Assembly: GCA_021818955.1 (NCBI GenBank)
Contig: JAKASR010000002.1
Coordinates: 171,659 to 235,658 of the forward strand
Length of the DNA stretch: 64,000 nt
Source of the DNA: Acidobacteriota bacterium
GTDB lineage: Bacteria > Acidobacteriota > Terriglobia > Terriglobales > SCQP01
Reading direction: 5' to 3'
This document shows, piece after piece, positions 1 through 64,000 of this stretch (positions are counted from its first letter, which is position 1; each line of letters starts with the position of its first letter). The notes below the pieces were generated by a model, which made no database searches, had not been told where the DNA came from, and saw only the letters and a program-made list of their open reading frames with translations. The position numbers and the translations under genes are program-made.

Positions 1-560
1 GCGCCCAGCGTCATGCGCTCCCAGGTCCAATAGCGATGGGTGATTAAAGCCAAATAGAGCAGCCCCAGCGCCACCAAAATGGCGGCCCAGGCGGGCACTC
101 CAAAAAAGCTCATGCCGGCGCGGATGGCGATGAATTCGGTAATTAAAGTCAGGAAATTGCCCAATGCCAGATCGAGCAAAGAAAACCAGCCCCAAAAAGG
201 GCCGAAGCGGAGAAAAATAAGTTCGGCATGGCCGCGATGAGTGGCGGCGCCGAGGCGCATGGTCATTTCCTGCACCACCACCGCCATCAAAAAGGTCAAC
301 ACCGTGAAGGGCAGGAAAAAGCCAATGCCGTAGCGGCTGCCGGAGGTGGCATACGACAGCATGCTGGGGCCGTCATTTTCGCCCAGCATCACCAGAATGC
401 CGGGGCCGATCAGCAACCACAGCAATTGCAGATGGGGTTTCCAGCCCTGGCGCGCCCGCGCCGCCATCACGCGTTCGCGGTCGTGTGCCCGATCGACGTC
501 CTCATGGGTAATCACCACCGATTGGGGAGAAGCCGGTTCGGGAGTGAGGGAGGATTTCAT
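1..560 (-). CDS. Nramp-family divalent metal transporter, N-terminal part (gene continues outside window)
   Basis: Inner-membrane proton-coupled metal importer of the Nramp fold. The first 186 codons are present and the C-terminus lies beyond base 1. A hydrophilic N-terminus of about 45 residues is followed by TM1, with the run GPGILVMLGENDGPSMLSYA, and TM2 to TM4. The spacing fits canonical TM1 of Nramp, but the metal-binding signature DPGN reads DGPS: Asp is kept, Asn becomes Ser and Pro-Gly is inverted. The gene is divergent from a DtxR/MntR-type regulator, which supports a manganese or iron role. Because of the altered signature, substrate specificity (Mn, Fe, Mg or other) cannot be assigned. 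The TM6 metal site is not in the window. Confidence 0.8.
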   Translation of the reverse strand, partial: MKSSLTPEPASPQSVVITHEDVDRAHDRERVMAARARQGWKPHLQLLWLLIGPGILVMLGENDGPSMLSYATSGSRYGIGFFLPFTVLTFLMAVVVQEMTMRLGAATHRGHAELIFLRFGPFWGWFSLLDLALGNFLTLITEFIAIRAGMSFFGVPAWAAILVALGLLYLALITHRYWTWERMTLG

Positions 561-615
561 GAAAACGAGGGCCGGAAAGATGCCAAAGCCGCGCCGGAAA
601 TTGCCGGCTTGCCAT

Positions 616-629
616 TTTGATGATTCAAA
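616..629. promoter_or_regulatory. Candidate operator between metal transporter and DtxR-type gene
   Basis: Inverted repeat TTTGA-N4-TCAAA in the short divergent gap between the Nramp gene and the DtxR-family gene. A DtxR/MntR protein usually binds such a site next to its transporter target. The arms are only 5 bp, so this is a weak proposal based mainly on position. Confidence 0.3.
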
Positions 630-681
630 GTAAAAATAATGGGGATTGAAAGTCCCTGTCAAGGGTGCCCGCAATTCGCCA

Positions 682-1440
682 ATGGTTTCGACCACGCCTA
701 AGCGCGCCCAACCCGCTCCGCCGGCCAGCAGCACGGTAGAGAACTATCTCAAGCAGTTGTTCCGGCAGCAGCGCGCCAACGGCAACGGCATGGTGAGCAT
801 GGGCAGCCTGGCGGCGGCCATGGGGGTGGCGCCCGGCACTGCGACCTCCATGGCCAAGTCGCTGGCGGAATCCGGTTTGGCGCGCTATGCGCCGCGCACC
901 GGGGTGCGTCTGTCGCCGGCGGGCGAGCAGCTGGCCTTGCACGTTATCCGCCGCCATCGGCTGGTGGAGCTGTTCCTGGTCAAAGTGCTGCAACTGGATT
1001 GGTCGGTAGTGGATGATGAAGCGGAGCGGCTGGAGCACACCATCTCGGATCGCGTGCTGGAACGCATGGATGCTTTATTGGATTTTCCCACCGCCGATCC
1101 GCATGGTGATCCGATTCCGAGCGCCGGTGGGCGGCTGCACGAACCGCGGCGGCTCAGCTTGGCCAATTGCCCCCTGGGCGCGCCGCAACGCATTGCCCGC
1201 GTGCTCGACCAGGACCCGAATTTTCTTCAGTTCGTCGAGCGCGTAGAGCTGGTTCCGGGCGCCGTGGTCACCGTCGTCAGCCGGCTGATCGCCGCCGGCG
1301 CGGTGCAATTGCAACGCGCGCGCCGCGAACCGATTTCCCTCGGCCTGCCGGCCGCCGGATCCATTCTGGTTGAGCCGCGGCAGGTAGCCGGAAATACCTC
1401 TCGCAGCCAGCCTCGGCGAGAGCGCAAAAACTTGAGCTGA
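682..1440 (+). CDS. DtxR/MntR-family metal-dependent transcriptional regulator
   Basis: Metal-sensing repressor of about 252 residues from the ATG at 682; an in-frame TTG at 646 would add 12. An N-terminal winged helix (roughly 20-75, VSMGSLAAAMGVAPGTATSM) is followed by the dimerisation and metal-binding domain with the family-typical stretches EAERLEH and DPHGDPIP. The C-terminal part (LVPGAVVTVVSRLIAAGAVQ) resembles the FeoA/SH3-like domain of long DtxR proteins. The divergent Nramp gene is the obvious target: metal-loaded protein would be expected to repress uptake. Whether it senses Mn or Fe cannot be read here. The tail after about residue 225 is basic and of low complexity. Confidence 0.87.
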   Translation: MVSTTPKRAQPAPPASSTVENYLKQLFRQQRANGNGMVSMGSLAAAMGVAPGTATSMAKSLAESGLARYAPRTGVRLSPAGEQLALHVIRRHRLVELFLVKVLQLDWSVVDDEAERLEHTISDRVLERMDALLDFPTADPHGDPIPSAGGRLHEPRRLSLANCPLGAPQRIARVLDQDPNFLQFVERVELVPGAVVTVVSRLIAAGAVQLQRARREPISLGLPAAGSILVEPRQVAGNTSRSQPRRERKNLS

Positions 1441-1543
1441 AGGGCCGCCGGCGCAGACCGAATCTCAACTCGGGCTTGGATAACAATTCTTTTAGATTCT
1501 GTAATTTAGAGGTGATTGCAGGCTGGTCTTGCGGCGCCGCTCA

Positions 1544-1552
1544 TGGTATACT
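1544..1552 (+). promoter_or_regulatory. Extended -10 promoter candidate for gyrB
   Basis: TGGTATACT, an extended -10 (TGN-TATACT), lies about 108 bp upstream of the gyrB GTG start in a 219-bp intergenic region. No convincing -35 is seen, which is normal for extended -10 promoters. Confidence 0.4.
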
Positions 1553-1572
1553 TGAGGTTGAGCTGCCGGTAG

Positions 1573-4128
<2,556 letters not shown>

Positions 4129-4238
4129 CAGCGGCCGGCTCCGTTTTCCAGCTCCAGGTTGAACGCTGGAAAGCAGCCGCTTGCGGGCGCCGGACTCGAA
4201 ATGCGTGGGCGGTAAACCAGGCTCCCAGATAGCGTCCA

Positions 4239-5354
4239 ATGAATAAGCTTTGGCCAGCATCCCTGGACCGCTCACCCGCCGGCGCCACGCCCGCGGTCTT
4301 ACCGGCGGAGGCCGAAATCCGCTGCGGCGGGCATCGCCTGCGGCTGGAACCGGCGACGCTGCTGGCGCCGATGTCGGGCCTGACCGATACGGTTTTCCGG
4401 CGCTTCATTCGCCAGGTAGCCGAGCTGGCCGCGGCGCCGGATTCCGCCGCTGCCGAGCCGCGGCTGCCCTTCGGCGGCTGCGGGCTGATCATGACCGAAT
4501 TCACCTCGGCCGATGGACTGATCCGCTCGGAAAAAGTGGCGCGCCGGTATCTCAGCTTCGCCCCGGACGAACATCCCATCGCCGCCCAGCTTTTCGGCAG
4601 CGATGCCGTGGCGCTGTCGGAGGCGGCGCGCGTGGTGGAGGCCATGGGCTTCGATGCGGTGGATCTGAACCTTGGCTGCCCCGCCAAAAAAGTGGTCAAG
4701 TGCAATGGCGGCTCCGGGCTGTTGCGCGATTTGCCGCTGCTAGGCCGGCTGTTTGCCGCACTCCGCGCCGCGGTAAAGATTCCTCTCACGGTCAAGTTCC
4801 GCGCCGGTTGGGATGAGCGCAGCCTGGTGCACCTCGAGCTGGCCCGGATGGCGGAAGCCAGCGGCGTCAATGCGCTGGCTTTGCACGCCCGTACCCGCGC
4901 CCAAGGCTACGCCGGGCAGGCGCAATGGGATTGGATCGGCGAGGTCAAACAAGCGGTGCGGATTCCGGTCTGGGGAAACGGCGATGTCCGCTGCCCGGAG
5001 GACGCCGCCCGGTTGGTGGCTCATACCGGCTGCGATGGCATCATGATCGGGCGCGCGGCCGCGAGCAATCCCTGGATTTTTCAGCAGATCGAGACCTGGC
5101 GGCGCACCGGCGCCTATCGCGAGCCGGAACAGGCGGAGCGCGGCCGGCTGATGCTGGCCTATTTTCAACAGCTCGCGGGCGCGGGCATGCCGGGCGCTGT
5201 AGGCAAAATGAAACAATTCGCCGCCTGGTTTAGCCATGGCGTCCGCGACGGCGCCCGGCTGCGCCAGGCCATCTACACCGCCCGCGCCGAGGCGGAAGTC
5301 ATCGCCCGGGTGGAAGAGTTTTTTACCCAGCCAATAACTGAATTGGTGATTTAA
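4239..5354 (+). CDS. dus: tRNA-dihydrouridine synthase (DusB-like)
   Basis: FMN-dependent enzyme that reduces specific uridines in the tRNA D-loop. It is 371 residues long. The TIM barrel begins with LAPMSGLTDTVFRRFIRQ and continues with the active-site region LNLGCPAKKVVKCNGGSGLL, whose Cys in NLGCP is the catalytic acid, then VKFRAGWD, LHARTRAQGY and the phosphate-binding end of the barrel PVWGNGDV and GIMIGRAAASNPWIF. A helical tRNA-binding domain closes the protein. An acidic loop of about 20 residues after the first helix (AAAPDSAAAEPR) is longer than usual. It stands alone, 110 bp after gyrB and convergent with the bactofilin-like gene. Confidence 0.93.
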   Translation: MNKLWPASLDRSPAGATPAVLPAEAEIRCGGHRLRLEPATLLAPMSGLTDTVFRRFIRQVAELAAAPDSAAAEPRLPFGGCGLIMTEFTSADGLIRSEKVARRYLSFAPDEHPIAAQLFGSDAVALSEAARVVEAMGFDAVDLNLGCPAKKVVKCNGGSGLLRDLPLLGRLFAALRAAVKIPLTVKFRAGWDERSLVHLELARMAEASGVNALALHARTRAQGYAGQAQWDWIGEVKQAVRIPVWGNGDVRCPEDAARLVAHTGCDGIMIGRAAASNPWIFQQIETWRRTGAYREPEQAERGRLMLAYFQQLAGAGMPGAVGKMKQFAAWFSHGVRDGARLRQAIYTARAEAEVIARVEEFFTQPITELVI

Positions 5355-5378
5355 GCCTCTGACGGCCGATTTTCGCGC

Positions 5379-7154
5379 TTACGCAACCGCCGGGCGCGGA
5401 GCGCGCAACAGTTCGTAGGCGGCCAGCGCCTGCAGGCCCAGCCCCCAAACCAAAATTGCCAACAGGACGAGGCCGCCGGCGAAGGGAATCTGGTACGCTA
5501 TGCGAATAATCAGCAAGCCCACCGCCAGACGCAGCAGGAATTCCCAAAAACCGGCGGTTTTGCCCAAGAGCAGATTGCCCAGCCAGTGGGCGACAACGAT
5601 GGTGGCGAGATAAATCGCCAACAAATATAACCCCAGGGCCGCCAGGGCCAGCGGCAAACCGACTAGCGTAATAGCGATAAAAATCGCGAGTATGGGCGTG
5701 GCGATCAGCAGCACCGCGCCTGTACCCAGGCTGGCTCCCACTCGTTCCTGCTGCCGCTCGACCGCGCGGAAAAAGCCGGGAAACAGCAGCCAGAGCACCG
5801 CGCCGGCGACCAGCGCCGCCGCCCAGATCAGCGCCTGAAAAATATAAAAATGGGCGTGGCGCCAACGCCGCTTCGCCTGCAGCGACTCAAAATGCAGCCC
5901 CTGGGCCAACTGGGCGCCCGCCTGAACGGAAGGCTTATATTTACCGTGAAAAATCACCGGGCCACCGGCTTTGGCCACCGAGCCCACATTCAGATGGCCG
6001 CCACGAACTTCAAATTTTCCGTTCACGGCGCCATTGAGAAAACTAGTTTGAGATGCCGCCAGGACATTCTGATGGACGGTCCCCTCGATATCCATGATCT
6101 GGCCGCCGGAGATCAGGCTGCCTCCGATTTCCGCGTCAGGCTGGAGATTGAGCTGTTGATTCCAGGTCAGGACGCTGCCATGGATTTGCCCGCTGATATC
6201 CGCCTGCTGATTGCCGCCGAAGTAGTTGCCATGCACCTGGCCGGCGAGGCGAACTTCATGCACGAAGGCGGCGACATCGCCGCCGATGTTAGCGCCGCGA
6301 TCAATGTGCAAGGTGGCGGCAAACACGATGACGTCGCCCGTAACCTGGCCATCGATAGTCACGTCTTGCGCAAGGCTGATCAAATTACCCTGAATCACTC
6401 CATCAATACGGACATTCTGCGCATGCACGATGAGGTCGTGAGGCACGGTCATGCCCGCCAGTATGGTAAAAAAACTCTGGCCATGAATGCGCATCGGGAC
6501 CTGCATCACCTGCACCGGAGCAGTTGCGGGGGATGCCGGTTTAACCGCCGATCGGGCGGGGTGGAGCGGAGGCCGCGGCGCGGCAATTTTTACCACGCGC
6601 CCAGGGGCGGCGGCCTTCCGGACGCGCCGGGGCGCGCTCCAGGCATGGCCGGCCAGCGGCACCAGCAGGACGAACAGCACCAGCCCGAGCACGGAGCGCG
6701 GCCAATGCGCTCGCCGCGGCCGCAACAGCATCCAGGCGCAGGCGAAAAAGGCCAGGGGGCCCAGCACTTCGATGGTGTGGGTCAAAGAACCCCAGCCGTG
6801 CCAAAACATGGCGCTGAAGAGCAACGTGCTGATCAGGTTTTGACCGCCGTAGCCCATGCGGCTGGTATTGTTGATCCAAGGTTGGAGGAGCGTCAGCCAG
6901 ACGGCAAGCGCGCCGGCGATGGCCAGGCCGGCCGCGGCCAAGCCGGCGGCGAAGGCCAGACGCGGACGCGCCGCCGCAGCCTGCGGCGCATCCTGCATGC
7001 AGCTGCGCAGCCAACGGTTTTCGCGCTCTAAAGCGGCGATTTGCGCGCGACAGGCGCCGCACAACGTTACATGCCGATGCCAGCGGGAGGCGGTTTGCGC
7101 ATCCAGCTCGCCTTCGCTCCAGAGCAGCGCCGTGATGGCGTCCAGGTGTTCCAT
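5379..7154 (-). CDS. Zinc-finger anti-sigma-like membrane protein with bactofilin-like beta-helix
   Basis: A 591-residue protein with an unusual architecture. Residues 1-50 form a putative zinc-binding anti-sigma domain with H28-x3-C32-x2-C35. Four likely membrane segments follow (about 67-172), then an Ala/Pro-rich linker. From about 225 to 430 there is a repetitive beta-helix of the polymer-forming bactofilin type (VRIDGVIQGNLISLAQDVTIDG and repeats with I-x-G-x-V/I-x-G-x spacing), then four or more hydrophobic segments to the end. It starts 7 bp after the ECF sigma gene stop, so the two are co-transcribed. I infer that it is the membrane-bound anti-sigma factor, with the beta-helix as a sensory or scaffold part. 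Topology is not certain. Confidence 0.82.
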   Translation of the reverse strand: MEHLDAITALLWSEGELDAQTASRWHRHVTLCGACRAQIAALERENRWLRSCMQDAPQAAAARPRLAFAAGLAAAGLAIAGALAVWLTLLQPWINNTSRMGYGGQNLISTLLFSAMFWHGWGSLTHTIEVLGPLAFFACAWMLLRPRRAHWPRSVLGLVLFVLLVPLAGHAWSAPRRVRKAAAPGRVVKIAAPRPPLHPARSAVKPASPATAPVQVMQVPMRIHGQSFFTILAGMTVPHDLIVHAQNVRIDGVIQGNLISLAQDVTIDGQVTGDVIVFAATLHIDRGANIGGDVAAFVHEVRLAGQVHGNYFGGNQQADISGQIHGSVLTWNQQLNLQPDAEIGGSLISGGQIMDIEGTVHQNVLAASQTSFLNGAVNGKFEVRGGHLNVGSVAKAGGPVIFHGKYKPSVQAGAQLAQGLHFESLQAKRRWRHAHFYIFQALIWAAALVAGAVLWLLFPGFFRAVERQQERVGASLGTGAVLLIATPILAIFIAITLVGLPLALAALGLYLLAIYLATIVVAHWLGNLLLGKTAGFWEFLLRLAVGLLIIRIAYQIPFAGGLVLLAILVWGLGLQALAAYELLRAPRPAVA

Positions 7155-7161
7155 AAAATCT

Positions 7162-7749
7162 TCAGCTCCCGGTCTCGCCGGCCGGCGCGAGTGCCTGCCG
7201 CAACTGTTGCCGAGCCCGGAGCAGCACTACGCCAATATATGCGCGCGGCAGCCGCAACACGTCGGCAATTTCTTCATAACTGAGCTCGCTGTAATAGCGC
7301 AAGGTGAGCGCCAGCCGGGAGCGTTCCGGCAATTGCGCGAGTGCTTGCCGCATCGTCTCCGACGTCTGTCTTGCCATGATCTCATCCAGTTGATCCGGAT
7401 TGGAAACCGCCACCGGCAGTTCCTCGCTGGCTTCGGTTTCAAACCCCCGCCGGCTCTTTTGGCGCAAAATGTCCCAGCAATGATTGCCCGCCAGGCGATA
7501 GAGCCAGGGGCTGAACGGCCGCTCCGCATCATACAGGTCGAGTTTGTTTCGCAGCTTAATGAAAATGTCCCCGGTGGCGTCTTCCGCATCCTGTTGGTTG
7601 CCAAGCGCGTGGCGGCAGAAACGCATAATTGCGGGCGCAAACTGGCGATAAAGCTCTCCCCAAGCTTCGGCATCGCCTTTGCGGGCCTGGGCCAGCACCG
7701 GGCGTAGATCGTTTTCCTTGGCAGTTCGAGCCACGCGGGCGCTTTCCAT
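7162..7749 (-). CDS. ECF-family RNA polymerase sigma factor
   Basis: Extracytoplasmic-function sigma-70 factor, 195 residues from the ATG at 7749. The open frame extends upstream to 7932, but that part is basic, low in conserved sequence and probably not translated. Region 2 contains DAEDATGDIFIKL and the -10 recognition part PFSPWLYRLAGNHCWDILR. Region 4 contains LPERSRLALTLRYYSELSYEEIADVL followed by the recognition helix PRAYIGVVLLRARQQLRQAL. It pairs with the downstream zinc-finger/bactofilin-like protein, the presumed anti-sigma factor. The target promoter is unknown; an autoregulatory promoter is expected upstream but I could not identify one. Confidence 0.92.
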   Translation of the reverse strand: MESARVARTAKENDLRPVLAQARKGDAEAWGELYRQFAPAIMRFCRHALGNQQDAEDATGDIFIKLRNKLDLYDAERPFSPWLYRLAGNHCWDILRQKSRRGFETEASEELPVAVSNPDQLDEIMARQTSETMRQALAQLPERSRLALTLRYYSELSYEEIADVLRLPRAYIGVVLLRARQQLRQALAPAGETGS

Positions 7750-8064
7750 AAATTTGTACGTCTTGGATAGGCTGGATATTTCAGTCCGGCAACGGCATCG
7801 CTCCGTGCCGCCCAGGGCGCGGCAGCCCTGATCCACTGTAAGTCTACCGCCTCGATGTTGGCGCTGCCAGCCTATGCCGCCTTGTGTCTTGGACCGGCGC
7901 GGCTGGAAATTTGCGCTCACTATTGACCGCAAGCGGCCAGACTGCGGACAATAAGATATACCCTGAGATCAGCGCCCCCGGGTAGACCGACTTCAAATGG
8001 AGCTTTTCTGTTGGTTCAGCTTGACGCCGGCCGTGTGGCGCACAATCGTTGACGTATCGAGGCT
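7750..8064. other. Divergent intergenic region between ECF sigma gene and pdhA
   Basis: 315 bp that must hold promoters in both directions. On the plus strand TTGACC at 7923-7928 is followed 18 bp later by GACAAT, a weak sigma-70-like match for pdhA. No clear -10 or -35 for the sigma gene is seen and no stable hairpin stands out. Confidence 0.3.
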
Positions 8065-9066
8065 ATGAGCACCCCATCCGAATCACTGGTTACCGACCGG
8101 AACGCCATCTCACCCGCTAAGCTACGCAGCTTTTTAAGGCGGATGATCACCATCCGGGAATTCGAGCATTTGGGCGAGCGGGAGTTTCGTAATGGCTTGA
8201 TTCGCGGCTATTACCATTCCTATGCCGGCCAGGAAGCCGTCGGAGTGGGCTTTATCGAGGCCATGGACCTCAAGCGCGACTATATCGTGGACCATTACCG
8301 CGACCACGGCCATTGCCTGACTGTGGGTATAAGCCCGGCCAGCATTTATGCCGAGCTATTCGGCCGCCGCGGCGGGGTCTCCAAGGGCAAGGGCGGCAGC
8401 ATGCATATGTACAGCCTGGAGAAGCACTTCCTCGGCGGAGATGGCATCGTCGGGGGCGGCATTTCGGTGGCTACCGGAGTAGGGCTGGCGCTGAAACGGA
8501 TGGGTGCGGGCGGCCTTTGCGTATGCTTCTTTGGCGATGGCGCGCTGGATACCGGCACCTTCCACGAATCGCTCAATATGGCCAGCCTGTGGGATGTGCC
8601 GATTGTGTACGTCTGCATTAATAACCAGTTCAGCATGGGGACTCGGCTGGACCGCCATTCCAGCCTGACCCAATTAGTGGACCGCGCGGCCGGCTATGGC
8701 ATGGCCACCGAACAAATTGACGGCCAGGATATTGGCCTTACCCTGGCAAGCGCCGAACGCATTTTCGCCACCGTGCGCGAGCGCCAGCGTCCGGTTTTCG
8801 TGGAAGCGCTGACGTACCGCTATCAAGGGCATGGCATTCACGACAAGCCCCACAACTACCGCACGGCGGCGGAAGAAGAACCCTGGATTCATCGCGACCC
8901 GATCCTGCTGCTGAGCCAACGGCTGATGGACGAAAAGATTATGACCCAGGAGCAGATTGAGAGCATGCGGCAGGAGATCGTGGCCGAACTTGAAGCCAGC
9001 GTCGAGGAAGCCAAACGCTCGCCCCTGCCCGATGCCGGCGAGCTTTTTGAGGATGTGACTTTATAA
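8065..9066 (+). CDS. pdhA: Pyruvate dehydrogenase E1 component, alpha subunit
   Basis: Thiamine-diphosphate-dependent E1 alpha of a 2-oxo acid dehydrogenase complex (333 residues). It holds half of the decarboxylation site. The ThDP motif runs from GDG at 157-159 (FFGDGALDTGTFHESLNMA) to NN at 186-187 (YVCINNQFSMGT). The phosphorylation-loop equivalent YRYQGHGIHDKPHNYR is present; HGH at 81-83 and GSMHMY at 111-116 are family-typical. pdhB follows with no gap. No E2 or E3 gene is nearby. An acetoin or branched-chain substrate cannot be excluded, but the sequence reads most like pyruvate dehydrogenase. Confidence 0.88.
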   Translation: MSTPSESLVTDRNAISPAKLRSFLRRMITIREFEHLGEREFRNGLIRGYYHSYAGQEAVGVGFIEAMDLKRDYIVDHYRDHGHCLTVGISPASIYAELFGRRGGVSKGKGGSMHMYSLEKHFLGGDGIVGGGISVATGVGLALKRMGAGGLCVCFFGDGALDTGTFHESLNMASLWDVPIVYVCINNQFSMGTRLDRHSSLTQLVDRAAGYGMATEQIDGQDIGLTLASAERIFATVRERQRPVFVEALTYRYQGHGIHDKPHNYRTAAEEEPWIHRDPILLLSQRLMDEKIMTQEQIESMRQEIVAELEASVEEAKRSPLPDAGELFEDVTL

Positions 9067-10077
9067 ATGGCACCCATGACTACCACTATGAAGATGAAGA
9101 AAATGGCCATGCACGAGGCCTTGAACCAGGCCTTGCGCGAAGAACTGCAGCGGGATCCGCACGTGGTCATCCTGGGCGAAGAAGTCGGGCTTTATAACGG
9201 CGTGCATTATGTCACCCGCGGATTGTATTCCGAATTCGGCGGCGACCGGGTGATGGATACGCCCATCTCGGAAGAGAGTTTTGTCGGGGTCGGGGTTGGC
9301 ATGGCGATTATGGGTTTCCGTCCCGTAGTCGAAATGATGCGGATGGATTTTTCCCTGCGCGCCATGGACCAGATCTATAACCACATGGCCAAGATTCACT
9401 ACATGTCGGGCGGCGATCTGAAAGTGCCGATGGTTTTGCGCGGCCCCGAGGGTCCGGGGCCCAATTCCGGATTAACCGCGCAGCACGGGCAGCAATTAAC
9501 GGGATTGTTCGCCCATTGTCCCGGATTACGGGTGGTCACCCCCTCGACTCAATACGATGCCAAGGGAATGCTAAAGGCGGCGATTCGTTGCGACGATCCG
9601 GTGGTGTTCCTTGAGCCGGGCCCCCTGAACAACAAACAGGGCGATGTGGGCGAAGACGATTACCTGGTGCCGCTCGATCAGGCGGAAATCCGGCGGGAAG
9701 GCGGCGATGTCACCTTGATCGGCTATGGCGCCAGCGTCGCGCTCTGCCTACAGGCGGCGCGCGAGTTGGAAAAAAGCGGCGTCTCCGCCGCCGTGGTGGA
9801 CATGCGCTCGCTGCGCCCGCTCGATATGGCGCCGGCCTACGCCTCGGTGGAGCGCACCAACCGCGCCGTGGTGGTCGAATACGCCTGGCAAAGCTTCGGG
9901 CCGGGCGCCGAGATCGTCGCCCGATTGATGCAAGACGCCTTCTGGCATCTGGAATCTCCGGTGCTGCGGGTCGGCGGCAAGGAAACTCCTCTGCCCTATG
10001 CCGCGAATCTCGAGGAATTGAGCAAGCCTCAGGTCGAAGAAGTCGTCGAAGCGGCCAAGAAAACGCTGGCCGGCTAA
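9067..10077 (+). CDS. pdhB: Pyruvate dehydrogenase E1 component, beta subunit
   Basis: E1 beta subunit (336 residues), partner of the preceding alpha subunit in the alpha2beta2 heterotetramer. It begins directly after the pdhA stop; internal Met codons at residues 4, 8, 10 and 13 are alternative starts. Typical motifs are VVILGEEVGLYNGVHYVT, DTPISEESFVGVGVGMA, MRMDFSLRAMDQIYNHMAKI and the C-terminal transketolase domain with VVDMRSLRPLD and VVEYAWQSFGPGAEI. It lacks a lipoyl domain. The stoichiometric, gapless arrangement with pdhA points to translational coupling. Confidence 0.9.
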   Translation: MAPMTTTMKMKKMAMHEALNQALREELQRDPHVVILGEEVGLYNGVHYVTRGLYSEFGGDRVMDTPISEESFVGVGVGMAIMGFRPVVEMMRMDFSLRAMDQIYNHMAKIHYMSGGDLKVPMVLRGPEGPGPNSGLTAQHGQQLTGLFAHCPGLRVVTPSTQYDAKGMLKAAIRCDDPVVFLEPGPLNNKQGDVGEDDYLVPLDQAEIRREGGDVTLIGYGASVALCLQAARELEKSGVSAAVVDMRSLRPLDMAPAYASVERTNRAVVVEYAWQSFGPGAEIVARLMQDAFWHLESPVLRVGGKETPLPYAANLEELSKPQVEEVVEAAKKTLAG

Positions 10078-10088
10078 ACCCACGCGGC

Positions 10089-10490
10089 ATGCTCACCATA
10101 CTTTTTGCCTGCGTGCACAACGCCGGCCGTTCCCAGATCGCCGCCGCATTTTTCAACCAGCTTGCCGATCCCGCCAAGGCGCGGGCCATTTCCGCCGGCA
10201 CTCAGCCCGCCGCGCGTTTGCACCCGGCAGTGCTTGAGACCATGCGCGAAGCGGGAATCGATTTAAGTGCGGCCCGTCCGCAAAAACTCACGCCTGCAAT
10301 GGCGGCCGGCGCCAGCTTGCTCATCACCATGGGCTGCGGCGAGCAATGCCCCTACTTGCCCGGGGTGCGCCGCGAGGATTGGCGCTTGCGCGATCCGCAG
10401 GGGTTGAGCGCGGCGGAGGTGCGGCCGATCCGGGAGGAAATCCGGCAGCGGGTGAGCGAATTGATCGGGCGGGAAAAACTGGGGAAATAA
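10089..10490 (+). CDS. ArsC-type arsenate reductase / low-molecular-weight phosphatase family protein
   Basis: Small cytosolic protein (133 residues) with the low-molecular-weight phosphatase P-loop C8-x5-R14 (CVHNAGRSQ). A second cysteine pair, C83 and C87 in MGCGEQCPYLPG, supports a disulfide-cascade arsenate reductase rather than a tyrosine phosphatase. DWRLRDPQG carries the general-acid Asp region. It lies 11 bp after pdhB and is convergent with the phosphate transporter genes. Arsenate enters through phosphate transporters, so the neighbourhood fits, but no ars operon or efflux gene is present. The electron donor (thioredoxin or a thiol) is unknown. Confidence 0.8.
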   Translation: MLTILFACVHNAGRSQIAAAFFNQLADPAKARAISAGTQPAARLHPAVLETMREAGIDLSAARPQKLTPAMAAGASLLITMGCGEQCPYLPGVRREDWRLRDPQGLSAAEVRPIREEIRQRVSELIGREKLGK

Positions 10491-10500
10491 GAGCGGATCT

Positions 10501-11403
10501 TTAAAGGCCGGTGCGGCGCTGGGCGGCGCCGCTCAGCAGCACGAGGCGCGAAAAAATACTGATCAGCAGCACAAACGTGGTCACCAACAGCGCCGCGGCA
10601 TAGGCCAATTCATGCGCGCCGCGGAACTGTTGCGTAATAAACGCCCACACGGCATAGGTCAGGTAACCGATGGGTTCCTTGGTCAGGTGCCCGTTCCATA
10701 AATAATTGGACCAGTCGGCGGTATAGATCAACGGCGCGGTTTCGCCCACGCCAATGGCCAAGGCCAGCAGCACGCCGGTAATAAGACCGGGCAAAGCGAT
10801 AGGCAGCGAGATGCTCAAGCTGACCCGCGCGTCGCTGGCGCCGAGGGCGTAAGCGGCATCGCGCAATGACCGCGGCACCTGGCGGATCGCCATTTCGCTG
10901 GTACGGCAAATATAGGGCAGGCAAATTATCGCCAGCGCCACGCTCCCGGCCGCGACCGAGAAGCCCCAGCCGAAATCAATCACCATGGTGACATAGCCGA
11001 AATAGCCGATGACGATGGAGGGTACGCCGACCAGCACATCGGCCAGGAAACGGATGACCGGGGCGAGGCGTCCGCTATCGTATTCGGCCAGATAAATGCC
11101 GGCAGCCAGCCCCGGAGGCAGGGCCAGGAGAATGCCGCCCAAACCCAGCACCAGAGTGCCTTCAATCGCATTGAGCAAGCCGCCCGCCGTGCCCTGGGTT
11201 ACGGTGGTCAGCAGCTTCAGGTTCAAGACGTTGAAGCCTCGCAAAAAGACCACCACCAGGATCCACACGGTGGCGCTGCCGAGCAGCAGAAACGCCAGCG
11301 CACAGGCGCCCCATCCCAAAATGTCCAGCACGCGGCGCCGGAGCGTGCGCCGGCCGGCGGCGGGATCCAGGGCCGCATTCACCGGGTTGGCAATCGTGGC
11401 CAT
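10501..11403 (-). CDS. pstA: Phosphate ABC transporter permease PstA
   Basis: Inner-membrane permease of the high-affinity phosphate importer, 300 residues from the ATG at 11403. That start overlaps the pstC stop by one base (TAATG). Six membrane segments are visible, with GIYLAEYDSGRLAPVIRFLADVLVGVPSIV and the EAA-type cytoplasmic loop REAAYALGAS-like (SLRDAAYALGASDARVSLSI) that contacts PstB. The last gene of pstS-pstC-pstA. The ATPase gene pstB is not in this operon but 6 kb away, in the plus-strand phoR operon. Confidence 0.94.
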   Translation of the reverse strand: MATIANPVNAALDPAAGRRTLRRRVLDILGWGACALAFLLLGSATVWILVVVFLRGFNVLNLKLLTTVTQGTAGGLLNAIEGTLVLGLGGILLALPPGLAAGIYLAEYDSGRLAPVIRFLADVLVGVPSIVIGYFGYVTMVIDFGWGFSVAAGSVALAIICLPYICRTSEMAIRQVPRSLRDAAYALGASDARVSLSISLPIALPGLITGVLLALAIGVGETAPLIYTADWSNYLWNGHLTKEPIGYLTYAVWAFITQQFRGAHELAYAAALLVTTFVLLISIFSRLVLLSGAAQRRTGL

Positions 11404-12389
11404 TAATCCATGCTCGGCGCCAAACGGTCCTGGTAGTACAGCAGAATGCGCGCCAGGCCGTTCACCACAATCGAAATCAGGCACAGGACCAAGGCCACCT
11501 CGGCCAGCGAGCGCACCGCCATGCCGGTGGGATCGGTGAGCGCGCTATCCAGTTGGGAGACGATGAACGAAGCCATCGTCGAAATCGTGGTGTAGATGTT
11601 CGACGGCAAAATATTTAAGGCGTTGCCGCTGACCATCAGCACCGCCATGGTCTCGCCCAGGGCGCGTCCGGTCGCCAGGATGCTGGAGCCGATCAGCACC
11701 CGGCGCACGCCCGGCAACTGCACCGTCCATAAGGCTTCATAGCGGCTGGCGCCGAGCGCCAGTGCGGCATCGCGCAAATAGCTATGCTGGCTGACCAGCG
11801 CATCGCGCAAGGTCGCGGTGATGAGCGGCACGATCATCAGCGTCAATACCAGCCCCGCGGTCAGCAGCCCATACCCGCTGCCGGTGTCCCCGCCAAAAAA
11901 GGGAATAAAACCCAGCGTGCGCGCCATCCACGGAAAGACATGCCGGCTGAGGAAAGGGATCACCACGACGTAACCCCAGAGCCCATACACCACGCTGGGA
12001 ATCGCGGCCAGCAGCTCGACAAAAAAGGATAGCCAGGAACGCAGATAGGAGGGCACGCCCTCGGCCAGAAACATCGCCGCGCCCACCCCCACCGGCACCG
12101 CCAAGACGACCGCGATGGCGGTCGAAAGCAGGGTGCCGGCAATCAGGAACAAGATGCCGTAGTGCGCGCCGGGCAGGACCTGCTGGCCTTTGCGCATGAT
12201 GGGGTTGGCATAAAGAAAACCCAGGCTCCAATTGCTTCTCGTTAAAAAATGCCAGCCGTTGAAGCGAATGGCCGGCCAGGCATAAAGGGCAAGAAAAATG
12301 ATCAGCATGCCCAGGATCAGGGCGACCACGCTGCCCAACAAGGCCATGGCTCTACGAAAAAGCATTTTGCGGTGAACCCAAGCTGTCAT
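11403..12389 (-). CDS. pstC: Phosphate ABC transporter permease PstC
   Basis: Partner permease of PstA, 328 residues. Membrane segments begin at about 15-38; the conserved GIWGLWGYVVV-like stretch reads VVYGLWGYVVVIPFL, and the EAA loop reads SYLRDAALALGASRYEALW before GRALGETMAVLMVSGN. The start is preceded by 137 bp holding a GC-rich inverted repeat, so it may be expressed below the level of PstS. The loop between TM1 and TM2 (about 45-80) is longer than in E. coli PstC. Confidence 0.94.
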   Translation of the reverse strand: MTAWVHRKMLFRRAMALLGSVVALILGMLIIFLALYAWPAIRFNGWHFLTRSNWSLGFLYANPIMRKGQQVLPGAHYGILFLIAGTLLSTAIAVVLAVPVGVGAAMFLAEGVPSYLRSWLSFFVELLAAIPSVVYGLWGYVVVIPFLSRHVFPWMARTLGFIPFFGGDTGSGYGLLTAGLVLTLMIVPLITATLRDALVSQHSYLRDAALALGASRYEALWTVQLPGVRRVLIGSSILATGRALGETMAVLMVSGNALNILPSNIYTTISTMASFIVSQLDSALTDPTGMAVRSLAEVALVLCLISIVVNGLARILLYYQDRLAPSMD

Positions 12390-12456
12390 CTTCTCTCAAA
12401 ACAGCCTCTATTGCCTACCCTGGCTCGGCTTTTTCCCGATACGCCTGGAAACCAAA

Positions 12457-12483
12457 GCGGCCGCTGCGCCAGGCGGCGGCCGC
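12457..12483 (-). terminator. GC-rich hairpin between pstS and pstC (possible partial terminator)
   Basis: Inverted repeat GCGGCCGC-N11-GCGGCCGC in the pstS-pstC gap. On the minus strand it is followed by TTTGGTTTCC. An 8-bp GC stem with a short, impure T-run could stop part of the transcripts and give more binding protein than permease, a common pattern in ABC operons. Function inferred. Confidence 0.4.
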
Positions 12484-12526
12484 AAGTGGAGGATTGCCCG
12501 TCAAAATTAATCTCAACCACGGGGCT

Positions 12527-13615
12527 CTATTGAATTTCCGCAATTTGCGCTTGACTGAGCTTGACTACCGGCGCCGGCAGCGCCACAAAATCCACCCGCC
12601 GCATGAAATGCGGGGCGTTGCCGCCGGTCGGGCTGATCGCCCAGGTAAACAGCGCGCGCAGCGCCGCCGCCATCCGCGCCGAAGGCTGCTTGCGGTTGAC
12701 GATGGCGTACTCGTAATTGATGATGGGATAGGAATCGCGACCAGGCGCGAAGACCAGCGAAATCATCTCGTTCTTGGGCGTTTTCGCCACCATCGCGGCG
12801 GCCGCCGCCTTGGCTGTGCGTGCAATCGGCAGTTGGTAGTTGCCTTGGCGGTTTTTCAACAAGGCGATGCCCAGGTGATGGCGCAGGATGGAAGTTTCGA
12901 AGCTGGTGCCGATGTAGGCGATGGAGTAGGCGGTATCCGTGCAGGCGGTGACCATGCCGGGGTTGCCGACAGCGCCGATGTTGCCGGGAATCGCCGGCCA
13001 ACTCACGGTGGTGCCGTAGTTGATCTGGTTATTCCACTCCGGCGTGCTGAAGGAAAGGTACTGGGTAAAGATGAAAGTATCGCCGCTGCCGTCGGTGCGA
13101 TGGACGGGAATGATGGCGTGATGCGGCAGTTGAACGCCGGCATTCAGAGAGGCGATCCGGCTATCGTCCCAATAGCGGATTTTGCCCATATAAATGCCCG
13201 CCAGCACGGGACCACTGAGCTTCAGATGGCGCTGATTCAGGCCGGGCAGGTTGTAATTCACCATCTGCATGGAGATGGCCAGCGGGATATTGAGCATGTT
13301 CGGGTTCTGTTTCAACTGGGCGGGGCTCATGTAGGCGTCGGAAGCGCCGATCTGCACCACGCCGGCAATCGCCTGGGCAATGCCCGTGCCGCTGCCGGTC
13401 GAAGCGGTGGTCACCCGCAAATTGGGGTAAGCCCGCTTAAAGCTGCGGCTGTTGATCCAGAGATTGAACAGTGGATACAGCAGGCTCGATCCGGTTTCGC
13501 CGATGTTGATGAAAGACGCGGCGGAACCCAATACCGAGAAAGCCAGGACCGCAACCAGGCCGAGCGCAACAGCCCCGGTTTGGGTTCGCAAGCTAGACAT
13601 CGTCCATTTCTTCAA
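12527..13615 (-). CDS. pstS: Periplasmic phosphate-binding protein PstS
   Basis: Substrate-binding protein of the Pst phosphate importer (362 residues). An N-terminal signal sequence (about 11-33) precedes GETGSSLLYPLFNLW and the phosphate-binding segment ASTGSGTGIAQAIAG. Further ligand-site stretches are GASDAYMSP and HRTDGSGDTFIFTQYL. The start is TTG 13615, supported by a strong Shine-Dalgarno AGAAGGAGAT at 13621-13630 about 7 nt upstream; an ATG five codons later is less well placed. A Pho-box-like site and -10 lie just upstream, so induction by PhoB under phosphate starvation is expected. Confidence 0.93.
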   Translation of the reverse strand: MKKWTMSSLRTQTGAVALGLVAVLAFSVLGSAASFINIGETGSSLLYPLFNLWINSRSFKRAYPNLRVTTASTGSGTGIAQAIAGVVQIGASDAYMSPAQLKQNPNMLNIPLAISMQMVNYNLPGLNQRHLKLSGPVLAGIYMGKIRYWDDSRIASLNAGVQLPHHAIIPVHRTDGSGDTFIFTQYLSFSTPEWNNQINYGTTVSWPAIPGNIGAVGNPGMVTACTDTAYSIAYIGTSFETSILRHHLGIALLKNRQGNYQLPIARTAKAAAAAMVAKTPKNEMISLVFAPGRDSYPIINYEYAIVNRKQPSARMAAALRALFTWAISPTGGNAPHFMRRVDFVALPAPVVKLSQAQIAEIQ

Positions 13616-13663
13616 AGGGGATCTCCTTCTGGGGAACGTCAGACATTTTCAGCTTAATTGAGA

Positions 13664-13696
13664 ATTATTTGGCGGGTTGTTACAGTCCGATGAAAG
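13664..13696 (-). promoter_or_regulatory. Pho box and -10 of the pstS promoter
   Basis: On the minus strand, CTTTCAT-CGGA-CTGTAAC (13679-13696) matches the 7-4-7 Pho-box layout (CTGTCAT-N4-CTGTCAY) at 12 of 14 half-site positions. AATAAT at 13664-13669 follows after 9 bp, about where a PhoB-dependent -10 should be. The site lies 63 bp upstream of the pstS start. Confidence 0.65.
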
Positions 13697-13750
13697 GCTG
13701 CTTCCTCATCATCCGGGCCACTTTCGCATGCATGCCGCCGTCCCGTGACC

Positions 13751-13780
13751 GCAAAACAAAGGACCCGCCCAAGCGGGTCC
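13751..13780 (-). terminator. Rho-independent terminator of the porin gene
   Basis: Perfect 8-bp stem GGACCCGC / GCGGGTCC (13761-13780) with a 4-nt loop, followed on the minus strand by TTTGTTTTGC. It lies 33 bp beyond the porin stop and separates that gene from the pst promoter. Confidence 0.8.
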
Positions 13781-13812
13781 TATAACCTGGAAGTCACAGG
13801 AATGGCAAGCCT

Positions 13813-15543
13813 TTACGGCAAGATATAGCGCACCGAAGTCCAAACGCCGTTGTCGGCGCCCATGGCGCCGCCGCCCGGATTGAGCGGGCCGCCGGCACCG
13901 GACCAGAGGTTGCGCACGAAATGGCTGTACTGAATGCCGTAACGGAATATGCCCTTCGAGCCCTGATAAAAGTTGTACCAGAACCCCGACGAGAACTCCT
14001 GGACATCCCTGGTATTGCCGGCACAAGGGCCGGTGCCGGTGGCGGCATAGGGTCCGCCGGGCAGGGCTTCGGTGTTGCAGCCGGACATATTGGCGGTAAG
14101 GAGTCCGTAGCCATCCGCGCCTTGTATGTTGCGGTCCACGTAATCACCGCCGTAATTCAGATAGATATACCACCGCTTGGTCGGGAAGAATTCCAGCGTG
14201 CTGAGCGCGGAGAAGGCGTGAAGCGGAGCAATCGTCCCATCCGGGCGGAGGGTGACGTCGGCAATCGCCGAATCTCCATAGCGGCCGACTCCATCTCCCC
14301 AAAGTCCCTTCAGCCCAAAGCTGATCTTCCTGGTAGCCAAGGGCACGCGAAAGCCACCGCCGATGCCGCCGCCCATAACCGTGCTGTTATAAGCTCCCGC
14401 GGAGGATTTGCTGGCCGCATTGGGGTAAATGCGATTCCTGAAGAACCGGCCGATACCGAAAAGTTCCCAATGGCCCCAACCGGGTTCGACCGCCAGCTTG
14501 GCGATCATGTCGGGGGCGACATTAAAAGAGTAGTTCGCGGCAGGGTTGAAGAGACCTCCGCCATTACCGGGTTCACCCAGCGTTTCGTTATTCGACGGGA
14601 CGGTGCCGCCAACCAGGGTTTGCGGGTTTTCCAGCGAGACGCCGAGCCAGACCTGATGATTGATATCTTTGGTGATGCGAAACCCGTACTGGCGCGCCCA
14701 GACGAAACCGGCCGTGTATTGCGGGTCGATGGTGCCGGGAAGGATTTCGCTTAAGTTGTCCAAGCCATGGGTGGTCTCGGTGGCCAGCGACCACATCTGG
14801 CCGGCGCTGATGCTCCATCCGCTATGGAATGCGGCGCGCGCAAACAACTGGCGCACCCGCGCGACGTAGCTGTTGGACTGATTATTGTTGGAAGTGATGC
14901 CCGTGCCGAGCCAATCCATCTCGTAATATCCCGTCATAACGACGTTTTGTAGCTTGCCCTCGGCTTTGAGCACGAGGCGGGACTGGCGGGCGGAGGCGTG
15001 AAATTCGCTAATGTTGCCTCCCTCGGAGTAATCCAGCGGAATCCCGGTGAAGGGGGTATTGATGTCGCCGCCGGTGGCCGCGCTTCGCCATACCGTTGCG
15101 GCTTCGAGGAAGCCTCCCGGAGTAATCGTAATGCCCTTATAGCGGAGCGCGTCGGGATGCTCGACCTCCTTCTTCAGAGTGCTGATGCCGGAGTCGGAGA
15201 GGGACGTCCGCGGGCCGGGGCTGGCGCCCCGCCGAGGCTGGGCGGCGGCGCGCACCGGGGCCGCGGGCGAAGTCGCCTTCGTAGCCGCGGTCTCATTGGA
15301 AGCGGCCGGCTGGGCGCTCAAACTGGATTCGAGCGCCTGCAACCGGACTTCATCCTGATGCAGGCGAACGAGCGCTTGCCGGACCTGTTCCAACTGTTCA
15401 ACGCGTTGCCGCTCCGTGCGAGCTAGCGCCCTGGTCACCGCTTTTACCGGCGGCTTCGCCGGAGGCTTCGGCTTCATGCCCAACGCCGGCAGGGCGCAAA
15501 ACGCGGCCGCCGCACCCCAGCACACTCGAGAAAAAATCCTCAT
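13813..15543 (-). CDS. Outer-membrane porin-like protein, probably phosphate-regulated
   Basis: A 576-residue secreted protein. A signal peptide (1-22, ending LPALGM) is followed by a Lys/Pro/Ala-rich segment, a short coiled coil (about 42-75, RQRVEQLEQVRQALVRLHQD) and a Pro/Ala linker. From about 130 on there are alternating amphipathic strands rich in Tyr, Trp and Gly, ending in Val-Arg-Tyr-Ile-Leu-Pro, as in outer-membrane beta-barrels. The coiled-coil-plus-barrel layout resembles OprP/OprO-type and other trimeric porins. Its place between pstSCA and phoR-pstB-phoU-phoB, with two Pho-box-like sites upstream, suggests phosphate or polyphosphate uptake across the outer membrane. The substrate is inferred, not shown. 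Confidence 0.8.
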   Translation of the reverse strand: MRIFSRVCWGAAAAFCALPALGMKPKPPAKPPVKAVTRALARTERQRVEQLEQVRQALVRLHQDEVRLQALESSLSAQPAASNETAATKATSPAAPVRAAAQPRRGASPGPRTSLSDSGISTLKKEVEHPDALRYKGITITPGGFLEAATVWRSAATGGDINTPFTGIPLDYSEGGNISEFHASARQSRLVLKAEGKLQNVVMTGYYEMDWLGTGITSNNNQSNSYVARVRQLFARAAFHSGWSISAGQMWSLATETTHGLDNLSEILPGTIDPQYTAGFVWARQYGFRITKDINHQVWLGVSLENPQTLVGGTVPSNNETLGEPGNGGGLFNPAANYSFNVAPDMIAKLAVEPGWGHWELFGIGRFFRNRIYPNAASKSSAGAYNSTVMGGGIGGGFRVPLATRKISFGLKGLWGDGVGRYGDSAIADVTLRPDGTIAPLHAFSALSTLEFFPTKRWYIYLNYGGDYVDRNIQGADGYGLLTANMSGCNTEALPGGPYAATGTGPCAGNTRDVQEFSSGFWYNFYQGSKGIFRYGIQYSHFVRNLWSGAGGPLNPGGGAMGADNGVWTSVRYILP

Positions 15544-15633
15544 GTTTTTCGCTGCACCTTGTTAGTGAATTTGCCGCGCGCGGTGAATGCGCTCGCGGCA
15601 AGCTCAGAATGCCGCAGTCAACCCCGACAAAAT

Positions 15634-15651
15634 ATTACGGGTTGATGAATG
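15634..15651 (-). promoter_or_regulatory. Pho-box-like site 2 upstream of porin gene
   Basis: Minus strand CATTCAT-CAAC-CCGTAAT, 7-4-7 layout, 10 of 14 half-site matches to the Pho-box consensus. It shares TTCAT-N5-YGTAA with the pstS site. It lies 91 bp upstream of the porin start. No good -10 follows at the expected distance. Confidence 0.4.
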
Positions 15652-15682
15652 CCGCCGGCCGGCAAAACGGGCGAGCCGATTT

Positions 15683-15700
15683 ATTACAAATCCATGAATT
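15683..15700 (-). promoter_or_regulatory. Pho-box-like site 1 upstream of porin gene
   Basis: Minus strand AATTCAT-GGAT-TTGTAAT, 9 of 14 half-site matches, again containing TTCAT-N5-TGTAA. It is 49 bp from the second site in the 291-bp gap between the divergent porin and phoR genes, so it could also act on phoR. Confidence 0.35.
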
Positions 15701-15834
15701 TGGCGCCGGCGTGATTGGCGCCCCAGGGAAGGTGCGGAGATAATTTTTCCAGGCGAAGTGAGGCCCGCCCTCGCCGTTTCACGCGCTCGCTGGCCATCGA
15801 AACGGCCGACATTCGGCGGTTTACTATTAACCAT

Positions 15835-17223
15835 ATGTTGCAGCCGTGGCGCATCCGGTACGGAGTAGGGATGGGGCTGGCCGCCGGGGCCTGTGCGGCG
15901 ACAGGCTGGCTGGCGCGCGGCGGCGATTGGAAAAGCGCCGGGCTGCTGGCCCTGGCCGCGGCCGGCTTGATGGCGGCCCTGGACTTCGCCGGGCGGCGCC
16001 GGCGATTGCGGGAAAGCGAGTCCGATGCCCTGGCCGCCGCCGCCTGCCTGCGGACCGGCATGCCGCCAGCGCCCGGAGCGCCGGAGACGGCGCGCTTGCT
16101 GGTGGAAAGCCTGCGCCCGCTCTGGGACGAACGCCAGCGGCAGGCGGAGTCGGCGGAAGCTCAAACCCGGCGGCTGCGGGCGATTTTGGAATCGCTCGAT
16201 ACCGCCCTGGTCGCGGTGGACGCGGAGCGGCGGGTGTTATTTGCCAATGCCGCAGCCGCCCGGCTGTTGCATTGGGGACCCACACCGGCGCCGGGCGAGC
16301 GTATTCCCGCGCTGCCGCGCATTGCGCAACTGGAAGCCTGGGCGCGGGAAGTGCAGACCGTGGCCGAACCGGTGGGCGGACGCCTGCTGCTGCCCGATGA
16401 GCGCACCCTCCAGCTCCACCTCAGCCCCCTGCCCGGCGCCGGTTTTGTGCTGCTGGCGCGCGATATCAGCGCCGAGGTGCAGCTCGAAGCCCAACGGCGC
16501 GACTTCATTGCCGCCGTTTCCCACGAATTGCGCACTCCCCTGGCTTCCATCCAGGGGTATACGGAAACGCTGCTGGATTCCTCCGCGCTGGCGGCGGCCG
16601 GCCAGGCGCGGGAATTTTTGCAGATCATCCTCGCCAACACCCAGCGGCTCTCCCGCCTGGCGAAAGATCTGGTGATGCTGGCATCGCTGGAAACCGGCGC
16701 CTATCCGTATCGTTTCGAGCTGGCCGAAGCCGCGGCGGTAGCCGCGGGATTGGGCGATATCCTGCGTCCTCTCGCCCAGGAGCGCGGCTGCCGGTTGCAC
16801 CTGGGCCCGCTGGAATCGGGCCAGGTGCGCGTGGACGCCGAAGCCTGGCAGCGGGTATTGTTGAACTTGCTGGAAAACGCCATCGTGCATGGCGGCCGCG
16901 GCGCCGAGATCAACTTGAGCGGGCAACGGCAGGGCAGCGAATATTGTTGGCGGGTGGAGGACAATGGCGTTGGCATCAGCTGGCGCGACCAGGCGCGCAT
17001 CTTCGAGCGCTTTTATCGCGCCGACCGCTCCCGCAGCCGCGGCGGCAGCGGTCTGGGGCTGGCGCTGGTCAAGCACCTGGTGCGCGATCATGGCGGCAAC
17101 ATCCGCCTGGAAAGCAGTCTCGGCCAGGGCAGCCGCTTTCTGGTCTGCCTGCCGCTGGCGGAAACTGCCCGAGCGGGCGAATCGTCCGCACATACAGCGC
17201 CGGGGAAAGGGAATTTGGCATGA
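15835..17223 (+). CDS. phoR: Phosphate-regulon sensor histidine kinase PhoR
   Basis: Membrane histidine kinase, 462 residues from the ATG at 15835; the frame is open from 15715 but the extra 40 residues look untranslated. Two close N-terminal hydrophobic segments (about 11-28, 34-52) and no large periplasmic loop, as in PhoR. A PAS-like domain (about 112-215) precedes the H-box [20 protein letters not shown] with His230 as phosphoryl acceptor, the N-box [13 protein letters not shown] and the G-boxes DNGVGIS and [14 protein letters not shown]. Its stop overlaps the pstB start (ATGA). It would sense phosphate state through the Pst transporter and PhoU and phosphorylate PhoB. Confidence 0.9.
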
Positions 17224-18062
17224 CCCAAGCGATCGATAAGCCGGCGCGCGGCATTGATTTCGGCGCCGCCCTGCCCGGCGCGCCGCCGGACGCGGTGGCT
17301 TCCGGCCGGGAGCGCATTACCGTCCAAAGCCTGAATTTTTATTACGGCCCGCACCAGGTGCTGTTTCAGGTGGAAGAGACGGTGCGCGAGCACGAGATCC
17401 TGGCGCTGATTGGGCCTTCCGGCTGCGGCAAAAGCACTTTCCTGCGTTGCCTGAACCGCATGAACGACACCATTCCCGGCGCCCGCGTCGAAGGCGAGGT
17501 CGCGCTGGACGGGCGCAATATTTATGCTTCCGGCTTGGATGTGATCGCGCTGCGGCGCCGCATCGGGATGATTTTTCAGCGCTCCAACCCCTTCCCTTTT
17601 TCGATTGCGGAAAACGTGGCCTATGGGCTGAAGGTGAACGGGATGGCGCGCCGGCGCAGCCAACGGGAAGCGATCGTGGAGCACAGCTTGCGCGCCGCCG
17701 GCCTGTGGGACGAGGTGAAAGACCGGCTGAACAAGCCCGCGCTGTCGCTCTCCGGCGGCCAGCAGCAGCGGTTGTGCATTGCGCGCGCGCTGGCGGTCGA
17801 GCCGGAAATCCTGCTGATGGACGAGCCCGCCTCCGCCCTCGATCCCATCGCCACCACCCGCATCGAGGAATTGGCGGTCGAACTCAAGTCGCGCTACAGT
17901 ATCGTGATCGTCACCCACAATTTGCAGCAGGCGGCACGCATCAGCGACCGCACCAGCTTTTTCCTGATGGGGCGCGTCGTTGAAACCGATTCGACCCGAA
18001 AGCTGTTCACCAACCCGGCGTGCAAGGAAACGGAAGATTACATCACCGGGCGCTTTGGCTAG
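17220..18062 (+). CDS. pstB: Phosphate ABC transporter ATP-binding protein PstB
   Basis: ATPase of the phosphate importer, 280 residues from the ATG at 17220 (4-bp overlap with phoR). Walker A is GPSGCGKST, the Q-loop region reads [22 protein letters not shown], the signature is [18 protein letters not shown], Walker B is [13 protein letters not shown] and the H-loop is [13 protein letters not shown]. The insertion with LNRMND and [10 protein letters not shown] is PstB-typical. About 35 extra residues precede the ABC domain. It is separated from pstSCA and sits with regulators, joining transporter activity to PhoR signalling. Confidence 0.95.
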
Positions 18063-18079
18063 CCAAGGATAGAATCCCC

Positions 18080-18736
18080 ATGCGCAAACATTTTGCCGAG
18101 GAACTCGACGATCTCAAGGAGCGGCTGCTCTACATGGGCGGGCTGGTGGAAACCTCCGTGCACCGCGGCGTGCACGCCTTTCTGGAGCGCAATACCGCGC
18201 TGGCGGAAAGCGTTTTGAAGGAGACCGAGCCGGAGATCAACCGCCTCCAGGTCGAAATCGACCAGGAGGTGCTGCGCCTGCTGGCCCTGCAGCAGCCGAT
18301 GGCGGTGGATTTGCGTTTTCTCGCCGCAGTGCTGAAAATCACCAACGATCTGGAGCGCATCGGCGACCTGGCGGTGAACATGGTGCAGGCGGCGATGCGG
18401 CCGCACGAGCTGGCGACGGCCGTGATTGACCTGCCGCGCATGGCCGATCGTACTCAATTCATGGTGCATGCCGCGCTCGATTCGCTGGTCTCGCGCGATC
18501 CGCGCCTGGCGCGCCAGGTGCTTACCACCGACGATGAAGTCGACCGCATCCGCGACCAGATCTTCCGTGATCTGATTCAGCGCATGACGCGCGAGCCGGG
18601 CGAGATTGAGCTGGCTTTATCCCTGCTGTTTGTGGCCCGCAACCTGGAGCGCATCAGCGATCACGCCACCAACATCGCCGAAGACGTGATCTTCTGGGTC
18701 GAAGGCGTGGACGTGCGCCACCACCTGCAATCATGA
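18080..18736 (+). CDS. phoU: Phosphate-signalling protein PhoU
   Basis: Negative modulator of PhoR and of Pst transport, 218 residues from the ATG at 18080. All-helical, made of two three-helix repeats. The metal-binding signatures are in DLERIGDLAVNMVQAA (first repeat) and NLERISDHATNIAEDVIFW (second repeat), each E/D-x-x-x-D. The start lies 17 bp after pstB and the stop overlaps phoB by 4 bp. In this order, phoR-pstB-phoU-phoB, it links the ATPase to the kinase. Confidence 0.95.
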   Translation: MRKHFAEELDDLKERLLYMGGLVETSVHRGVHAFLERNTALAESVLKETEPEINRLQVEIDQEVLRLLALQQPMAVDLRFLAAVLKITNDLERIGDLAVNMVQAAMRPHELATAVIDLPRMADRTQFMVHAALDSLVSRDPRLARQVLTTDDEVDRIRDQIFRDLIQRMTREPGEIELALSLLFVARNLERISDHATNIAEDVIFWVEGVDVRHHLQS

Positions 18737-19443
18737 CTCCGCTCCAGCCGCCGCGCATCCTGGTGGTCGAAGACGATCCCGATCTGGGCGAGCTGTTGCG
18801 CTTGCAGTTACAGCAGGCCGGCTATCAGGTGGCGTTGAATTCCACCGGGGCCGGCTTTTTGCGGCAATTGCAGGAATTCGAGCCGCAGTTGGTGGTGCTC
18901 GATTGGATGCTGCCCGCCGCCGATGGCCTGGAGCTGCTGCGCGAGGTGCGCCGCCAGCCGCGCAGCGCCCGCCTGCCCGTCATCCTGCTGACCGCGCGCG
19001 GCGAGGAAGCCGACCGCATCCGCGGCCTCGATGTCGGCGCCGACGATTATGTCACCAAGCCGTTTTCCCCGCGCGAGTTGCTGGCCCGCATCCGCGCCCG
19101 GCTGCGCGCCGGGGCCGAAGCCGGACCCGAGTCGTTGCGCTGCGGCCCGCTCCATCTCGATTTGCGCGCCCATGTCGCCCAATTAGACGGCCAGACGCTG
19201 GAGCTCAGCGAAATCGAGTTCCGCCTGCTGGCTTTCCTCATGCGCAACCCCGGCCAGGCCTTTACCCGCCGCCAAATCGTGGACGCCGTCTGGGCCGCCG
19301 ATCACTTCATCACCGAGCGCACCGTGGATGTTTACGTTTTCCGGCTGCGCGGCAAACTCGAAGCCCAGCCGCAAAATCCGCGCTGGCTGCAGAGCGTTCG
19401 CCGATTCGGCTATAGCTTTGCCGGCGAAGTCGAGCGCGCCTGA
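18733..19443 (+). CDS. phoB: Phosphate-regulon response regulator PhoB (OmpR family)
   Basis: DNA-binding response regulator, 236 residues. The receiver domain has acidic pocket residues EDD at 13-15, the phospho-acceptor Asp57 in VVLDWMLP, and the conserved Lys in YVTKPFSPREL. The C-terminal winged helix (about 140-230) ends with the recognition region TRRQIVDAVWAADHFITERTVDVYVFRLRGKLE and a wing. It would bind the 7-4-7 repeats seen upstream of pstS and the porin gene. ATGA overlap with phoU. Only the operon context distinguishes it from other OmpR-type regulators. Confidence 0.9.
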   Translation: MTPLQPPRILVVEDDPDLGELLRLQLQQAGYQVALNSTGAGFLRQLQEFEPQLVVLDWMLPAADGLELLREVRRQPRSARLPVILLTARGEEADRIRGLDVGADDYVTKPFSPRELLARIRARLRAGAEAGPESLRCGPLHLDLRAHVAQLDGQTLELSEIEFRLLAFLMRNPGQAFTRRQIVDAVWAADHFITERTVDVYVFRLRGKLEAQPQNPRWLQSVRRFGYSFAGEVERA

Positions 19444-19480
19444 AGCCCGCTTTCCGGCAGCGAATCCTGCAACCTTCCGC

Positions 19481-19510
19481 TTGGGGATTTCGGCTTTTCC
19501 CGGTCATAAT
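19481..19510 (+). promoter_or_regulatory. Sigma-70-like promoter candidate for the glycosidase gene
   Basis: TTGGGG (19481-19486), an 18-bp spacer and CATAAT (19505-19510), 5 of 6 for the -10 element. It lies just after phoB and 19 bp upstream of the next ATG. Confidence 0.4.
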
Positions 19511-19528
19511 CGAAGTTCAGCTTTTTTT

Positions 19529-21838
19529 ATGTCCTCTTGGCATCGATCTCGTCGTTTCCGTCTTCTCCTTTTCTGCCTTTCTCCTCTTATCTTTTTCCCC
19601 GCCGCCGCCGCCCAGACCGGGGTCACCGTAACTGCGGGGCAGTTTAATTTCAGCTCGCGCGATGTGCCCATTCTGCGGCAGGTAACCCTGATCCTGCGGC
19701 CGGCCCAGGGCCCCAGCCTGCAAGCCCAATTGCATCCGGTCTGGAACGCCAGCGGCCGGGATGCGGCCGGCAGCTATCGCCTGGTGCGCTATGGCCTGAG
19801 CGAAAAGGGAACGCCGGCGGGGCTGGCCGGCTCCAATCTCGAGCTGCGCCGCTATCGGCGCATGCGCATTCTGGTTGCGGTGCTGAACTATCGGGGCCCG
19901 GCGCTGCACGCCCGCGCCAGCCTGCGCGTGACGTTTGCGTTTGCCGGCTTTGGCCGCGGCCTGGCCATTCACCGCGAGTCGCTTTGGTGGACGGCGCCGG
20001 TATTCGCCACCCAGCCGTTGGAGTTGCCCCCCAATAACCAGATGCTGCTCTGGCGCCAGCGCCGCGGCGCCGGCTACGCCCGGCTCGGCTATCATCTGCT
20101 CGCTCCTTTGGCCGGCGATGGATTGATGGGGGAGTTGGGAGCCCGGCATTATCGTTTCCGGATTTCGTTTTCCAGCCATGCGCCGGGATGGCAGCCGCAT
20201 CGCGTTCCCTTGTTTGCCTTCGGCTCCGGTCCCGATCCTTACCTGTTGGCGCGCCGGCTCTACACCGCCGCTTTCGCCGCCGCGCAATTTTACGGGCGCC
20301 TGCGCTGGCAAAAATCCTTTCCCGCCGCTTATCGCGGATTGGGCTGGTGTTCCTGGAACGCCTATGAAAAGCACGTCACCGCCAATAAAGTGCTTGCCAG
20401 CGTGGCGGCGCTGGTGGAAAAACACGTGCGCCCGGGCTTTGTGCTGGTGGATGACGGCTGGCTCGACCAGCATAACGGCGCCCTGGAAAGCTTTGCCGCC
20501 TACCGCCATCGCTTTCCCGATGGCCTGGCCGGACTGGCCCAGGCGCTGCATGGCCAATACCATATTCCCTGGGTGGGCGTCTGGCACGCCTTTCCCGGCT
20601 ATTGGCGCGGCGTGGATCCCGCTTCGCCCATCGGCCGCGCCTTTCCGCTGTTTGCCGGTAAAGATGGACTATACGCTCCCGACCCGCGCGGCGGCGCGGG
20701 TGAAAGCTTTTATGCCGCCTGGTATCGGCGGCTATCCGCCGATGGCATCAATTTTCTAAAGGTCGACGATCAGGCCAGCGCTCCGTTATTTGCCGCCGGC
20801 CTCTACCCGATTTTCGCGTTTGGCCTGGGAGAAGAGCGGAATCTGCAAACCGCCGCCCGGCAATATTTCGCTTCCCCCGCCGATTCCGGTAAATTGCCGG
20901 GGCTCAACCTGCTGAATTGCATGGATATGTCGCTGGAAAATGTTTACAACTGGCGCGACTCCAACCTGGCGCGCAACAGCGACGATTACGTGCCCGGCAG
21001 CGACGCCGATTCCAATCGTCATATTTTCGATAACGCTTATAACGCCTTCTGGATGTCGAATTTCGCCTGGCCCGACTGGGATATGTTGCAGACCACGGCC
21101 GATGATGTCGAGCGCCAAGCCATTGCCCGCGCCATCAGCGGCGGCCCCATTTATGACAGCGATCCGGCCGGCAAGGCGCAGGCGAAAATCCTGCGCGCGC
21201 TGGAACTGGCCAACGGCACCGCGTTGCGGCCCGATCAGCCGGGCGAGGTCGCGCCGGCGATGTTATTGCGCGATCCGGAGCTGGAAGCCGTGCCGCTGAA
21301 GGTTTTCGCGCCCGTGCGCCGTCCCGGGCTGCGCGCGGAAATGCTGGCCGTTTTTCATGTCAATCCCACCCGGCCGCGGGTGCGCGGCTCACTGAGTGCC
21401 GGCGACGCCCCCGATCTGGAAAGCGGCATGAGCGGCGAAGACGCGCTGGCGGTCTATCAACGCTCCATCCATTCGGCGGTGCTGCTGGCGCCCGGCACGC
21501 GCCTGCCGTTGCGGCTCGACGCCCTCGGCGCCGACCTGTTTACGCTGGTGCCGCTGCGGCAGGGGCTGGCGGTTTTCGGCCTACTGAATAAATATATTGG
21601 GCCGGCGGCGGTGCAAGGGGTGGAGTGGCAATCGGGCCGGGCCTATATCCGTCTGGCGCAAGCCGGCGATTTTGGCGCCTGGCTGATACGTCCACCGCTG
21701 GCCGTGGCCATCAACGGCCATCCCCTCGCTTCGGCCGCGTACCAATACCAGGCGCATCTGCTGACCATCCCCAAGGCCAGTTTCCCGGAAACCGGCAAGC
21801 CCTGCGTCGTCAGCCTGAGCATGCAGCCGCCGCTGTAG
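19529..21838 (+). CDS. Secreted Sip1-related alpha-galactosidase / raffinose-synthase-like glycosidase
   Basis: Glycoside hydrolase of the raffinose-synthase/Sip1 branch (GH36-like TIM barrel), 769 residues from the ATG at 19529. A signal peptide (MSSWHRSRRFRLLLFCLSPL then IFFPAAAAQ) indicates export. A beta-sandwich domain precedes the barrel, which shows GWCSWNAYEKHVT, LVDDGWLDQ and FLKVDDQASAP, where the Asp after KV is the expected nucleophile. DNAYNAFWMSNFAWPDWDM holds a later active-site strand. A C-terminal beta domain follows. It is likely to act on alpha-galactosides or seed-type oligosaccharides, but substrate is not readable. An NTF2-like gene follows 26 bp later. Confidence 0.85.
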   Translation: MSSWHRSRRFRLLLFCLSPLIFFPAAAAQTGVTVTAGQFNFSSRDVPILRQVTLILRPAQGPSLQAQLHPVWNASGRDAAGSYRLVRYGLSEKGTPAGLAGSNLELRRYRRMRILVAVLNYRGPALHARASLRVTFAFAGFGRGLAIHRESLWWTAPVFATQPLELPPNNQMLLWRQRRGAGYARLGYHLLAPLAGDGLMGELGARHYRFRISFSSHAPGWQPHRVPLFAFGSGPDPYLLARRLYTAAFAAAQFYGRLRWQKSFPAAYRGLGWCSWNAYEKHVTANKVLASVAALVEKHVRPGFVLVDDGWLDQHNGALESFAAYRHRFPDGLAGLAQALHGQYHIPWVGVWHAFPGYWRGVDPASPIGRAFPLFAGKDGLYAPDPRGGAGESFYAAWYRRLSADGINFLKVDDQASAPLFAAGLYPIFAFGLGEERNLQTAARQYFASPADSGKLPGLNLLNCMDMSLENVYNWRDSNLARNSDDYVPGSDADSNRHIFDNAYNAFWMSNFAWPDWDMLQTTADDVERQAIARAISGGPIYDSDPAGKAQAKILRALELANGTALRPDQPGEVAPAMLLRDPELEAVPLKVFAPVRRPGLRAEMLAVFHVNPTRPRVRGSLSAGDAPDLESGMSGEDALAVYQRSIHSAVLLAPGTRLPLRLDALGADLFTLVPLRQGLAVFGLLNKYIGPAAVQGVEWQSGRAYIRLAQAGDFGAWLIRPPLAVAINGHPLASAAYQYQAHLLTIPKASFPETGKPCVVSLSMQPPL

Positions 21839-21864
21839 AAGAGCAGAAATATAAGGAGACCGCC

Positions 21865-22344
21865 ATGGGATTAATGCGAGCGGGCCGAAGCATGGTTGGG
21901 CTGGGGCTTTTGGCGGCGTTAACTTTAAGCGCCGCCGCCGCCGGTGGCGCCCGGGGGCGGATCCGCGCGGTAATGGCGGCGCAGGTACGCGCCTGGAATC
22001 GCGGCGATATCGCCGGCTTCATGCGCGGTTACTGGCGCTCGCCGCGGACCGAATTCGTCGGCCCGCAAGGCATCGAGCATGGCTGGCAGGCGCTGCTCCA
22101 TCGCTATCGGCGCGAATATCCCACCCCGGCGGCCATGGGACGGTTGCAATTTAAAATCCTGAGCATTACGCTGCTCGGCCGCGGCGCGGCGCTGGTGACG
22201 GGCGAATATACGCTGGCGCGCAAGGGCGCCGGGCGGGGAGCGCGGCGGCGCGGCGTCTTCACCCTGGTCTGGCGCAAGTTCGCCGGGGGCTGGAAAATTA
22301 TCAACGACCATACCAGCCCCTACGCCGCTTCGCGCCGGCGTTAA
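21865..22344 (+). CDS. Secreted SnoaL/NTF2-like (DUF4440-type) protein
   Basis: Small protein of 159 residues with an N-terminal signal sequence (about 5-25, ending SAAAAGG). The rest has the NTF2-like pattern: a helix VMAAQVRAWNRGDIAGFMRGY, then strands ending FTLVWRKFAGGWKIINDHTSP, as in DUF4440/SnoaL-type proteins. Start chosen at ATG 21865 because AAGGAG lies at 21853-21858. It probably shares a transcript with the upstream glycosidase. Family members bind small molecules or act as accessory domains; no function is assigned. The stretch KGAGRGARRR is an unusually basic loop. Confidence 0.8.
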   Translation: MGLMRAGRSMVGLGLLAALTLSAAAAGGARGRIRAVMAAQVRAWNRGDIAGFMRGYWRSPRTEFVGPQGIEHGWQALLHRYRREYPTPAAMGRLQFKILSITLLGRGAALVTGEYTLARKGAGRGARRRGVFTLVWRKFAGGWKIINDHTSPYAASRRR

Positions 22345-22350
22345 AGCGCA

Positions 22351-23904
22351 TTAATGCTTGCTGTGCGCCGCCGACGCCGCTTCCGGAGCGAACTCGCTAT
22401 GCCCGCGGCTGTAGGTCCAGTAGATCACCATCCCGATCGCCAGCCAGACGACGAAGCGGATCCAGGTTTCCACCGTCAGGCCCAGCATCAGCACCAGGCA
22501 AAATACCACCGAGATCAGGGGAAACCACGGAACCAGCGGGACACGGAAGCCGCGCGGGCGATCCGGCTGGGCGCGGCGCAGGGCGATGACGCCCAGCGAA
22601 ACCAATACAAAGGCGAAAAGGGTGCCGATATTGGAAAGATCGGCGGCGGTGCCGATATCGATCAAACCCGCCGGCAAGGCCACCGCCAGGCAGGCGATCC
22701 AGGATGACCAGTACGGGGTTTTATATTTCGGATGCACCACGGAAAACAGCGGCGGCAACAGCCCGTCGCGCGACATCGCGAACCAGATGCGCGTCTGCCC
22801 GTACTGGAAGACCAGCAGCGAGGAGAGCATGCCCATGAGCGCGCCGATCACCACCATGAAGTACACCCAATGGTTGGCATGCAGCACGCGCAAGGCGTAG
22901 GCCACCGGCGCGTCCGCCGCCGCGCCGGAGATAAACGTGGTGTACTTCATCATGCCCAGCAGCACAATCGCCACGCCGACATAAAAAATGGTGCAGATCA
23001 CCAGCGAGGCGATGATGCCGATCGGCATATCGCGCTGCGGGTTGCGCGCCTCCTCGGCCGCGGTCGAGACCGAGTCGAAGCCGATGTAGGTGAAGAACAC
23101 GATGGCGCCGCCGGTGATGACCCCGCCAAAGCCGGAAGGCATGAAGGGATGCCAGTTGGCCGGGTGGATCAGCATCGAGCCGGCGATGATGAATGTTAAA
23201 ATCGCCCCCAGCTTGATGGCCACCATGATGTTGTTGGTCTCGGCCGATTCGCGCACCCCGCGCACCAGCAAAAAGGTCAGCCCCACCACCACCAGGAAGC
23301 CGGGCAGGTTGAAATAGCTGCCGCTGAGGTGCCCGCCGGAGATCACCGGCTCGGACCAGCGGGCGGGAATGCCGAGCCCGAAGAGCTTTAAAAAATCGTT
23401 GAAGTAGCCGGAAAAGCCGATGGCGACGGCGACGTTGCTGACGGCGTATTCGAGAATCAGATCCCAGCCGATGATCCAGGCGAAGATTTCGCCCAGGGTG
23501 GCGTAGGAATAGGTATAAGCGCTGCCGGCAATGGGAATCATCGAGGCCAGCTCGGCATAGCAGAGGCCGGCAAAGCTGCAGGCGAAGGCGACCAGGATAA
23601 AGGAAATCGCAATCGCCGGCCCCGCCGCGGGGCGGCCGTGCAGCAGGGCGGCGCTGGTGTTGCCGTGGCGCAGCAGGCTGAGCAGCAGATCCAGCACCTG
23701 GGCGTGCAGCAGCGAAGGCGCGCGAAAGTGCTCGCCCGCCGCCGCCGTGCCGGTCAGCACGAATATGCCGGAGCCGATGATCGCGCCGATGCCCAACGCC
23801 GTCAGGCTCCAGGGCCCCAGCGTTTTTTTCAGCTTATGGGCCGGGTTTTCGGATTCGGCGATCAGCCGGTCGATCGACTTCGTGCGTAGCAGTTGGCTAG
23901 ACAT
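22351..23904 (-). CDS. APC-family amino-acid permease
   Basis: Inner-membrane amino-acid transporter (517 residues, about 12 TM segments) of the cationic-amino-acid/YfnA-like branch. TM1 carries the unwound substrate motif GAIIGSGIFVLTG, TM6 has GAIVFFTYIGFDSVSTAAEE and RNPQRDMPIGI follows. An insertion of about 36 residues at 57-92 (RAPSLLHAQVLDLLLSLLRH) lies between TM1 and TM2, where close homologues go straight from TAAA to AGPA. The reading frame is intact through it. Convergent with the NTF2-like gene, 6 bp apart. Substrate not predictable. Confidence 0.88.
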   Translation of the reverse strand: MSSQLLRTKSIDRLIAESENPAHKLKKTLGPWSLTALGIGAIIGSGIFVLTGTAAAGEHFRAPSLLHAQVLDLLLSLLRHGNTSAALLHGRPAAGPAIAISFILVAFACSFAGLCYAELASMIPIAGSAYTYSYATLGEIFAWIIGWDLILEYAVSNVAVAIGFSGYFNDFLKLFGLGIPARWSEPVISGGHLSGSYFNLPGFLVVVGLTFLLVRGVRESAETNNIMVAIKLGAILTFIIAGSMLIHPANWHPFMPSGFGGVITGGAIVFFTYIGFDSVSTAAEEARNPQRDMPIGIIASLVICTIFYVGVAIVLLGMMKYTTFISGAAADAPVAYALRVLHANHWVYFMVVIGALMGMLSSLLVFQYGQTRIWFAMSRDGLLPPLFSVVHPKYKTPYWSSWIACLAVALPAGLIDIGTAADLSNIGTLFAFVLVSLGVIALRRAQPDRPRGFRVPLVPWFPLISVVFCLVLMLGLTVETWIRFVVWLAIGMVIYWTYSRGHSEFAPEAASAAHSKH

Positions 23905-23961
23905 GGGTCAAGGCGCAGGATAACAGCTTTACGCGGCGGAAATTGTATTGCCTGCATCGAT

Positions 23962-24759
23962 TCACGCCAGCACCGCGCCGCCATTCATGCTTAACACCGA
24001 GCCGGTCATGAAATTGGCCCAAGGGGAGCAGAGAAACAGCAGGCCGCCGGCGATTTCTTCGGGCGCGCCAATGCGCCCCAGCGGAATTTTTTGCAGCACC
24101 GCGCGGCGCTGGCGGGCGTGGCGCAGCGCCGGCGCGGCCATCTCGGTCGCCACCCAGCCCGGCGCCAGACAGTTGATTAAAATCTCCGGCGCCAGCTCGG
24201 GCGCCAATCCCCGCACCAGCCCGATGACGCCGGCCTTGGCCGCGCCGTAATGACTATGGAAGGCCTCGCCGCGCTGGCCGGCGGTGGAAGAGACCAGCAG
24301 TATGCGGCCGCGCACGGCAAAGGGAAACGACTTGCTGTTGCCGGCCCGCGGGCGCTGCCGGCGCATCTGCCGCGCCGCCGCCCGCGCCAGGGCGTAAGCG
24401 CCGCGCAAATTGATGGCCAGCATCGCGTCCCAGCGCGCCGCATCCAGTTGCTCCAGCGGACGGCTTTCCGGGTTCCAGTAGCCGGCATTGTTAATGGCGA
24501 TATCCAGCCGCCCCCAGCGCGCGACCGCCGCCCGCACCAGCCGCTCGGCGCTTTCCGGGCGGGCCACGTCGGCGCGCAGGCTAAAAACCTGGCCGCGCGG
24601 GCAGGCGGCGACGACCGCCGCCGCCGCCTCGCGCCGGCGCGCGTAGCTGAAGATGACCCGCGCGCCGGCGGCCGCCAGCAGTTGCACCGTGGCCGCGCCT
24701 ATGCCGCGCGATCCGCCGGTGAGAATTGCCACATGACCTTCGAGATTAATTTGGGACAT
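23962..24759 (-). CDS. Short-chain dehydrogenase/reductase (SDR)
   Basis: NAD(P)-dependent classical SDR, 265 residues. Cofactor motif TGGSRGIGAATVQL (15-28), NNAG (about 90), catalytic Ser in LLVSSTAGQRG and Y-x3-K in HYGAAKAG. The C-terminal MTGSVLSMNGGAVLA is FabG-like (MTGQ-x-NGG). An 18-residue basic insert (QRPRAGNSKSFPFAVRG) lies before the catalytic Ser strand, longer than in FabG. It is 45 bp downstream of plsC on the same strand, so a lipid role (3-oxoacyl reductase) is possible but unproven. Confidence 0.88.
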   Translation of the reverse strand: MSQINLEGHVAILTGGSRGIGAATVQLLAAAGARVIFSYARRREAAAAVVAACPRGQVFSLRADVARPESAERLVRAAVARWGRLDIAINNAGYWNPESRPLEQLDAARWDAMLAINLRGAYALARAAARQMRRQRPRAGNSKSFPFAVRGRILLVSSTAGQRGEAFHSHYGAAKAGVIGLVRGLAPELAPEILINCLAPGWVATEMAAPALRHARQRRAVLQKIPLGRIGAPEEIAGGLLFLCSPWANFMTGSVLSMNGGAVLA

Positions 24760-24804
24760 TCAAACCTTCCTTAAGCCCGCATGCCGGCGAGTCTATTTCA
24801 CCGC

Positions 24805-25527
24805 CTAGGGTTCGCGGAGCATCCGCTCAATCCATTCCCGCGCTTCCGCCGCCAGCGCGGCGGCCTGCGAGGTGTCGCGCCCGGCGGTTGGAATCGGCGG
24901 GCCGATCCGCAGCCGCACCCGGCCGGGGCGGATATGATGCGAGCCGGGCGGGAGTATCTGCCGCGTGCCCGCCAGCGCCATTGGCACCAGCGGCACCTGC
25001 GCCTTGAGCGCGAGATAGAAGGCGCCGCTGACGAAGGCTTGCAGCTCGCCACTTGGGCTGCGGTGCGCCTCCGGAAAAATAAACACCGCTTCGCCCTGGC
25101 GCACGCGTTCGGCGGCGCGCAGCAGGCTGCGCATGGCGGCGCGCGCATCGCTCTGATCCACCGGAATGTGCTGGGCGCGGCGCAGGTGCCCGCCCAGAAA
25201 GGGAATGTGAAAGAGGTATTCGAGCGCCAGAATGCGGAAGGGCAAATCCAGCTCGGCGAAGATGACGGGAGTATCGAAATAGCTGAGGTGGTTGGCGACC
25301 AGCACGGCGGGAGCGGGCGGCAGCAGCTCGCGGCCGCGCACTTCGACCTCGACCCGGCCGAGGGCGAGCAGGCGCCGCGCCCATCGGCGGGCGATGGCAT
25401 GCTGGCGCCAGCCGCCGGGATCGCGATGCGAAACCGCCCACGACCAGGCGCCATAGCCCGCGGTGGCAAGCAGCACCAGCGGATCGGTCCAGAGCAGCGC
25501 GCGCAAATAGGAAGCCGAGAGTTTCAT
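24805..25527 (-). CDS. 1-acyl-sn-glycerol-3-phosphate acyltransferase family protein
   Basis: PlsC-family membrane acyltransferase, 240 residues from the ATG at 25527, which overlaps the folC stop by 4 bp. One N-terminal hydrophobic helix (about 9-30). The catalytic HX4D box is in VANHLSYFDTPV. The acyl-acceptor box, usually FPEGTRS, reads FPEAHRSPSGELQAF: Gly and Thr of the motif are replaced while Glu and Arg stay. The block VPLVPMALAGT is the usual V-P-V-x-I box. It is expected to make phosphatidic acid or acylate a related glycerolipid; acceptor specificity is uncertain because of the altered box. Confidence 0.85.
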   Translation of the reverse strand: MKLSASYLRALLWTDPLVLLATAGYGAWSWAVSHRDPGGWRQHAIARRWARRLLALGRVEVEVRGRELLPPAPAVLVANHLSYFDTPVIFAELDLPFRILALEYLFHIPFLGGHLRRAQHIPVDQSDARAAMRSLLRAAERVRQGEAVFIFPEAHRSPSGELQAFVSGAFYLALKAQVPLVPMALAGTRQILPPGSHHIRPGRVRLRIGPPIPTAGRDTSQAAALAAEAREWIERMLREP

Positions 25528-26882
25528 GGCGTCCCTGTCCGGTCTGCGCTTGCTTCCCACTCCCTTGCCTTCCCTTGCTCCGCCCCCAGCGCGGCGCGGG
25601 CCTCGCCCACCAGGTAGAGCGAGCCCGCAATCAAGATATCCGCCTCGCCGGCAATGTCGTCGGCCAGGGCTAAAGCCCGCGGCAAATCGGCGGCGGTGGA
25701 AATCGGCAGGCCAGTAAAAGCCTCGTGGATGGTTTCCGGACGCGCGGCCCGGCTCTGGCGCGGCGCGGTGGCGATCACGGCGCGAGCCCGCGGAAATAAA
25801 ATCTCGCCCAACTCGGCAATGGCTTTATCGCGCATGCAGCCAAAAATCAACACTGGCAGCCGGCTGCCCCAAAATTCAACCATGAAGCCGGCCAGCACGC
25901 GGGCGGCGGCGGGATTATGGGCGCCATCGGCCCAGACTTCCGGCCGGCCCGGGCGCGAGGGCAGGCGCTCCAGGCGTCCGGGCCAGCGGCAATCGCCGAT
26001 GCCGGCAGCCACGGCTTCGGCGGGGATGCGCCCGCCAGCCTCGTCAATGACCTCGGCGGCGCGGACCGCCGTCCAGGCATTGACGATCTGGTGACGGCCG
26101 CGCAGCGACGGCTCGAGTTGCAATTCTTTTCCCCGATAGCGGCAGCTAAACCGATAGCGGCCATCCGCCGCAGGCTCGGCCGCCGACGCGCCGGCGGCTT
26201 CGCGCCAGGGCGCGCCCACTGCGCTCGCGTGCCGGCGCAGCACCGCTTCCGCTTCCGGCGGTTGCGGCGCGGCAACGACCGGCACGCCGGGCTTGAAGAT
26301 GCCGGCTTTTTCGCCGGCAATGGCGGACAGTGTCGAGCCGAGATAGCGCTCATGGTCCATGCCGATGGGGGTAATCGCGCAGACGGCGGGCTGCACCAGG
26401 TTGGTGGCGTCGAGCCTGCCGCCCATGCCGGTTTCCACCACGGCGAACTCCACGCCCGCACCGGCAAAGGCCAGAAAACCGATGGCGGTCAGGGTTTCAA
26501 AAAACGAGGGCGGACGGCGCAGCTCGCCGCGCGCCAGCAGGCGCTCCGCCGCGGCCTGGGCGGCGGAACAATGGCGGGCAAATTCCGCCGGCTCAATTTC
26601 CTCGCCATTGAGCGTGATCCGCTCGGTCACGCGTTCCAGGTGGGGCGACGTAAAGCGGCCATGGCGGCGGCCGGCGGCTTGCAGGATGCCATCGAGATAG
26701 GCGGCGGTGCTGCCTTTGCCGTTGGTGCCGGCGATATGCAGCGAGCGAAAGCGCCGTTGCGGCTGGTCCAGTTCCGCCAGCAGGCGGGTGATGGCGTGCA
26801 GATCGAATTTCCCCGGGCCGACGGGGGAGGAAAGCTCATGCCCGAGCCAGTCGAGATATTCCAGGCAAGCGGCGAAATCCAT
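25524..26882 (-). CDS. folC: Folylpolyglutamate synthase / dihydrofolate synthase
   Basis: Adds glutamate to dihydropteroate and/or folates. 452 residues from the ATG at 26882, whose first base pair overlaps the accD stop (TGATG); the open frame extends 14 codons further upstream. ATP-binding loop AGTNGKGSTAAYL at 51-63, the omega-loop region GRFTSPHLERVTERI, the Mur-ligase middle segment VVETGMGGRLDATNLVQP and GMDHERYLGSTLSAIAGEKA, and the C-terminal VWADGAHNPAAARVL. Whether it has both activities or one cannot be told. The stop overlaps plsC. Confidence 0.94.
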   Translation of the reverse strand: MDFAACLEYLDWLGHELSSPVGPGKFDLHAITRLLAELDQPQRRFRSLHIAGTNGKGSTAAYLDGILQAAGRRHGRFTSPHLERVTERITLNGEEIEPAEFARHCSAAQAAAERLLARGELRRPPSFFETLTAIGFLAFAGAGVEFAVVETGMGGRLDATNLVQPAVCAITPIGMDHERYLGSTLSAIAGEKAGIFKPGVPVVAAPQPPEAEAVLRRHASAVGAPWREAAGASAAEPAADGRYRFSCRYRGKELQLEPSLRGRHQIVNAWTAVRAAEVIDEAGGRIPAEAVAAGIGDCRWPGRLERLPSRPGRPEVWADGAHNPAAARVLAGFMVEFWGSRLPVLIFGCMRDKAIAELGEILFPRARAVIATAPRQSRAARPETIHEAFTGLPISTAADLPRALALADDIAGEADILIAGSLYLVGEARAALGAEQGKAREWEASADRTGTP

Positions 26883-27766
26883 CAATGGCTGGCGGGGCGC
26901 GCCATCTCCGCCTGCGGCTGACAAAACGCCAGCATGCGGATCAAGGTGGCGCGCAGCTGTTTGCGCTCGACGATGGCATCGAGCATGCCGTGTTCCAGCA
27001 GGAACTCGCTGCGTTGGAACCCTTCGGGCAGCTTTTGCCGAATGGTTTGCTCGATCACGCGCGGGCCGGCAAAGCCGACCAGCGCGCCCGGCTCGGCCAG
27101 GTTGATGTCGCCCAGCATGGCGTAGCTGGCGGTGACGCCGCCGGTGGTGGGGTCGGTCAGCACGGAAATGAACGGCACGCCAGCCTCGTCCAGCCGCGCC
27201 AGGGCGGCGGCGATTTTGCCCATCTGCATCAGGCTGACCGCGCCTTCCATCATGCGCGCGCCGCCGGAGGCGGAAATTATGATCAGCGGCTGGCGGCGGC
27301 TGGCCGCGATTTCAATGGCGCGGGTAATCTTTTCGCCCACCACCGCGCCCATGCTGCCGCCGATGAAGCCGTATTCCATGGCGCAGACCACCACCGGCCG
27401 GCCTTCAAGTTTGCCCAGGGCGGTAATGACGGCATCGTTCAAGCCGGTGGCGGCCCGCGCCGCTTCCAGGCGGCGGCTGTAGGCCTTGGTATCGCTGAAG
27501 CGCAGCGGATCGGTGGAAGTCAATCCGGCGTCGAGCTCCTGGTACCGCCCCTCATCCAGCAGCAGCGCCAGGCGGGGACGCGCGCCCAGGCGGAAATGGC
27601 CGCCGCAGCGCGGGCAGACGTTGTGATTATCCTCCAGGTCTTTCTTCCAGATGATGTTGCGGCACTGCTCGCACTTGGTCCACAAGCCTTCGGTGCGGAC
27701 GCGCGGCTCGGCGGCATCGCGGGAGGCCGATTTCAACTCGGTTTTTTCGCGCCGGAACCAGGTCAT
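26882..27766 (-). CDS. accD: Acetyl-CoA carboxylase carboxyltransferase subunit beta
   Basis: Beta subunit of the carboxyltransferase that forms malonyl-CoA (294 residues). The N-terminal zinc ribbon has C32, C35, C51 and C54 (KCEQC and CPRCGGHF). The crotonase-like core carries VVCAMEYGFIGGSMGAVVGE, ISASGGARMMEGAVSLMQM and DPTTGGVTASYAMLGD, the oxyanion and CoA-binding stretches. Transcribed after cobO (3-bp gap) and coupled to folC by a one-base overlap. accA is not in the window. The accD-folC pairing is common in bacteria. Confidence 0.96.
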   Translation of the reverse strand: MTWFRREKTELKSASRDAAEPRVRTEGLWTKCEQCRNIIWKKDLEDNHNVCPRCGGHFRLGARPRLALLLDEGRYQELDAGLTSTDPLRFSDTKAYSRRLEAARAATGLNDAVITALGKLEGRPVVVCAMEYGFIGGSMGAVVGEKITRAIEIAASRRQPLIIISASGGARMMEGAVSLMQMGKIAAALARLDEAGVPFISVLTDPTTGGVTASYAMLGDINLAEPGALVGFAGPRVIEQTIRQKLPEGFQRSEFLLEHGMLDAIVERKQLRATLIRMLAFCQPQAEMARPASH

Positions 27767-27769
27767 GGG

Positions 27770-28303
27770 TCAATACTCAATACCGCGCTGGGCGAGCACG
27801 CCTTGCTGATAGGCGTGCTTGATTTCCCGCATTTCCGTCACCGTGTCGGCCAGCTCGACGAGCGCCGGCGGGGCATTGCGTCCGGTCAGGATCACATGCA
27901 GCGGCTCGGGTTTGCGCCGCAGGTAGTCCAGCACCGGCTCGGCCGCCAGCATGCGATAGCTGATAGCGTATAGGATTTCGTCCAGAATCACCAACTGCCA
28001 GCGCCCGCTCTCCATTTCCTCGACCGCCTGCCGCCAGCCTTCCTCCACCAGCCGCACGTCTTCCGGATCGGGCTTTTCGGCGCCGATTTTGACGAAACCG
28101 CGGCCGAGCTGGCGCAGGACGAAGCGGTCGCCGAATTGCGCGGCGGCGTCCAGCTCGCCATAGTGCCAGGAACCCTTGATGAACTGCAGCATTAGCACCC
28201 GCAGCCCCGCGCCCACGGCGCGCATGCCGGTGCCGAGCGCGGCGGTGGTTTTGCCCTTTCCCGGCCCGGTATGGATGATGATCAAGCCTCGCGTCTCGGC
28301 CAT
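27770..28303 (-). CDS. cobO: Cob(I)yrinic acid a,c-diamide adenosyltransferase
   Basis: ATP:corrinoid adenosyltransferase of the CobA/CobO/BtuR type, 177 residues. It attaches the 5'-deoxyadenosyl group to cob(I)alamin or precursors. Walker A-like loop HTGPGKGKTTAALG (11-24), then the family stretches VLMLQFIKGSWHYGEL, VILDEILYAISYRML and VILTGRNAPPALVELAD. No other cobalamin genes are nearby, so it may serve salvage. It stands 3 bp before accD and 30 bp after rlmH, in a run of housekeeping genes. Confidence 0.95.
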   Translation of the reverse strand: MAETRGLIIIHTGPGKGKTTAALGTGMRAVGAGLRVLMLQFIKGSWHYGELDAAAQFGDRFVLRQLGRGFVKIGAEKPDPEDVRLVEEGWRQAVEEMESGRWQLVILDEILYAISYRMLAAEPVLDYLRRKPEPLHVILTGRNAPPALVELADTVTEMREIKHAYQQGVLAQRGIEY

Positions 28304-28333
28304 TAGCCCATCCTGGAATGCAGTTCCAGTTTA

Positions 28334-28762
28334 TCAGCGCGGATAGGGGTGGCCGGCCAACAGCGTTCCGGCGCGATAGATCTGCTCCAGCAGCATCACC
28401 CGCGCCAGCTCGTGAGAAAAGGTCAGCCGCGAAAGCGAGATCTGGCGCTCGGCCTGGCGCCGGGCGCTCTCGGAGAAGCCGGCTTCTCCGCCCAGGGCAA
28501 GAAACAGCTCCCGCCCTTCATGCTGGAAAGCGGCTTCCAGGCGGCGGGCAAACTCTTCCGAGGTCAGTTCGGCGCCCGCCGGATCGAGCAGCCAAAGCCG
28601 GCCCTTGGCGGCCTTTTTCAGCAGCCCCGGCTCGCCTTGCCGGCGATCAATCTCGCTCAGCTCGAGGCGCATGAAACGACGGCTGCGCAGAGCGTATTCC
28701 TCGCAGGCCGCGCGCACCCAATCGAATTTGACGCGGCCAATCCAAACGACATGAAGACGCAT
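28334..28762 (-). CDS. rlmH: 23S rRNA (pseudouridine1915-N3)-methyltransferase RlmH
   Basis: SPOUT-class methyltransferase acting on helix 69 of the 70S ribosome, 142 residues from the ATG at 28762 (an upstream ATG would add four). The knot region has LFLALGGEAGFSESARRQA and the end SLSRLTFSHELARVMLLEQIYRA, finishing at the conserved HPYPR tail. Length fits the family (about 155). It is the first gene of the minus-strand run rlmH-cobO-accD-folC-plsC. Confidence 0.94.
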   Translation of the reverse strand: MRLHVVWIGRVKFDWVRAACEEYALRSRRFMRLELSEIDRRQGEPGLLKKAAKGRLWLLDPAGAELTSEEFARRLEAAFQHEGRELFLALGGEAGFSESARRQAERQISLSRLTFSHELARVMLLEQIYRAGTLLAGHPYPR

Positions 28763-28865
28763 CTCGGCCAGCATATAACTATTACGGGCGCAATGCGTTA
28801 GGCGATTACAGAGCGGGTATCCACGCCCAAATTTCGGTTTTTTTCAGCGCTTAGAAAACGAAAAA

Positions 28866-28960
28866 TGCTGTCACCTGGACAATTAAATATAGTTATATCA
28901 ACAACCTACCGATGACAGCAGAATTAAAGTTGCTGTCACCTGACGTCATCCGATGTCACC
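28866..28960. repeat. Cluster of TGCTGTCACC repeats upstream of padR
   Basis: In the 327-bp divergent gap before padR, TGCTGTCACCTG occurs at 28866-28877 and again at 28931-28942. Between them GATGACAGCA (28911-28920) is an inverted, one-mismatch copy, and GATGTCACC follows at 28952-28960. The second copy runs into the palindrome TGACGTCA (28941-28948). The cluster could be operator sites for the PadR protein or the end of a lost mobile element; nothing else is seen in this gap. Confidence 0.5.
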
Positions 28961-29089
28961 GCAATAAGCGCAGGATGCCGTAGGCTGGAGCGCACCATTT
29001 ATTGCCGGCCAGCAAGGATTCATCTCCTCTTGATTATTGACAAGGAAAATGCGGAGGCATATTGTCAGTAATCGAGAGGAAGAGAAGAG

Positions 29090-29431
29090 ATGAGCAAACC
29101 GACGGATCTGGTGCAAGGCACGCTGGACCTGCTGATTTTAAAAACCGTGGCGATCGAGCCGATGCACGGCTGGGGCATCGCGCAGCGCATCCGGCAAGTG
29201 TCGAAAGAAGTTTTGCAGGTCAATCAGGGAGCGCTCTATCCCGCCCTGCACCGGCTGGAACAGAACGGCTGGGTCCACGCCCGCTGGAGCGAATCGGAGA
29301 ACCACCGGCGCGCGAAATACTACGCGCTGACACCCGCCGGGCGGAAATACCTGGAGCGCGAGGAAGCCAACTGGCTACGGCTTTCGACCGCGATCGGGCT
29401 GGTGATCGGAATAGGCGAAGCCAGGGGTTAA
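29090..29431 (+). CDS. PadR-family transcriptional regulator
   Basis: Small winged-helix repressor, 113 residues. Conserved core LVQGTLDLLILKTVAIEPMHGWGIAQRI, then LQVNQGALYPALHRLEQNGWV and the wing KYYALTPAGRKYL. A purine-rich leader GAGGAAGAGAAGAG sits just upstream of the ATG. It precedes a large FtsX/MacB-type permease by 29 bp. This PadR-permease pairing is repeated many times in acidobacterial genomes. It probably controls its own operon through the repeats upstream. The effector is unknown. Confidence 0.93.
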   Translation: MSKPTDLVQGTLDLLILKTVAIEPMHGWGIAQRIRQVSKEVLQVNQGALYPALHRLEQNGWVHARWSESENHRRAKYYALTPAGRKYLEREEANWLRLSTAIGLVIGIGEARG

Positions 29432-29460
29432 GGAGAAAGGGAAGGCAAGGGCGGAGTGTT

Positions 29461-32250
29461 ATGAATCATCGGTTAACTCGACTCCCGGTTCGTTTACGCG
29501 CGCTCTTTCACCGCCGCCGGGTGGAAGCCGAACTCAAGGATGAGCTGCGCTTCCATATAGAAAAACAAATCGAACAAAACCTGGCCGCGGGCATGAGCGC
29601 GGAGGAAGCCCGCCGCTCCGCCCGGCGCGATTTGGGCGGCCTGGACGCGATTACGGAAGGCTGCCGCGAAGCCTGGCCGGCGCGCCTGCCGGGAGAAATG
29701 GCGCAGGATGTCCGCTATGGCCTGCGCCAGTTGCGCCATGCGCCCGGCTTCGCCGCCGTCATTATCCTCTCGCTGGCTTTGGGCATTGGCGCCAATTCCG
29801 CCGTCTTCAGCCTGATCAATGCGGTCATGCTGCGCAATTTGCCGGTAAAAGACCCCGGGCGACTGGCGCTGCTGAGCTGGAACAGCAATCATCGCACCCT
29901 CAGTCGTAGAGTCTTTTCATTCATGGATAATAACGGCGGCTACAACGACAAGCCGTTTGCCTGGCCGACGTACCAAACTCTACGCGACCGCAACCGCGTC
30001 TTTTCCAGCCTGTTCGGCTTCGTTCCGCTTAGCCAAGCAAATATCGGAATTGCCGGACAATCAAGCCTGGCAAATGGCGAGATGGTGACCGGCAACTATT
30101 TTTCCGGGCTGGGCGTGCAGCCTGTGCTCGGCCGCGCGATTACCAAGCAGGACGAGCGGGCGGGCGCGGCGCCGGTAACAGTGATCGGCTACGGATTATG
30201 GACGCGTCAATTCGGACAAAGCCGGCAAGTGTTAGGCAAGGCCATCAGCGTGGATGGCATGCCGTTCACGATAGTGGGAGTGGCGCCGCGAGAATTTTTT
30301 GGCGCCATGCCGGGTTATACGGACGATCTCTGGATTCCCTTCAAAGCTAATCCCAAGCTACTGCCTTATGGGGTACCGGAAGGACATTCCATGTACCTTT
30401 CGCGGCGCTGGTGGTGGCTGATCATCATGGGCCGGCTGCAGCCGGGTGTCAGCCGGCACCAAGCGGCATCGCGGATGGATTTCTTATTCCGCCAGGCGAT
30501 CACCACCGGATTGAAGCCGCCGCCCAAGTCAAACCGGCTGCCGCATCTTCAACTCTATCCAGGGGCGCGGGGGATATCGGTTTTACGGCAGCAGTTTTCA
30601 CCCGAGTTGCGGCTACCGATGATTCTGGTCGGGATCGTGCTGCTGATCGCCTGCGCGAATGTGGCCGGTCTGTTGCTGGCGCGGGCGACGGCGCGGCAAG
30701 GCGAGATTGCGGTGCGGCTATCGCTGGGGGCGCCGCGGCGGCGCCTGATCCGGCAATGGCTGACCGAAGGCCTGCTACTCAGCCTGGCCGGAGGCGCGCT
30801 GGGACTGCTTTTGGCGATGTGGGGAAGCCACGCTCTGTTGTGGCTCTTGCAGGGCAGCGGGCAATCCCTGCACCTCGACCACTCTTTGCATCTCAATCTC
30901 TCGTTCGATGGCGCGGTGCTGAGCTTTACGCTGGCGATTTCCCTTGTCACCGGCATTTTGTTTTCCATTCTTCCCGCACTGCAAGCGACGCGCATGCGGC
31001 CGGCGCCGGTCTTGAAAGGCAGCCGCGCGGATTCCAGCACGCAACCTGGCCCCATGCGGCTGGGCAAAACCCTGGTGGCCGCGCAGGTGGCCTTATCGCT
31101 GGCGCTAGTGACAGCCGCCGGATTGTTCCTACGAACGCTGGCTAATTTGGAACATCAGCCGCTAGGTTTCAACCCGCGTCATCTTCTGCTTTGTTCCATC
31201 AACCCGCAGGGTTATAAGGATGCGCAGCGGATCGAATTCTACGGTCGCCTGTTGCGGCGATTGCAATTGCTGCCGGGCGTGCAAGCGGCAACGATGTCGT
31301 CCAATTTGCTACTGGCCGGTATGCATGGATCATGGCCTATCAAGATCGAAGGTCAGGCAGCGAAGACGGGAAAAATGCTATTCGCAAACTATAATCCGGT
31401 CGGTCCATCGTTTTTTCATACCATGGGCATACGCCGTCTTTTGGGACGCGGCGTGGGCTGGCAGGATACTCCCGCCGCGCCGCGCGTCGCCGTCGTCAAT
31501 CAGGCCTTTGCGCGAAAATTTCTCGGCGGCGGCAACCCCATCGGGCATACGTTCCGCTTCGGCTATTACCAATTCAAGGCCAGGCAGTTCAGCCCGGGGT
31601 ATCGGATTGTGGGCATGGTGCAGGATGCTAAATATGCCCGCCTGCGCAATTCTCCCAGCCCGACCATTTATTTGCCCTATACTCAAGCATTTTGGCTTTT
31701 GCCCAAATTCGGCATGAATTTCGAATTGCGCGCGGCGCACGGCAATCCGCTGGCGCTGGCGCCCGCGGTGCGGCAAACCATACATGGCCTCGATCCGATG
31801 CTGCCCATCGCCGCTTTAAAAACCCAAAGCCAACAGATTGCCACCGCGCTGGCGCCTGAGCGCGCCTATGCCTGGCTGTGGGGGCTGTTCAGCGGATTGG
31901 CGGTGCTGCTGGCGGCTATCGGGTTGTATGGACTCATGGCCTACGCGGTCACGCGGCGAACGCATGAAATCGGCATCCGCATGGCGCTGGGCGCGGAGCG
32001 CGCCGGAATTAGCCGTATGGTCGTGCGCGAGGTATTATGGCTGGCCGCCATCGGCGCGGCCTGCGGGTTGGCGCTGGCGGCGGGCTTTACACGCTTTATC
32101 GCCAGCCTGCTATACGGCGTGCGCCCGCTGGATGCGGCGACGCTGGCGCTGGCGGCCTCCGCGGTGCTGCTGGTCGCGGCGCTGGCCGGCTGGCTGCCGG
32201 CGCGCCGCGCCGCGCGCGTGGACCCGCTGCAGGCGCTGCGCTATGAGTGA
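29461..32250 (+). CDS. ADOP-type FtsX/MacB-like permease
   Basis: Large permease of the acidobacterial duplicated type, 929 residues from the ATG at 29461. A cytoplasmic N-terminal segment with helices (ELKDELRFHIEKQIEQNLAAG then MSAEEARRSA) is followed by TM1 (VIILSLALGIGANSAVFSLI), a MacB-like periplasmic domain with NYFSGLGVQPVLGR, three membrane segments around LRLPMILVGIVLLIACANVA, a second periplasmic domain and a final TM bundle ending RAARVDPLQALRYE. No ATPase gene is adjacent, as usual for this group. Export of peptides or lipids, or a mechanotransmission role, is inferred from MacB; substrate unknown. Confidence 0.9.
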   Translation: MNHRLTRLPVRLRALFHRRRVEAELKDELRFHIEKQIEQNLAAGMSAEEARRSARRDLGGLDAITEGCREAWPARLPGEMAQDVRYGLRQLRHAPGFAAVIILSLALGIGANSAVFSLINAVMLRNLPVKDPGRLALLSWNSNHRTLSRRVFSFMDNNGGYNDKPFAWPTYQTLRDRNRVFSSLFGFVPLSQANIGIAGQSSLANGEMVTGNYFSGLGVQPVLGRAITKQDERAGAAPVTVIGYGLWTRQFGQSRQVLGKAISVDGMPFTIVGVAPREFFGAMPGYTDDLWIPFKANPKLLPYGVPEGHSMYLSRRWWWLIIMGRLQPGVSRHQAASRMDFLFRQAITTGLKPPPKSNRLPHLQLYPGARGISVLRQQFSPELRLPMILVGIVLLIACANVAGLLLARATARQGEIAVRLSLGAPRRRLIRQWLTEGLLLSLAGGALGLLLAMWGSHALLWLLQGSGQSLHLDHSLHLNLSFDGAVLSFTLAISLVTGILFSILPALQATRMRPAPVLKGSRADSSTQPGPMRLGKTLVAAQVALSLALVTAAGLFLRTLANLEHQPLGFNPRHLLLCSINPQGYKDAQRIEFYGRLLRRLQLLPGVQAATMSSNLLLAGMHGSWPIKIEGQAAKTGKMLFANYNPVGPSFFHTMGIRRLLGRGVGWQDTPAAPRVAVVNQAFARKFLGGGNPIGHTFRFGYYQFKARQFSPGYRIVGMVQDAKYARLRNSPSPTIYLPYTQAFWLLPKFGMNFELRAAHGNPLALAPAVRQTIHGLDPMLPIAALKTQSQQIATALAPERAYAWLWGLFSGLAVLLAAIGLYGLMAYAVTRRTHEIGIRMALGAERAGISRMVVREVLWLAAIGAACGLALAAGFTRFIASLLYGVRPLDAATLALAASAVLLVAALAGWLPARRAARVDPLQALRYE

Positions 32251-32343
32251 TTAGAGAAGACAAGTAAGTAGCGACCGGCCGCGCATCCCATTTATGAATT
32301 AAAGCAGACGAACCCGGCCTGGCTCACGAGCTTGCTCTTTCAA

Positions 32344-32363
32344 TTGCCGGCTTTAGCCGGCAA
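32344..32363. terminator. Hairpin downstream of ADOP permease gene
   Basis: Perfect stem TTGCCGGC-TTTA-GCCGGCAA, 94 bp after the permease stop. No T-run follows, so if it ends transcription it does so weakly. The remaining 230 bp to the next gene hold only this and the palindrome at 32426. Confidence 0.4.
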
Positions 32364-32425
32364 ATGCGCTGGCGGCCCCGGAGGATAGGAAGATATCGCC
32401 GGCCGGAGGGCAATCCCCGGGCGCA

Positions 32426-32444
32426 TACTTTATAATATAAAGTA
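32426..32444. promoter_or_regulatory. Perfect 19-bp palindrome, probable operator of the membrane-protein/wHTH cassette
   Basis: TACTTTATA-A-TATAAAGTA, a perfect 19-bp inverted repeat 37 bp upstream of the first gene of a three- or four-gene cassette whose second gene encodes a winged-helix regulator. It contains TATAAT (32431-32436), a consensus -10, so a bound repressor would block RNA polymerase. GGAGG at 32464-32468 is the ribosome binding site of the first gene. Confidence 0.6.
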
Positions 32445-32480
32445 CTTGACATTAGTTCTGCACGGAGGTAGCGTGGCCGC

Positions 32481-33086
32481 ATGGACCCGGAGCACGGCCC
32501 CCGCCGGCGCACACCGCCGCGGGATTTAGGCGAGCAGGCGCAAGCGCAGTTGCGCGCCATTCGCGCCGCCATGGAAAGCGCCACGGCGTTTACCGCGCTT
32601 TCCGGGCGCGGCGCGCTGCTGATCGGCCTGACCGGGCTGGGGGCGGCGGCGTACGCGGCGCACGCGGCTTCGCCCGCGCGCTGGCTGGCGGTGTGGCTGG
32701 CCGCGGCGGCAATCGCCATCGCGACCGGCGTGACGGCCACTTTACTGAAAGCGCGGCGGCGGCACCGGCTGGCGCGCCCCATCCGCAAATTCGCGCTGAA
32801 CCTGGCGCCGCCGCTGCTGGCCGGCGCTTTGCTGACGCTGGCGCTGGAGCGCAGCCATGCCACCGCGGAGTTGCCCGGCACCTGGCTGCTGCTCTATGGC
32901 GTTGGCATGCTGACCGGCGGCGCCTTTTCGGCGCGCATCATCTCGCGCATGGGCCTGGCCTTCATGCTGCTGGGCACATTCGCGCTGTTTGCGCCCGCGG
33001 CCTGGGGCAATGCGCTGCTCGGCGCCGGCTTTGGCGGCATTCATCTTATCGCCGGAATATTTATCACGAGGAGATACGGTGGCTAA
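32481..33086 (+). CDS. Small integral membrane protein, function unknown
   Basis: 201 residues, not recognised as a named family. A hydrophilic N-terminus with a short amphipathic helix (LGEQAQAQLRAIRAAMESAT) precedes about six hydrophobic segments (roughly 47-65, 70-88, 105-122, 134-150, 155-172, 178-195). Good ribosome binding site (GGAGG, 12 nt upstream). It overlaps the winged-helix gene by 8 bp and follows the palindromic operator candidate, so it is the likely effector membrane protein of a small autoregulated module. Confidence 0.75.
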   Translation: MDPEHGPRRRTPPRDLGEQAQAQLRAIRAAMESATAFTALSGRGALLIGLTGLGAAAYAAHAASPARWLAVWLAAAAIAIATGVTATLLKARRRHRLARPIRKFALNLAPPLLAGALLTLALERSHATAELPGTWLLLYGVGMLTGGAFSARIISRMGLAFMLLGTFALFAPAAWGNALLGAGFGGIHLIAGIFITRRYGG

Positions 33087-33453
33087 AAGCGCAGTCGTTT
33101 CCGCGGATGCACCCGGCCGGCCCAGCGCAGCCGGCGCGCGGGCTCGGGCCGGCAATACGCCGGAGCTCAACCGGGTCATTCATGAGCGCACCCGGCTGCT
33201 GATGGTCAGCGCGCTGGCGGCCAACGACAGCCTCAGCTTCAACGAGCTGAAGCGGCTGCTCGAAACCACCGACGGCAGCCTGAGCGTGCACGCGCGCAAG
33301 CTGGAAGACGCCGGCTACATCGACTGCCGCAAAAGCTTTGCCGGGCGCAAGCCCAAGACCGAATACCGGTTGACGGCGCGCGGCCGCCGGGCGTTTGAAA
33401 AATATCTGAACCACATGGAAGCGCTGATTCACGCGTCGCGTTCGCAGGGATAA
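33079..33453 (+). CDS. Winged-helix transcriptional regulator (MarR/ArsR-like, HTH_34 type)
   Basis: 124 residues from GTG 33079, chosen because GAGGAGA lies 5 nt upstream and a start there overlaps the previous stop, which suggests coupling. After a 25-residue Ala-rich leader the winged helix runs from PELNRVIHERTRLLMVSALA through SFNELKRLLETTDGSLSVH (recognition helix) and LEDAGYIDCRKSFAGRKPKT to the wing and YRLTARGRRAFEKYL. No metal or ligand-binding cysteines are seen. It probably binds the palindrome at 32426-32444. Such regulators commonly sit with membrane proteins of unknown role. Confidence 0.87.
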   Translation: MAKSAVVSADAPGRPSAAGARARAGNTPELNRVIHERTRLLMVSALAANDSLSFNELKRLLETTDGSLSVHARKLEDAGYIDCRKSFAGRKPKTEYRLTARGRRAFEKYLNHMEALIHASRSQG

Positions 33454-33494
33454 AGCGGGACGAAGCGACCACGCCTCCGGAAAGAGAAACCCCG

Positions 33495-35072
33495 ATGGCG
33501 GCTCAACCCATGCCCGACCGGCAAGCCAGCATTACCGTCACGCCAGGTTCGATCAACCCGAGCCGGCTGCTGCTGGCGGCGGCGATGGCCGGCGCGGCCG
33601 GAGACGCGCTGTTGCGGGTGGGTCCGATGGGCCTCAATGTCGCGCTTTGGGCGGCGGTGCTGGTGGCGCTGACACTGTGGGTGACGCGGGGGCGGGTGGT
33701 GATTTCGCGCCGCGACGATATCGCGGGCGCGGCCCTGCTGCTGCTCTTCGCCGCCGGCTTTGCCTGGCGCGCCGACCCGGTACTGCAGTTTTTGAGCCTG
33801 TGCGGCCTGGGCGCGGTGATTTTGCTGGCGGCGATGCGCCGGCCGGCCGCGAGGCTGGCCGCCTCCGGCATGCTGGATTTTGCCCGCGGCGGGGCGCTGG
33901 CCGCGTTCCATATCGCCACCGGAGCGCCGCTGCTGCTTTTCAAAGACATCAATTGGAAGCGCGCGCAAGGTGCGGCGCGATGGGGAGTGGTCGGATTGCG
34001 CGGCGCGCTGCTGGCGTTTCCCTTCCTGCTGGTATTCGGCGCGCTGCTGATGGGCGCCGATCCGGTTTTCAGCCGGCTGGTTTACCACCAGTTGCACATC
34101 AACCTGCCGCGGCTGCTTTCCCACACCCTCCTGATGCTGTTTTTCGCCTGGATCGTGGGCGGTTTTTTGCGGGGAATTTTGGGACCGGATTCCACTCCGG
34201 TGAACTGGCCGGAACGGCCGGAACGTTTTGGCGCGGGCGCGGCGGAGCTGGCAATCGCGCTGGGGCTGCTGGATGCGCTGTTTTTCGCCTTCGTGGCGGT
34301 GCAATTCCGGTATTTATTCGGCGGCACGCGGCGGGTAATGATTACCCCGCATCTGACCTACGCGCAATACGCGCGCCATGGTTTTTTCGAGCTGACGGCG
34401 GTGATCGCCCTGGCGCTGCCCTTACTGCTGGCCGCCCATTGGCTGCGGCGTCCGGGCGAAGCGGCGGCGCCGGGATCGCGCTGGTTCGCATGGCCAGCCG
34501 GCGCGATGGCGGGCTTGTTATTCATCATTCTGGCTTCGGCGCTATTCCGGATGCGGCTCTATCAACTGACTTATGGCTTAACCGAGCCGCGCTTCTACAC
34601 CACCGCGTTCATGGTTTGGCTGGGGCTGCTGCTGGGCTGGTTTATCTGGACGGTCTTGCGGGAAAGGCGGCAGCGGTTCGCGTTCGGGGCGCTGGTATCG
34701 GCGCTGGCGGCGATTGTCATTTTGCAGGCGGTCAATCCCGCGGCGCTCGTCGCCAAGTCGGATATTCAGCGCGCGCTGGCGGGCAAAAAATACGATGCCG
34801 GCTACATTGCCCGGCTCGGCAGCGACGCGGCGCCGGCGATCGCGGCAGGCTTGCCGAAGCTGCCGCTGCCGGCGCGCTGCGCCATGCTGCAGCGTTTTGC
34901 CCTCGACCTCAAAACTCAAGCGCAGCGCCCCCACTGGAGTGACTGGCGCACCTGGAACTGGTCGCGCAGGCGGGCGCGAAAGCTAGAGCGGCAGGCGCTG
35001 GCAACCGAGCTGCCCGCTTCCGGCTGCCCGCCGCCAGCTATAGGAAACAACCATGCGGCCGCGGGTAATTGA
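33495..35072 (+). CDS. DUF4173-type polytopic membrane protein
   Basis: 525 residues with about 11 to 13 hydrophobic segments from residue 26 to 430. A hydrophilic C-terminal part (about 435-525) contains an Ala-rich helical region and ends His-Ala-Ala-Ala-Gly-Asn. Conserved points such as LLLFKDINWKR, MGADPVFSRLV and the aromatic RFYTTAFMVWLG stretch recall DUF4153/DUF4173 proteins. Function unknown. It lies 41 bp after the winged-helix gene and overlaps the next small gene by 20 bp, so it belongs to the same cassette. Confidence 0.78.
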   Translation: MAAQPMPDRQASITVTPGSINPSRLLLAAAMAGAAGDALLRVGPMGLNVALWAAVLVALTLWVTRGRVVISRRDDIAGAALLLLFAAGFAWRADPVLQFLSLCGLGAVILLAAMRRPAARLAASGMLDFARGGALAAFHIATGAPLLLFKDINWKRAQGAARWGVVGLRGALLAFPFLLVFGALLMGADPVFSRLVYHQLHINLPRLLSHTLLMLFFAWIVGGFLRGILGPDSTPVNWPERPERFGAGAAELAIALGLLDALFFAFVAVQFRYLFGGTRRVMITPHLTYAQYARHGFFELTAVIALALPLLLAAHWLRRPGEAAAPGSRWFAWPAGAMAGLLFIILASALFRMRLYQLTYGLTEPRFYTTAFMVWLGLLLGWFIWTVLRERRQRFAFGALVSALAAIVILQAVNPAALVAKSDIQRALAGKKYDAGYIARLGSDAAPAIAAGLPKLPLPARCAMLQRFALDLKTQAQRPHWSDWRTWNWSRRRARKLERQALATELPASGCPPPAIGNNHAAAGN

Positions 35073-35280
35073 TCTGCGCAAAGGTTTGTTTGCGGTTTCG
35101 ATTTTTTTGCTGGCGGCGGCGGGATGGCTGGCCGGGGTGGCGGCGTTTCGGCAATATCCCCATTATCAGACGACCTTAATCCAGGCCGCCGGCATCGCCG
35201 TGGTCAGCCTGACGGCCATTGCGGCCCTGCAATCCTCGCGCTTAGGGCGCTGGCGGCGGCTCGGCCGCTTTTACTTTTAG
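35053..35280 (+). CDS. Small two-TM membrane protein ending inside a dispersed repeat
   Basis: 75 residues with two hydrophobic helices (about 11-30 and 42-60) and a basic C-terminus. The start at 35053 overlaps the DUF4173 gene by 20 bp and has AGGAAA upstream. The last codons, for RLGRFYF, and the TAG stop belong to repeat copy A, so the C-terminal tail is probably foreign to the original gene. No family recognised. It may assist the DUF4173 protein. Confidence 0.6.
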   Translation: MRPRVIDLRKGLFAVSIFLLAAAGWLAGVAAFRQYPHYQTTLIQAAGIAVVSLTAIAALQSSRLGRWRRLGRFYF

Positions 35281-35443
35281 GCGCTGACGCTTTCACAAGG
35301 GTCCGGCCGAAACCGGACGCATCGCGAATGCTCATGGCTGCCGAAAGTTTATTGTCGTTCATAGGCGCGGGACTAATAGAAACCCCGCGCTTCGGCCTGC
35401 GATCTCGCACGAAAACTACTGTCCGACTCGGCCGTTAACGCTT
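35258..35443 (+). repeat. Dispersed repeat, copy A (two modules)
   Basis: Module 1 (35258-35346) contains CTTTTACTTTTAGGCGC, then TGACGC, the hairpin GTCCGG-CCGAAA-CCGGAC (35301-35318) and GCTCATGGCTGCCG. Module 2 (about 35347-35443) contains the hairpin GCGCGGG-N12-CCCGCGC, then TTCGGCCTGCGA and ends ACTCGGCCGTTAACGC. Its start and end share CTCGGCCG in direct orientation. It carries the stop codon of the preceding small gene. Same family as the copies near 35591, 40765, 44094, 47449 and 54381. Confidence 0.8.
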
Positions 35444-35465
35444 GTGAGGGCTGCGGCTTATAGCC

Positions 35466-35609
35466 TTGATCCCGCTGGATCTAGGCTGGTTTGCGCTCTG
35501 GCGCGACCTGCGCGGCGGGCATTTTGAAGGCTATGTGGCGGTGATCGCGTTGGCTCTGCTGGTGCAAGCGGCGCTGCTGCTGATGCGGCACGACCGCTTT
35601 TACTTTTAG
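35466..35609 (+). CDS. Possible 47-residue membrane peptide ending inside a dispersed repeat
   Basis: Open frame from TTG 35466 to TAG 35607-35609 between repeat copies A and B. It would encode one hydrophobic helix (YVAVIALALLVQAALLL) and end RHDRFYF, the last codons and stop again coming from the repeat. No convincing ribosome binding site and no ATG start. It may be a real small membrane peptide, or the remnant of a larger gene whose 5' part was lost when the repeat region formed. Confidence 0.3.
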   Translation: MIPLDLGWFALWRDLRGGHFEGYVAVIALALLVQAALLLMRHDRFYF

Positions 35610-35660
35610 GCGCCGACGCTTAAACACGAAAGCATGGAAAAGGCCGCAAACGCCTGAATG
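35591..35660 (+). repeat. Dispersed repeat, copy B (partial)
   Basis: Starts CGACCGCTTTTACTTTTAGG and continues CGCCGACGCTTAAACACG; a degraded version of the hairpin and GAATGGCTGCGC end (to about 35660) can be recognised. It lacks module 2. It carries the stop of the 47-residue frame and lies 40 bp upstream of the VOC gene. Confidence 0.65.
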
Positions 35661-35699
35661 GCTGCGCGGATTTGCGTAAACTTTTAAAAGGAGGACAGC

Positions 35700-36110
35700 G
35701 TGAACTTAACCCCTTACCTGCTGTTTGACGGGCACTGCGAAGAAGCTTTCACCCTGTACGCCAGAGTCCTGGGCGCGCCGGCGGCGGAATTTTCCCGCTT
35801 CGCGCAGACACCCATGGCCGGCCAGGTGGAGCCGGATTGGGCGCAAAAGATCATCCACGCCGATCTGAAGATCGGCAATCAGATCCTGATGGGCAGCGAT
35901 GCGCCGCCGGCGCATTACAAACCGCCGCAGGGCATTTCGATCTGTATCAATTTCGACAGCGAGGCGGAAGCGGAGCGCGTCTATAAGGCCCTGTCGGAAA
36001 GCGGCAAGATCGTCATGGCGCTGCAGGAAACGTTCTGGGCCAAGCGTTACGGCCAAATCGTGGATCGCTTCGGCATTCCGTGGATGTTCAACGTGCCGAA
36101 GGCGATGTAA
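35700..36110 (+). CDS. VOC-superfamily (PhnB-like glyoxalase/bleomycin-resistance fold) protein
   Basis: 136 residues from GTG 35700, with AAAGGAGGA about 6 nt upstream. The N-terminal signature LTPYLLFDGHCEEAFTLYARVLG is typical of PhnB-like VOC proteins; IIHADLKIGNQILMGSDAPP and QETFWAKRYGQIVDRFGIPW follow, ending in the usual WMFNV. Members are metal-dependent or ligand-binding beta-alpha-beta-beta-beta proteins of mixed function. Nothing in the neighbourhood fixes its role. Convergent with purF. Confidence 0.88.
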   Translation: MNLTPYLLFDGHCEEAFTLYARVLGAPAAEFSRFAQTPMAGQVEPDWAQKIIHADLKIGNQILMGSDAPPAHYKPPQGISICINFDSEAEAERVYKALSESGKIVMALQETFWAKRYGQIVDRFGIPWMFNVPKAM

Positions 36111-36131
36111 GCGGGGCGGCCGGCGCTCCCC

Positions 36132-37553
36132 TTAACCGCAGCGGCGGCCGACGGCGGCGCTTTCCAGGTCGAGGCCGGGGGTAGGGTACTCGCCGGTGTA
36201 GCAGGCCTGGCAATAGCGGGTGGGGCCGCTGGGAACTTCATCCATCGCCCGGCGCAGGCCATCGAGCGAGAGATAGGCGAGCGAATCGGCGCCGATATAT
36301 TCGCGAATCTGGTCGAGCGAGTGCGCGGCGGCGATCAGCTCACGGCGCGAGGGCGTATCCACGCCATAGAAGCAGGGGGAAACGGTAGGCGGGCAGGAGA
36401 CGCGCATGTGGACTTCGCGCGCTCCCGCGCCGCGGATCATGCGCACGATCTTGCGGCTGGTCGTGCCGCGGACGATGGAATCATCGACCAGCACCACGCG
36501 CTGGCCCTCGAGCAATTGCCGCACCGGATTGAGCTTCAGCTTTACCCCAAAATCGCGAATCTGCTGCGAAGGCTCGATAAACGTGCGGCCGACATAATGG
36601 TTGCGGATCAGGCCGAAGCGGAACGGCAATCCGCTCTCGGCGGCATAGCCGATGGCGGCGGCGACGCCGGAATCGGGCACGGGCACCACCAGGTCGGCAT
36701 CGGCGGGCGCTTCGCGCGCCAGCAAGCGGCCCATATACTCGCGGCTGCGCTGCACGCTGCGGCCGAAGACCAGGCTATCGGGACGGGAAAAGTACACATG
36801 CTCGAAAATGCAGTGGCGGGCGGGCACGGCGGGGGCGAAGCGATGCGTCCGCTTGCCGCGCGCGTCCAAGCGCATCCAACTGCCCGGCTCGATTTCTTCC
36901 AGGTATTGCGCGCCGATCAGATCGAAGGCGCAAGTTTCGCTGGCCACCACCCAAGCGCCGTCGTCCAGGCAGCCCAGGGCGAGGGGGCGGAAGCCGAGCG
37001 GATCGCGAATGGCGTAGAGCGCATTTTCGCTGAGCAGCACCATGGAATAGGCGCCCGCGATCGCGGGCAGCGCCTCGGCCAGCGCTTCCTCGAGCCCGGC
37101 GGGTTGAGAGCGGGCGAGCAGGTGCAGCAGCACCTCGGTATCGCTGGTGGTCTGAAAAATCGAGCCCTGCGCTTCGAGCTGGGCGCGGATGAGCGCGGCA
37201 TTGGTCAGGTTGCCGTTATGGGCCAGCGCCAACTGCCCCTTATTGCAATCGACCAGCAGCGGCTGGGCGTTGGCCAGGGCGCTGTCGCCGGCGGTGGAAT
37301 AGCGGGTATGACCAATCGCGCTGGAGCCGGGCAGGCGGGCCAGGACGTCGGGCGAGAAGATTTCGGCGACTTCGCCCAGGGCGCGATGGGTGCTGAAGCG
37401 TCCGGCCTGGGTGGCGACGATGCCGGCGGATTCCTGGCCGCGGTGCTGCAAGGCATACAAGCCGAGGTAGGCAAGCTTGGCGGCTTCGTCGTTGCCGAAG
37501 ATGCCGACCACGCCGCATTCTTCATGGAGCTTATCGTCAAAAGGAGCGCTCAT
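36132..37553 (-). CDS. purF: Amidophosphoribosyltransferase
   Basis: First committed enzyme of de novo purine synthesis: transfers glutamine-derived ammonia to PRPP. 473 residues. The N-terminal Ntn glutaminase begins after a 12-residue propeptide; Cys13 of [10 protein letters not shown] is the expected nucleophile. Glutaminase stretches [11 protein letters not shown] and [18 protein letters not shown] follow. The phosphoribosyltransferase domain has [16 protein letters not shown] and the PRPP loop [20 protein letters not shown]. It overlaps the purL stop by 4 bp. Last gene of purQ-purL-purF. Confidence 0.96.
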
Positions 37554-39829
37554 ACCACCGCCTCCTCGGCCACGGCCTCAAACGCGCGGGCAAAGCCCTG
37601 CTGCCAAGCCTGATTCAATGCGGGCCAGTCCAAATCAAAAACCGTGCGCCCGGCGCGGAGCAAGCGCAGGCTCGGCCGGCTCTCCACCTGCCCCAGGCGC
37701 AGCAGGGTGAGCGAATGCCGGCGGGCCAAGTCTTCCAGCGGGGCGAGGGCATGAGCGGAACAGCTCGCCACAACCCGGCTGGCGGTTTCGGCAAAAAGCC
37801 AGTTTTCCAAGTTCAGCTCATCCGGCGGCAACGCGATCGTCGCGCCCAGCGGGGCGGCGGCGGGGAAATTGACAGGATGCGCCAGCAGGCACTCGGCCAG
37901 GGCAACGGCCAAACCGCCTTCGGAACAATCATGGGCGGAGCGCAGCAGACCGGCCCGCGCCGCTTCCGCCAGGACCAGATGCAGGGCGCGCTCGCCGGCG
38001 AGATCGAGCGCCGGCGGCCAGCCCCAAACCGCGCCCAGCAGGCGCGCATATTCGGTCGAGCCCAGGCGGCGCCCGGCTTCCTCGGGCTCGAGCCGCGGCG
38101 CGCCGCTGAGCAAAAGCACGGTATCGCCGGCGGCTAGAAAGCGCGGGCCGAGCGGCACCCCGTCGTGTTCATGCTCCAGCAGGCCGACCACGCCGACCAC
38201 GGGCGTGGGGGCGATGGCTTCGCCGCGGGTTTCGTTATACAAGCTGACGTTGCCCCCGGTAACCGGCGTATTGAGCGCGCGGCAGGCTTCGCCCATGCCT
38301 TCCAGGGCTTCCACCAACTGCCACATGATTTCCGGTTTTTCGGGGTTGCCGAAATTCAGGCAATTGGTGGCGGCGAGCGGGCGGGCGCCGGTGGAAGCGA
38401 CATTGCGCGCCGCTTCGGCCACCGCCAGGCGGGCCCCCTGGCGGGGATCGAGCCGGCAATAGCGGCCTGAACCCGCCAGCGCCATCGCCAGCGAGCGGCG
38501 CGTGCCCTTGATGCGAATGACGCCGGCATCGCCGCCGGGGGCGGCGAGGGTATTGGTGCGCACCATGGTGTCGTACTGCTCGTAGATCCAGCGCCGGGAG
38601 CAGATATTTTCGGAAGCGAGCAGGCGCAGCAGCGCGGTGGCGGGATCGAGCGCCGGCAATCCGGCGGGGCGGTCGAGCGGGGCGGCGGGAACGGCGGGCG
38701 CGCGGCGGGGGCGGTCGTAGCGCGGCGCGGCGTCGGTGAGGGCGCGATTGGGAATTTCGGCTTCGACCCGGCCGTGCTGAAGTACGCGCAGCATGCCATC
38801 GCCGGTGACGCGCCCGATGACGACCGCGTCCAGCCCCCACTTGGCAAAGATGCGCGCGATCTCGGCTTCGCGGCCGGGTGCGGCCACCAGCAGCATACGC
38901 TCCTGGCTCTCGCTGAGCATAATCTCGTAAGCCGACATGCCGGATTCACGCTGCGGCACGCGATCGAGATCAAGCTCGATGCCGGTTCCGGCGCGGCCGC
39001 CCATCTCGCTCGACGAAGAGGTCAAGCCGGCGGCGCCCATATCCTGAATGCCAATGATGGCGCCGCTCCGCATGGCTTCAAGGCAGGCTTCGAGCAGCAG
39101 CTTTTCCAAAAACGGGTCGCCGACCTGCACGTTCGGCCGCTTGCTTTCGCTCGATTCGCTGAATTCCTCGCTGGCCATGGTGGCGCCGTGGATGCCGTCG
39201 CGGCCGGTCTTGGCGCCGACGTACATGACGAGATTGCCCACCCCGGAAGCCTTGCCGTAAAACAGCGCATCGCGGCGCGCCAGGCCGAGCGCGAAGGCGT
39301 TGACCAGCGGATTGCCGGCGTAGCTGGCATCGAAGCCGGTTTCGCCGCCCAGGTTGGGAACGCCAAAGCAATTGCCGTAATGGGCAATGCCCGCGACCAC
39401 GCCGGCGAGCAGGTGACGGCTGCGCGGATCATCGAGCGCGCCGAAGCGAAGCGAATCCATAATCGCCACCGGGCGCGCGCCCATGGTGAAGACATCGCGC
39501 AGGATGCCGCCGACGCCGGTGGCGGCGCCCTGAAACGGCTCGATGAAACTGGGGTGGTTGTGCGATTCGATTTTGAAGACACACACCCAGCCCTCGCCCA
39601 CATCCACCACGCCGGCGTTCTCACCCGGCCCCTGCAGCACCTGCGGGCCTTGGGTCGGCAATTTCGCCAGATGCCGGCGGCTGCTCTTATAAGAGCAGTG
39701 CTCGCTCCACATCACCGCAAAAATGCCTAATTCGGTGAGATTGGGCTCGCGGCCGAGGGTGCTCAGGATGCGCTGATATTCTTCCGGCGTGAGCCCGTGC
39801 CGCGCCAACACCTCGGCGGTTAGCGGCAT
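37550..39829 (-). CDS. purL: Phosphoribosylformylglycinamidine synthase subunit PurL
   Basis: Large synthetase subunit of the three-part FGAM synthase (759 residues, the small PurL type that needs PurQ and PurS). Key stretches: [18 protein letters not shown]-site [20 protein letters not shown] and [38 protein letters not shown], and in the second half [19 protein letters not shown] and [17 protein letters not shown]. Overlaps purQ by 10 bp and purF by 4 bp, so the three are translated together. No purS frame is in the region. Confidence 0.96.
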
Positions 39830-40566
39830 GCGCTGACCCCGTTTTCGGCGGCGGCGGGCGAAGCCCCGGCGGGAGTTAACGCCGCGGCCCGGGCCAAGGA
39901 TTGAAACAGCGGAGCGCCATCGGCCGAGCCCAGGCTGAGTTCCACCGCGCGCTCGGGGTGGGGCATCATGCCGACCACGTTGCCTTCGCGATTGGCGATA
40001 CCGGCAATGTTCGCCAGCGAGCCGTTGGGATTGGCTGCGGGCGCGGCTTCGCCGCGTGGGTTGACATAGCGGAAAACTACGCGGTGTTGCGATTCCAGCT
40101 CATCGAGGGTGGCGGGATCGCAATAATAATTGCCCTCGCCGTGCGCGACCGGCAGCATGATCGGCTGGCCGGCACGGTAGGCGGAGGTAAACGGGGTCGA
40201 GGTGTTTTCGACGCGCAGGCGCACCGGCCGGCAGACGAAATGGCTGCCGGCGTTGGGCAGCAGCGCGCCGGGCAGGAGGCGGCTTTCGCAGAGAATTTGA
40301 AAGCCGTTGCAGATGCCCAGCACCGGCCCGCCCTGGCGGGCGAACTCGCCGACGCTGGCCAGGATGGGAGAAAAGCGGGCAATGGCGCCGGTGCGGAGAT
40401 AATCGCCGTAGCTGAAGCCGCCGGGAATCAGGATCGCGTCCACGCCGCCCAGGTCGCGGCTCTCATGCCAGAGCCACACCGGCTCCAGGCCGGACTGGAG
40501 CGTGACGGCATGAAACGCGTCGTGATCGCAGTTGCTGCCGGGAAAGACAATGACACCAATTTTCAT
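39820..40566 (-). CDS. purQ: Phosphoribosylformylglycinamidine synthase subunit PurQ (glutaminase)
   Basis: Class I glutamine amidotransferase feeding ammonia to PurL, 248 residues from the ATG at 40566 (a TTG two codons upstream is in frame). Starts [17 protein letters not shown]. Nucleophile Cys in [17 protein letters not shown], His and Glu of the triad in [12 protein letters not shown]. The C-terminal tail of about 25 residues ([16 protein letters not shown]) is an extension. First gene of purQLF. The upstream 276 bp contain two hairpins and part of a dispersed repeat. Confidence 0.95.
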
Positions 40567-40639
40567 GCTCAATGCGCCAGCAAACCAAAATAGAACGGAC
40601 AGGGAACCGCCGGCATGGCACGAGCGGGGCCGGCTGATG

Positions 40640-40714
40640 CGGCGCGAGATTGCGCCGGCTGTCCACCGTTGTTATCGTAAGCTCCAGGCTGGCCCGGGCC
40701 GCCCGGGGTGGACA
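40640..40714 (-). promoter_or_regulatory. Two inverted repeats in the purQ leader / dnaN downstream region
   Basis: TGTCCACC (40660-40667) pairs with GGTGGACA (40707-40714) around a GC-rich core with CCCGGG-CCG-CCCGGG; CGGCGC-GAGATT-GCGCCG (40640-40657) forms a second hairpin nearer purQ. They may terminate dnaN transcripts or act in a structured pur leader. No purine riboswitch core or PurR site is recognised. Confidence 0.35.
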
Positions 40715-40764
40715 CTCAAAATCCTTCCTGGATATCTCTATTTTACAATGGCGGGCAAGCCCTT

Positions 40765-40842
40765 ACGACACGCAAACGAGTCAGCCGAAGCCGGACGCGC
40801 GGCGAAAACTCATGGCTGCCGGGCATGGCCGGGCGCAATTCA
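40765..40842 (+). repeat. Dispersed repeat, copy C (partial), abutting the dnaN stop
   Basis: Contains GCCGAAGCCGGACGCGCGGC, then GAAAACTCATGGCTGCCGG and GCATGGCCGGGCGCAATTCA, matching the second half of module 1 of copies A and F. The 5' TTTTACTTTTAG part is missing or diverged. It is in plus orientation although both neighbouring genes are on the minus strand, and it ends at the dnaN stop codon. Confidence 0.65.
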
Positions 40843-41976
40843 TCAAATCCGCATGGGCATGACGATATAGCGGTACTGGTCTTCGCCGCCCTGGGGGCGG
40901 AACTGGCCAGCGCTCTGCTCGTCTTTCAGCTCCATGCGGATTTCCTGGCTGCCGGCGACGCCGAGAAAATCGAGCAGGTATTGCGAGTTGAAGCCGATGA
41001 CCATGGCCTCGCCCTGGTAAGGGGTGTCGAGCTCCTCATCGGCTTCGCCGGCTTCGGCGGAGGAAGAGGTCAGGGTGAGATGGTCTTTTTCCAGCCGCAG
41101 TTTGACCGCGTGCGAGCGCTCATCGGCGAATTGGGAAACGCGCCGCAGCGCCTGGGTCAGCGAATCGCTGGGCAGCACGCAGACGCGGGAATTGTCCTTG
41201 GGCAGCACCGCTTCGTAGTTGGGAAACTGCCCGGTCAACTGGCGCGCGGTCAGCAGGCGGCGGCCGCCGCCATTTTGCGGAATGGAAAAGAACAGGTTGG
41301 TTTCATCCTGCCCGAACTCCACCGCGCCGCCCTCGGGCAGTTCTTCCAGTAATTTTTGCAATTCCACCAGGGCTTTGCGCGGCACCAGGCAGCGGATCTC
41401 GGCCGGCACGCCTTCGAGCGCGGCATGATCGTCGCTGACGTGAGCGAGGCGATGGCCGTCGGTGGCGACCAGCGTGATGCATTCCGGCTTGAGCATCAAC
41501 TGCGCGCCGTTGAGGGTGTAGCGCGCCTCTTCGCTGGCGATGGCGAAGATGGTTTTGCGAATCATGCGCGCCAGCACGGCGCCGGGAATACGCACCGGCG
41601 GCACGGAGGGAAAAGCGGCCAACTCGGGGAAATTTTCACGCGACATGCCCACCATCCGGGTGGAGGCGCGGCCGCAGCGCAATTGCACGTAATGGTTTTC
41701 CAGCAGCTTGATCGATAGATCGGCATCGGGCAGCAGGCGCACGTAATCGAGCAGCTTGCGCGCGGGAATGGCGCCGGAGCCGCTTTTTTTGATCTTGGCC
41801 GGGCAGCCGGTGGAGATCGCCAATTCCAGATCGGTCGCCGCCAGATGAATACGGCCCTCGGCTGAAGCCTCGACCAGCAACTGCGAAAGAATGGGAATCG
41901 TGGTCTTGCGTTCAACCACGCCTTGAATCAGCAGCAGTTCTTTCAATAAATCGGTGGTGCGAACGGTTATTTCCAT
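40843..41976 (-). CDS. dnaN: DNA polymerase III beta subunit (sliding clamp)
   Basis: Ring-shaped processivity clamp, 377 residues from the ATG at 41976; the frame is open upstream but MEITVRTTDLLKELLLIQGV is the normal N-terminus. Three clamp folds: IPILSQLLVEASAEGRIHL in the first, TLVATDGHRLAHVSDD in the second and VMPMRI at the very end, matching the usual VMPMR-L/I terminus. dnaA is not next to it. Nearby parAB, rsmG and a candidate origin upstream suggest an origin-proximal place. Confidence 0.96.
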   Translation of the reverse strand: MEITVRTTDLLKELLLIQGVVERKTTIPILSQLLVEASAEGRIHLAATDLELAISTGCPAKIKKSGSGAIPARKLLDYVRLLPDADLSIKLLENHYVQLRCGRASTRMVGMSRENFPELAAFPSVPPVRIPGAVLARMIRKTIFAIASEEARYTLNGAQLMLKPECITLVATDGHRLAHVSDDHAALEGVPAEIRCLVPRKALVELQKLLEELPEGGAVEFGQDETNLFFSIPQNGGGRRLLTARQLTGQFPNYEAVLPKDNSRVCVLPSDSLTQALRRVSQFADERSHAVKLRLEKDHLTLTSSSAEAGEADEELDTPYQGEAMVIGFNSQYLLDFLGVAGSQEIRMELKDEQSAGQFRPQGGEDQYRYIVMPMRI

Positions 41977-42029
41977 GGCCGTGGCTCCCGCCCCGCCACC
42001 CGCGGTCGGCCCGCAAGGCGCGCTGGCGC

Positions 42030-42260
42030 TTCTCATTGTATATGTATTTATTAAAAAGAAAGTATAAAGAAAGCCGCAGCCGCCGGGGCGGTGAAAACGT
42101 TGAAAACCGCGTCAGGGATCGATGAAACGAGGGCGGGAGGCGAGAACGGGATTGTGCAACACCGGTGAGCGGCAGAGCGAATATCGGGCGCCCGCCTGGA
42201 TTTCCACAAAAACACACAGGCAAACGCCGGGTTTTCCACGCCAGGCTGTGGAAAGCGGGG
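42030..42260. other. Candidate replication origin region upstream of dnaN
   Basis: An AT-rich stretch (about 42034-42075, TTGTATATGTATTTATTAAA and following) is succeeded by four near matches to the DnaA box TTATNCACA, each 7 of 9: TGTTGCACA (minus, 42153-42161), ATTTCCACA (42200-42208), TTTTCCACG (42232-42240) and CTTTCCACA (minus, 42247-42255). The last two form an inverted pair. No dnaA gene is nearby and no perfect box is present, so this is tentative. It also holds the dnaN promoter; the rest of the 327-bp gap shows nothing else. Confidence 0.35.
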
Positions 42261-42303
42261 AAAGGGCGCGCCCAGAGCCGCCGGGAAGAGCCCGGAGGTC
42301 TGT

Positions 42304-43008
42304 TCAAAATTTGGGGGTGACCTGCTTGGCGCCGGGGAAGCTGGCCTTGAAGAGCGAAGACGGCAAATGGGGGTTGACGCGGATATGCGAAAGCGTCAGC
42401 AGGCGGTAGTCACCCGAGGGCTGGATATATTTTTGCCGCACCGCGACCCAGGTGGCGGGATCAAACCAGAGATCGATTTCGGAGATGCTTCGCCGGGCGC
42501 CGGGGTCGAGCGGGAACAGTTGCAATAGCACGGTATGACGATCGTCAAGTTGAGGCTGGTCCGGCAGGCGAATTTTAAACTGGCCGGAAAGCTGCGCGCC
42601 GCTGGCGCCCAGGCCCAACAATAAAAACGTCTGCACCGACGATTGATTTTTACGGGCGTTGTATTTCTGCACCTGACGGATGTCGGGCTGATAAATATAG
42701 CCATAGCCGTTACGGTAGAGCAGGATTTTATGCGGATGAAGGAATTCCAGCTTGATTTGCGGTCCGGAACGCGTCCGCCGGAAATAGAGGCTGCCGGTCG
42801 AGGTTTCCGTCTGATCGACTACGGCGACGTAGTTGGTATTGACGGCGTGGGCGGAAAGCGAATGAATCCGGACCGAGGCGCGATCGAGATTGGATAACAC
42901 CCGGCGCAGCGATGGGGAGGGAGGAGGCGCATCCTGGTTGCGGGCCGGCAAGGCGGCGAAGAGCAAGAGAGCCAGGAGAAGAGGCGCCATTTTCGCAATG
43001 CGAGCCAT
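42304..43008 (-). CDS. LolA-like outer-membrane lipoprotein-carrier / sorting protein
   Basis: 234 residues with a signal peptide (about 7-23, MAPLLLALLLFAALPA). The rest reads as the LolA/LolB half-open beta barrel: LSAHAVNTNYVAVVDQTETSTGSLYFRR, ILLYRNGYGYIYQPDIRQVQKYN and EIDLWFDPATWVAVRQKYIQPSGDYRLLTLSHIRVN in part. It would carry lipoproteins or another lipid-like ligand through the periplasm. One-base overlap (TAATG) with the upstream small membrane-protein gene. More distant than classical LolA, so the cargo is uncertain. Confidence 0.78.
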   Translation of the reverse strand: MARIAKMAPLLLALLLFAALPARNQDAPPPSPSLRRVLSNLDRASVRIHSLSAHAVNTNYVAVVDQTETSTGSLYFRRTRSGPQIKLEFLHPHKILLYRNGYGYIYQPDIRQVQKYNARKNQSSVQTFLLLGLGASGAQLSGQFKIRLPDQPQLDDRHTVLLQLFPLDPGARRSISEIDLWFDPATWVAVRQKYIQPSGDYRLLTLSHIRVNPHLPSSLFKASFPGAKQVTPKF

Positions 43009-43361
43009 TAATTGGTCCAGACCTTGTAGTCGAAGGTCCGCGGCCCTCCGGACTCCGCCGGCACGGGCTGGCCTTGAATTTTGCGGATCTCGACCGCGTG
43101 GCCGAGACGGCGGCTCAGGACGCCGGCTAAATCCACATGCCGTCCGGCACCCTTGATTTCATAGAGATGCCCCTTTTGCGAATCCAGCAACGTGACCGAC
43201 AGCGAGGCGGAATGAAAGGGACGCGGCTGATCGCGAAAGAAGTGGCGCGGGGTGAGAAAGAGGAAGGCCAGAATGAGTCCGACCATAATGTCGTACTCCA
43301 CGCTGCCACGGGGATAATTCCACCAGACAAAGTCGCCGATTTTTCGCCACAGCCAACGCAT
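43008..43361 (-). CDS. Small single-TM protein of unknown function upstream of LolA-like gene
   Basis: 117 residues. An N-terminal aromatic stretch (MRWLWRKIGDFVWWNYPRGS) leads into one hydrophobic helix (about 25-40, IMVGLILAFLFLTP). The remainder (about 45-117) is a small soluble, probably periplasmic, domain with strands SASLSVTLLD and YEIKGAGRHVDLAGVLSRRL. Not recognised as a named family. Its stop overlaps the LolA-like start by one base, so the two are co-expressed and may act together. Divergent from rsmG. Confidence 0.72.
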   Translation of the reverse strand: MRWLWRKIGDFVWWNYPRGSVEYDIMVGLILAFLFLTPRHFFRDQPRPFHSASLSVTLLDSQKGHLYEIKGAGRHVDLAGVLSRRLGHAVEIRKIQGQPVPAESGGPRTFDYKVWTN

Positions 43362-43408
43362 GGTGATCTAGCTTGATGGTAACCCGGCAAGGACGGGAAA
43401 ATATAGCG

Positions 43409-44062
43409 ATGACAGGGAATCGAGCAGCGGCGGCGGCGATACCGGCGGAAGAATGGCAGCGCCGGATGGAGCGCGCCTTCGCGCAAGCCGGCCTGGAAAC
43501 GCAAGCGGTGCAGCGGCAGCGCTGGGCGGCCTACCTGGCGCGGCTGGCCCAGTGGAACGCGCGGCGGCGGCTGCTAGGCGATAGCGAGCCGCAGCAATGG
43601 ATTGAGCGGCACCTGATCGAATCGCTCTGGCTGGCGCGGGAAGTGGCAATTAGCGGGCGGGCATTGCTGGATCTGGGCAGCGGCGGAGGCTTTCCCGGCC
43701 TGGCCCTGGCGATCGGATACGCTCCCTTATACACTACACTTGTAGAATTAAATCAAACCAAGGCGGCGTTTTTGCGCCAGGAGATTGCCGCGCAGCAATT
43801 GCCGGGCGTGGTTATTGAGCAGGATGCGCGGAAGCTGAAGGCTAGCAAAGCGGATGTGGTGACGGTGCGGGCATTGGAGCAGATTGCAGACCTGCCGCGG
43901 TGGGCTGGAAACTATTTAAATCCAGATGGTTTAATGGCGGCCTGGGTGAACCGGGAGCTCTATGACGCCTGGGCGGCGGAATATTATCAATGGAAATGGC
44001 TGCATTTTATCAACCTGCCAAGCGCCGAGCGGCGGGGCATCGGGCTGGCGCAAATGGTTTAA
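43409..44062 (+). CDS. rsmG: 16S rRNA (guanine527-N7)-methyltransferase RsmG
   Basis: SAM-dependent methyltransferase (GidB), 217 residues from the ATG at 43409; upstream in-frame starts at 43373 (TTG) and 43376 (ATG) are possible but have poor binding sites. The SAM motif is ALLDLGSGGGFPGLALAIGY, followed by TLVELNQTKAAFLRQE and VVTVRALEQIADLP. ERHLIESLWLARE is the usual start of the core. Its stop overlaps the first parS palindrome by no bases but abuts it. rsmG-parA-parB is a classical origin-proximal order. Confidence 0.92.
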   Translation: MTGNRAAAAAIPAEEWQRRMERAFAQAGLETQAVQRQRWAAYLARLAQWNARRRLLGDSEPQQWIERHLIESLWLAREVAISGRALLDLGSGGGFPGLALAIGYAPLYTTLVELNQTKAAFLRQEIAAQQLPGVVIEQDARKLKASKADVVTVRALEQIADLPRWAGNYLNPDGLMAAWVNRELYDAWAAEYYQWKWLHFINLPSAERRGIGLAQMV

Positions 44063-44078
44063 TGTTCCACGTGGAACA
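44063..44078. promoter_or_regulatory. parS site 1
   Basis: TGTTCCACGTGGAACA, a perfect 16-bp palindrome starting directly after the rsmG stop codon. It differs from the consensus TGTTTCACGTGAAACA by one symmetric change in each arm. ParB binds such sites to form the partition complex. Confidence 0.85.
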
Positions 44079-44093
44079 TAGGAGGCAAGGCGG

Positions 44094-44160
44094 ATCGGCT
44101 GCTTTTATTTTTAAGCGCTGACGATTTCGCAATGGTCCGGATGAAACCGGATGTATGCCT
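44094..44160 (+). repeat. Dispersed repeat, copy D (diverged)
   Basis: TCGGCTGCTTTTATTTTTAA, then GCGCTGACGATTTCGCAATG and GTCCGG-ATGAAA-CCGGAT, the same order as module 1 of copies A and F. The hairpin stem keeps pairing through a G-T pair where A has G-C. It lies between the two parS sites, 31 bp after rsmG. Confidence 0.65.
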
Positions 44161-44190
44161 GTGAAGCCAGAGTTTGAGGTTACGCAAACG

Positions 44191-44206
44191 TGTTCCACGT
44201 GAAACA
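44191..44206. promoter_or_regulatory. parS site 2
   Basis: TGTTCCACGTGAAACA, 15 of 16 matches to the consensus parS, 76 bp upstream of the parA GTG start. It shares the C at position 5 with site 1. Confidence 0.88.
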
Positions 44207-44266
44207 TTCGGGCGGCCAGGATTTTCCCGGTACAGGCAGCGGGAATTTTCATGTACACTGGCGCAG

Positions 44267-45064
44267 GTGTCTCGCATATTCGCCATCGCCAATCAAAAAG
44301 GCGGCGTGGGCAAAACAACCACGGCAATCAATCTGGCCGCCTCGTTAGCCGCCGCGGAGCTCTCGGTTTTGCTGGTGGATAGCGATCCGCAGATGAATGC
44401 CAGCAGCGGGCTGGGATTTAGCGCCGATCAGGACCGTCCCAATCTCTATCATGTGCTGCGGAATGAGATTGCCGCCAGCGAGGCGGTTGTAGCGACCCCA
44501 CTGGAGGGGCTTTGGCTGCTCCCCTCTTCTCGCGACCTGGCGGCCATCAATATCGAGATTGTCCCGAACCCGAAACGGGAATATTGCCTACGCCACGCAT
44601 TGGATGAAATTCGAGCTCAGTATGCGTTTATTGTCCTGGATTGCCCGCCGGCGCTGGATTTGCTCACGTTGAATGCACTGACGGCTTCCGACGCGGTGAT
44701 CGTGCCGATGCAATGCGAGTATTTTTCGCTGGAGGGCATTTCGCACCTGGTGAAGACCATAAGCGCGATTCGCACGAACCTGAACCCGCGCCTGGAACTG
44801 GCCGGGATTTTGTTGGCACAATATGACGACCGCACTAATCTAGCCAAACAGGTGGCGGAGGATTTGCGCCAGCACTTCGGGCCAAAAGTGTTTCGCACCG
44901 TCATACCGCGCAATATACGGCTGGCCGAGGCGCCCAGCCATGGCAAACCAGCCCTGCTTTATGATCCCCGCTCGCGCGGAGCTGAAGCCTATATTCAACT
45001 TGCCAAAGAGGTTATTGATCATGAACAACAGCAATCCCCGCAAGGCCTTGGGGCGCGGGCTTGA
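44267..45064 (+). CDS. parA: Chromosome-partitioning ATPase ParA (Soj)
   Basis: Deviant Walker ATPase that drives segregation of ParB-parS complexes; 265 residues from GTG 44267, which gives the normal N-terminus MSRIFAIANQKGGVGKTTTA with the P-loop at 11-18. The open frame upstream crosses the parS site and is not used. Switch regions: LLVDSDPQMNASSGLG and FIVLDCPPALDLLTLNAL. TACACT at 44254-44259 lies just upstream and could be a -10, giving a very short leader. The end overlaps parB by 44 bp. Confidence 0.94.
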   Translation: MSRIFAIANQKGGVGKTTTAINLAASLAAAELSVLLVDSDPQMNASSGLGFSADQDRPNLYHVLRNEIAASEAVVATPLEGLWLLPSSRDLAAINIEIVPNPKREYCLRHALDEIRAQYAFIVLDCPPALDLLTLNALTASDAVIVPMQCEYFSLEGISHLVKTISAIRTNLNPRLELAGILLAQYDDRTNLAKQVAEDLRQHFGPKVFRTVIPRNIRLAEAPSHGKPALLYDPRSRGAEAYIQLAKEVIDHEQQQSPQGLGARA

Positions 45065-45869
45065 TGCGCTTTTAAAGCCGGCGGCTACGGCCGCCGCTCC
45101 CGCTCCGGCGCCTGAGTCTAACCAGATCGAGATCGAAGCCATCGTCGCCAACCCGCTGCAGCCGCGCCGCCAGTTTGAAGAAAGCAGTTTGCAGGAGCTG
45201 GCGGCTTCGATCCGCCAGCAGGGCATATTACAGCCGCTGCTAGTGCGGGAATGGCAGGGCAAATACCAATTGATTGCCGGAGAAAGGCGCTTGCGGGCAG
45301 CGCAGCTTGCCGGGTTGCGCCAGGTGCCGGCGCGCGTGATTGCGGTGAACGATGAGCAGGCGCTGGAACTTACCATTATCGAAAATCTGCAACGTGAGGA
45401 CCTGAACCCGATGGAGCAGGCGCGCGCCTTTGCCCAACTCTCCAATCGCTTTCATCTCAGCCAGGAACAAATTGCGGAAAAGACCGGGAAAGACCGTTCC
45501 AGCGTCGCCAACTTTCTACGCCTGCTGAAGCTTGATGCCGAAATTCAAGCCATGCTGGAAAGCGGAAGCCTGAGCATGGGACACGCGCGCGCACTGGCCA
45601 GCTTGCCCGCCGAACGCCAAATCGAATTGGCGCGCAAGGCGGTGGCGCAGGGCTGGAACGTGCGGCAGATCGAAAAGCAAGTCCAACCGGTGGAGAAATC
45701 CAAAGTTGAGAAGCATGCCGACCCTAATGTCGCCGATGCACAAGAACAGCTTGAGCGAGCCCTGGGAACCAAAGTCAGAATTCAGGACCGCCAAAACCAT
45801 GGCAGGATTGAAGTTTTTTACGCTAACCTGGACGAATTTCAACGGATTTTCAGTTTATTTGTAAAATAA
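45021..45869 (+). CDS. parB: Chromosome-partitioning protein ParB (Spo0J)
   Basis: CTPase and parS-binding clamp, 282 residues from the ATG at 45021 (MNNSNPRKALGRGLDALL, where KALGRGLDALL is the usual ParA-stimulating N-terminal motif). The CTP-binding fold shows NPLQPRRQFEESSLQELAAS and LIAGERRLRAAQLAGL with ENLQREDLNPMEQARAF. The helix-turn-helix is SQEQIAEKTGKDRSSVANFL. The C-terminal dimerisation part ends RIEVFYANLDEFQRIFSLF. It acts on the two parS sites upstream of parA. Confidence 0.95.
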   Translation: MNNSNPRKALGRGLDALLKPAATAAAPAPAPESNQIEIEAIVANPLQPRRQFEESSLQELAASIRQQGILQPLLVREWQGKYQLIAGERRLRAAQLAGLRQVPARVIAVNDEQALELTIIENLQREDLNPMEQARAFAQLSNRFHLSQEQIAEKTGKDRSSVANFLRLLKLDAEIQAMLESGSLSMGHARALASLPAERQIELARKAVAQGWNVRQIEKQVQPVEKSKVEKHADPNVADAQEQLERALGTKVRIQDRQNHGRIEVFYANLDEFQRIFSLFVK

Positions 45870-45958
45870 ATTACATTTTAGTCAACCGGATCGGCGCCCG
45901 TGTTAGCTATGTATTTCATATTATTGGCTTTACTTTAACTTTGCAGAATTCTGGCGGC

Positions 45959-45987
45959 TTGACGGAATGGCCTTAGCCCGGTAAAAG
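45959..45987 (+). promoter_or_regulatory. Sigma-70-like promoter candidate for the TlpA-like gene
   Basis: TTGACG (45959-45964), 17-bp spacer, TAAAAG (45982-45987), in the 200-bp gap between parB and the thioredoxin-like gene. -35 matches 5 of 6, -10 matches 4 of 6. Confidence 0.35.
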
Positions 45988-46069
45988 TCGGGGCATGGTG
46001 AAAAGATCCATGGTAAAAACATCCAGTGGTAGCCGCTGCGGTACACTTTAAATAACTCATTTTTCAACC

Positions 46070-47470
46070 ATGAATTATCGACAGCGCTTTACTTTCTTTT
46101 TGATGCTGATGGTTTTCGCGTCGCCGCGCATTTTCGCCCAGGGGCAAACGCATGGCGCCGCGACGGCCAAAAAACCCCCATCCATTTCCCAGAAAGCCGC
46201 CGAACAGCAGGCAGTGGACGCCCAGGAAGCCGCCATGGTGCGCGAGGCGGAACAACTCAAGGCGGATTTAGAGAAGGCCGGCGATGAACCGGGGGCGCAG
46301 TTGCGCGTCTTACAGGCATTTCTTTGGCGGTACCCGCATCCGCCGGCGGAAGATGAGATTTTGAAATTGATGATTCGCGACGCCAATCGCCTGGACCGCC
46401 AAGGCTTGGCGCTGCGTTTGGATGAACGCCTGCAAAAGCTGGATCCGGGCGACCTGGGGCAGCGCATCCGCACCTTGAACCTGTTGCTGCTGAATCGCGA
46501 CCGGGAAAGCCGGCTGCGGGCGCAAAATTACGCGCGCGAATTGCTGCGGCTGACGGCGGTGAAGGCGGCGCAAGCGGCACCGGCCGAGCTGGGAGAGCAG
46601 CGCTGGCGACGGGATATGAATCGCCTGCAGGCGCTGGCCGACCTGCTTGCCGGCACCGCCGACCGGCATTTGGGCCAGAACGCGCAAGCGGCGGCGCGGC
46701 TGCAAAGCAGCCTGAAATTGGATCCCACCGAAGAAGCGGCGGAACAGCTAGGCCAGGTGCAGGAAGCCGAGCACCAGCCAGGCAAGGCGCTGGACGCCTA
46801 CGCGCTGGCGCTGGCGCTGCCGGGAGAGACGATTGCCGAGCGTTATGCTTTGCGCGGCAAAGCAGGGGCGCTCTATCGCCGGCTGCACGGCAGCGAAGCC
46901 GGATTCGGCGACCTGATCCTGAGGCAATTCGATGCGGTGGCGCAAGCGGAAGCGGCGCGCGCGCCGGCCCAAGCTCAGCTCGCCGCCTCGACCCAGATCA
47001 GCCAAATTGCCTTTCCCTCTCTCGATGGACGCCTGCACCGCCTGGCCGACTATCGCAGCAAAGTCGTGGTGCTCGATCTATGGGCCACCTGGTGCGGACC
47101 TTGCCGGGTAGAGCATAAATTATTGGAACAGCTCAAGCGCAGCTATGCCGGTTCCCGGCAGGTGGTTTTTATCGCCATTAATGCCGACAACGATCGCAGC
47201 CGCATTCCCGGCTTTGTGAAAAACGAAGGCTGGGGCGCGCACACCTGGCTGGATGCCGGCTTGATGAATCGGTTGAATATCAACAGCCTGCCCACAACCC
47301 TGATCCTGTCGCCGGCAGGGAAGCTGGTTTACCGGGAATCGGGGCTCGATCCGGCCAGCTTCAAGCAGAGGTTGCGGCAGGCGATTCAGGCAGCCATGCG
47401 CCGGCCAAAGCAGCGGCGGCTTGCCAGCGACCCGGCGGCAAGAAAGCGGCTCGGCCGCTTTAACTTTTAG
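46070..47470 (+). CDS. Exported TPR-like protein with C-terminal TlpA/thioredoxin domain
   Basis: 466 residues. Signal peptide (about 5-24, FFLMLMVFASPRIFAQ). A long helical, Ala/Gln-rich region (30-300) with tetratricopeptide-like pairs such as ADRHLGQNAQAAARLQSSLKLDPTEEAAEQ is followed by the redoxin domain: ATWCGPCRVEHKLLEQL with the CxxC pair, VFIAINADNDRS and the cis-Pro region INSLPTTLIL. It probably acts as a periplasmic disulfide reductant or cytochrome-c-maturation aid. The last residues RKRLGRFNF and the TAG stop come from repeat copy E. Confidence 0.86.
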   Translation: MNYRQRFTFFLMLMVFASPRIFAQGQTHGAATAKKPPSISQKAAEQQAVDAQEAAMVREAEQLKADLEKAGDEPGAQLRVLQAFLWRYPHPPAEDEILKLMIRDANRLDRQGLALRLDERLQKLDPGDLGQRIRTLNLLLLNRDRESRLRAQNYARELLRLTAVKAAQAAPAELGEQRWRRDMNRLQALADLLAGTADRHLGQNAQAAARLQSSLKLDPTEEAAEQLGQVQEAEHQPGKALDAYALALALPGETIAERYALRGKAGALYRRLHGSEAGFGDLILRQFDAVAQAEAARAPAQAQLAASTQISQIAFPSLDGRLHRLADYRSKVVVLDLWATWCGPCRVEHKLLEQLKRSYAGSRQVVFIAINADNDRSRIPGFVKNEGWGAHTWLDAGLMNRLNINSLPTTLILSPAGKLVYRESGLDPASFKQRLRQAIQAAMRRPKQRRLASDPAARKRLGRFNF

Positions 47471-47530
47471 GCGCCGACGCACCACGGCGGACAAGAGCCC
47501 GACCGAAGCCGGACGCCTGGCGAAAATTCA
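47449..47530 (+). repeat. Dispersed repeat, copy E
   Basis: CGGCTCGGCCGCTTTAACTT, then TTAGGCGCCGACGC, a diverged hairpin (GCCCGA-CCGAAG-CCGGAC) and GCCTGGCGAAAATTCA. It supplies the end and stop codon of the thioredoxin-like gene. No module 2 is recognised after it. Confidence 0.75.
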
Positions 47531-47681
47531 GGGAAAACTAAATTTTAAAAAGAAGAATAAGAGCAGAAGTTGGCGACCAGCAACTGGCTTAGCGCCATCG
47601 GCCGCAGCCGCCAGCCGGGCGCTCATGGCGGCGGGATCATAGCCGGCGGCGCGTATTCAATCGGTAATCCACATTCAGGCG

Positions 47682-47724
47682 ATGGCGGCTGGAAATTAAG
47701 CCGCCATTAAGCCGCGCGGCTTAA
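47682..47724. repeat. Nested direct and inverted TTAAGCCGC repeats upstream of the efflux operon
   Basis: ATTAAGCCGC occurs twice (47695-47704, 47706-47715) and inverted as GCGGCTTAA (47716-47724). This creates the perfect 18-bp palindrome 47707-47724 and a competing 9-bp stem ATGGCGGCT / AGCCGCCAT (47682-47707). It lies 163 bp upstream of the outer-membrane efflux gene and could be a repressor site or alternative RNA hairpins. The rest of the 416-bp gap holds repeat copy E and no gene. Confidence 0.5.
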
Positions 47725-47886
47725 AATCGGAGCAGGTCATATGCGGGGCGCGCGCGTTACCTGGCCGCGGAGGGCGCCGCACTCCCGGACTCATTAATTT
47801 TTCTCAACATGCCTGATCGGATGGCGCTCCGGAAAAGGTTTTCGCGTCGAATCCGGCGTCCGGCGTGGATATCGGGTGGGAGCCTT

Positions 47887-49290
47887 ATGAGAGCCACACT
47901 TCGGGCAACCTGTGGTTTCTGCATTTGCCTGCTGGCGATAGCGGGAATGCGAGCGCCGGCGCAGCAGGCGACGCCGAGGCCGGGCGCGGCGGCGCTGACG
48001 ACGCTGGCGGCGCCGGGAACCGCCCCAGCCGGGCGGCCGCCGCGGCTGAGCCTGGCCGAGGCGGTGGCGCGCGCGGAAAAATACAGCCCGCAATTTCAAG
48101 CCGCCGCGACCGCGGTGAAGCTGGCGCACGAGGCGCAAGTCCAGGCCCGCGCCGCGATGAAGCCCGCGTTCGGCTATTCCATGTCTTACCTGAACACGCA
48201 GGGCAACGGCATTTCTCCCGTCGGGCGGTTTGTGACCAATGATGGCGTACATGTATATAACGCCTATGCGGTGGCGCGGCAGGAGATGCCGGGAAGCTTT
48301 TTTCTGAACGCGGGGCCCAAACTGGCGGCTTACGGCAAGGCCTTTGCGGATGCGCAACAGCGGATTGCGCGGCGCGGGCTGCGGGTGGTTGTGACCCAGA
48401 ATTATTACGCGCTGCTGGTAGCCCAGCGCGGCTACGCCACCGCGCAGCAGAGCCTGACCACGGCGCGACATTTTCTCAAAATCAGCCAAGAGCTGGAAAA
48501 AGGCGGCGAAGTCGCGCACGCCGACGTTATCCGGTTCCAACTGCAGGTTGCGCAGGCGCAGCGCGCGCAGGAAGAGGCGCAACTGGGGCTCAGCACCGCG
48601 CGGCTGAATCTAGCGGTGCTGTTGTTTCCGCGCGCGAACGAAAATTTCACGCTCATCGACGACCTGGCGCAGCCGCCGCCGCTGCCGCCGCTGTCCGCCG
48701 CCGCCGCCCTGGCGCGGCGGCGCAATCCGGCGCTGCAAGCGGCGCTGGCCGCCTACCATCAAAGCGGCGAGCAAGTCACGATGGCGAAGGCAGCCTTCCT
48801 GCCCTCGCTCTCGGTCGAGTTCGATTACGGCATCCAGGCCAACGCGCTGGCGCTGCACAGCGTGAATACCACGGTCTTAAAACCACGTATCGCGCAGCCC
48901 AATCTGGGCTACTTCGCCACTTATACGCTGAACCTGCCCTTATTTGACTGGGGCGCGCGCTGGAGCAAGCTGCATGCCGCCGAAGATATCCAACAACTGG
49001 AGCGGGTCAACCTCGGCTACGCGCAGCGCTCGGTGCTGGCCGGTTTTTATAATGACTACAACACCGCGGCAGTGGCCTGGAACGAGCTGGCCAGCTTGCG
49101 CCTGTCGGCGCGGCTGGCGGCGCACAACCTGCGGCTGGTCACGATGCAGTATCGAGCCGGCGAAGCCCAGGTGCTGCAAGTGCTGGATGCGGAGAACTCG
49201 CTGGCGCTGGCGCAAAACAGCCAAGCCGCCGGCGAAGCCCGATATCGCGACGCGCTGGCGAACCTGCAAACCCTGACCGGGAGATTTTAA
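47887..49290 (+). CDS. TolC-family outer-membrane efflux protein
   Basis: Outer-membrane channel of a tripartite efflux pump, 467 residues from the ATG at 47887 (GGGAG upstream; an in-frame ATG at 47809 is less likely). Signal sequence about 6-27 (CGFCICLLAIAGMRAPAQ). Two OEP repeats: LSLAEAVARAEKYSPQFQAA and PLSAAAALARRRNPALQAAL begin each long coiled-coil hairpin; the C-terminal one contains YRAGEAQVLQVLDAENSLA, the normal OEP signature. One-base overlap (TAATG) with the next gene, the adaptor. Confidence 0.9.
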   Translation: MRATLRATCGFCICLLAIAGMRAPAQQATPRPGAAALTTLAAPGTAPAGRPPRLSLAEAVARAEKYSPQFQAAATAVKLAHEAQVQARAAMKPAFGYSMSYLNTQGNGISPVGRFVTNDGVHVYNAYAVARQEMPGSFFLNAGPKLAAYGKAFADAQQRIARRGLRVVVTQNYYALLVAQRGYATAQQSLTTARHFLKISQELEKGGEVAHADVIRFQLQVAQAQRAQEEAQLGLSTARLNLAVLLFPRANENFTLIDDLAQPPPLPPLSAAAALARRRNPALQAALAAYHQSGEQVTMAKAAFLPSLSVEFDYGIQANALALHSVNTTVLKPRIAQPNLGYFATYTLNLPLFDWGARWSKLHAAEDIQQLERVNLGYAQRSVLAGFYNDYNTAAVAWNELASLRLSARLAAHNLRLVTMQYRAGEAQVLQVLDAENSLALAQNSQAAGEARYRDALANLQTLTGRF

Positions 49291-50543
49291 TGAACAAGCG
49301 AGGCGATAAGCGCCGCCAATTTGGCCTATGCGGCGCGCTCATTACCGCGCTGGCCAGCGCCGGATGCGGCGGCCATTCCAGGCCGGCGGCCGAGCCGGTG
49401 GTGACGGTCGAGGCGGCGCGCGTGAAACGGCAGCCGATGGCGGAAAGCATTGCCGCCGAGGCCGAAATTTACGCGCGCCACACGGTCATGATCGTGCCGA
49501 AAATCAGCGCGCCCATCGCCCGTTTCTACGTCCAGCGCGGCAGCCGGGTGAGAACCGGGCAATTGCTGGCGGTCTTGGAAAACAAAGATCTGGCGGCCGC
49601 CGCCGAACAGGCCCGCGGGGCCTATGAGCAGGCGAAAGCCCTGTACGCCGCCAGCGTGCAGGAAACCCAGCCGCAACAACTGGAACAAGCCCGGCTGAAT
49701 GTGGAAGCGACGCAGCATGCCGCCGCGGCGCAGCAGGCGGTGTATGCCAGCCGGTTGAAGCTCTATCGCGCCGGCGCCATCTCGCGCAATTTGCTGAACC
49801 AGGCGCAGGTCGCCTATATCCAGGCCCATGCCCAATACCGAATGGCGGAAGCGCGCTACCAGGGGTTGCAAGCGATAGGCAATCAGGCGGCGTTGCAATT
49901 GGCCAAGGGGAAATTAATCGCGGCCCAGGGTCAATATCAAGCGGCGCAGGCGAATTTGCAGTACAGCGAGATTCGCAGTCCCTTGAATGGGGTGGTCACC
50001 GACCGGCCCTTGCATCCCGGCCAGATGGCCACCGCCGGCCAGCCGATGATGACGGTGATGGACCTGGGGCATATTATTGCGCGCGCCTATATTGCGCCGG
50101 AGCAGGCGGAGTTGCTGCATCCCGGCGACCGCGCCCTGCTGCAGCGCGGCAGCGGTCTGCCGCCGGTGAGCGGCAAGGTGAGCGTGGTGAGCCCGGCGCT
50201 CGATCCCAACAGCACCACGGTGCAGGTCTGGATCGAAGCCGAGAATCCCGGCGACCGGCTGAAGCCGGGATCGACGGTGCGGGTGCAGATGATCGCGCGC
50301 ACCATTCCCAACGCGGTGGTGGCGCCGGCGGAAGCGATACTGACGGGAGCGGGCGGAGCCAAGTCGGTAATGGTGATCGGACCGGATCAGGTGGCGCGCC
50401 AGACGGCGGTGAAGATCGGGATTCAAGCCGGGCGGGAAGTGCAGATTCTGAGCGGCCTGCAAGCCGGCCAGCAGGTGGTGACCGCGGGAGCCTACGGGCT
50501 GCCGGACCAAACCAAGGTCATCGTCGCCAATCACGCCGGGTAA
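49290..50543 (+). CDS. RND efflux periplasmic adaptor (membrane-fusion protein)
   Basis: HlyD/AcrA-type adaptor linking the RND pump to the TolC-like channel, 417 residues. The N-terminus has a hydrophobic stretch ending LASAGCGG, probably a lipoprotein cleavage site, though position -3 is Ser. The lipoyl half-motif PIARFYVQRGSRVRTGQLLAVLENKDL is followed by a coiled-coil hairpin (about 100-210) rich in Ala and Gln and the second half-motif IRSPLNGVVTDRPLHPGQMA. Beta-barrel and membrane-proximal domains follow (VSVVSPALDPNSTTVQVWIE). 36 bp before the pump gene. Confidence 0.9.
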   Translation: MNKRGDKRRQFGLCGALITALASAGCGGHSRPAAEPVVTVEAARVKRQPMAESIAAEAEIYARHTVMIVPKISAPIARFYVQRGSRVRTGQLLAVLENKDLAAAAEQARGAYEQAKALYAASVQETQPQQLEQARLNVEATQHAAAAQQAVYASRLKLYRAGAISRNLLNQAQVAYIQAHAQYRMAEARYQGLQAIGNQAALQLAKGKLIAAQGQYQAAQANLQYSEIRSPLNGVVTDRPLHPGQMATAGQPMMTVMDLGHIIARAYIAPEQAELLHPGDRALLQRGSGLPPVSGKVSVVSPALDPNSTTVQVWIEAENPGDRLKPGSTVRVQMIARTIPNAVVAPAEAILTGAGGAKSVMVIGPDQVARQTAVKIGIQAGREVQILSGLQAGQQVVTAGAYGLPDQTKVIVANHAG

Positions 50544-50579
50544 GGGCAAGAGCAGAAGGCCTGTTTTCTTAGGGACACT

Positions 50580-53500
50580 TTGGCGACAAACCCCAACACG
50601 CCGAAAGAGCAAAAAGACATCGCGAAAGATTATTGGTTCGCGCGCGAACATAAATCCATTATTTTTCTCATCCTGACGCTGGCTTTGGTGGGCGCCTATT
50701 TCATTTTCAGTATTCCCATCGCGGTTTTTCCCACCACGGATTTCCCGCGCATCATTGTGGGGGTGGATAACGGCGTGATGCCGATTGACCAGATGCTGGT
50801 CACCATCACGCGTCCGATCGAAGAGGCGGTGAGCGGGGTGCAAGGCATCCAAGACGTGCGCTCGATCACCAGCCGCGGCTCGGCGGAAATCGATTTGTAT
50901 TTTAGCTGGCATGTGGACATGTTCCGCACGCTGCAGCGGGTAAATGCCGCGCTGGCGCGGGTGGAAGCCAGCCTGCCGCCCACCGCCAAGGTCACCAGCC
51001 AGCGCTCGGAATTTTCCAGTTTTCCCATTCTGGGCTATGGGTTGACTTCCCAGACGGTATCGCAACGCCGGCTGTGGGAGCTGGCGACATACACGATCAA
51101 ACCCCGCCTGGCCGCCCTGCCGGGCGTGGGCACGATCGTGATTCAGGGCGGCCAGGTTCCGGAGTTCCACATCGTGCCCGACCCGGCCAAGCTACGCGAG
51201 ACCGGCATCAGCCTGTCGCAGATACTGGCGGCGGTGAACCGCTCAAACATCATCGCCTCGCCGGGCCTGTTTCCACGCCAGCATCAGCTCTATCTCGGGC
51301 TGCTCAGCGGGCAGGCGCATAACGCGCAACAGTTGGGCGATATTTTCCTAAAGAACGCGCCGAACGGCGGCGGCCCCATCTACATTCACGACGTTGCGAC
51401 AGTCCAGCCCGCCTACGCGCCGCATTTCACCATCGTCACCGCCAACCGCCAGCCGGCGGTGCTGATCAACATCAACCGCCAGCGCGGCAGCAACACGATG
51501 CAGGTGGCGAACGCGGTGAAAGCGAAATTGGCGCAGATCGAACAGGCAATGCCGCCCGGCATTCAGGTCAGCACGTTTTACGACCAGTCCTGGATTGTGG
51601 GGCAATCGATTCAGAGCGTTCGCGACGCCATTTTGATTGGGCTGGTGCTGGCATCAATCGTCCTGGTGCTGTTTTTGCGGGACTGGAGCACCTCGTTCAT
51701 CGCCGGCATGGTAATTCCGATCAGCCTGCTGGTGTCGTTTATCGCGATGAAGTTTCTGGGCGAGAGCTTCAACCTGATGACGCTGGGCGGCATGGCCGCC
51801 GCGGTCGGGTTGATTATCGACGACGCCATCGTGGTGCTGGAAAATGTCGCGCTGCACCGCGAAGCGGGCGAGGGGCGATATGAGGCGGTGGCGCTGACGC
51901 TGCGCGAACTCACCGTCGCCCTGATCGGCTCGACCCTGACGCCGATCGTCGTCTTCCTGCCGCTGATCGCCATTACCGGCGTGACCGGCGTGTTTTTCCG
52001 CGCCATGGCGGTGACCATCGGCGCGGCGCTGCTCACTTCACTGGCGCTGGCGCTAACCTGGACGCCGACGCTTTGCCTGTATTTGCTGCGCCGGCCGGAT
52101 AGCGGGAGCGCCAACCTGCTGCCGCGCGAAGAGGCGGCCGAGGTGGCCGAACGCCCCGCCGCCATCTCGGAAAGCTCGGAGCTGCTGCTGCAAGCCGAAG
52201 AACACCATTTGATGACGGGCTATTTCGGCCGCATCATACGTTTTTACGAACATTGGTTCCGGCGCAGCCTGAAATATCCGCTTTGGATGCCGGTGCTGGC
52301 GATTGCGCTGATCGTGCTTTCTTATGTCAGCTATCAGCGCATCGGCTTCGATTTTCTGCCGAAGATGGACGAAGGCAGCTTCATTCTGGATTATGTGTCG
52401 CCGCCGGGCAGTTCGCTGGCCGCCACCAATCGCATGATTCAGGGGGTCGAGAACATTCTTCATTCCATCCCGGAGGTCAAAAGCACCTCGCGCCGCACCG
52501 GCCTGCAGTTGGGACTGGCGGCGGTGACGGAAGCCAACACGGGAGATATTTCGGTCAACCTGAAAAGCCATCGCCGCCGCGATATCTGGTCCATTATCCA
52601 GGAGGTCCGCGCCAAAGTCGCGCGCGCGGAACCGGCCCTGAATGTGGATTTCACCCAAAAACTGCAGGACATGATCGGCGATTTAACCAGCGCACCGCAG
52701 CCGGTCTATATCATGCTGTTTTCGCCCCATGCCGGGCGGCTGAAAACCTGGGCGCTGCGGGTGGCCGACGCCATCGGCAAGATCACCGTGAACGGCAAGC
52801 ATCCGGTGGTGGATATCGACAACGGGATTGATTCCATCACCAGCGGGCCGGCGATGAGCTTCACCATCAACCAGGCGCGGGCCGCGCATGCCGGCTTCAC
52901 GCCCCAGGAAGTGGCGGATCAGGCGCAAGCCATGCTGGATGGGGTGGTGACCTCGCAACCAGTCGTGATCAACGATCGATCTTACCCGGTGCGCATTCGC
53001 TACCCCGCCAGGACGCGGGCTTCGCTGGCGGCCATCAATAATACCTTGCTGATCGGCCCCAACGGGCAAACCGCGAACCTGGGTTCGCTGGCGGCGATGA
53101 AGGAATTGCCGGGACAGACGGAAATTCTGGAAAACAACCAGCAGCGTTATGTGGCGGTGGCCGCGCGGCTGGAAGGCTTGGACATGGGCCACGGCATCGC
53201 CGCGGTGCAAGCCGCGTTAGCCAAATTGCACATGCCGGCTTCGATTCGAGTGGAGTACGGCGGGTTATACCAGACCCAACAGAAGTCTTTCCACGATCTC
53301 GGCCTGGTGCTGGCGCTGGCGATCATACTGGTCTTTCTGGTGTTGTTGTTCGAGTTTCATAGTTTCTCCGCGCCGATAGCGATTCTGGTGGCGGCCGTGC
53401 TCTCGACCGCGGGCGTATTTTTCGGCTTACTGCTCACCGGAATCGCCTTCAATCTATCGTCGTTCATGGGCCTGATCATGGTGGTCGGGATCGTGGCGAA

Positions 53501-53807
53501 AAACGGGATCTTATTGCTCGACGCCGACGCCAAATTCCGCGCCGCCGGCTTCTCCCGCGAAGAAGCCATTTTCCAGGCCGGGCGGCGACGCCTGCGCCCG
53601 ATCATCATGACCGCGATTGCCGCCATTGCGGGCATGCTGCCGCTGGCGCTGGCGTTTGGCGCCGGCTCGCAGATGCTGCAACCGCTGGCCATCGCCGTCA
53701 TTGGCGGCTTGCTAATCGCCATGGTGCTGTCGCTCTTTGTGACTCCGACCTTGTACTACTACATGACCCGCCATAGCAGTGCACCATCGCCAACACCGAG
53801 TGAATAG
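50580..53807 (+). CDS. RND-family efflux pump inner-membrane transporter
   Basis: Proton-driven pump of 1075 residues, AcrB/CusA fold. TTG start at 50580. TM1 (IIFLILTLALVGAYFIFSIP) is followed by the first porter domain, TM2-6 with GGMAAAVGLIIDDAIVVLEN (the Asp-Asp relay in TM4), a linker with acidic stretch, TM7, a second porter domain and TM8-12 with LIMVVGIVAKNGILLLDADA. The segment DFLPKMDEGSFILDYVSPPGSS is typical of the HME/HAE-related branch. Substrate class is not certain: no His/Met-rich heavy-metal signature is obvious. Last gene of the tripartite operon. Confidence 0.92.
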   Translation: MATNPNTPKEQKDIAKDYWFAREHKSIIFLILTLALVGAYFIFSIPIAVFPTTDFPRIIVGVDNGVMPIDQMLVTITRPIEEAVSGVQGIQDVRSITSRGSAEIDLYFSWHVDMFRTLQRVNAALARVEASLPPTAKVTSQRSEFSSFPILGYGLTSQTVSQRRLWELATYTIKPRLAALPGVGTIVIQGGQVPEFHIVPDPAKLRETGISLSQILAAVNRSNIIASPGLFPRQHQLYLGLLSGQAHNAQQLGDIFLKNAPNGGGPIYIHDVATVQPAYAPHFTIVTANRQPAVLININRQRGSNTMQVANAVKAKLAQIEQAMPPGIQVSTFYDQSWIVGQSIQSVRDAILIGLVLASIVLVLFLRDWSTSFIAGMVIPISLLVSFIAMKFLGESFNLMTLGGMAAAVGLIIDDAIVVLENVALHREAGEGRYEAVALTLRELTVALIGSTLTPIVVFLPLIAITGVTGVFFRAMAVTIGAALLTSLALALTWTPTLCLYLLRRPDSGSANLLPREEAAEVAERPAAISESSELLLQAEEHHLMTGYFGRIIRFYEHWFRRSLKYPLWMPVLAIALIVLSYVSYQRIGFDFLPKMDEGSFILDYVSPPGSSLAATNRMIQGVENILHSIPEVKSTSRRTGLQLGLAAVTEANTGDISVNLKSHRRRDIWSIIQEVRAKVARAEPALNVDFTQKLQDMIGDLTSAPQPVYIMLFSPHAGRLKTWALRVADAIGKITVNGKHPVVDIDNGIDSITSGPAMSFTINQARAAHAGFTPQEVADQAQAMLDGVVTSQPVVINDRSYPVRIRYPARTRASLAAINNTLLIGPNGQTANLGSLAAMKELPGQTEILENNQQRYVAVAARLEGLDMGHGIAAVQAALAKLHMPASIRVEYGGLYQTQQKSFHDLGLVLALAIILVFLVLLFEFHSFSAPIAILVAAVLSTAGVFFGLLLTGIAFNLSSFMGLIMVVGIVAKNGILLLDADAKFRAAGFSREEAIFQAGRRRLRPIIMTAIAAIAGMLPLALAFGAGSQMLQPLAIAVIGGLLIAMVLSLFVTPTLYYYMTRHSSAPSPTPSE

Positions 53808-53811
53808 CCGT

Positions 53812-54369
53812 ATGCCCGATTCCGCCGAGGCGCCGCGCATTCTGACTATCGGCCATTCCAACCTGCTGGCGGAAAGCCTGGTCGAGCAACTCGCAGCGCA
53901 GCAGGTGCGCGGCGTCGCCGACGTGCGGCGATTTGCCGCCTCGCGCCGCTGGCCGCAGTTCAATGCCGGGGCGCTGGCCGCCACGCTGGACGTAGCGGGC
54001 ATGGCCTACCGTCATTTTCCGGCGCTGGGCGGCCGGCGTCCGCCGCGGCCGGACTCACCGAACACGGGCTGGAAAAATACCGGATTTCGCGGTTATGCCG
54101 ACTACATGCAAACCGCGGCCTTCGGCGCCGCGCTGGCGGAGTTGGAAGCCTGGGCGCGGGAGCGCCTGACGGCGATTATGTGCGCGGAAGCCCTCTATTG
54201 GCGCTGCCACCGCCGCCTGCTGGCGGACGCGCTGCTGGCGCGCGGCTGGCACGTCGAGCATATTCTCGGACCGGCCGCGCCGCGCCCGGCCGAGCAGACG
54301 CGCTTCGCGCGCATCGAAGCCGGGGGGATTGTTTACCCCGGCTCAGCCCGGCTTTTTCCCGAGAGCTGA
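53812..54369 (+). CDS. DUF488-family protein
   Basis: 185 residues from the ATG at 53812, 4 bp after the RND gene. Family signature ILTIGHSNLLAESLVEQL near the N-terminus, VRGVADVRRFAASRRWPQFN, YRHFPALGGRR, and the cysteine/His-containing core AIMCAEALYWRCHRRLLADAL, all typical of DUF488. Function unknown in the family; DNA-repair or stress links have been suggested elsewhere. Probably cotranscribed with the efflux operon by position only. Repeat copy F starts 11 bp after the stop. Confidence 0.9.
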   Translation: MPDSAEAPRILTIGHSNLLAESLVEQLAAQQVRGVADVRRFAASRRWPQFNAGALAATLDVAGMAYRHFPALGGRRPPRPDSPNTGWKNTGFRGYADYMQTAAFGAALAELEAWARERLTAIMCAEALYWRCHRRLLADALLARGWHVEHILGPAAPRPAEQTRFARIEAGGIVYPGSARLFPES

Positions 54370-54380
54370 TCAGCGGCGAC

Positions 54381-54660
54381 ACGGCCACTTTTACTTTTAG
54401 GCGCTGACGCTTTTGCCAAGGTCCGGCCGCAACCGAACGCAGGGCGAATGCTCATGGCTGCCGGACATGGCCAGGCGCAATGCCAACGGAATTGCCGGCG
54501 TGCTTAATGCAATTGCTTTGTATTATCGTTCCCAGGCGCGGGACCGAACCGGAACCCCGCGCTTCGGCCTGCGAGCATGACTGCAGGCAATTTCTCTGAA
54601 ATTGAATTTCTGCGAAATTGCCAATGACGAACACTGCTACCCGACTCGGCCGTTAACGCT
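54381..54660 (+). repeat. Dispersed repeat, copy F (two modules, longest)
   Basis: Module 1: ACGGCCACTTTTACTTTTAG, GCGCTGACGC, a one-mismatch version of the hairpin, GCTCATGGCTGCCGGACATG and GCCAGGCGCAA. After about 30 bp of other sequence, module 2: GCGCGGG-N13-CCCGCGC, TTCGGCCTGCGAG, then a palindrome-rich insert (54584-54622, GCAATTTCTCTGAAATTGAA and following) absent from copy A, and the end CCCGACTCGGCCGTTAACGC. It fills nearly all of the 329-bp gap between DUF488 and the convergent pterin dehydratase gene. Confidence 0.8.
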
Positions 54661-54698
54661 GCCGGCGGCGGGCGTGTTTTGGAATAGCTAGAACATCC

Positions 54699-55049
54699 CT
54701 AATGGCCGCTTCCACCTTTAGTCGAATACGCCTGCTCCAGTTTGGCCGCCAGGATGAAGTCGCTCTCGATCAGGCCTTGAATTTTGTGGGTATAAATCGA
54801 AACTTCCACCTTGCCCCAACTCAGGCAGAGATCGGGGTGATGGCCTTCCTGTTCGGCAATCGCGCCGGCGCGGTTGACAAACGCCAGCGCGGAGGCGAAA
54901 TCGGGGAATTCGAACTGGCGATGCAGGTGATGCCCGGCGACAATGTCCCAATGGGGCAACTGCGCCGCCAAGGCGCGCAAGGGTTCGCCCGATAAGGGCG
55001 GCACTCCCCCGCGGCAGGGAACACAGGATTTCGCGGCTAAGTCGCTCAT
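54699..55049 (-). CDS. Pterin-4-alpha-carbinolamine dehydratase
   Basis: Dehydrates 4a-hydroxytetrahydrobiopterin (PCD/PhhB family), 116 residues from the ATG at 55049, supported by GGAAGGAAAT upstream. The N-terminal CVPCRGGVPPLSGEPL is the common bacterial leader. The active-site signature is EGHHPDLCLSWGKVEVSIYTHKI, containing the HH-x-D/H motif. No phenylalanine hydroxylase gene is near; in bacteria the protein may serve molybdopterin or general pterin recycling. Confidence 0.93.
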   Translation of the reverse strand: MSDLAAKSCVPCRGGVPPLSGEPLRALAAQLPHWDIVAGHHLHRQFEFPDFASALAFVNRAGAIAEQEGHHPDLCLSWGKVEVSIYTHKIQGLIESDFILAAKLEQAYSTKGGSGH

Positions 55050-55220
55050 ATTTCCTTCCTTAACAGCCCTCATCCTCATTTAACCACGGTCCTGCCGTTT
55101 GCTCTCAAAGCAAGCCCAAAAACGGAGTTTTGGACAATGCAGCGCCGGGCCGAGAGGTGATAACAGGCAACCCACGACATGTTATGAATCTCCACCAGCA
55201 AGACAGGACAAAACACAACC

Positions 55221-55451
55221 ATGAGCGAGGGAAGAGCAGACCTGCACGCGCGCCGCCCGATGGAGCACGAGATGAACGCGAGCGGAGACCCGGGCGAGCT
55301 CGATGCCGCGCGCCGGGTGATGCCCGCCATCAAGCCGCATGCGCGCCAGGCAGAACACATTGACCACGCGCACCAGGGCGACGGCCAGGCGGACGCCGGG
55401 CCAAGGCAGGGCCGGCGCAACCGCGGCACCCAGGGCGGAGGCGAGCAGTGA
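55221..55451 (+). CDS. Possible small His-rich protein coupled to oxidase subunit I
   Basis: 76-residue frame from ATG 55221 whose TGA overlaps the GTG start of the oxidase gene (GTGA), as seen between other genes of this operon. It is hydrophilic and rich in His, Arg, Gly and Gln (QAEHIDHAHQGDGQADAGP), with no membrane segment and no family match. The opposite strand is open over the same stretch and equally unconvincing. If not translated, this is a 398-bp leader between the pterin dehydratase and oxidase genes without another visible gene; no clear promoter was found in it. Confidence 0.35.
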   Translation: MSEGRADLHARRPMEHEMNASGDPGELDAARRVMPAIKPHARQAEHIDHAHQGDGQADAGPRQGRRNRGTQGGGEQ

Positions 55452-57325
55452 GCACCGCGGCGATTGAAGCGCGCTTGACCCGGCTTTGGGAGACCCCCAA
55501 AACACTGCTCGGGTTTGTGGGCACGGTGGACCATAAAACCCTGGGCAAACGCTATATCATCACCGCGCTGGCGTTCATGATCATCGGCGGCCTTGAAGCC
55601 TTGATCCTGCGGGTGCAACTGGCGCACGCCAACAACTCGCTGCTGTTGCCCGAACATTACGACCAGATTTTCAGCATGCACGGCTCGCTGATGATTTTCT
55701 GGTATGCCTCGCCCATACTTTCGGGTTTCGCCGTTTACCTGGTGCCGCTGATGTGCGGCGCGCGCGATCTGGCGTTTCCGCGGCTGAACGCTTTCACGTA
55801 TTACACCTTTCTTTTTTCCGGAATTCTGGTCTACAGCAGCTCCATGTGGGAGCAGGGACCGAATGCCGGCTGGTTTTCGTATGTGCCGTACACCACCCAG
55901 CACTACTCGCCCCACATGGGGATGGACTTCTGGAATGTCGCGCTGCTGTTGCTGACCATCTCCACCATCGGCGCGGCGATCAACTTCATTGTCACCATCC
56001 TGCGGCATCGCGCTCCCGGCATGACGGTCGGCCGCATGCCGCTATTTCTGTACAGCACCCTGACCGCCTCGTTCGTTTCGCTCTTCGGGTTGCCGGCACT
56101 GACCGTGGCCAACATCGAGCTGGAGCTGGAGCGACGCTGGCATTTCCGTTTTTTTGATGTCGCGCATGGCGGCAAAGCGCTGCTGTGGCAGAACACCTTC
56201 TGGTTTTTCGGCCATCCCTGGGTCTACATAGTCTTCCTGCCCGCGACCGGCATGATCTCGATGATGCTGCCGGTATTCTCCCGCCGGCCAATCGTGGGCT
56301 ACTACTACATCGCCGCCTCGACGGTGCTGACCGGACTGACCGGCTTTGGGGTGTGGTGGCATCACATGTTCATCACGGGCGTCAATCAACTGGCAATGAG
56401 TTTTTTCAGCGCCGCCAGCATGACCATTTCGCTGTTCACCGCGGTGCAGGTCATCGCCTGGATCGTGACCATCTGGAAAGGCCGCCCGGTGATGACCACG
56501 GCCATGTATTTCGCGGTGGCTTTCATCGCGTTAATCGTGATAGGCGGGCTGGATGGGGTGATTACCGCGGTGGTGCCGGTGGATTGGCAATTGAATGACA
56601 CCTATTGGGTGGTTGCCCACATTCATTACGTACTGGTCGGGGCAAACCTGTTCCCGGTTTTTGCGGCGATCTATTACTGGTATCCCAAGATGTCGGGCCG
56701 CATGCTGAACGAAACGCTGGGCAAGGTCAGCTTCTGGCTGATGATTGTCGGCTTCAATCTGGCTTTCTTCACCATGCACATCCTGGGGGTCGAAGGCATG
56801 CCGCGGCGCATTTACACCTACGTGAGCGGGCTGGGGTTCAGCCATTTGAACCTGGTCATCAGCATCGGCGCCTTCATTCTGGCCTTTGGCATCCTGCTGA
56901 CGTTGATCAATGCGATCGTGAGCTTGAGAATCGGAGCGTATGCCGGAAAAAATCCCTGGCAAGCGGATTCGCTGGAGTGGTCCACCGAGTCGCCGCCGCC
57001 GCCGTACGGCAGCGTGCATCTGCCCACGGTGACCACCCGGCATCCCCTCTGGGACGAGCACGACGAGGAGGAAGATCCCGAAGGGGAGCGGATTCTGGAC
57101 CAGGGCCGCTGCACTTTCTCCACCACCTGGATCGACGCCAAGCCCTTCGCGCTGGCGCGCATGCCCAACGACAGCATTTTGCCGGCGGGGGCGGCGTTCT
57201 GGTTGGTAATTGCCGGCTATGCGTTTGTGTTTTCGCATGATTGGTACTTTCTCTTCTTCATGCTGCTGGCCGGGGCGACGGTCGCCGCCTGGCTGGGCAC
57301 ACCGGCGGAAAGGGAGCTTCCATGA
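55448..57325 (+). CDS. ctaD: Haem-copper oxidase subunit I (divergent aa3/caa3-type)
   Basis: Catalytic subunit reducing O2, 625 residues, GTG start. All metal ligands are present: H78 (haem a, in SMHGSLMIFW), H256 and Y260 (CuB His and cross-linked Tyr, GHPWVY), H305-H306 (CuB), H391 and H393 (haems, VVAHIHYVL). However the D-channel Glu in GHPEVY is Trp258, the K-channel Lys position is Gln334 (LFTAVQVIAW), and the usual Asn after GGFG is Val97; Asp107 and Asn114 at the channel mouth remain. About 12 TM segments and a C-terminal acidic loop (DEHDEEEDPEGE) plus two more TMs. ATGA overlap with subunit III. Confidence 0.92.
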   Translation: MSTAAIEARLTRLWETPKTLLGFVGTVDHKTLGKRYIITALAFMIIGGLEALILRVQLAHANNSLLLPEHYDQIFSMHGSLMIFWYASPILSGFAVYLVPLMCGARDLAFPRLNAFTYYTFLFSGILVYSSSMWEQGPNAGWFSYVPYTTQHYSPHMGMDFWNVALLLLTISTIGAAINFIVTILRHRAPGMTVGRMPLFLYSTLTASFVSLFGLPALTVANIELELERRWHFRFFDVAHGGKALLWQNTFWFFGHPWVYIVFLPATGMISMMLPVFSRRPIVGYYYIAASTVLTGLTGFGVWWHHMFITGVNQLAMSFFSAASMTISLFTAVQVIAWIVTIWKGRPVMTTAMYFAVAFIALIVIGGLDGVITAVVPVDWQLNDTYWVVAHIHYVLVGANLFPVFAAIYYWYPKMSGRMLNETLGKVSFWLMIVGFNLAFFTMHILGVEGMPRRIYTYVSGLGFSHLNLVISIGAFILAFGILLTLINAIVSLRIGAYAGKNPWQADSLEWSTESPPPPYGSVHLPTVTTRHPLWDEHDEEEDPEGERILDQGRCTFSTTWIDAKPFALARMPNDSILPAGAAFWLVIAGYAFVFSHDWYFLFFMLLAGATVAAWLGTPAERELP

Positions 57326-57915
57326 GTTCGCCCACGCTTTCGCGCGAGCCTCCCGAGCACCGGCCCTTGGTCGAGGTGCTGGACGAGCGCCGGGGCACTT
57401 TCGGCATGTCGCTTTTCATCACCAGCGAGGCCATGCTGTTCGCGCTGCTGTTCGGCGCCTATTTTTTCCTCGGCGCGGGCCCGCGCCGCTGGAAAGTGGA
57501 CGAGCCGCCGAAGCTGCATTTCGCGCTGCCTATGCTCGCCCTCCTGGTGCTCAGCAGCATAGTCCTGCATTGGGGCGACGAGCAGGCCAATAAAGAACGC
57601 TATGTGCCCGCGCGGCTGGCGCTGATCGCGACCATGCTGCTGGGGCTGCTCTTCATCGTGCTCAGCTATTTCGATTTTCACGAAGAGTTACGCTCGCTGA
57701 CACCGCGCACCGATGCCTATGGCTCAATCTTTTACACCATCCTCGGCACGCACCTTACACACCTTAGCGTGGGCCTGCTGATGATGCTTTGGGTCTTGCC
57801 GCAATTGCGCCCCGGCAAGGCCTACCACAACGTTTCGTTGTATTGGCATTTTGTGGATTCGGTGTGGGTGGCGATCGTGGTAGTGCTGTTCATCCTGCCC
57901 CACTTTGGCCTATGA
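57322..57915 (+). CDS. ctaE: Cytochrome c oxidase subunit III
   Basis: Integral membrane subunit without redox centres, 197 residues from the ATG at 57322. Five to six TM helices. FGMSLFITSEAMLFALLFGAYFF contains the conserved Glu of TM3-equivalent, THLTHLSVGLLMMLWVL the conserved His and WHFVDSVWVAIVVVLFIL the C-terminal signature. Both ends overlap their neighbours (ATGA), so subunits I, III and the next membrane protein are translated together. Confidence 0.92.
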   Translation: MSSPTLSREPPEHRPLVEVLDERRGTFGMSLFITSEAMLFALLFGAYFFLGAGPRRWKVDEPPKLHFALPMLALLVLSSIVLHWGDEQANKERYVPARLALIATMLLGLLFIVLSYFDFHEELRSLTPRTDAYGSIFYTILGTHLTHLSVGLLMMLWVLPQLRPGKAYHNVSLYWHFVDSVWVAIVVVLFILPHFGL

Positions 57916-58331
57916 GTTTGCGACGTCAAAGCGAGACCGGACCGGAAACCCCTTCGCGGGCGCTGTTTTTTGGGGTGGCCGGCGCCGCCGCCGCCTGGGT
58001 GATCGCGTTATTTGTGAATGTGGTGGTCTCCGGCCCGGGCTGCTCGCGAGCGGTCACCGCCTATCTGGCGGTGACGCCACTCTGGATGCGAATCGTGCTG
58101 GGCGCCGTGACGGGATTTTTGCTCGCGGTCGCAATCGCGGCCGGCCTGGTCTGCTATCGCGTCTGGCGGCGGTTGACCTCAAACCAGGCGAGCCTGGTCG
58201 AGGCGGAGGGCCACAGCCGCCAGGAATATGTCGCGCTTTTCGGCCTGTTCGTCAGCATCTCGCTGGGCTTAGGGCTGGTTTGGTTTGTCCTGCCCATCTA
58301 CATCATTCGCATATGCACAAGAGCCCACTAA
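57912..58331 (+). CDS. Small membrane protein of the oxidase operon (subunit IV position)
   Basis: 139 residues, ATG 57912. Three likely membrane helices (about 18-36, 52-75, 108-130). It has no similarity I can name, but its place after subunit III is that of the small subunit IV or an assembly factor. It overlaps the subunit III stop by 4 bp and the following cytochrome start by 1 bp. The fragment SGPGCSRAVTAYL lies between the first two helices on the probable periplasmic side. Confidence 0.72.
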   Translation: MSLRRQSETGPETPSRALFFGVAGAAAAWVIALFVNVVVSGPGCSRAVTAYLAVTPLWMRIVLGAVTGFLLAVAIAAGLVCYRVWRRLTSNQASLVEAEGHSRQEYVALFGLFVSISLGLGLVWFVLPIYIIRICTRAH

Positions 58332-58723
58332 TGCGCGCGCGGCGCGCCCTCTCGATGACCGGGTGGTCTCTGACCCTGTTCGCGGCGTTGCTCAGCGCCG
58401 GCTGCATGCGCGAGCGCACCAAGCGGGCAGTCGCCAACCTGGGCGGGAACTGGAGGCGCGGGAGGCAGGTGATCGAACAATATCATTGCGGCGCCTGTCA
58501 TGAGATTCCCGGCGTGCCGCATGCGTGGGGCCTGGTGGGCTCGCCGCTTGAAAAATTTGGCCGGCGGACGATGATTGCCGGCGTATTGCCCAATACCCCG
58601 GCCAATCTCGAGCGCTGGCTGCGTTCGCCGAAAGCGGTCGATCCCTTAACCGCCATGCCCGACCTGGGCCTGAACCGGCAGCAGCGGCACGATGTGACGG
58701 CCTATCTCTATACCCTGCGATGA
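58331..58723 (+). CDS. Membrane-attached c-type cytochrome, monohaem
   Basis: 130 residues from ATG 58331 (a Met six codons upstream is in frame). N-terminal hydrophobic segment ending LLSAGCMRER, a probable lipoprotein signal although the -3 residue is Ser. Haem attachment CGACH in EQYHCGACHEIPGVPHAWG; axial Met likely in AMPDLGLNRQQRHDVTAYL. Class I fold of minimal size. It lies directly before the XoxF gene and could carry electrons from the dehydrogenase to the oxidase. Confidence 0.85.
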   Translation: MRARRALSMTGWSLTLFAALLSAGCMRERTKRAVANLGGNWRRGRQVIEQYHCGACHEIPGVPHAWGLVGSPLEKFGRRTMIAGVLPNTPANLERWLRSPKAVDPLTAMPDLGLNRQQRHDVTAYLYTLR

Positions 58724-58729
58724 GGAGGC

Positions 58730-60589
58730 ATGATGATGTGGCGTAGTTTGCGATGGAGCTGGCTGATGGCAGCGAGCCTGACCGGCATATTCGCCTGGCA
58801 CGCCCTGGCGGCGCGGCATCAATCTCCACCCGCCTCCCGCGCCGGTTTGATGCAGGTGCCGGGCCAGCAGGCGGATATTCATCTGGTCAGTCCGGTACCC
58901 AACGGTAATTGGACCCTGCCAAATGGCGATTTCGCCACTACGCGCTATAGCCCGCTTGATCAGATCAATTCTACGAATGTGAAAAACCTGAAGGTGGTCA
59001 CCACCTTTTCCGACGGGATTCCCCATGGGCATGAAGGCGGTCCGCTGGTTGTCAATAACACGCTTTACATGGTGACTCCGTTTCCCAACGATCTCATCGC
59101 GCTCGATCTGACCAAGCCCGGCTTTCCGATGAAATGGAAATTCGACCCGCACCCCAACCCCATTGCCCAAGGCGAAGCCTGCTGCGACACAGTTAACCGC
59201 GGCGCCAGCTATTCCCAGGGCAAGGTGGTGTACGCCACCCTCGACGATCATGTAGTGGCCGTCGACGCGCAGACCGGGAACGCGGTTTGGGACACCAAAG
59301 TGGGCAACGTGCACGCCGGCGAAACTATCACCATGGCGCCGCTGATCGTGCATGGCGTGGTCATTGCCGGCGACAGCGGCGGGGAGATAGGGGTACGCGG
59401 CAGAGTGACCGGGCTGGATTTGAACAACGGCAAAATCCTTTGGCGCGCGTTTAGTACGGGCTCGGATCAGGACGTGCGCCTCGGCAGCGGCTTTCATCCC
59501 TATTACGCCAAGGACCGCGGCAAGAATCTGGGGATCGCATCGTGGCCGGCCGGCGCCTGGAAACACGGCGGCGGCACGGTCTGGGGATGGATTTCCTACG
59601 ATCCGGAAACCAACCTGATCTTTTACGGCAGCGGCAATCCCGGCCCGTGGAACGAAGACCAGCGGCCGGGCAGCAATCACTGGACCTGCACCATCTGGGC
59701 CCGCGATCCGCAATCTGGTTATGCCAAGTGGGCTTACCAGATCGATCCCCACGATGCCTGGGACTACGACGCGGTCATGGAAAACATCGCCCTAGACATG
59801 AACTGGCAGGGACACATGCGCCGGCTGCTGATCCATCCCGGCCGGAATGGCTTCGTGATGGTGCTCGACCGCAACACCGGGCAACTGCTTTCGGCCAAAA
59901 AGTATTTGCCGGATGTCAATTGGGCGCGCGGCTACAATCTGATCACCGGCCTGCCGGAAGTGAATCCGGCCGCCATCGCCCATACCGCCGCATATGCCAT
60001 GCACATTTGCCCCTCCTCGACCGGGGCCAAAGATTTCACCCCTTCGTCTTTTTCACCGCAGACAGGTTTGCTCTATATCCCCGCTCATAACACCTGCATG
60101 GACCGCAAAGAGTCCCAGGCCAACTACATTGAAGGCACGCCCTATCTCGGTTCCAGCAACAACATGTACCCCGGCCCGGGCGGTTATCAAGGCGAGTTGA
60201 TCGCCTGGAACCTGCAGCAGGGGAAAAAAGTCTGGGGCATTAAGGATGCCGTTCTGCCGGTGTATTGCGGCGTCCTCAGCACCGGCGGCGGCTTGGTGTT
60301 TTACGGCACGATGGAGGGCTGGTTCCGCGCCGTCGATGCGCGCACCGGAAAAGTGCTTTGGCAATTCCATACCGGGTCGGGAATTATCGGCGACCCGATG
60401 ACGTTTCTCGGGCCGCATGGCAAACAATATGTCGCCATTTATTCCGGCATCGGCGGCTGGATGGGCGCTTTTGCCCAGCCGAGTATGTCGCTGGACGATC
60501 CTTATGCCGGGTTGGGCGCGGCCGGAGCGATGAAATCGATCAAGAAATACAGCGCGCCGGGCGACACGCTGTATATCTTTTCGCTGTAG
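58730..60589 (+). CDS. xoxF: Lanthanide-type PQQ-dependent alcohol (methanol) dehydrogenase, XoxF-like
   Basis: Periplasmic eight-bladed quinoprotein, 619 residues (AGGAGG at 58723-58728 is better spaced for the third ATG, 58736). N-terminal hydrophobic signal about 8-27. Adjacent cysteines C151-C152 (EACCDTVNRGASY) form the disulfide next to PQQ. Metal ligands: E219 (GGEIGVRGRV), N303 (GSGNPGPWN), catalytic D345 and the extra D347 of WDYDAV; the second Asp marks rare-earth-dependent enzymes, where calcium types have Ala or Ser/Thr. The C-terminal YPGPGGYQGELIAWN, FYGTMEGWFRAVDA and the end GDTLYIFSL are XoxF-like. Oxidises methanol or other short alcohols; electrons probably go to the neighbouring cytochromes. 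Confidence 0.83.
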   Translation: MMMWRSLRWSWLMAASLTGIFAWHALAARHQSPPASRAGLMQVPGQQADIHLVSPVPNGNWTLPNGDFATTRYSPLDQINSTNVKNLKVVTTFSDGIPHGHEGGPLVVNNTLYMVTPFPNDLIALDLTKPGFPMKWKFDPHPNPIAQGEACCDTVNRGASYSQGKVVYATLDDHVVAVDAQTGNAVWDTKVGNVHAGETITMAPLIVHGVVIAGDSGGEIGVRGRVTGLDLNNGKILWRAFSTGSDQDVRLGSGFHPYYAKDRGKNLGIASWPAGAWKHGGGTVWGWISYDPETNLIFYGSGNPGPWNEDQRPGSNHWTCTIWARDPQSGYAKWAYQIDPHDAWDYDAVMENIALDMNWQGHMRRLLIHPGRNGFVMVLDRNTGQLLSAKKYLPDVNWARGYNLITGLPEVNPAAIAHTAAYAMHICPSSTGAKDFTPSSFSPQTGLLYIPAHNTCMDRKESQANYIEGTPYLGSSNNMYPGPGGYQGELIAWNLQQGKKVWGIKDAVLPVYCGVLSTGGGLVFYGTMEGWFRAVDARTGKVLWQFHTGSGIIGDPMTFLGPHGKQYVAIYSGIGGWMGAFAQPSMSLDDPYAGLGAAGAMKSIKKYSAPGDTLYIFSL

Positions 60590-60618
60590 CCGGAAGGGAG
60601 TAGCGAGGCAGGCGAATT

Positions 60619-61155
60619 ATGGAAAAGCAATCAGCTGCGTACCGAGCGGCAAGCCCGCGGCACACCGCAGGGAGGCGCTGGTGCGGCTGGGCGCTGGCGG
60701 GGCTGGCGCTGTTAGCCATCGGCTGCCATTACCGCCGGCACGAATCGGCGCCGCTGGATTCTCCGCCCGACGTGCGAATTCCGGTTGGGCCGATTCCCGG
60801 GCCGAAAACCCAAATTCGGCTGCCCATGAATCCTTATCAAAACAATAAGGAAGCGCTCATGGAAGGCCGCCAAATGTTCGTGGAGTTTAACTGCGCCGGC
60901 TGTCATGGCGGACATGGCGGCGGCGGCATGGGTCCCAGCCTGAGAGATCGCAAGTGGCTGTACGGCAGCTCCGACGCCCATATTTTCTCCTCGATCGCCG
61001 AGGGCCGGGGCAAAGGCATGCCAGCCTGGGGCACGCGCCTTTCCGCGGACCAGATCTGGAAGATCGTGGCCTATATCAAATCCCTGCGCACGCCCGAGGA
61101 ACCGGACCCGCCGCTAGTTCCGCCCCATCCCATCGTGCCGAAGAAGGCGCCCTAG
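60619..61155 (+). CDS. c-type cytochrome, probable electron acceptor of the XoxF-like enzyme
   Basis: 178 residues. A basic N-terminus and hydrophobic segment ending LALLAIGCHYRR suggest a lipoprotein (Cys after Ala-Ile-Gly). A Pro-rich linker precedes the haem domain: CAGCH in FNCAGCHGGHGGGGMGP, axial Met likely in GKGMPAWGTRLSADQIW. The C-terminus is Pro-rich (PEEPDPPLVPPHP). Downstream of the dehydrogenase by 29 bp, the place where XoxG-type cytochromes usually occur, though it is not clearly a XoxG. Electron flow is inferred. Confidence 0.85.
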   Translation: MEKQSAAYRAASPRHTAGRRWCGWALAGLALLAIGCHYRRHESAPLDSPPDVRIPVGPIPGPKTQIRLPMNPYQNNKEALMEGRQMFVEFNCAGCHGGHGGGGMGPSLRDRKWLYGSSDAHIFSSIAEGRGKGMPAWGTRLSADQIWKIVAYIKSLRTPEEPDPPLVPPHPIVPKKAP

Positions 61156-61165
61156 CGAGAGACTT

Positions 61166-62179
61166 ATGCCGCGCCGCCTGATCATATTGCTCGCCGCGCT
61201 ATTGCCGCTGGCCGCCTGCCATGGGCCGCAGAGCATGTTCAATACTGCCGGCCCCGCCGCGCAAAAGCTATCTTCACTGGCGATCTTCATCCTGACGATA
61301 TTTTGCGTCTCCGCCGGCATAACCATTTTTCTACTGCTCTGGGGCGTGTTTCGCCAGCGCGGCAGCTTGGAAGAACATGCTCCCTGGAATGCCGGTGGCG
61401 GCCAAAACTGGGTATTGTACGGCGGGCTGGTGGCGCCCGGCCTCATCCTTTTCGTGGTTTTTATCTTCTCTCTGGTGAAAACCACCGATTTTCCCTTACG
61501 TGACCACGGGAAAGCCATGCACCCCACCATTCTCGTCATCGGCCATCAATGGTGGTGGGAGGTGCGCTATATCGGCGGTCCACCCGATCGCCAGTTCACG
61601 ACCGCCAACGAGATTCATATTCCGGTCGGGCTGCCGGTGGATATTCAGGTGCAGAGCTCGGATGTGATTCATGCCTTCTGGGTTCCGGCGCTACACGGCA
61701 AGATCCAGATGATTCCCGGGCTGACCAATTACATTCGCATCGTGGCCAGCCGCCCGGGAAATTATCAAGGCGAGTGCACCGTCTATTGCGGCGTACAGCA
61801 TGCTCATATGCGCTTGCTGGTTGTGGCCCAGCCGCAGACCAGCTATCGCGACTGGCGCCGGGCGCAACTGAAGGACGCCAGCTTGCCTGCCGGTTCCGCA
61901 GCACAACAAGGCGAACAGGTATTTATGCGCGCCGCCTGCCCCCTCTGCCATACCGTGCGGGGCTTGGGCGACGTCAATGGCACGGTAGGTCCCGATCTGA
62001 CCCATCTGGCCAGCCGCCAGTACATCGGTGCGAACAGCTTTCCCAACGACAAGGCCGACCTGGAATCCTGGGTTTCTCAGGCGCAAACCTTGAAGCCGGG
62101 TTGCGAAATGCCCGATTTAAACGCGTTCAGCGGCTCTGAATTGCGCGATTTGACCACATTTTTGCGTGAATTGAAATGA
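61166..62179 (+). CDS. coxB: Cytochrome c oxidase subunit II with fused cytochrome c domain (caa3 type)
   Basis: Electron-entry subunit, 337 residues. Lipobox LAAC at 15-18, then two TM helices (about 36-60, 83-105). Trp-rich electron-transfer segment GHQWWWEVRY. CuA ligands H169 (VIHAFWVPALHG), C204, C208, H212 and M215 (ECTVYCGVQHAHM). The residue between the two cysteines that is normally Glu (C-x-E-x-C) is Val206. The C-terminal haem-c domain has CPLCH at 258-262 and Met315 in GCEMPDL. Position at the end of the operon, after the dehydrogenase and cytochromes, is unusual: subunit II normally precedes subunit I. Confidence 0.93.
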   Translation: MPRRLIILLAALLPLAACHGPQSMFNTAGPAAQKLSSLAIFILTIFCVSAGITIFLLLWGVFRQRGSLEEHAPWNAGGGQNWVLYGGLVAPGLILFVVFIFSLVKTTDFPLRDHGKAMHPTILVIGHQWWWEVRYIGGPPDRQFTTANEIHIPVGLPVDIQVQSSDVIHAFWVPALHGKIQMIPGLTNYIRIVASRPGNYQGECTVYCGVQHAHMRLLVVAQPQTSYRDWRRAQLKDASLPAGSAAQQGEQVFMRAACPLCHTVRGLGDVNGTVGPDLTHLASRQYIGANSFPNDKADLESWVSQAQTLKPGCEMPDLNAFSGSELRDLTTFLRELK

Positions 62180-62534
62180 GGCGGGCAGTAGATCGGGATA
62201 ATTATTGTCTTTGGAGACGGATGATCAACTACAGCTGCAGAATTTAAATAACTGTAGGGTTTGGGCTGAGTGGCAAGACTGCATGCGCCGACTCGAGTCT
62301 TCTTTAATTAAATTAGTAGTATGTATTTGGCTTTTCCCTGGCGCATCGGAGGGGGCGTGCACGTGTCAAGGAATGCGACAGCCGGAATGCAACCCCTTTT
62401 CCGGGTTGCAGTTCGTAACAAGCATGTCCTTGGCGGCGAAGCTTTCGCGGGCGCACGACCCACCGAGCCGCCAATACCGGTGTGGTAAAGCCGCAATATA
62501 CATATGACCGGGACAAGATCCGCGATGTCATGGG
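62180..62534. other. Intergenic region after the respiratory operon
   Basis: 355 bp with no gene I can support. It contains an AT-rich stretch near 62300-62330 and the hairpin at 62388-62410. Several short frames exist but none resembles a protein. It leads into a LarA-like remnant, so part of it may be decayed coding sequence. Confidence 0.4.
62388..62410. terminator. Hairpin downstream of the oxidase/XoxF operon
   Basis: Perfect 8-bp stem TGCAACCC-CTTTTCC-GGGTTGCA, 209 bp after the subunit II stop. No T-run follows on either strand, so terminator function is only possible. Confidence 0.35.
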
Positions 62535-62852
62535 AGCGGCGGTGACACCACGCAGGCGCTCGATCAAGCCGATATCATTTTGGTTTCCACCGGCATCCGG
62601 CCGGGCGAGGCACGGCAGTTGGGTTTGCGGCCAGCGAGCACGGTGCAAGAAGCCCTGGAAATGGCCTTTTTGCGACAGGGATCCAAGGCCCAGGTAACCG
62701 TCTTACGCACCGGGGGCGGGCTGTTGCTTCGGGTTGCCGGCGAAGCCGCCGGACAACGTCCGGCCGCAGCCGGACTCCCCGATGTGGAAACAGTTGCAGT
62801 AAAACTGGACAAGTTTTCGGTCATGCGTTGCCTTGCGGCACGGCAACGGTAG
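62535..62852 (+). pseudogene. C-terminal remnant of a LarA/DUF2088-type (nickel-dependent lactate racemase-like) gene
   Basis: The frame reads GGDTTQALDQADIILVSTGI and continues EARQLGLRPASTVQEALEMA, then QVTVLRTGGGLLLRV, the arrangement seen at the C-terminus of LarA-type proteins (aldehyde-like ILVS, LGL-PA-S-EEAL, V-VLP-GG). The normal N-terminal 300 or so residues are absent and the frame is blocked by TGA at 62505. A different frame just upstream (about 62482-62535, QYTYDRDKIRDVMGAA) may be the preceding part after a frameshift. I read it as a decayed gene; the first in-frame start (TTG 62580) would give only a 90-residue fragment. Confidence 0.45.
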
Positions 62853-62861
62853 CGCGCTCGG

Positions 62862-62867
62862 TATAAT
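62862..62867 (+). promoter_or_regulatory. Consensus -10 close to the start codon of the next gene
   Basis: TATAAT ends 8 bp before the ATG at 62876, so the transcript would start at or next to the start codon. No -35 at proper distance and no Shine-Dalgarno sequence is present. A leaderless mRNA is possible. Confidence 0.4.
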
Positions 62868-62875
62868 TCTTCTGT

Positions 62876-63553
62876 ATGAAATTGCAAGGCATGGGGTGGG
62901 TGTTGGCCGGCATGATGCTCGCGCTGCCGGCACAGCCGCAAGGCCGTCCCGTCCCGGCCAAAAGCATGCCGACGACGGCTACGGTCGTCTTCACCGATAA
63001 TTTTCCCGGTTCTCAACCGTGCTGGTTTCAGGTAAGCATTACCGCGGATGGCACGGGGCTGTATGGCAGCCAACAATCGGCAAATCAGCCCCAACAATGG
63101 CTGCGGGTACGGTTTACTCCGGAGGATGTCAGCCGCGTATTTCGCTGGGCGCGGGCGCTGGATTATTTCCGCCAGCCGCGCCTCGAAGCGCGGGTCCGGG
63201 TAGGCTTTATGGGCGAAAAGCAGCTAGAATATCGCGGTCCGCGGCACCAAGGCGAGCAGAAATTCAATTACACCCAAGTGCGCGCGGCGGCGGCGCTAGC
63301 GGCTTGGTTTCAAGGCGTTTCCGAAACCGGCGAGCATCGCTTGCGGTTACGCTTCAAGCTGCGCTACGATCCGCTGGGCGTGCTTGCGGAGCTGAATTCC
63401 ATCCGCCGCGACTGGCGCGCGCATAATTTAGCGGCGCCGCAACTGCTTTCCCCGTTGCTGCAGCGCATTGCGTCCGACGAAAGTATGATGGGTGTGGCGC
63501 GATTGCGCGCGCGGGGCTTACTGCGCGATTTCCGCCGCCGCGGCAAAGGCTAA
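62876..63553 (+). CDS. Exported protein of unknown function
   Basis: 225 residues. N-terminal signal sequence about 5-22 (GMGWVLAGMMLALPAQPQG). The mature part starts with a strand-rich region (ATVVFTDNFPGSQPCWFQVSI, cut here) that resembles small domains reading out gradients of charge, followed by RVRFTPEDVSRVFRWARALDYF and a C-terminal helical, Arg-rich part (LRARGLLRDFRRRGKG). I do not recognise the family. Single Cys, so no disulfide. Start at ATG 62876 fits the -10 just upstream. Confidence 0.7.
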   Translation: MKLQGMGWVLAGMMLALPAQPQGRPVPAKSMPTTATVVFTDNFPGSQPCWFQVSITADGTGLYGSQQSANQPQQWLRVRFTPEDVSRVFRWARALDYFRQPRLEARVRVGFMGEKQLEYRGPRHQGEQKFNYTQVRAAAALAAWFQGVSETGEHRLRLRFKLRYDPLGVLAELNSIRRDWRAHNLAAPQLLSPLLQRIASDESMMGVARLRARGLLRDFRRRGKG

Positions 63554-63591
63554 GCCGGCAAAAAAGGCCGCACCTCGATTAAGGAGGCCGA

Positions 63592-64000
63592 ATGTCAGAC
63601 GTCACCGCCGTCTATCCCGGCAGTTTCGATCCTCCCACGCTGGGCCATCTCGACCTGATCACCCGCGGTTGCCGCCTATTCGACCGGCTGATCGTGGGCG
63701 TGCTGCGCAACACTGAAAAAACCCCGCTGTTCAGCGTCGAAGAACGGTTGCAGATGCTGGGCGAAATATGCCGCGGTTTGCCGCAGGTGGAAATCCGTGA
63801 ATTTGACGGCTTGCTGGTCGATTTCGCCGCCCGCGTGGGCGCCCGCGCCGTCTTACGCGGCATCCGCGCCATTAGCGATTACGAATACGAGTTTCAAATG
63901 GCCTGGATGAACCGGCGCCTGGCGCCCGAGTTGGAAACGGTGTTTATGATGCCGGCCGAAGCTTACAGCTATTTAAGTTCGCGCTTGGTCAAGGAAGTGT
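63592..64000 (+). CDS. coaD: Phosphopantetheine adenylyltransferase, N-terminal part (runs off window)
   Basis: Fourth step of coenzyme A synthesis: adenylates 4'-phosphopantetheine. 136 codons are present from ATG 63592, with AAGGAGG at 63581-63587. Nucleotidyltransferase motif YPGSFDPPTLGHLDLI (H-x-G-H type reads T-L-G-H), substrate-binding LLVDFAARVGARAVLRGIRA and DYEYEFQMAWMNRRL, and the start of the ISSTxVKE motif reads YLSSRLVKEV at the window edge. About 25 residues should be missing. Confidence 0.95.
   Translation, partial: MSDVTAVYPGSFDPPTLGHLDLITRGCRLFDRLIVGVLRNTEKTPLFSVEERLQMLGEICRGLPQVEIREFDGLLVDFAARVGARAVLRGIRAISDYEYEFQMAWMNRRLAPELETVFMMPAEAYSYLSSRLVKEV

Follow-up and report, generated by a model that had tools for sequence, protein, structure and literature searches.

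An ECF sigma factor gene followed by a fused anti-sigma/bactofilin-type gene in Acidobacteriota, and a possible exported partner for an envelope-signalling system

What could an ECF sigma factor be responding to when the gene that follows it encodes, in a single open frame, a zinc-finger anti-sigma domain, a set of membrane segments, a bactofilin-type beta-helix and a second membrane bundle? Most of what is known about ECF systems concerns their cytoplasmic halves, and the signal sensed is often unknown, which gives a protein of this kind an interest beyond its unusual architecture. The gene pair that raises the question lies in a 64,000-nt stretch of DNA from an Acidobacteriota bacterium (the whole of which we call the window), and its features are collected in Table 1.

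The list of open reading frames bears out the pairing of an ECF sigma gene with a fused partner gene that had been proposed in a preliminary description of this DNA. The fusion gene is the downstream member of the pair and is separated from the end of the sigma gene by 7 bases; the latter starts at an ATG at position 7749 that is conserved in the closest relative examined here (genome G001). The upstream product is an ECF sigma factor, a protein of about 200 residues with regions 2 and 4 that matches the Pfam families Sigma70 r2 (51.2 bits) and r4_2 (42.1 bits) above their cut-offs and the sigma70-ECF family TIGR02937 at 103.5 bits (cut-off 42.9). The genes flanking the pair look like housekeeping genes: from their translations, we take the frames at 1660-4128, 4239-5354 and 8065-10077 to resemble gyrase B, a dihydrouridine synthase and the E1 subunits of pyruvate dehydrogenase, respectively. 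Elsewhere in the window, the plus strand encodes a 1062-residue MacB/FtsX-type permease (29062-32250) and a DUF4153 protein (33495-35072). No clear promoter emerged from an alignment of four rows covering the region ahead of the sigma gene, and a scan for sigma-70 promoters returned one site against 0.9 expected; an Rfam search of the window gave no matches.

Table 1. Positions in the window of the sigma and fusion genes and of the parts of the fused protein (residue numbers are those of the fused protein)
Feature	Position	Strand	Basis
ECF sigma factor gene, 195 aa + stop	7162-7749	minus	Pfam, TIGR02937, conserved start
Anti-sigma/bactofilin fusion gene, 591 aa + stop	5379-7154	minus	single open frame; recurs with ECF gene upstream
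Anti-sigma domain, residues 1-60	6975-7154	minus	invariant ligands, profile matches, three helices within 6-53
Zinc ligands H28, C32, C35 (H-x3-C-x2-C)	7050-7073	minus	conservation
TM1, residues 64-95	6870-6965	minus	hydropathy (65-91), AlphaFold helix
Short amphipathic helix, residues 106-117	6804-6839	minus	low-confidence AlphaFold helix
TM2, residues 121-143	6726-6794	minus	AlphaFold helix; hydropathy (130-144)
Basic loop (145-153) and signal-peptide-like TM3 (151-173)	6633-6722	minus	loop charge, motif count
Bactofilin-type right-handed beta-helix, residues 222-424	5883-6491	minus	PF04519, pLDDT ~97, match to 2n3d
C-terminal membrane bundle, ~5 helices, residues 434-584	5403-5855	minus	AlphaFold pLDDT ~90

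With its N-terminal H-x3-C-x2-C helical domain adjoining an ECF gene, the fused protein is a probable member of the class I zinc anti-sigma factors, a family in which this domain holds the sigma factor. The zinc finger had been recognized at the outset, and it is borne out by the invariance of its three ligands in all 21 intact fused proteins (alignment A4) and by the match of the N-terminus of the 21-protein profile to the solved anti-sigma factor RsiW (E 4e-5), with further matches to 3hug, ChrR and DdvA. Pfam zf-HC2 is found in 18 of the 21 family members at E <= 0.01; the window protein itself is unlisted for it at E <= 1. The N-terminus of the same profile weakly matches residues 8-108 of PDB 8rot_B (E 0.0014), a solved CHAT-domain protein, a match that hints at an anti-sigma-like domain at the start of that protein.

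The second half of the protein belongs to PF04519 (Bactofilin), which it matches at 38 bits, above the curated cut-off of 27.9; 19 of the 21 fused members match the family at E <= 0.01, and the family profile over the beta-helix matches Bactofilin A (E 2e-4) and a Thermus bactofilin (E 0.025). An AlphaFold2 model built from the 21 sequences (mean pLDDT 79.4) is confident for the anti-sigma helices (~84-90) as well as for the beta-helix and the bundle (Table 1), and falls below 50 over much of residues 96-211, so that it is poor at the junction. Foldseek comparison of both models with the PDB gave no match at E <= 0.001, and the weak rows of the structure comparison (2n3d, TMt 0.59; 6rib, TMt 0.51) have non-significant E-values. 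Upon re-alignment the list became a mixture of unrelated beta-helices with no bactofilin row, so the fold by itself cannot name the family. No Pfam family matched the C-terminal bundle. The Pfam score, the Bactofilin A match and the model uphold the original description of a bactofilin-type beta-helix followed by a membrane bundle, in a form that departs from the canonical cytoplasmic bactofilins in its length of ~203 residues and in the membrane segments that stand on both sides of it.

Proteins of this composition recur. The fusion was found at 22 loci, and at every one of them an ECF gene lies immediately upstream; 21 loci are intact, and the remaining one carries an in-frame stop and was kept out of the set of 21. 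Among 60 genomes of the source family, including the source genome, five encode the protein, with identities to the window protein of 65% (G001, alignment covering residues 1-590), 46% (G004), 43% (G008) and 39% (G006, whose single frame aligns in two segments). G006 also carries, on the same strand and ~1 kb downstream of its fused pair, a second ECF-like gene and an apparent zinc-finger anti-sigma gene (L013:4172-6113). A scan of genome contigs with the window protein alone as query returned no relatives; repeated with alignment A1, it returned 24 loci. The relatives that have names come from Acidobacteria or Terriglobia bins and one Myxococcota bin. A profile of the C-terminal half (A3) matched 35 of 140 genomes in the Myxococcota phylum, and among the 30 loci listed there, 22 have an ECF gene on the same strand, and in 10 the zinc motif is read in one frame with the C-terminal half, which makes them fusions.

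In a quick tree of 73 C-terminal halves, made without bootstrap, all 21 intact fusions (11 from Acidobacteriota and 10 from the Myxococcota search) fall into one clade with an SH-aLRT value of 96. Only one change of state is needed, and on this tree the fusion traces to a single event. Two Acidobacteriota loci at which the genes are separate, L019 and L020, lie near the fused clade, and a second group is made up of 31 other split genes linked to an ECF gene. Long stop-to-stop frames at L137, L138, L142, L167 and other loci were considered as further fusions and rejected; they appear to be frame shadows that precede a fresh signal peptide, and these loci are counted as split for this reason.

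The gene order at the split loci is ECF sigma gene, gene for a two-TM anti-sigma factor, and gene for an exported bactofilin-like protein with a membrane bundle, and comparison of the sequences identifies the fused gene as the second and third genes of this operon joined together. At L019 and L020 the middle protein (182 or 192 residues) scores above the Pfam cut-off for zf-HC2 and has at least two hydrophobic segments, and the third frame (429 and 376 residues) scores above the cut-off for Bactofilin and has its own signal-peptide-like start and membrane bundle. Matches to profile A3, some of whose rows are themselves linked to ECF genes, were found in 203 of 297 Acidobacteriota genomes. An ECF gene is present at 8 of the best 30 places and, on the same strand upstream, at 53 of the next 60 that were fetched, several of which share one genus; the latter count was 51 with an initial gap window of -300 to 1500, and a post hoc widening to -700 added L141 and L183. 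Two places, in G238 and G174, were skipped in the 60 since they were already represented as L043 and L044, both with an ECF gene. All 53 loci have a middle frame with at least two hydrophobic segments, and in 42 of them it carries the H-x3-C-x2-C motif. No ECF gene occurs within ~1.5 kb on each side of 30 canonical bactofilin loci of Acidobacteriota, a comparison in which the flanks were unequal (2.5 kb for the exported genes, 1.5 kb for the canonical ones).

Single records named WOR-3, Stahlbacteria, proteobacterium and Pedosphaera contain split operons as well. Within the phylum to which a Pedosphaera genome belongs, A3 matches 37 of 145 genomes and an ECF gene is found at 3 of the 30 loci listed. 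Taken with the 8 of 30 best places in Acidobacteriota, this suggests that the exported protein also works in the absence of an ECF partner. Members of the exported family with no detected ECF gene include L055, L056, L058, L059, L061 and L062, from records named as Actinomycetes, haloarchaea, Pontiellaceae and Coriobacteriia-type bins. For the short split proteins "bactofilin-like" is the safer name, since the two that were tested (L132 and L166) fall below the Pfam Bactofilin cut-off.

Because the three parts are separate neighbouring genes in many relatives, the third protein is probably the extracytoplasmic partner of the anti-sigma factor, and the reading that we favour, by a modest measure over even chances, is that of an ECF module in which the anti-sigma gene and the gene after it in the operon, that of an exported bactofilin-type partner, have become one. 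The N-terminal zinc domain, carried by two TM helices, would hold the ECF sigma factor in the cytoplasm, and the third, signal-peptide-like segment would send the beta-helix across the inner membrane, where the bundle of ~5 helices would anchor its far end and leave it in the periplasm as a membrane-tethered domain. The state of the beta-helix, as set by damage to the envelope or wall, by loss of a partner or by its own assembly, would then most likely alter the stability or the grip of the anti-sigma factor and so free the sigma factor. Signal peptidase I may cut the junction, in which case the fused product would be a polyprotein. A bolder extension, which we consider rather unlikely, would have a dedicated pair of ECF and two-TM anti-sigma factors monitor, across several phyla, the assembly of or strain in an extracytoplasmic scaffold of exported bactofilin-like proteins; in one lineage of Acidobacteriota and Myxococcota, anti-sigma factor and sensor would be made as one precursor and separated by signal peptidase.

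The exported bactofilin may instead be an output, with the ECF factor driving its own operon so that the third product, an envelope scaffold, is made when needed; signal peptidase would then part the two products of the fused form, and the fusion would only fix their ratio. The bactofilin gene does stand last in the operon, a cleavage-like junction would make the fusion incidental, and the exported family includes many proteins that lack a neighbouring ECF gene. Against these points, the fusion arose once and has persisted in two phyla, and two groups of the tree contain operons in which the anti-sigma gene stands in the middle; an output gene would not need as much. We regard the output role as possible and clearly the less probable of the two.

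The favoured reading places the beta-helix outside the inner membrane, and here we part from the preliminary description, which counted four TM helices ahead of the beta-helix and had it face the cytoplasm. Hydropathy finds three hydrophobic segments there (65-91, 130-144 and 151-173). The would-be fourth helix of the AlphaFold model, at 106-117, is a short one predicted with low confidence and contains no 15-residue hydrophobic segment by hydropathy; it probably does not span the membrane. Summed over the 21 fused proteins, the loop between TM2 and TM3 has 58 K+R and one D+E and is net positive in 20, so this loop should be inside and TM3 should cross outward; a zinc domain inside and three crossings would likewise place the beta-helix outside. 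TM3 resembles a Sec signal peptide; in the window protein it ends in G-H-A/W-S-A, a candidate signal peptidase I site, and an [AGSVTL]-x-A motif with a P/G breaker is found at the end of TM3 in 19 of 21 proteins as compared to 2 of 20 for TM1 with the same script, which mistakes the short helix for TM1 in L048-L050; with the breaker left out, the counts are 19/21 and 9/20. The protein of G162 fails the script even though GHA-VEI can be read by eye (the count was kept at 19), and the G006 fusion has no cleavage motif.

Relatives point the same way. A signal-peptide-like start is seen in 38 of 52 unfused C-terminal-half relatives (24 of 33 split, 14 of 19 ECF-free) by a crude scan that has doubtful matches (L060, L164 and L212) as well as misses. 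One protein, L052, has lost TM1 and TM2 and kept one hydrophobic stretch; the stretch is short, below the hydropathy threshold used and not preceded by basic residues, and the case has little weight alone because it is sub-threshold. In the C-terminal bundle, two predicted outer loops carry zero charge, and one predicted inner loop (526-537) has a net positive charge in just 5 of the 21 proteins. We conclude that the beta-helix most likely faces the periplasm. A four-helix protein with a cytoplasmic beta-helix that joins or reports on the ordinary bactofilin cytoskeleton would accord with the cytoplasmic side on which canonical bactofilins are described (PMC12448750), with the two other PF04519 genes of the source genome and with a count in which helix 106-117 is taken as a fourth TM segment; set against the basic loop, the signal-peptide-like TM3, the exported unfused relatives and L052, it seems improbable to us.

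The 43% copy in G008, a bin that is 54% complete, has one in-frame TAG (L014:6516-6518) within its beta-helix part, which is either decay or a sequencing error. Such events therefore do occur in bins of this fused family, and yet the joining of two genes by a sequencing frameshift, which the preliminary description had named as fatal to its account, or by an assembly error has a negligible probability, since the frame is open at 21 intact loci spread over two phyla and the junction is conserved. The fusion beside its ECF sigma gene is genuine, and the proposed link from envelope state to transcription is plausible.

These observations point to an exported bactofilin-type partner of an ECF/anti-sigma system as an undescribed envelope-signalling system. 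In literature searches on bactofilins with anti-sigma or ECF factors the system was not described; the main ECF reclassification (gkaa1229) and the halofilin papers were outside their coverage, and an earlier mention is possible. A recurring three-gene operon, together with the fusion of its second and third genes, names a likely extracytoplasmic partner and makes it testable, and it brings into view a large class of bactofilin-like proteins that are exported, bactofilins being usually described as an inner-face cytoskeleton.

Among known proteins, Halofilin B of Haloferax is a bactofilin relative on the outer cell surface and is not known to be linked to a sigma factor. It is reported to be found at negative curvatures (PMC12186497). 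The canonical bactofilins, such as BacA and the Thermus bactofilin, share the PF04519 beta-helix with the fusion; short non-membrane tails and nucleotide-independent polymerisation are characteristic of them. They have a core of ~100 residues (PMC12364344) and are described from the inner face of the membrane, with ~3.2% reported to have predicted N-terminal TM helices (PMC12448750), whereas the beta-helix of the fusion has ~200 residues, is probably exported and stands between TM helices. The RsiW, RslA and ChrR type of class I zinc anti-sigma factor shares with the fusion the N-terminal H-x3-C-x2-C domain encoded directly after the ECF gene, and most class I proteins are, like the fusion, membrane-bound, one survey giving ~65% with at least one TM helix and ~56% with the zinc motif (PMC7406223). 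The fusion differs in its extracytoplasmic part, which would consist of a bactofilin-type beta-helix and a further membrane bundle. In the RsiP/SigP system, the signal peptidase SipP is described as cutting the anti-sigma factor at site 1 (PMC8844934), a cut that is regulated and starts activation, while the cut that the fusion may undergo could be constitutive.

Follow-up and report, generated by a model that had tools for sequence, protein, structure and literature searches.

A xoxF gene inside a terminal oxidase operon of an acidobacterium, and the unusual proton-channel residues of the oxidase

We found a gene for a XoxF-type alcohol dehydrogenase lying among the genes of a terminal oxidase in a 64,000-nucleotide stretch of DNA from a soil Acidobacteriota bacterium (contig JAKASR010000002.1 of assembly GCA_021818955.1; hereafter the window). 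Seven consecutive genes, all on the plus strand between 55448 and 62179, follow one another in the order coxA, coxC, small membrane protein, cytochrome c, xoxF, cytochrome c and coxB with its haem c. Taken as a whole, the explanation that we favour and regard as fairly probable is that these genes would encode a dedicated chain leading from an alcohol through XoxF and cytochrome c to an oxidase and O2, that this chain moved as a unit, that its oxidase has lost channel residues and that its PQQ comes from outside the cell. A dedicated alcohol-to-O2 chain had been proposed from the letters alone (the sequence-only reading), and it stands as the best reading because xoxF lies within the oxidase operon, the phylogenies of the two co-vary and the arrangement recurs across phyla. 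The ligands of XoxF and the A-type nature of the oxidase operon also speak for it, but the coupling itself is not new. As to the path of the electrons, the substrate, the use of a lanthanide and the state of proton pumping, what we say here is what we infer. The genes, and the remnant that follows them, are listed below.

55448..57325, plus strand: coxA, haem-copper oxidase subunit I with an A-type fold (625 aa, GTG start; PF00115, 464 bits)
57322..57915, plus strand: coxC, oxidase subunit III (197 aa; PF00510, 46 bits)
57912..58331, plus strand: small membrane protein (alignment of 23 members, structure model)
58331..58723, plus strand: mono-haem cytochrome c with a CGACH motif (PF00034, 24 bits)
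58730..60589, plus strand: xoxF, lanthanide-type PQQ methanol/alcohol dehydrogenase (TIGR03075, 592 bits against a cut-off of 480)
60619..61155, plus strand: cytochrome c in the xoxG position, with a CAGCH motif (PF13442, CBB3-III-like, 64 bits)
61166..62179, plus strand: coxB, oxidase subunit II with CuA and a C-terminal haem c (PF00116, 60 bits; PF00034, 33 bits)
62510..62801, plus strand: remnant of a larA-type gene, 3' end (PF21113, 25.3 bits)

The seven genes are separated, in order, by -4, -4, -1, +6, +29 and +10 nt. Annotation and family matches agree with the sequence-only reading on the seven genes, their order, the single strand and the overlaps. They do not agree with its start of the operon at 55221, which we correct to the GTG at 55448. 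An ORF at 55221-55451 (76 aa) was considered as a first gene and rejected, since it has no Pfam match and since in a relative (L039) a gene on the opposite strand lies directly upstream of coxA. A scan of the window against Rfam gave no match, and a scan for promoters and terminators found none at the start of the operon, the promoter-like sites being within the range of shuffles.

The dehydrogenase has the four lanthanide ligands of its family. These are E219, N303, D345 and D347, the last being the extra Asp, and by residue mapping they correspond to E172, N256, D299 and D301 of the XoxF of strain SolV. All four are kept in every XoxF of a 77-row alignment, and the last position is Ala in MxaF. 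The enzyme also has the adjacent cysteines Cys151-Cys152. It groups with XoxF and not with MxaF, both in a tree with MxaF as outgroup and by its TIGR03075 score over the cut-off. With all ligands present and the profile match above cut-off, its assignment to the lanthanide-type XoxF with D-x-D stands, and we infer that it would depend on a lanthanide. In a search of the PDB the closest solved structure is 4mae (589 bits), the XoxF2 of Methylacidiphilum fumariolicum SolV, which is about half identical to the window's enzyme and has all the lanthanide ligands in common with it; in our tree it is placed outside the oxidase-linked XoxF clade. Another top match is 6oc5, which we take to be the XoxF of Methylorubrum extorquens, and enzymes of the ethanol-dehydrogenase type score far lower. 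In another genome (G405) a tandem pair of xoxF genes adjoins one linked oxidase (locus L178, 11469-14995).

The sequence-only reading had presented the coupling to a specific oxidase as its new inference. A paper of 2024 (Voutsinos, PMC10875860) already describes acidobacterial xoxF3 clusters that comprise CoxI-III, CtaG, CytC, XoxG and XoxJ, so that coupling, as gene content, was known. That paper places xoxF3 clusters in Acidobacteria, Gemmatimonadetes and Verrucomicrobia, refers to an earlier review according to which a few xoxF3 operons contain cox and ctaG, and describes XoxF3 systems as without experimental study as of 2024. The window has in common with the clusters described there CoxI, CoxII, CoxIII, CytC, XoxG (by position) and a protein of 110-130 aa. 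It differs from them in that its blocks are swapped, in that xoxJ is missing from operon and genome, in that the operon has no ctaG and the genome no match to CtaG, and in that its CoxA has a Trp for the D-channel Glu. The passages of the paper considered here do not discuss the sequence of the oxidase. Within the papers open to search, and as far as we searched, the swapped layout, the co-phylogeny across phyla and the loss of channel residues are new.

Two layouts are found among the relatives. Layout A is xoxF-xoxJ-xoxG-coxB-coxA-coxC-small protein-ctaG-cytochrome c, and its loci match the gene content of the clusters in PMC10875860. Layout B is coxA-coxC-small protein-cytochrome c-xoxF-(xoxJ)-xoxG-coxB. 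B is therefore A with two blocks exchanged and ctaG lost, and the window is B without xoxJ. Carriers of layout B include Azohydromonas australica and metagenome-assembled genomes (MAGs) of Vicinamibacterales, Acidobacteriaceae, Methylophaga and Gemmatimonas; it spans Acidobacteriota, Pseudomonadota and Gemmatimonadota. Layout A is also present in Ramlibacter ginsenosidimutans and in a Gemmatimonadetes MAG. Among 150 genomes of the order, cox genes adjoin 17 of the 18 XoxF loci of the window's kind, the exception being a partial XoxF. In a phylum-wide draw of 396 genomes, a linked coxA lies within about 6 kb in 10 of 11 genomes with a XoxF of this clade, four of the 11 also belonging to the order set. 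The linkage thus goes beyond what chance would give.

Oxidase operons regularly lacking xoxF, with xoxF elsewhere, had been named in advance as an observation against the coupling. Such cases exist, but we found them only rarely. One genome (G111) has a B oxidase operon without xoxF and xoxG, its cytochrome c gene joined directly to coxB; since its CoxA nests within the B clade, the absence would most simply be a loss. Another (G300) retains an A-type oxidase and a xoxG-like gene, with xoxF missing. In a third (G323) xoxF-xoxJ-xoxG and the oxidase are on separate contigs, and locus L077 and three alphaproteobacterial loci have a xoxF of this clade without cox.

The trees of dehydrogenase and oxidase agree closely. 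The XoxF of layouts A and B form one fully supported clade, which also takes in a small number of loci that are unlinked or truncated, in a tree that contained no named XoxF3 reference. The linked CoxA separated from 15 unlinked CoxA with a branch support of 99%. The distance matrices of the XoxF and CoxA trees correlate closely (r = 0.90 over 25 loci), a value reached in none of 5000 within-layout shuffles, so that the co-evolution of XoxF and subunit I that had been suggested as a check is borne out. Such co-phylogeny is evidence of co-inheritance. Electron transfer does not follow from it alone, since matching trees are expected for any genes travelling as a block. Judging from these sequences, the XoxF-oxidase set moves between bacteria, and across phyla, as one unit.

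A set that travels together might nevertheless deliver its electrons elsewhere. The XoxF cluster could be a transferable package whose electrons enter a general cytochrome c pool from which any oxidase accepts, in which case the linked oxidase would not be dedicated to it. The window's genome has a second coxA elsewhere, of the ordinary type, so that the oxidase of the operon is additional. This second oxidase, the oxidase operons without xoxF (G111, G300) and the xoxF without a nearby oxidase (G323, L077) speak for such a pool, as does the lack of linkage to cox genes in other XoxF clades. Yet linkage in this clade is near-constant across phyla, the co-phylogeny of XoxF and CoxA is tight, and the linked CoxA differ systematically from the unlinked ones. 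We think it unlikely that the electrons enter a general pool, and retain the dedicated chain as the preferred reading.

The cytochromes of such a chain can be assigned with some care. The cytochrome at 60619-61155 holds the position of xoxG in the relatives, where it comes after xoxJ, and matches the MoxG profile with 59 bits, below the cut-off of 148. A standard xoxG had been thought not evident. By its position and this sub-cut-off match the gene is a xoxG candidate, and its product is the likely electron acceptor of XoxF. The absence of xoxJ was, on the other hand, correctly noticed: the gene is missing from both operon and genome, and none was found with TIGR03871 in the 14 genomes searched within the window's family. 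In most relatives xoxJ lies directly 3' of xoxF; the locus of one relative (G031) likewise lacks it. In strain AB60 (L041, 10742-11602; also L075) a layout-B xoxJ appears frameshifted, and it is intact in a near relative (L040). The smaller cytochrome, at 58331-58723, is homologous to the last cytochrome of layout-A clusters, and almost every related oxidase-linked locus carries a homologue. That the cytochromes are lipoproteins, as had been supposed, is plausible but uncertain, since a pattern scan gives a clean lipobox in CoxB only. The small membrane protein at 57912-58331 has three predicted long helices and two invariant cysteines. The small proteins of the two layouts form one family in an alignment of 23 members, and the A version is the hypothetical protein of 110-130 aa. 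This two-cysteine protein is conserved in most oxidase-linked xoxF clusters; its members have no Pfam family in common, and a search with the structure model (pLDDT 76, moderate confidence) gave no significant fold match.

The most unusual part of the operon, which the sequence-only reading had passed over, is the oxidase itself. Like caa3-type cytochrome c oxidases it has a subunit II with CuA and haem c (in coxB, a motif scan gives C204-T-V-Y-C-G-V-Q-H-A-H-M for CuA and CPLCH at 258 for haem c), and its CoxA retains the ligands of haem a, haem a3 and CuB and the active-site Tyr260. Unlike them, it lacks both the K-channel Lys, replaced by Q334, and the D-channel Glu, replaced by W258, although D107 is retained; its genes, moreover, enclose a dehydrogenase and the cytochromes of the latter. 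The K-channel Lys is present in none of the 34 linked CoxA (31 Q, 1 E, 1 T and 1 A) and in all 15 unlinked ones, in alignment columns that are ungapped and consistent with solved actinobacterial oxidases. The Trp for the Glu of GHPEVY occurs in layout B and in two layout-A loci from other phyla. Elsewhere in layout A the D-channel Glu is mostly retained, but at the entry of the channel Asn, Gln, Thr or Ser usually stands in place of the Asp. A reading of CoxA as a NO-reductase was set aside, since the oxidase retains its CuA site and the active-site Tyr. The window's own genome (G000) gave no match to CtaG (PF09678) despite its two haem-copper oxidases.

In A-family oxidases every pumped proton travels through the D-channel, the K-channel running to the active-site Tyr (PMC8079940). 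The loss of the K-channel Lys and the D-channel Glu suggests that in the linked oxidase proton pumping is altered or absent, or that protons take another route. Such an enzyme probably conserves less energy, with chemical protons only and little or no pumping, unless it uses that other route. In the openly accessible literature we found no precedent for A-type oxidases without a K-channel. One might go further and speculate, as a tentative proposal that we hold possible but rather doubtful, that the XoxF-linked CoxA are a separate A-type lineage in which both canonical proton channels were abandoned. It would be a specialised sink for electrons of a lanthanide alcohol dehydrogenase, reducing O2 without pumping or by an undescribed proton route, and moving between phyla with the dehydrogenase module.

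The right edge of the operon suggests how it may have come to this lineage. In a sister species (G009), collinear on both flanks, an intact larA-type gene stands in the operon's place. The window keeps only the broken 3' end of larA (lactate racemase), at 62510-62801. Since the sister has no operon and an intact larA, this lineage probably acquired the operon through insertion into that gene.

Neither pqqC nor pqqE was found in the window's own genome, although it encodes several PQQ-domain proteins, so that PQQ must be scavenged from outside. Since the genome lacks xoxJ, pqqC, pqqE and any match to CtaG, assembly of the system might fail. The module would then be inert here, with XoxF left as an apo-enzyme for want of PQQ and the oxidase unmatured, and the absence of the insertion in the sister species is in line with this. 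But every frame is open and the enzymes retain their catalytic residues. The same gaps recur in relatives: pqqC and pqqE are both over cut-off in only 3 of the 17 XoxF-bearing genomes tested, the 14 without them including one assembled as a single contig (G095), and the locus of G031 also does without xoxJ. Furthermore, many Gram-negatives, Acidobacteria included, are documented to import PQQ that they do not synthesise (PMC12124388). An inert module thus seems to us quite improbable.

In the dedicated chain that we prefer, a periplasmic XoxF carrying PQQ, supplied from outside the cell, and a lanthanide would convert a small alcohol, methanol or another, into its aldehyde. Its electrons would pass to the cytochrome c in the xoxG position, with the second small cytochrome c perhaps serving as a relay. 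They would then reach CoxB, with its haem c and CuA, and finally haem a and the a3-CuB site of CoxA, where O2 would be reduced. Neither quinone nor the main oxidase of the organism would have a part in this chain, and the linked oxidase would act as electron sink.

XoxF3 enzymes occur in many soil bacteria. If they are hard-wired to an oxidase of their own, the supply of O2, lanthanide and scavenged PQQ, and not the general respiratory chain, would govern alcohol oxidation by these soil bacteria, and the energy gained from it may be small. For the study of proton movement in haem-copper oxidases, an oxidase clade that lacks the K-channel Lys and one end of the D-channel would likewise serve as a natural experiment. 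Both questions, that of the dedicated oxidase and that of proton movement, can be tested in the cultured carriers Azohydromonas australica DSM 1124 and Ramlibacter ginsenosidimutans KACC 17527.
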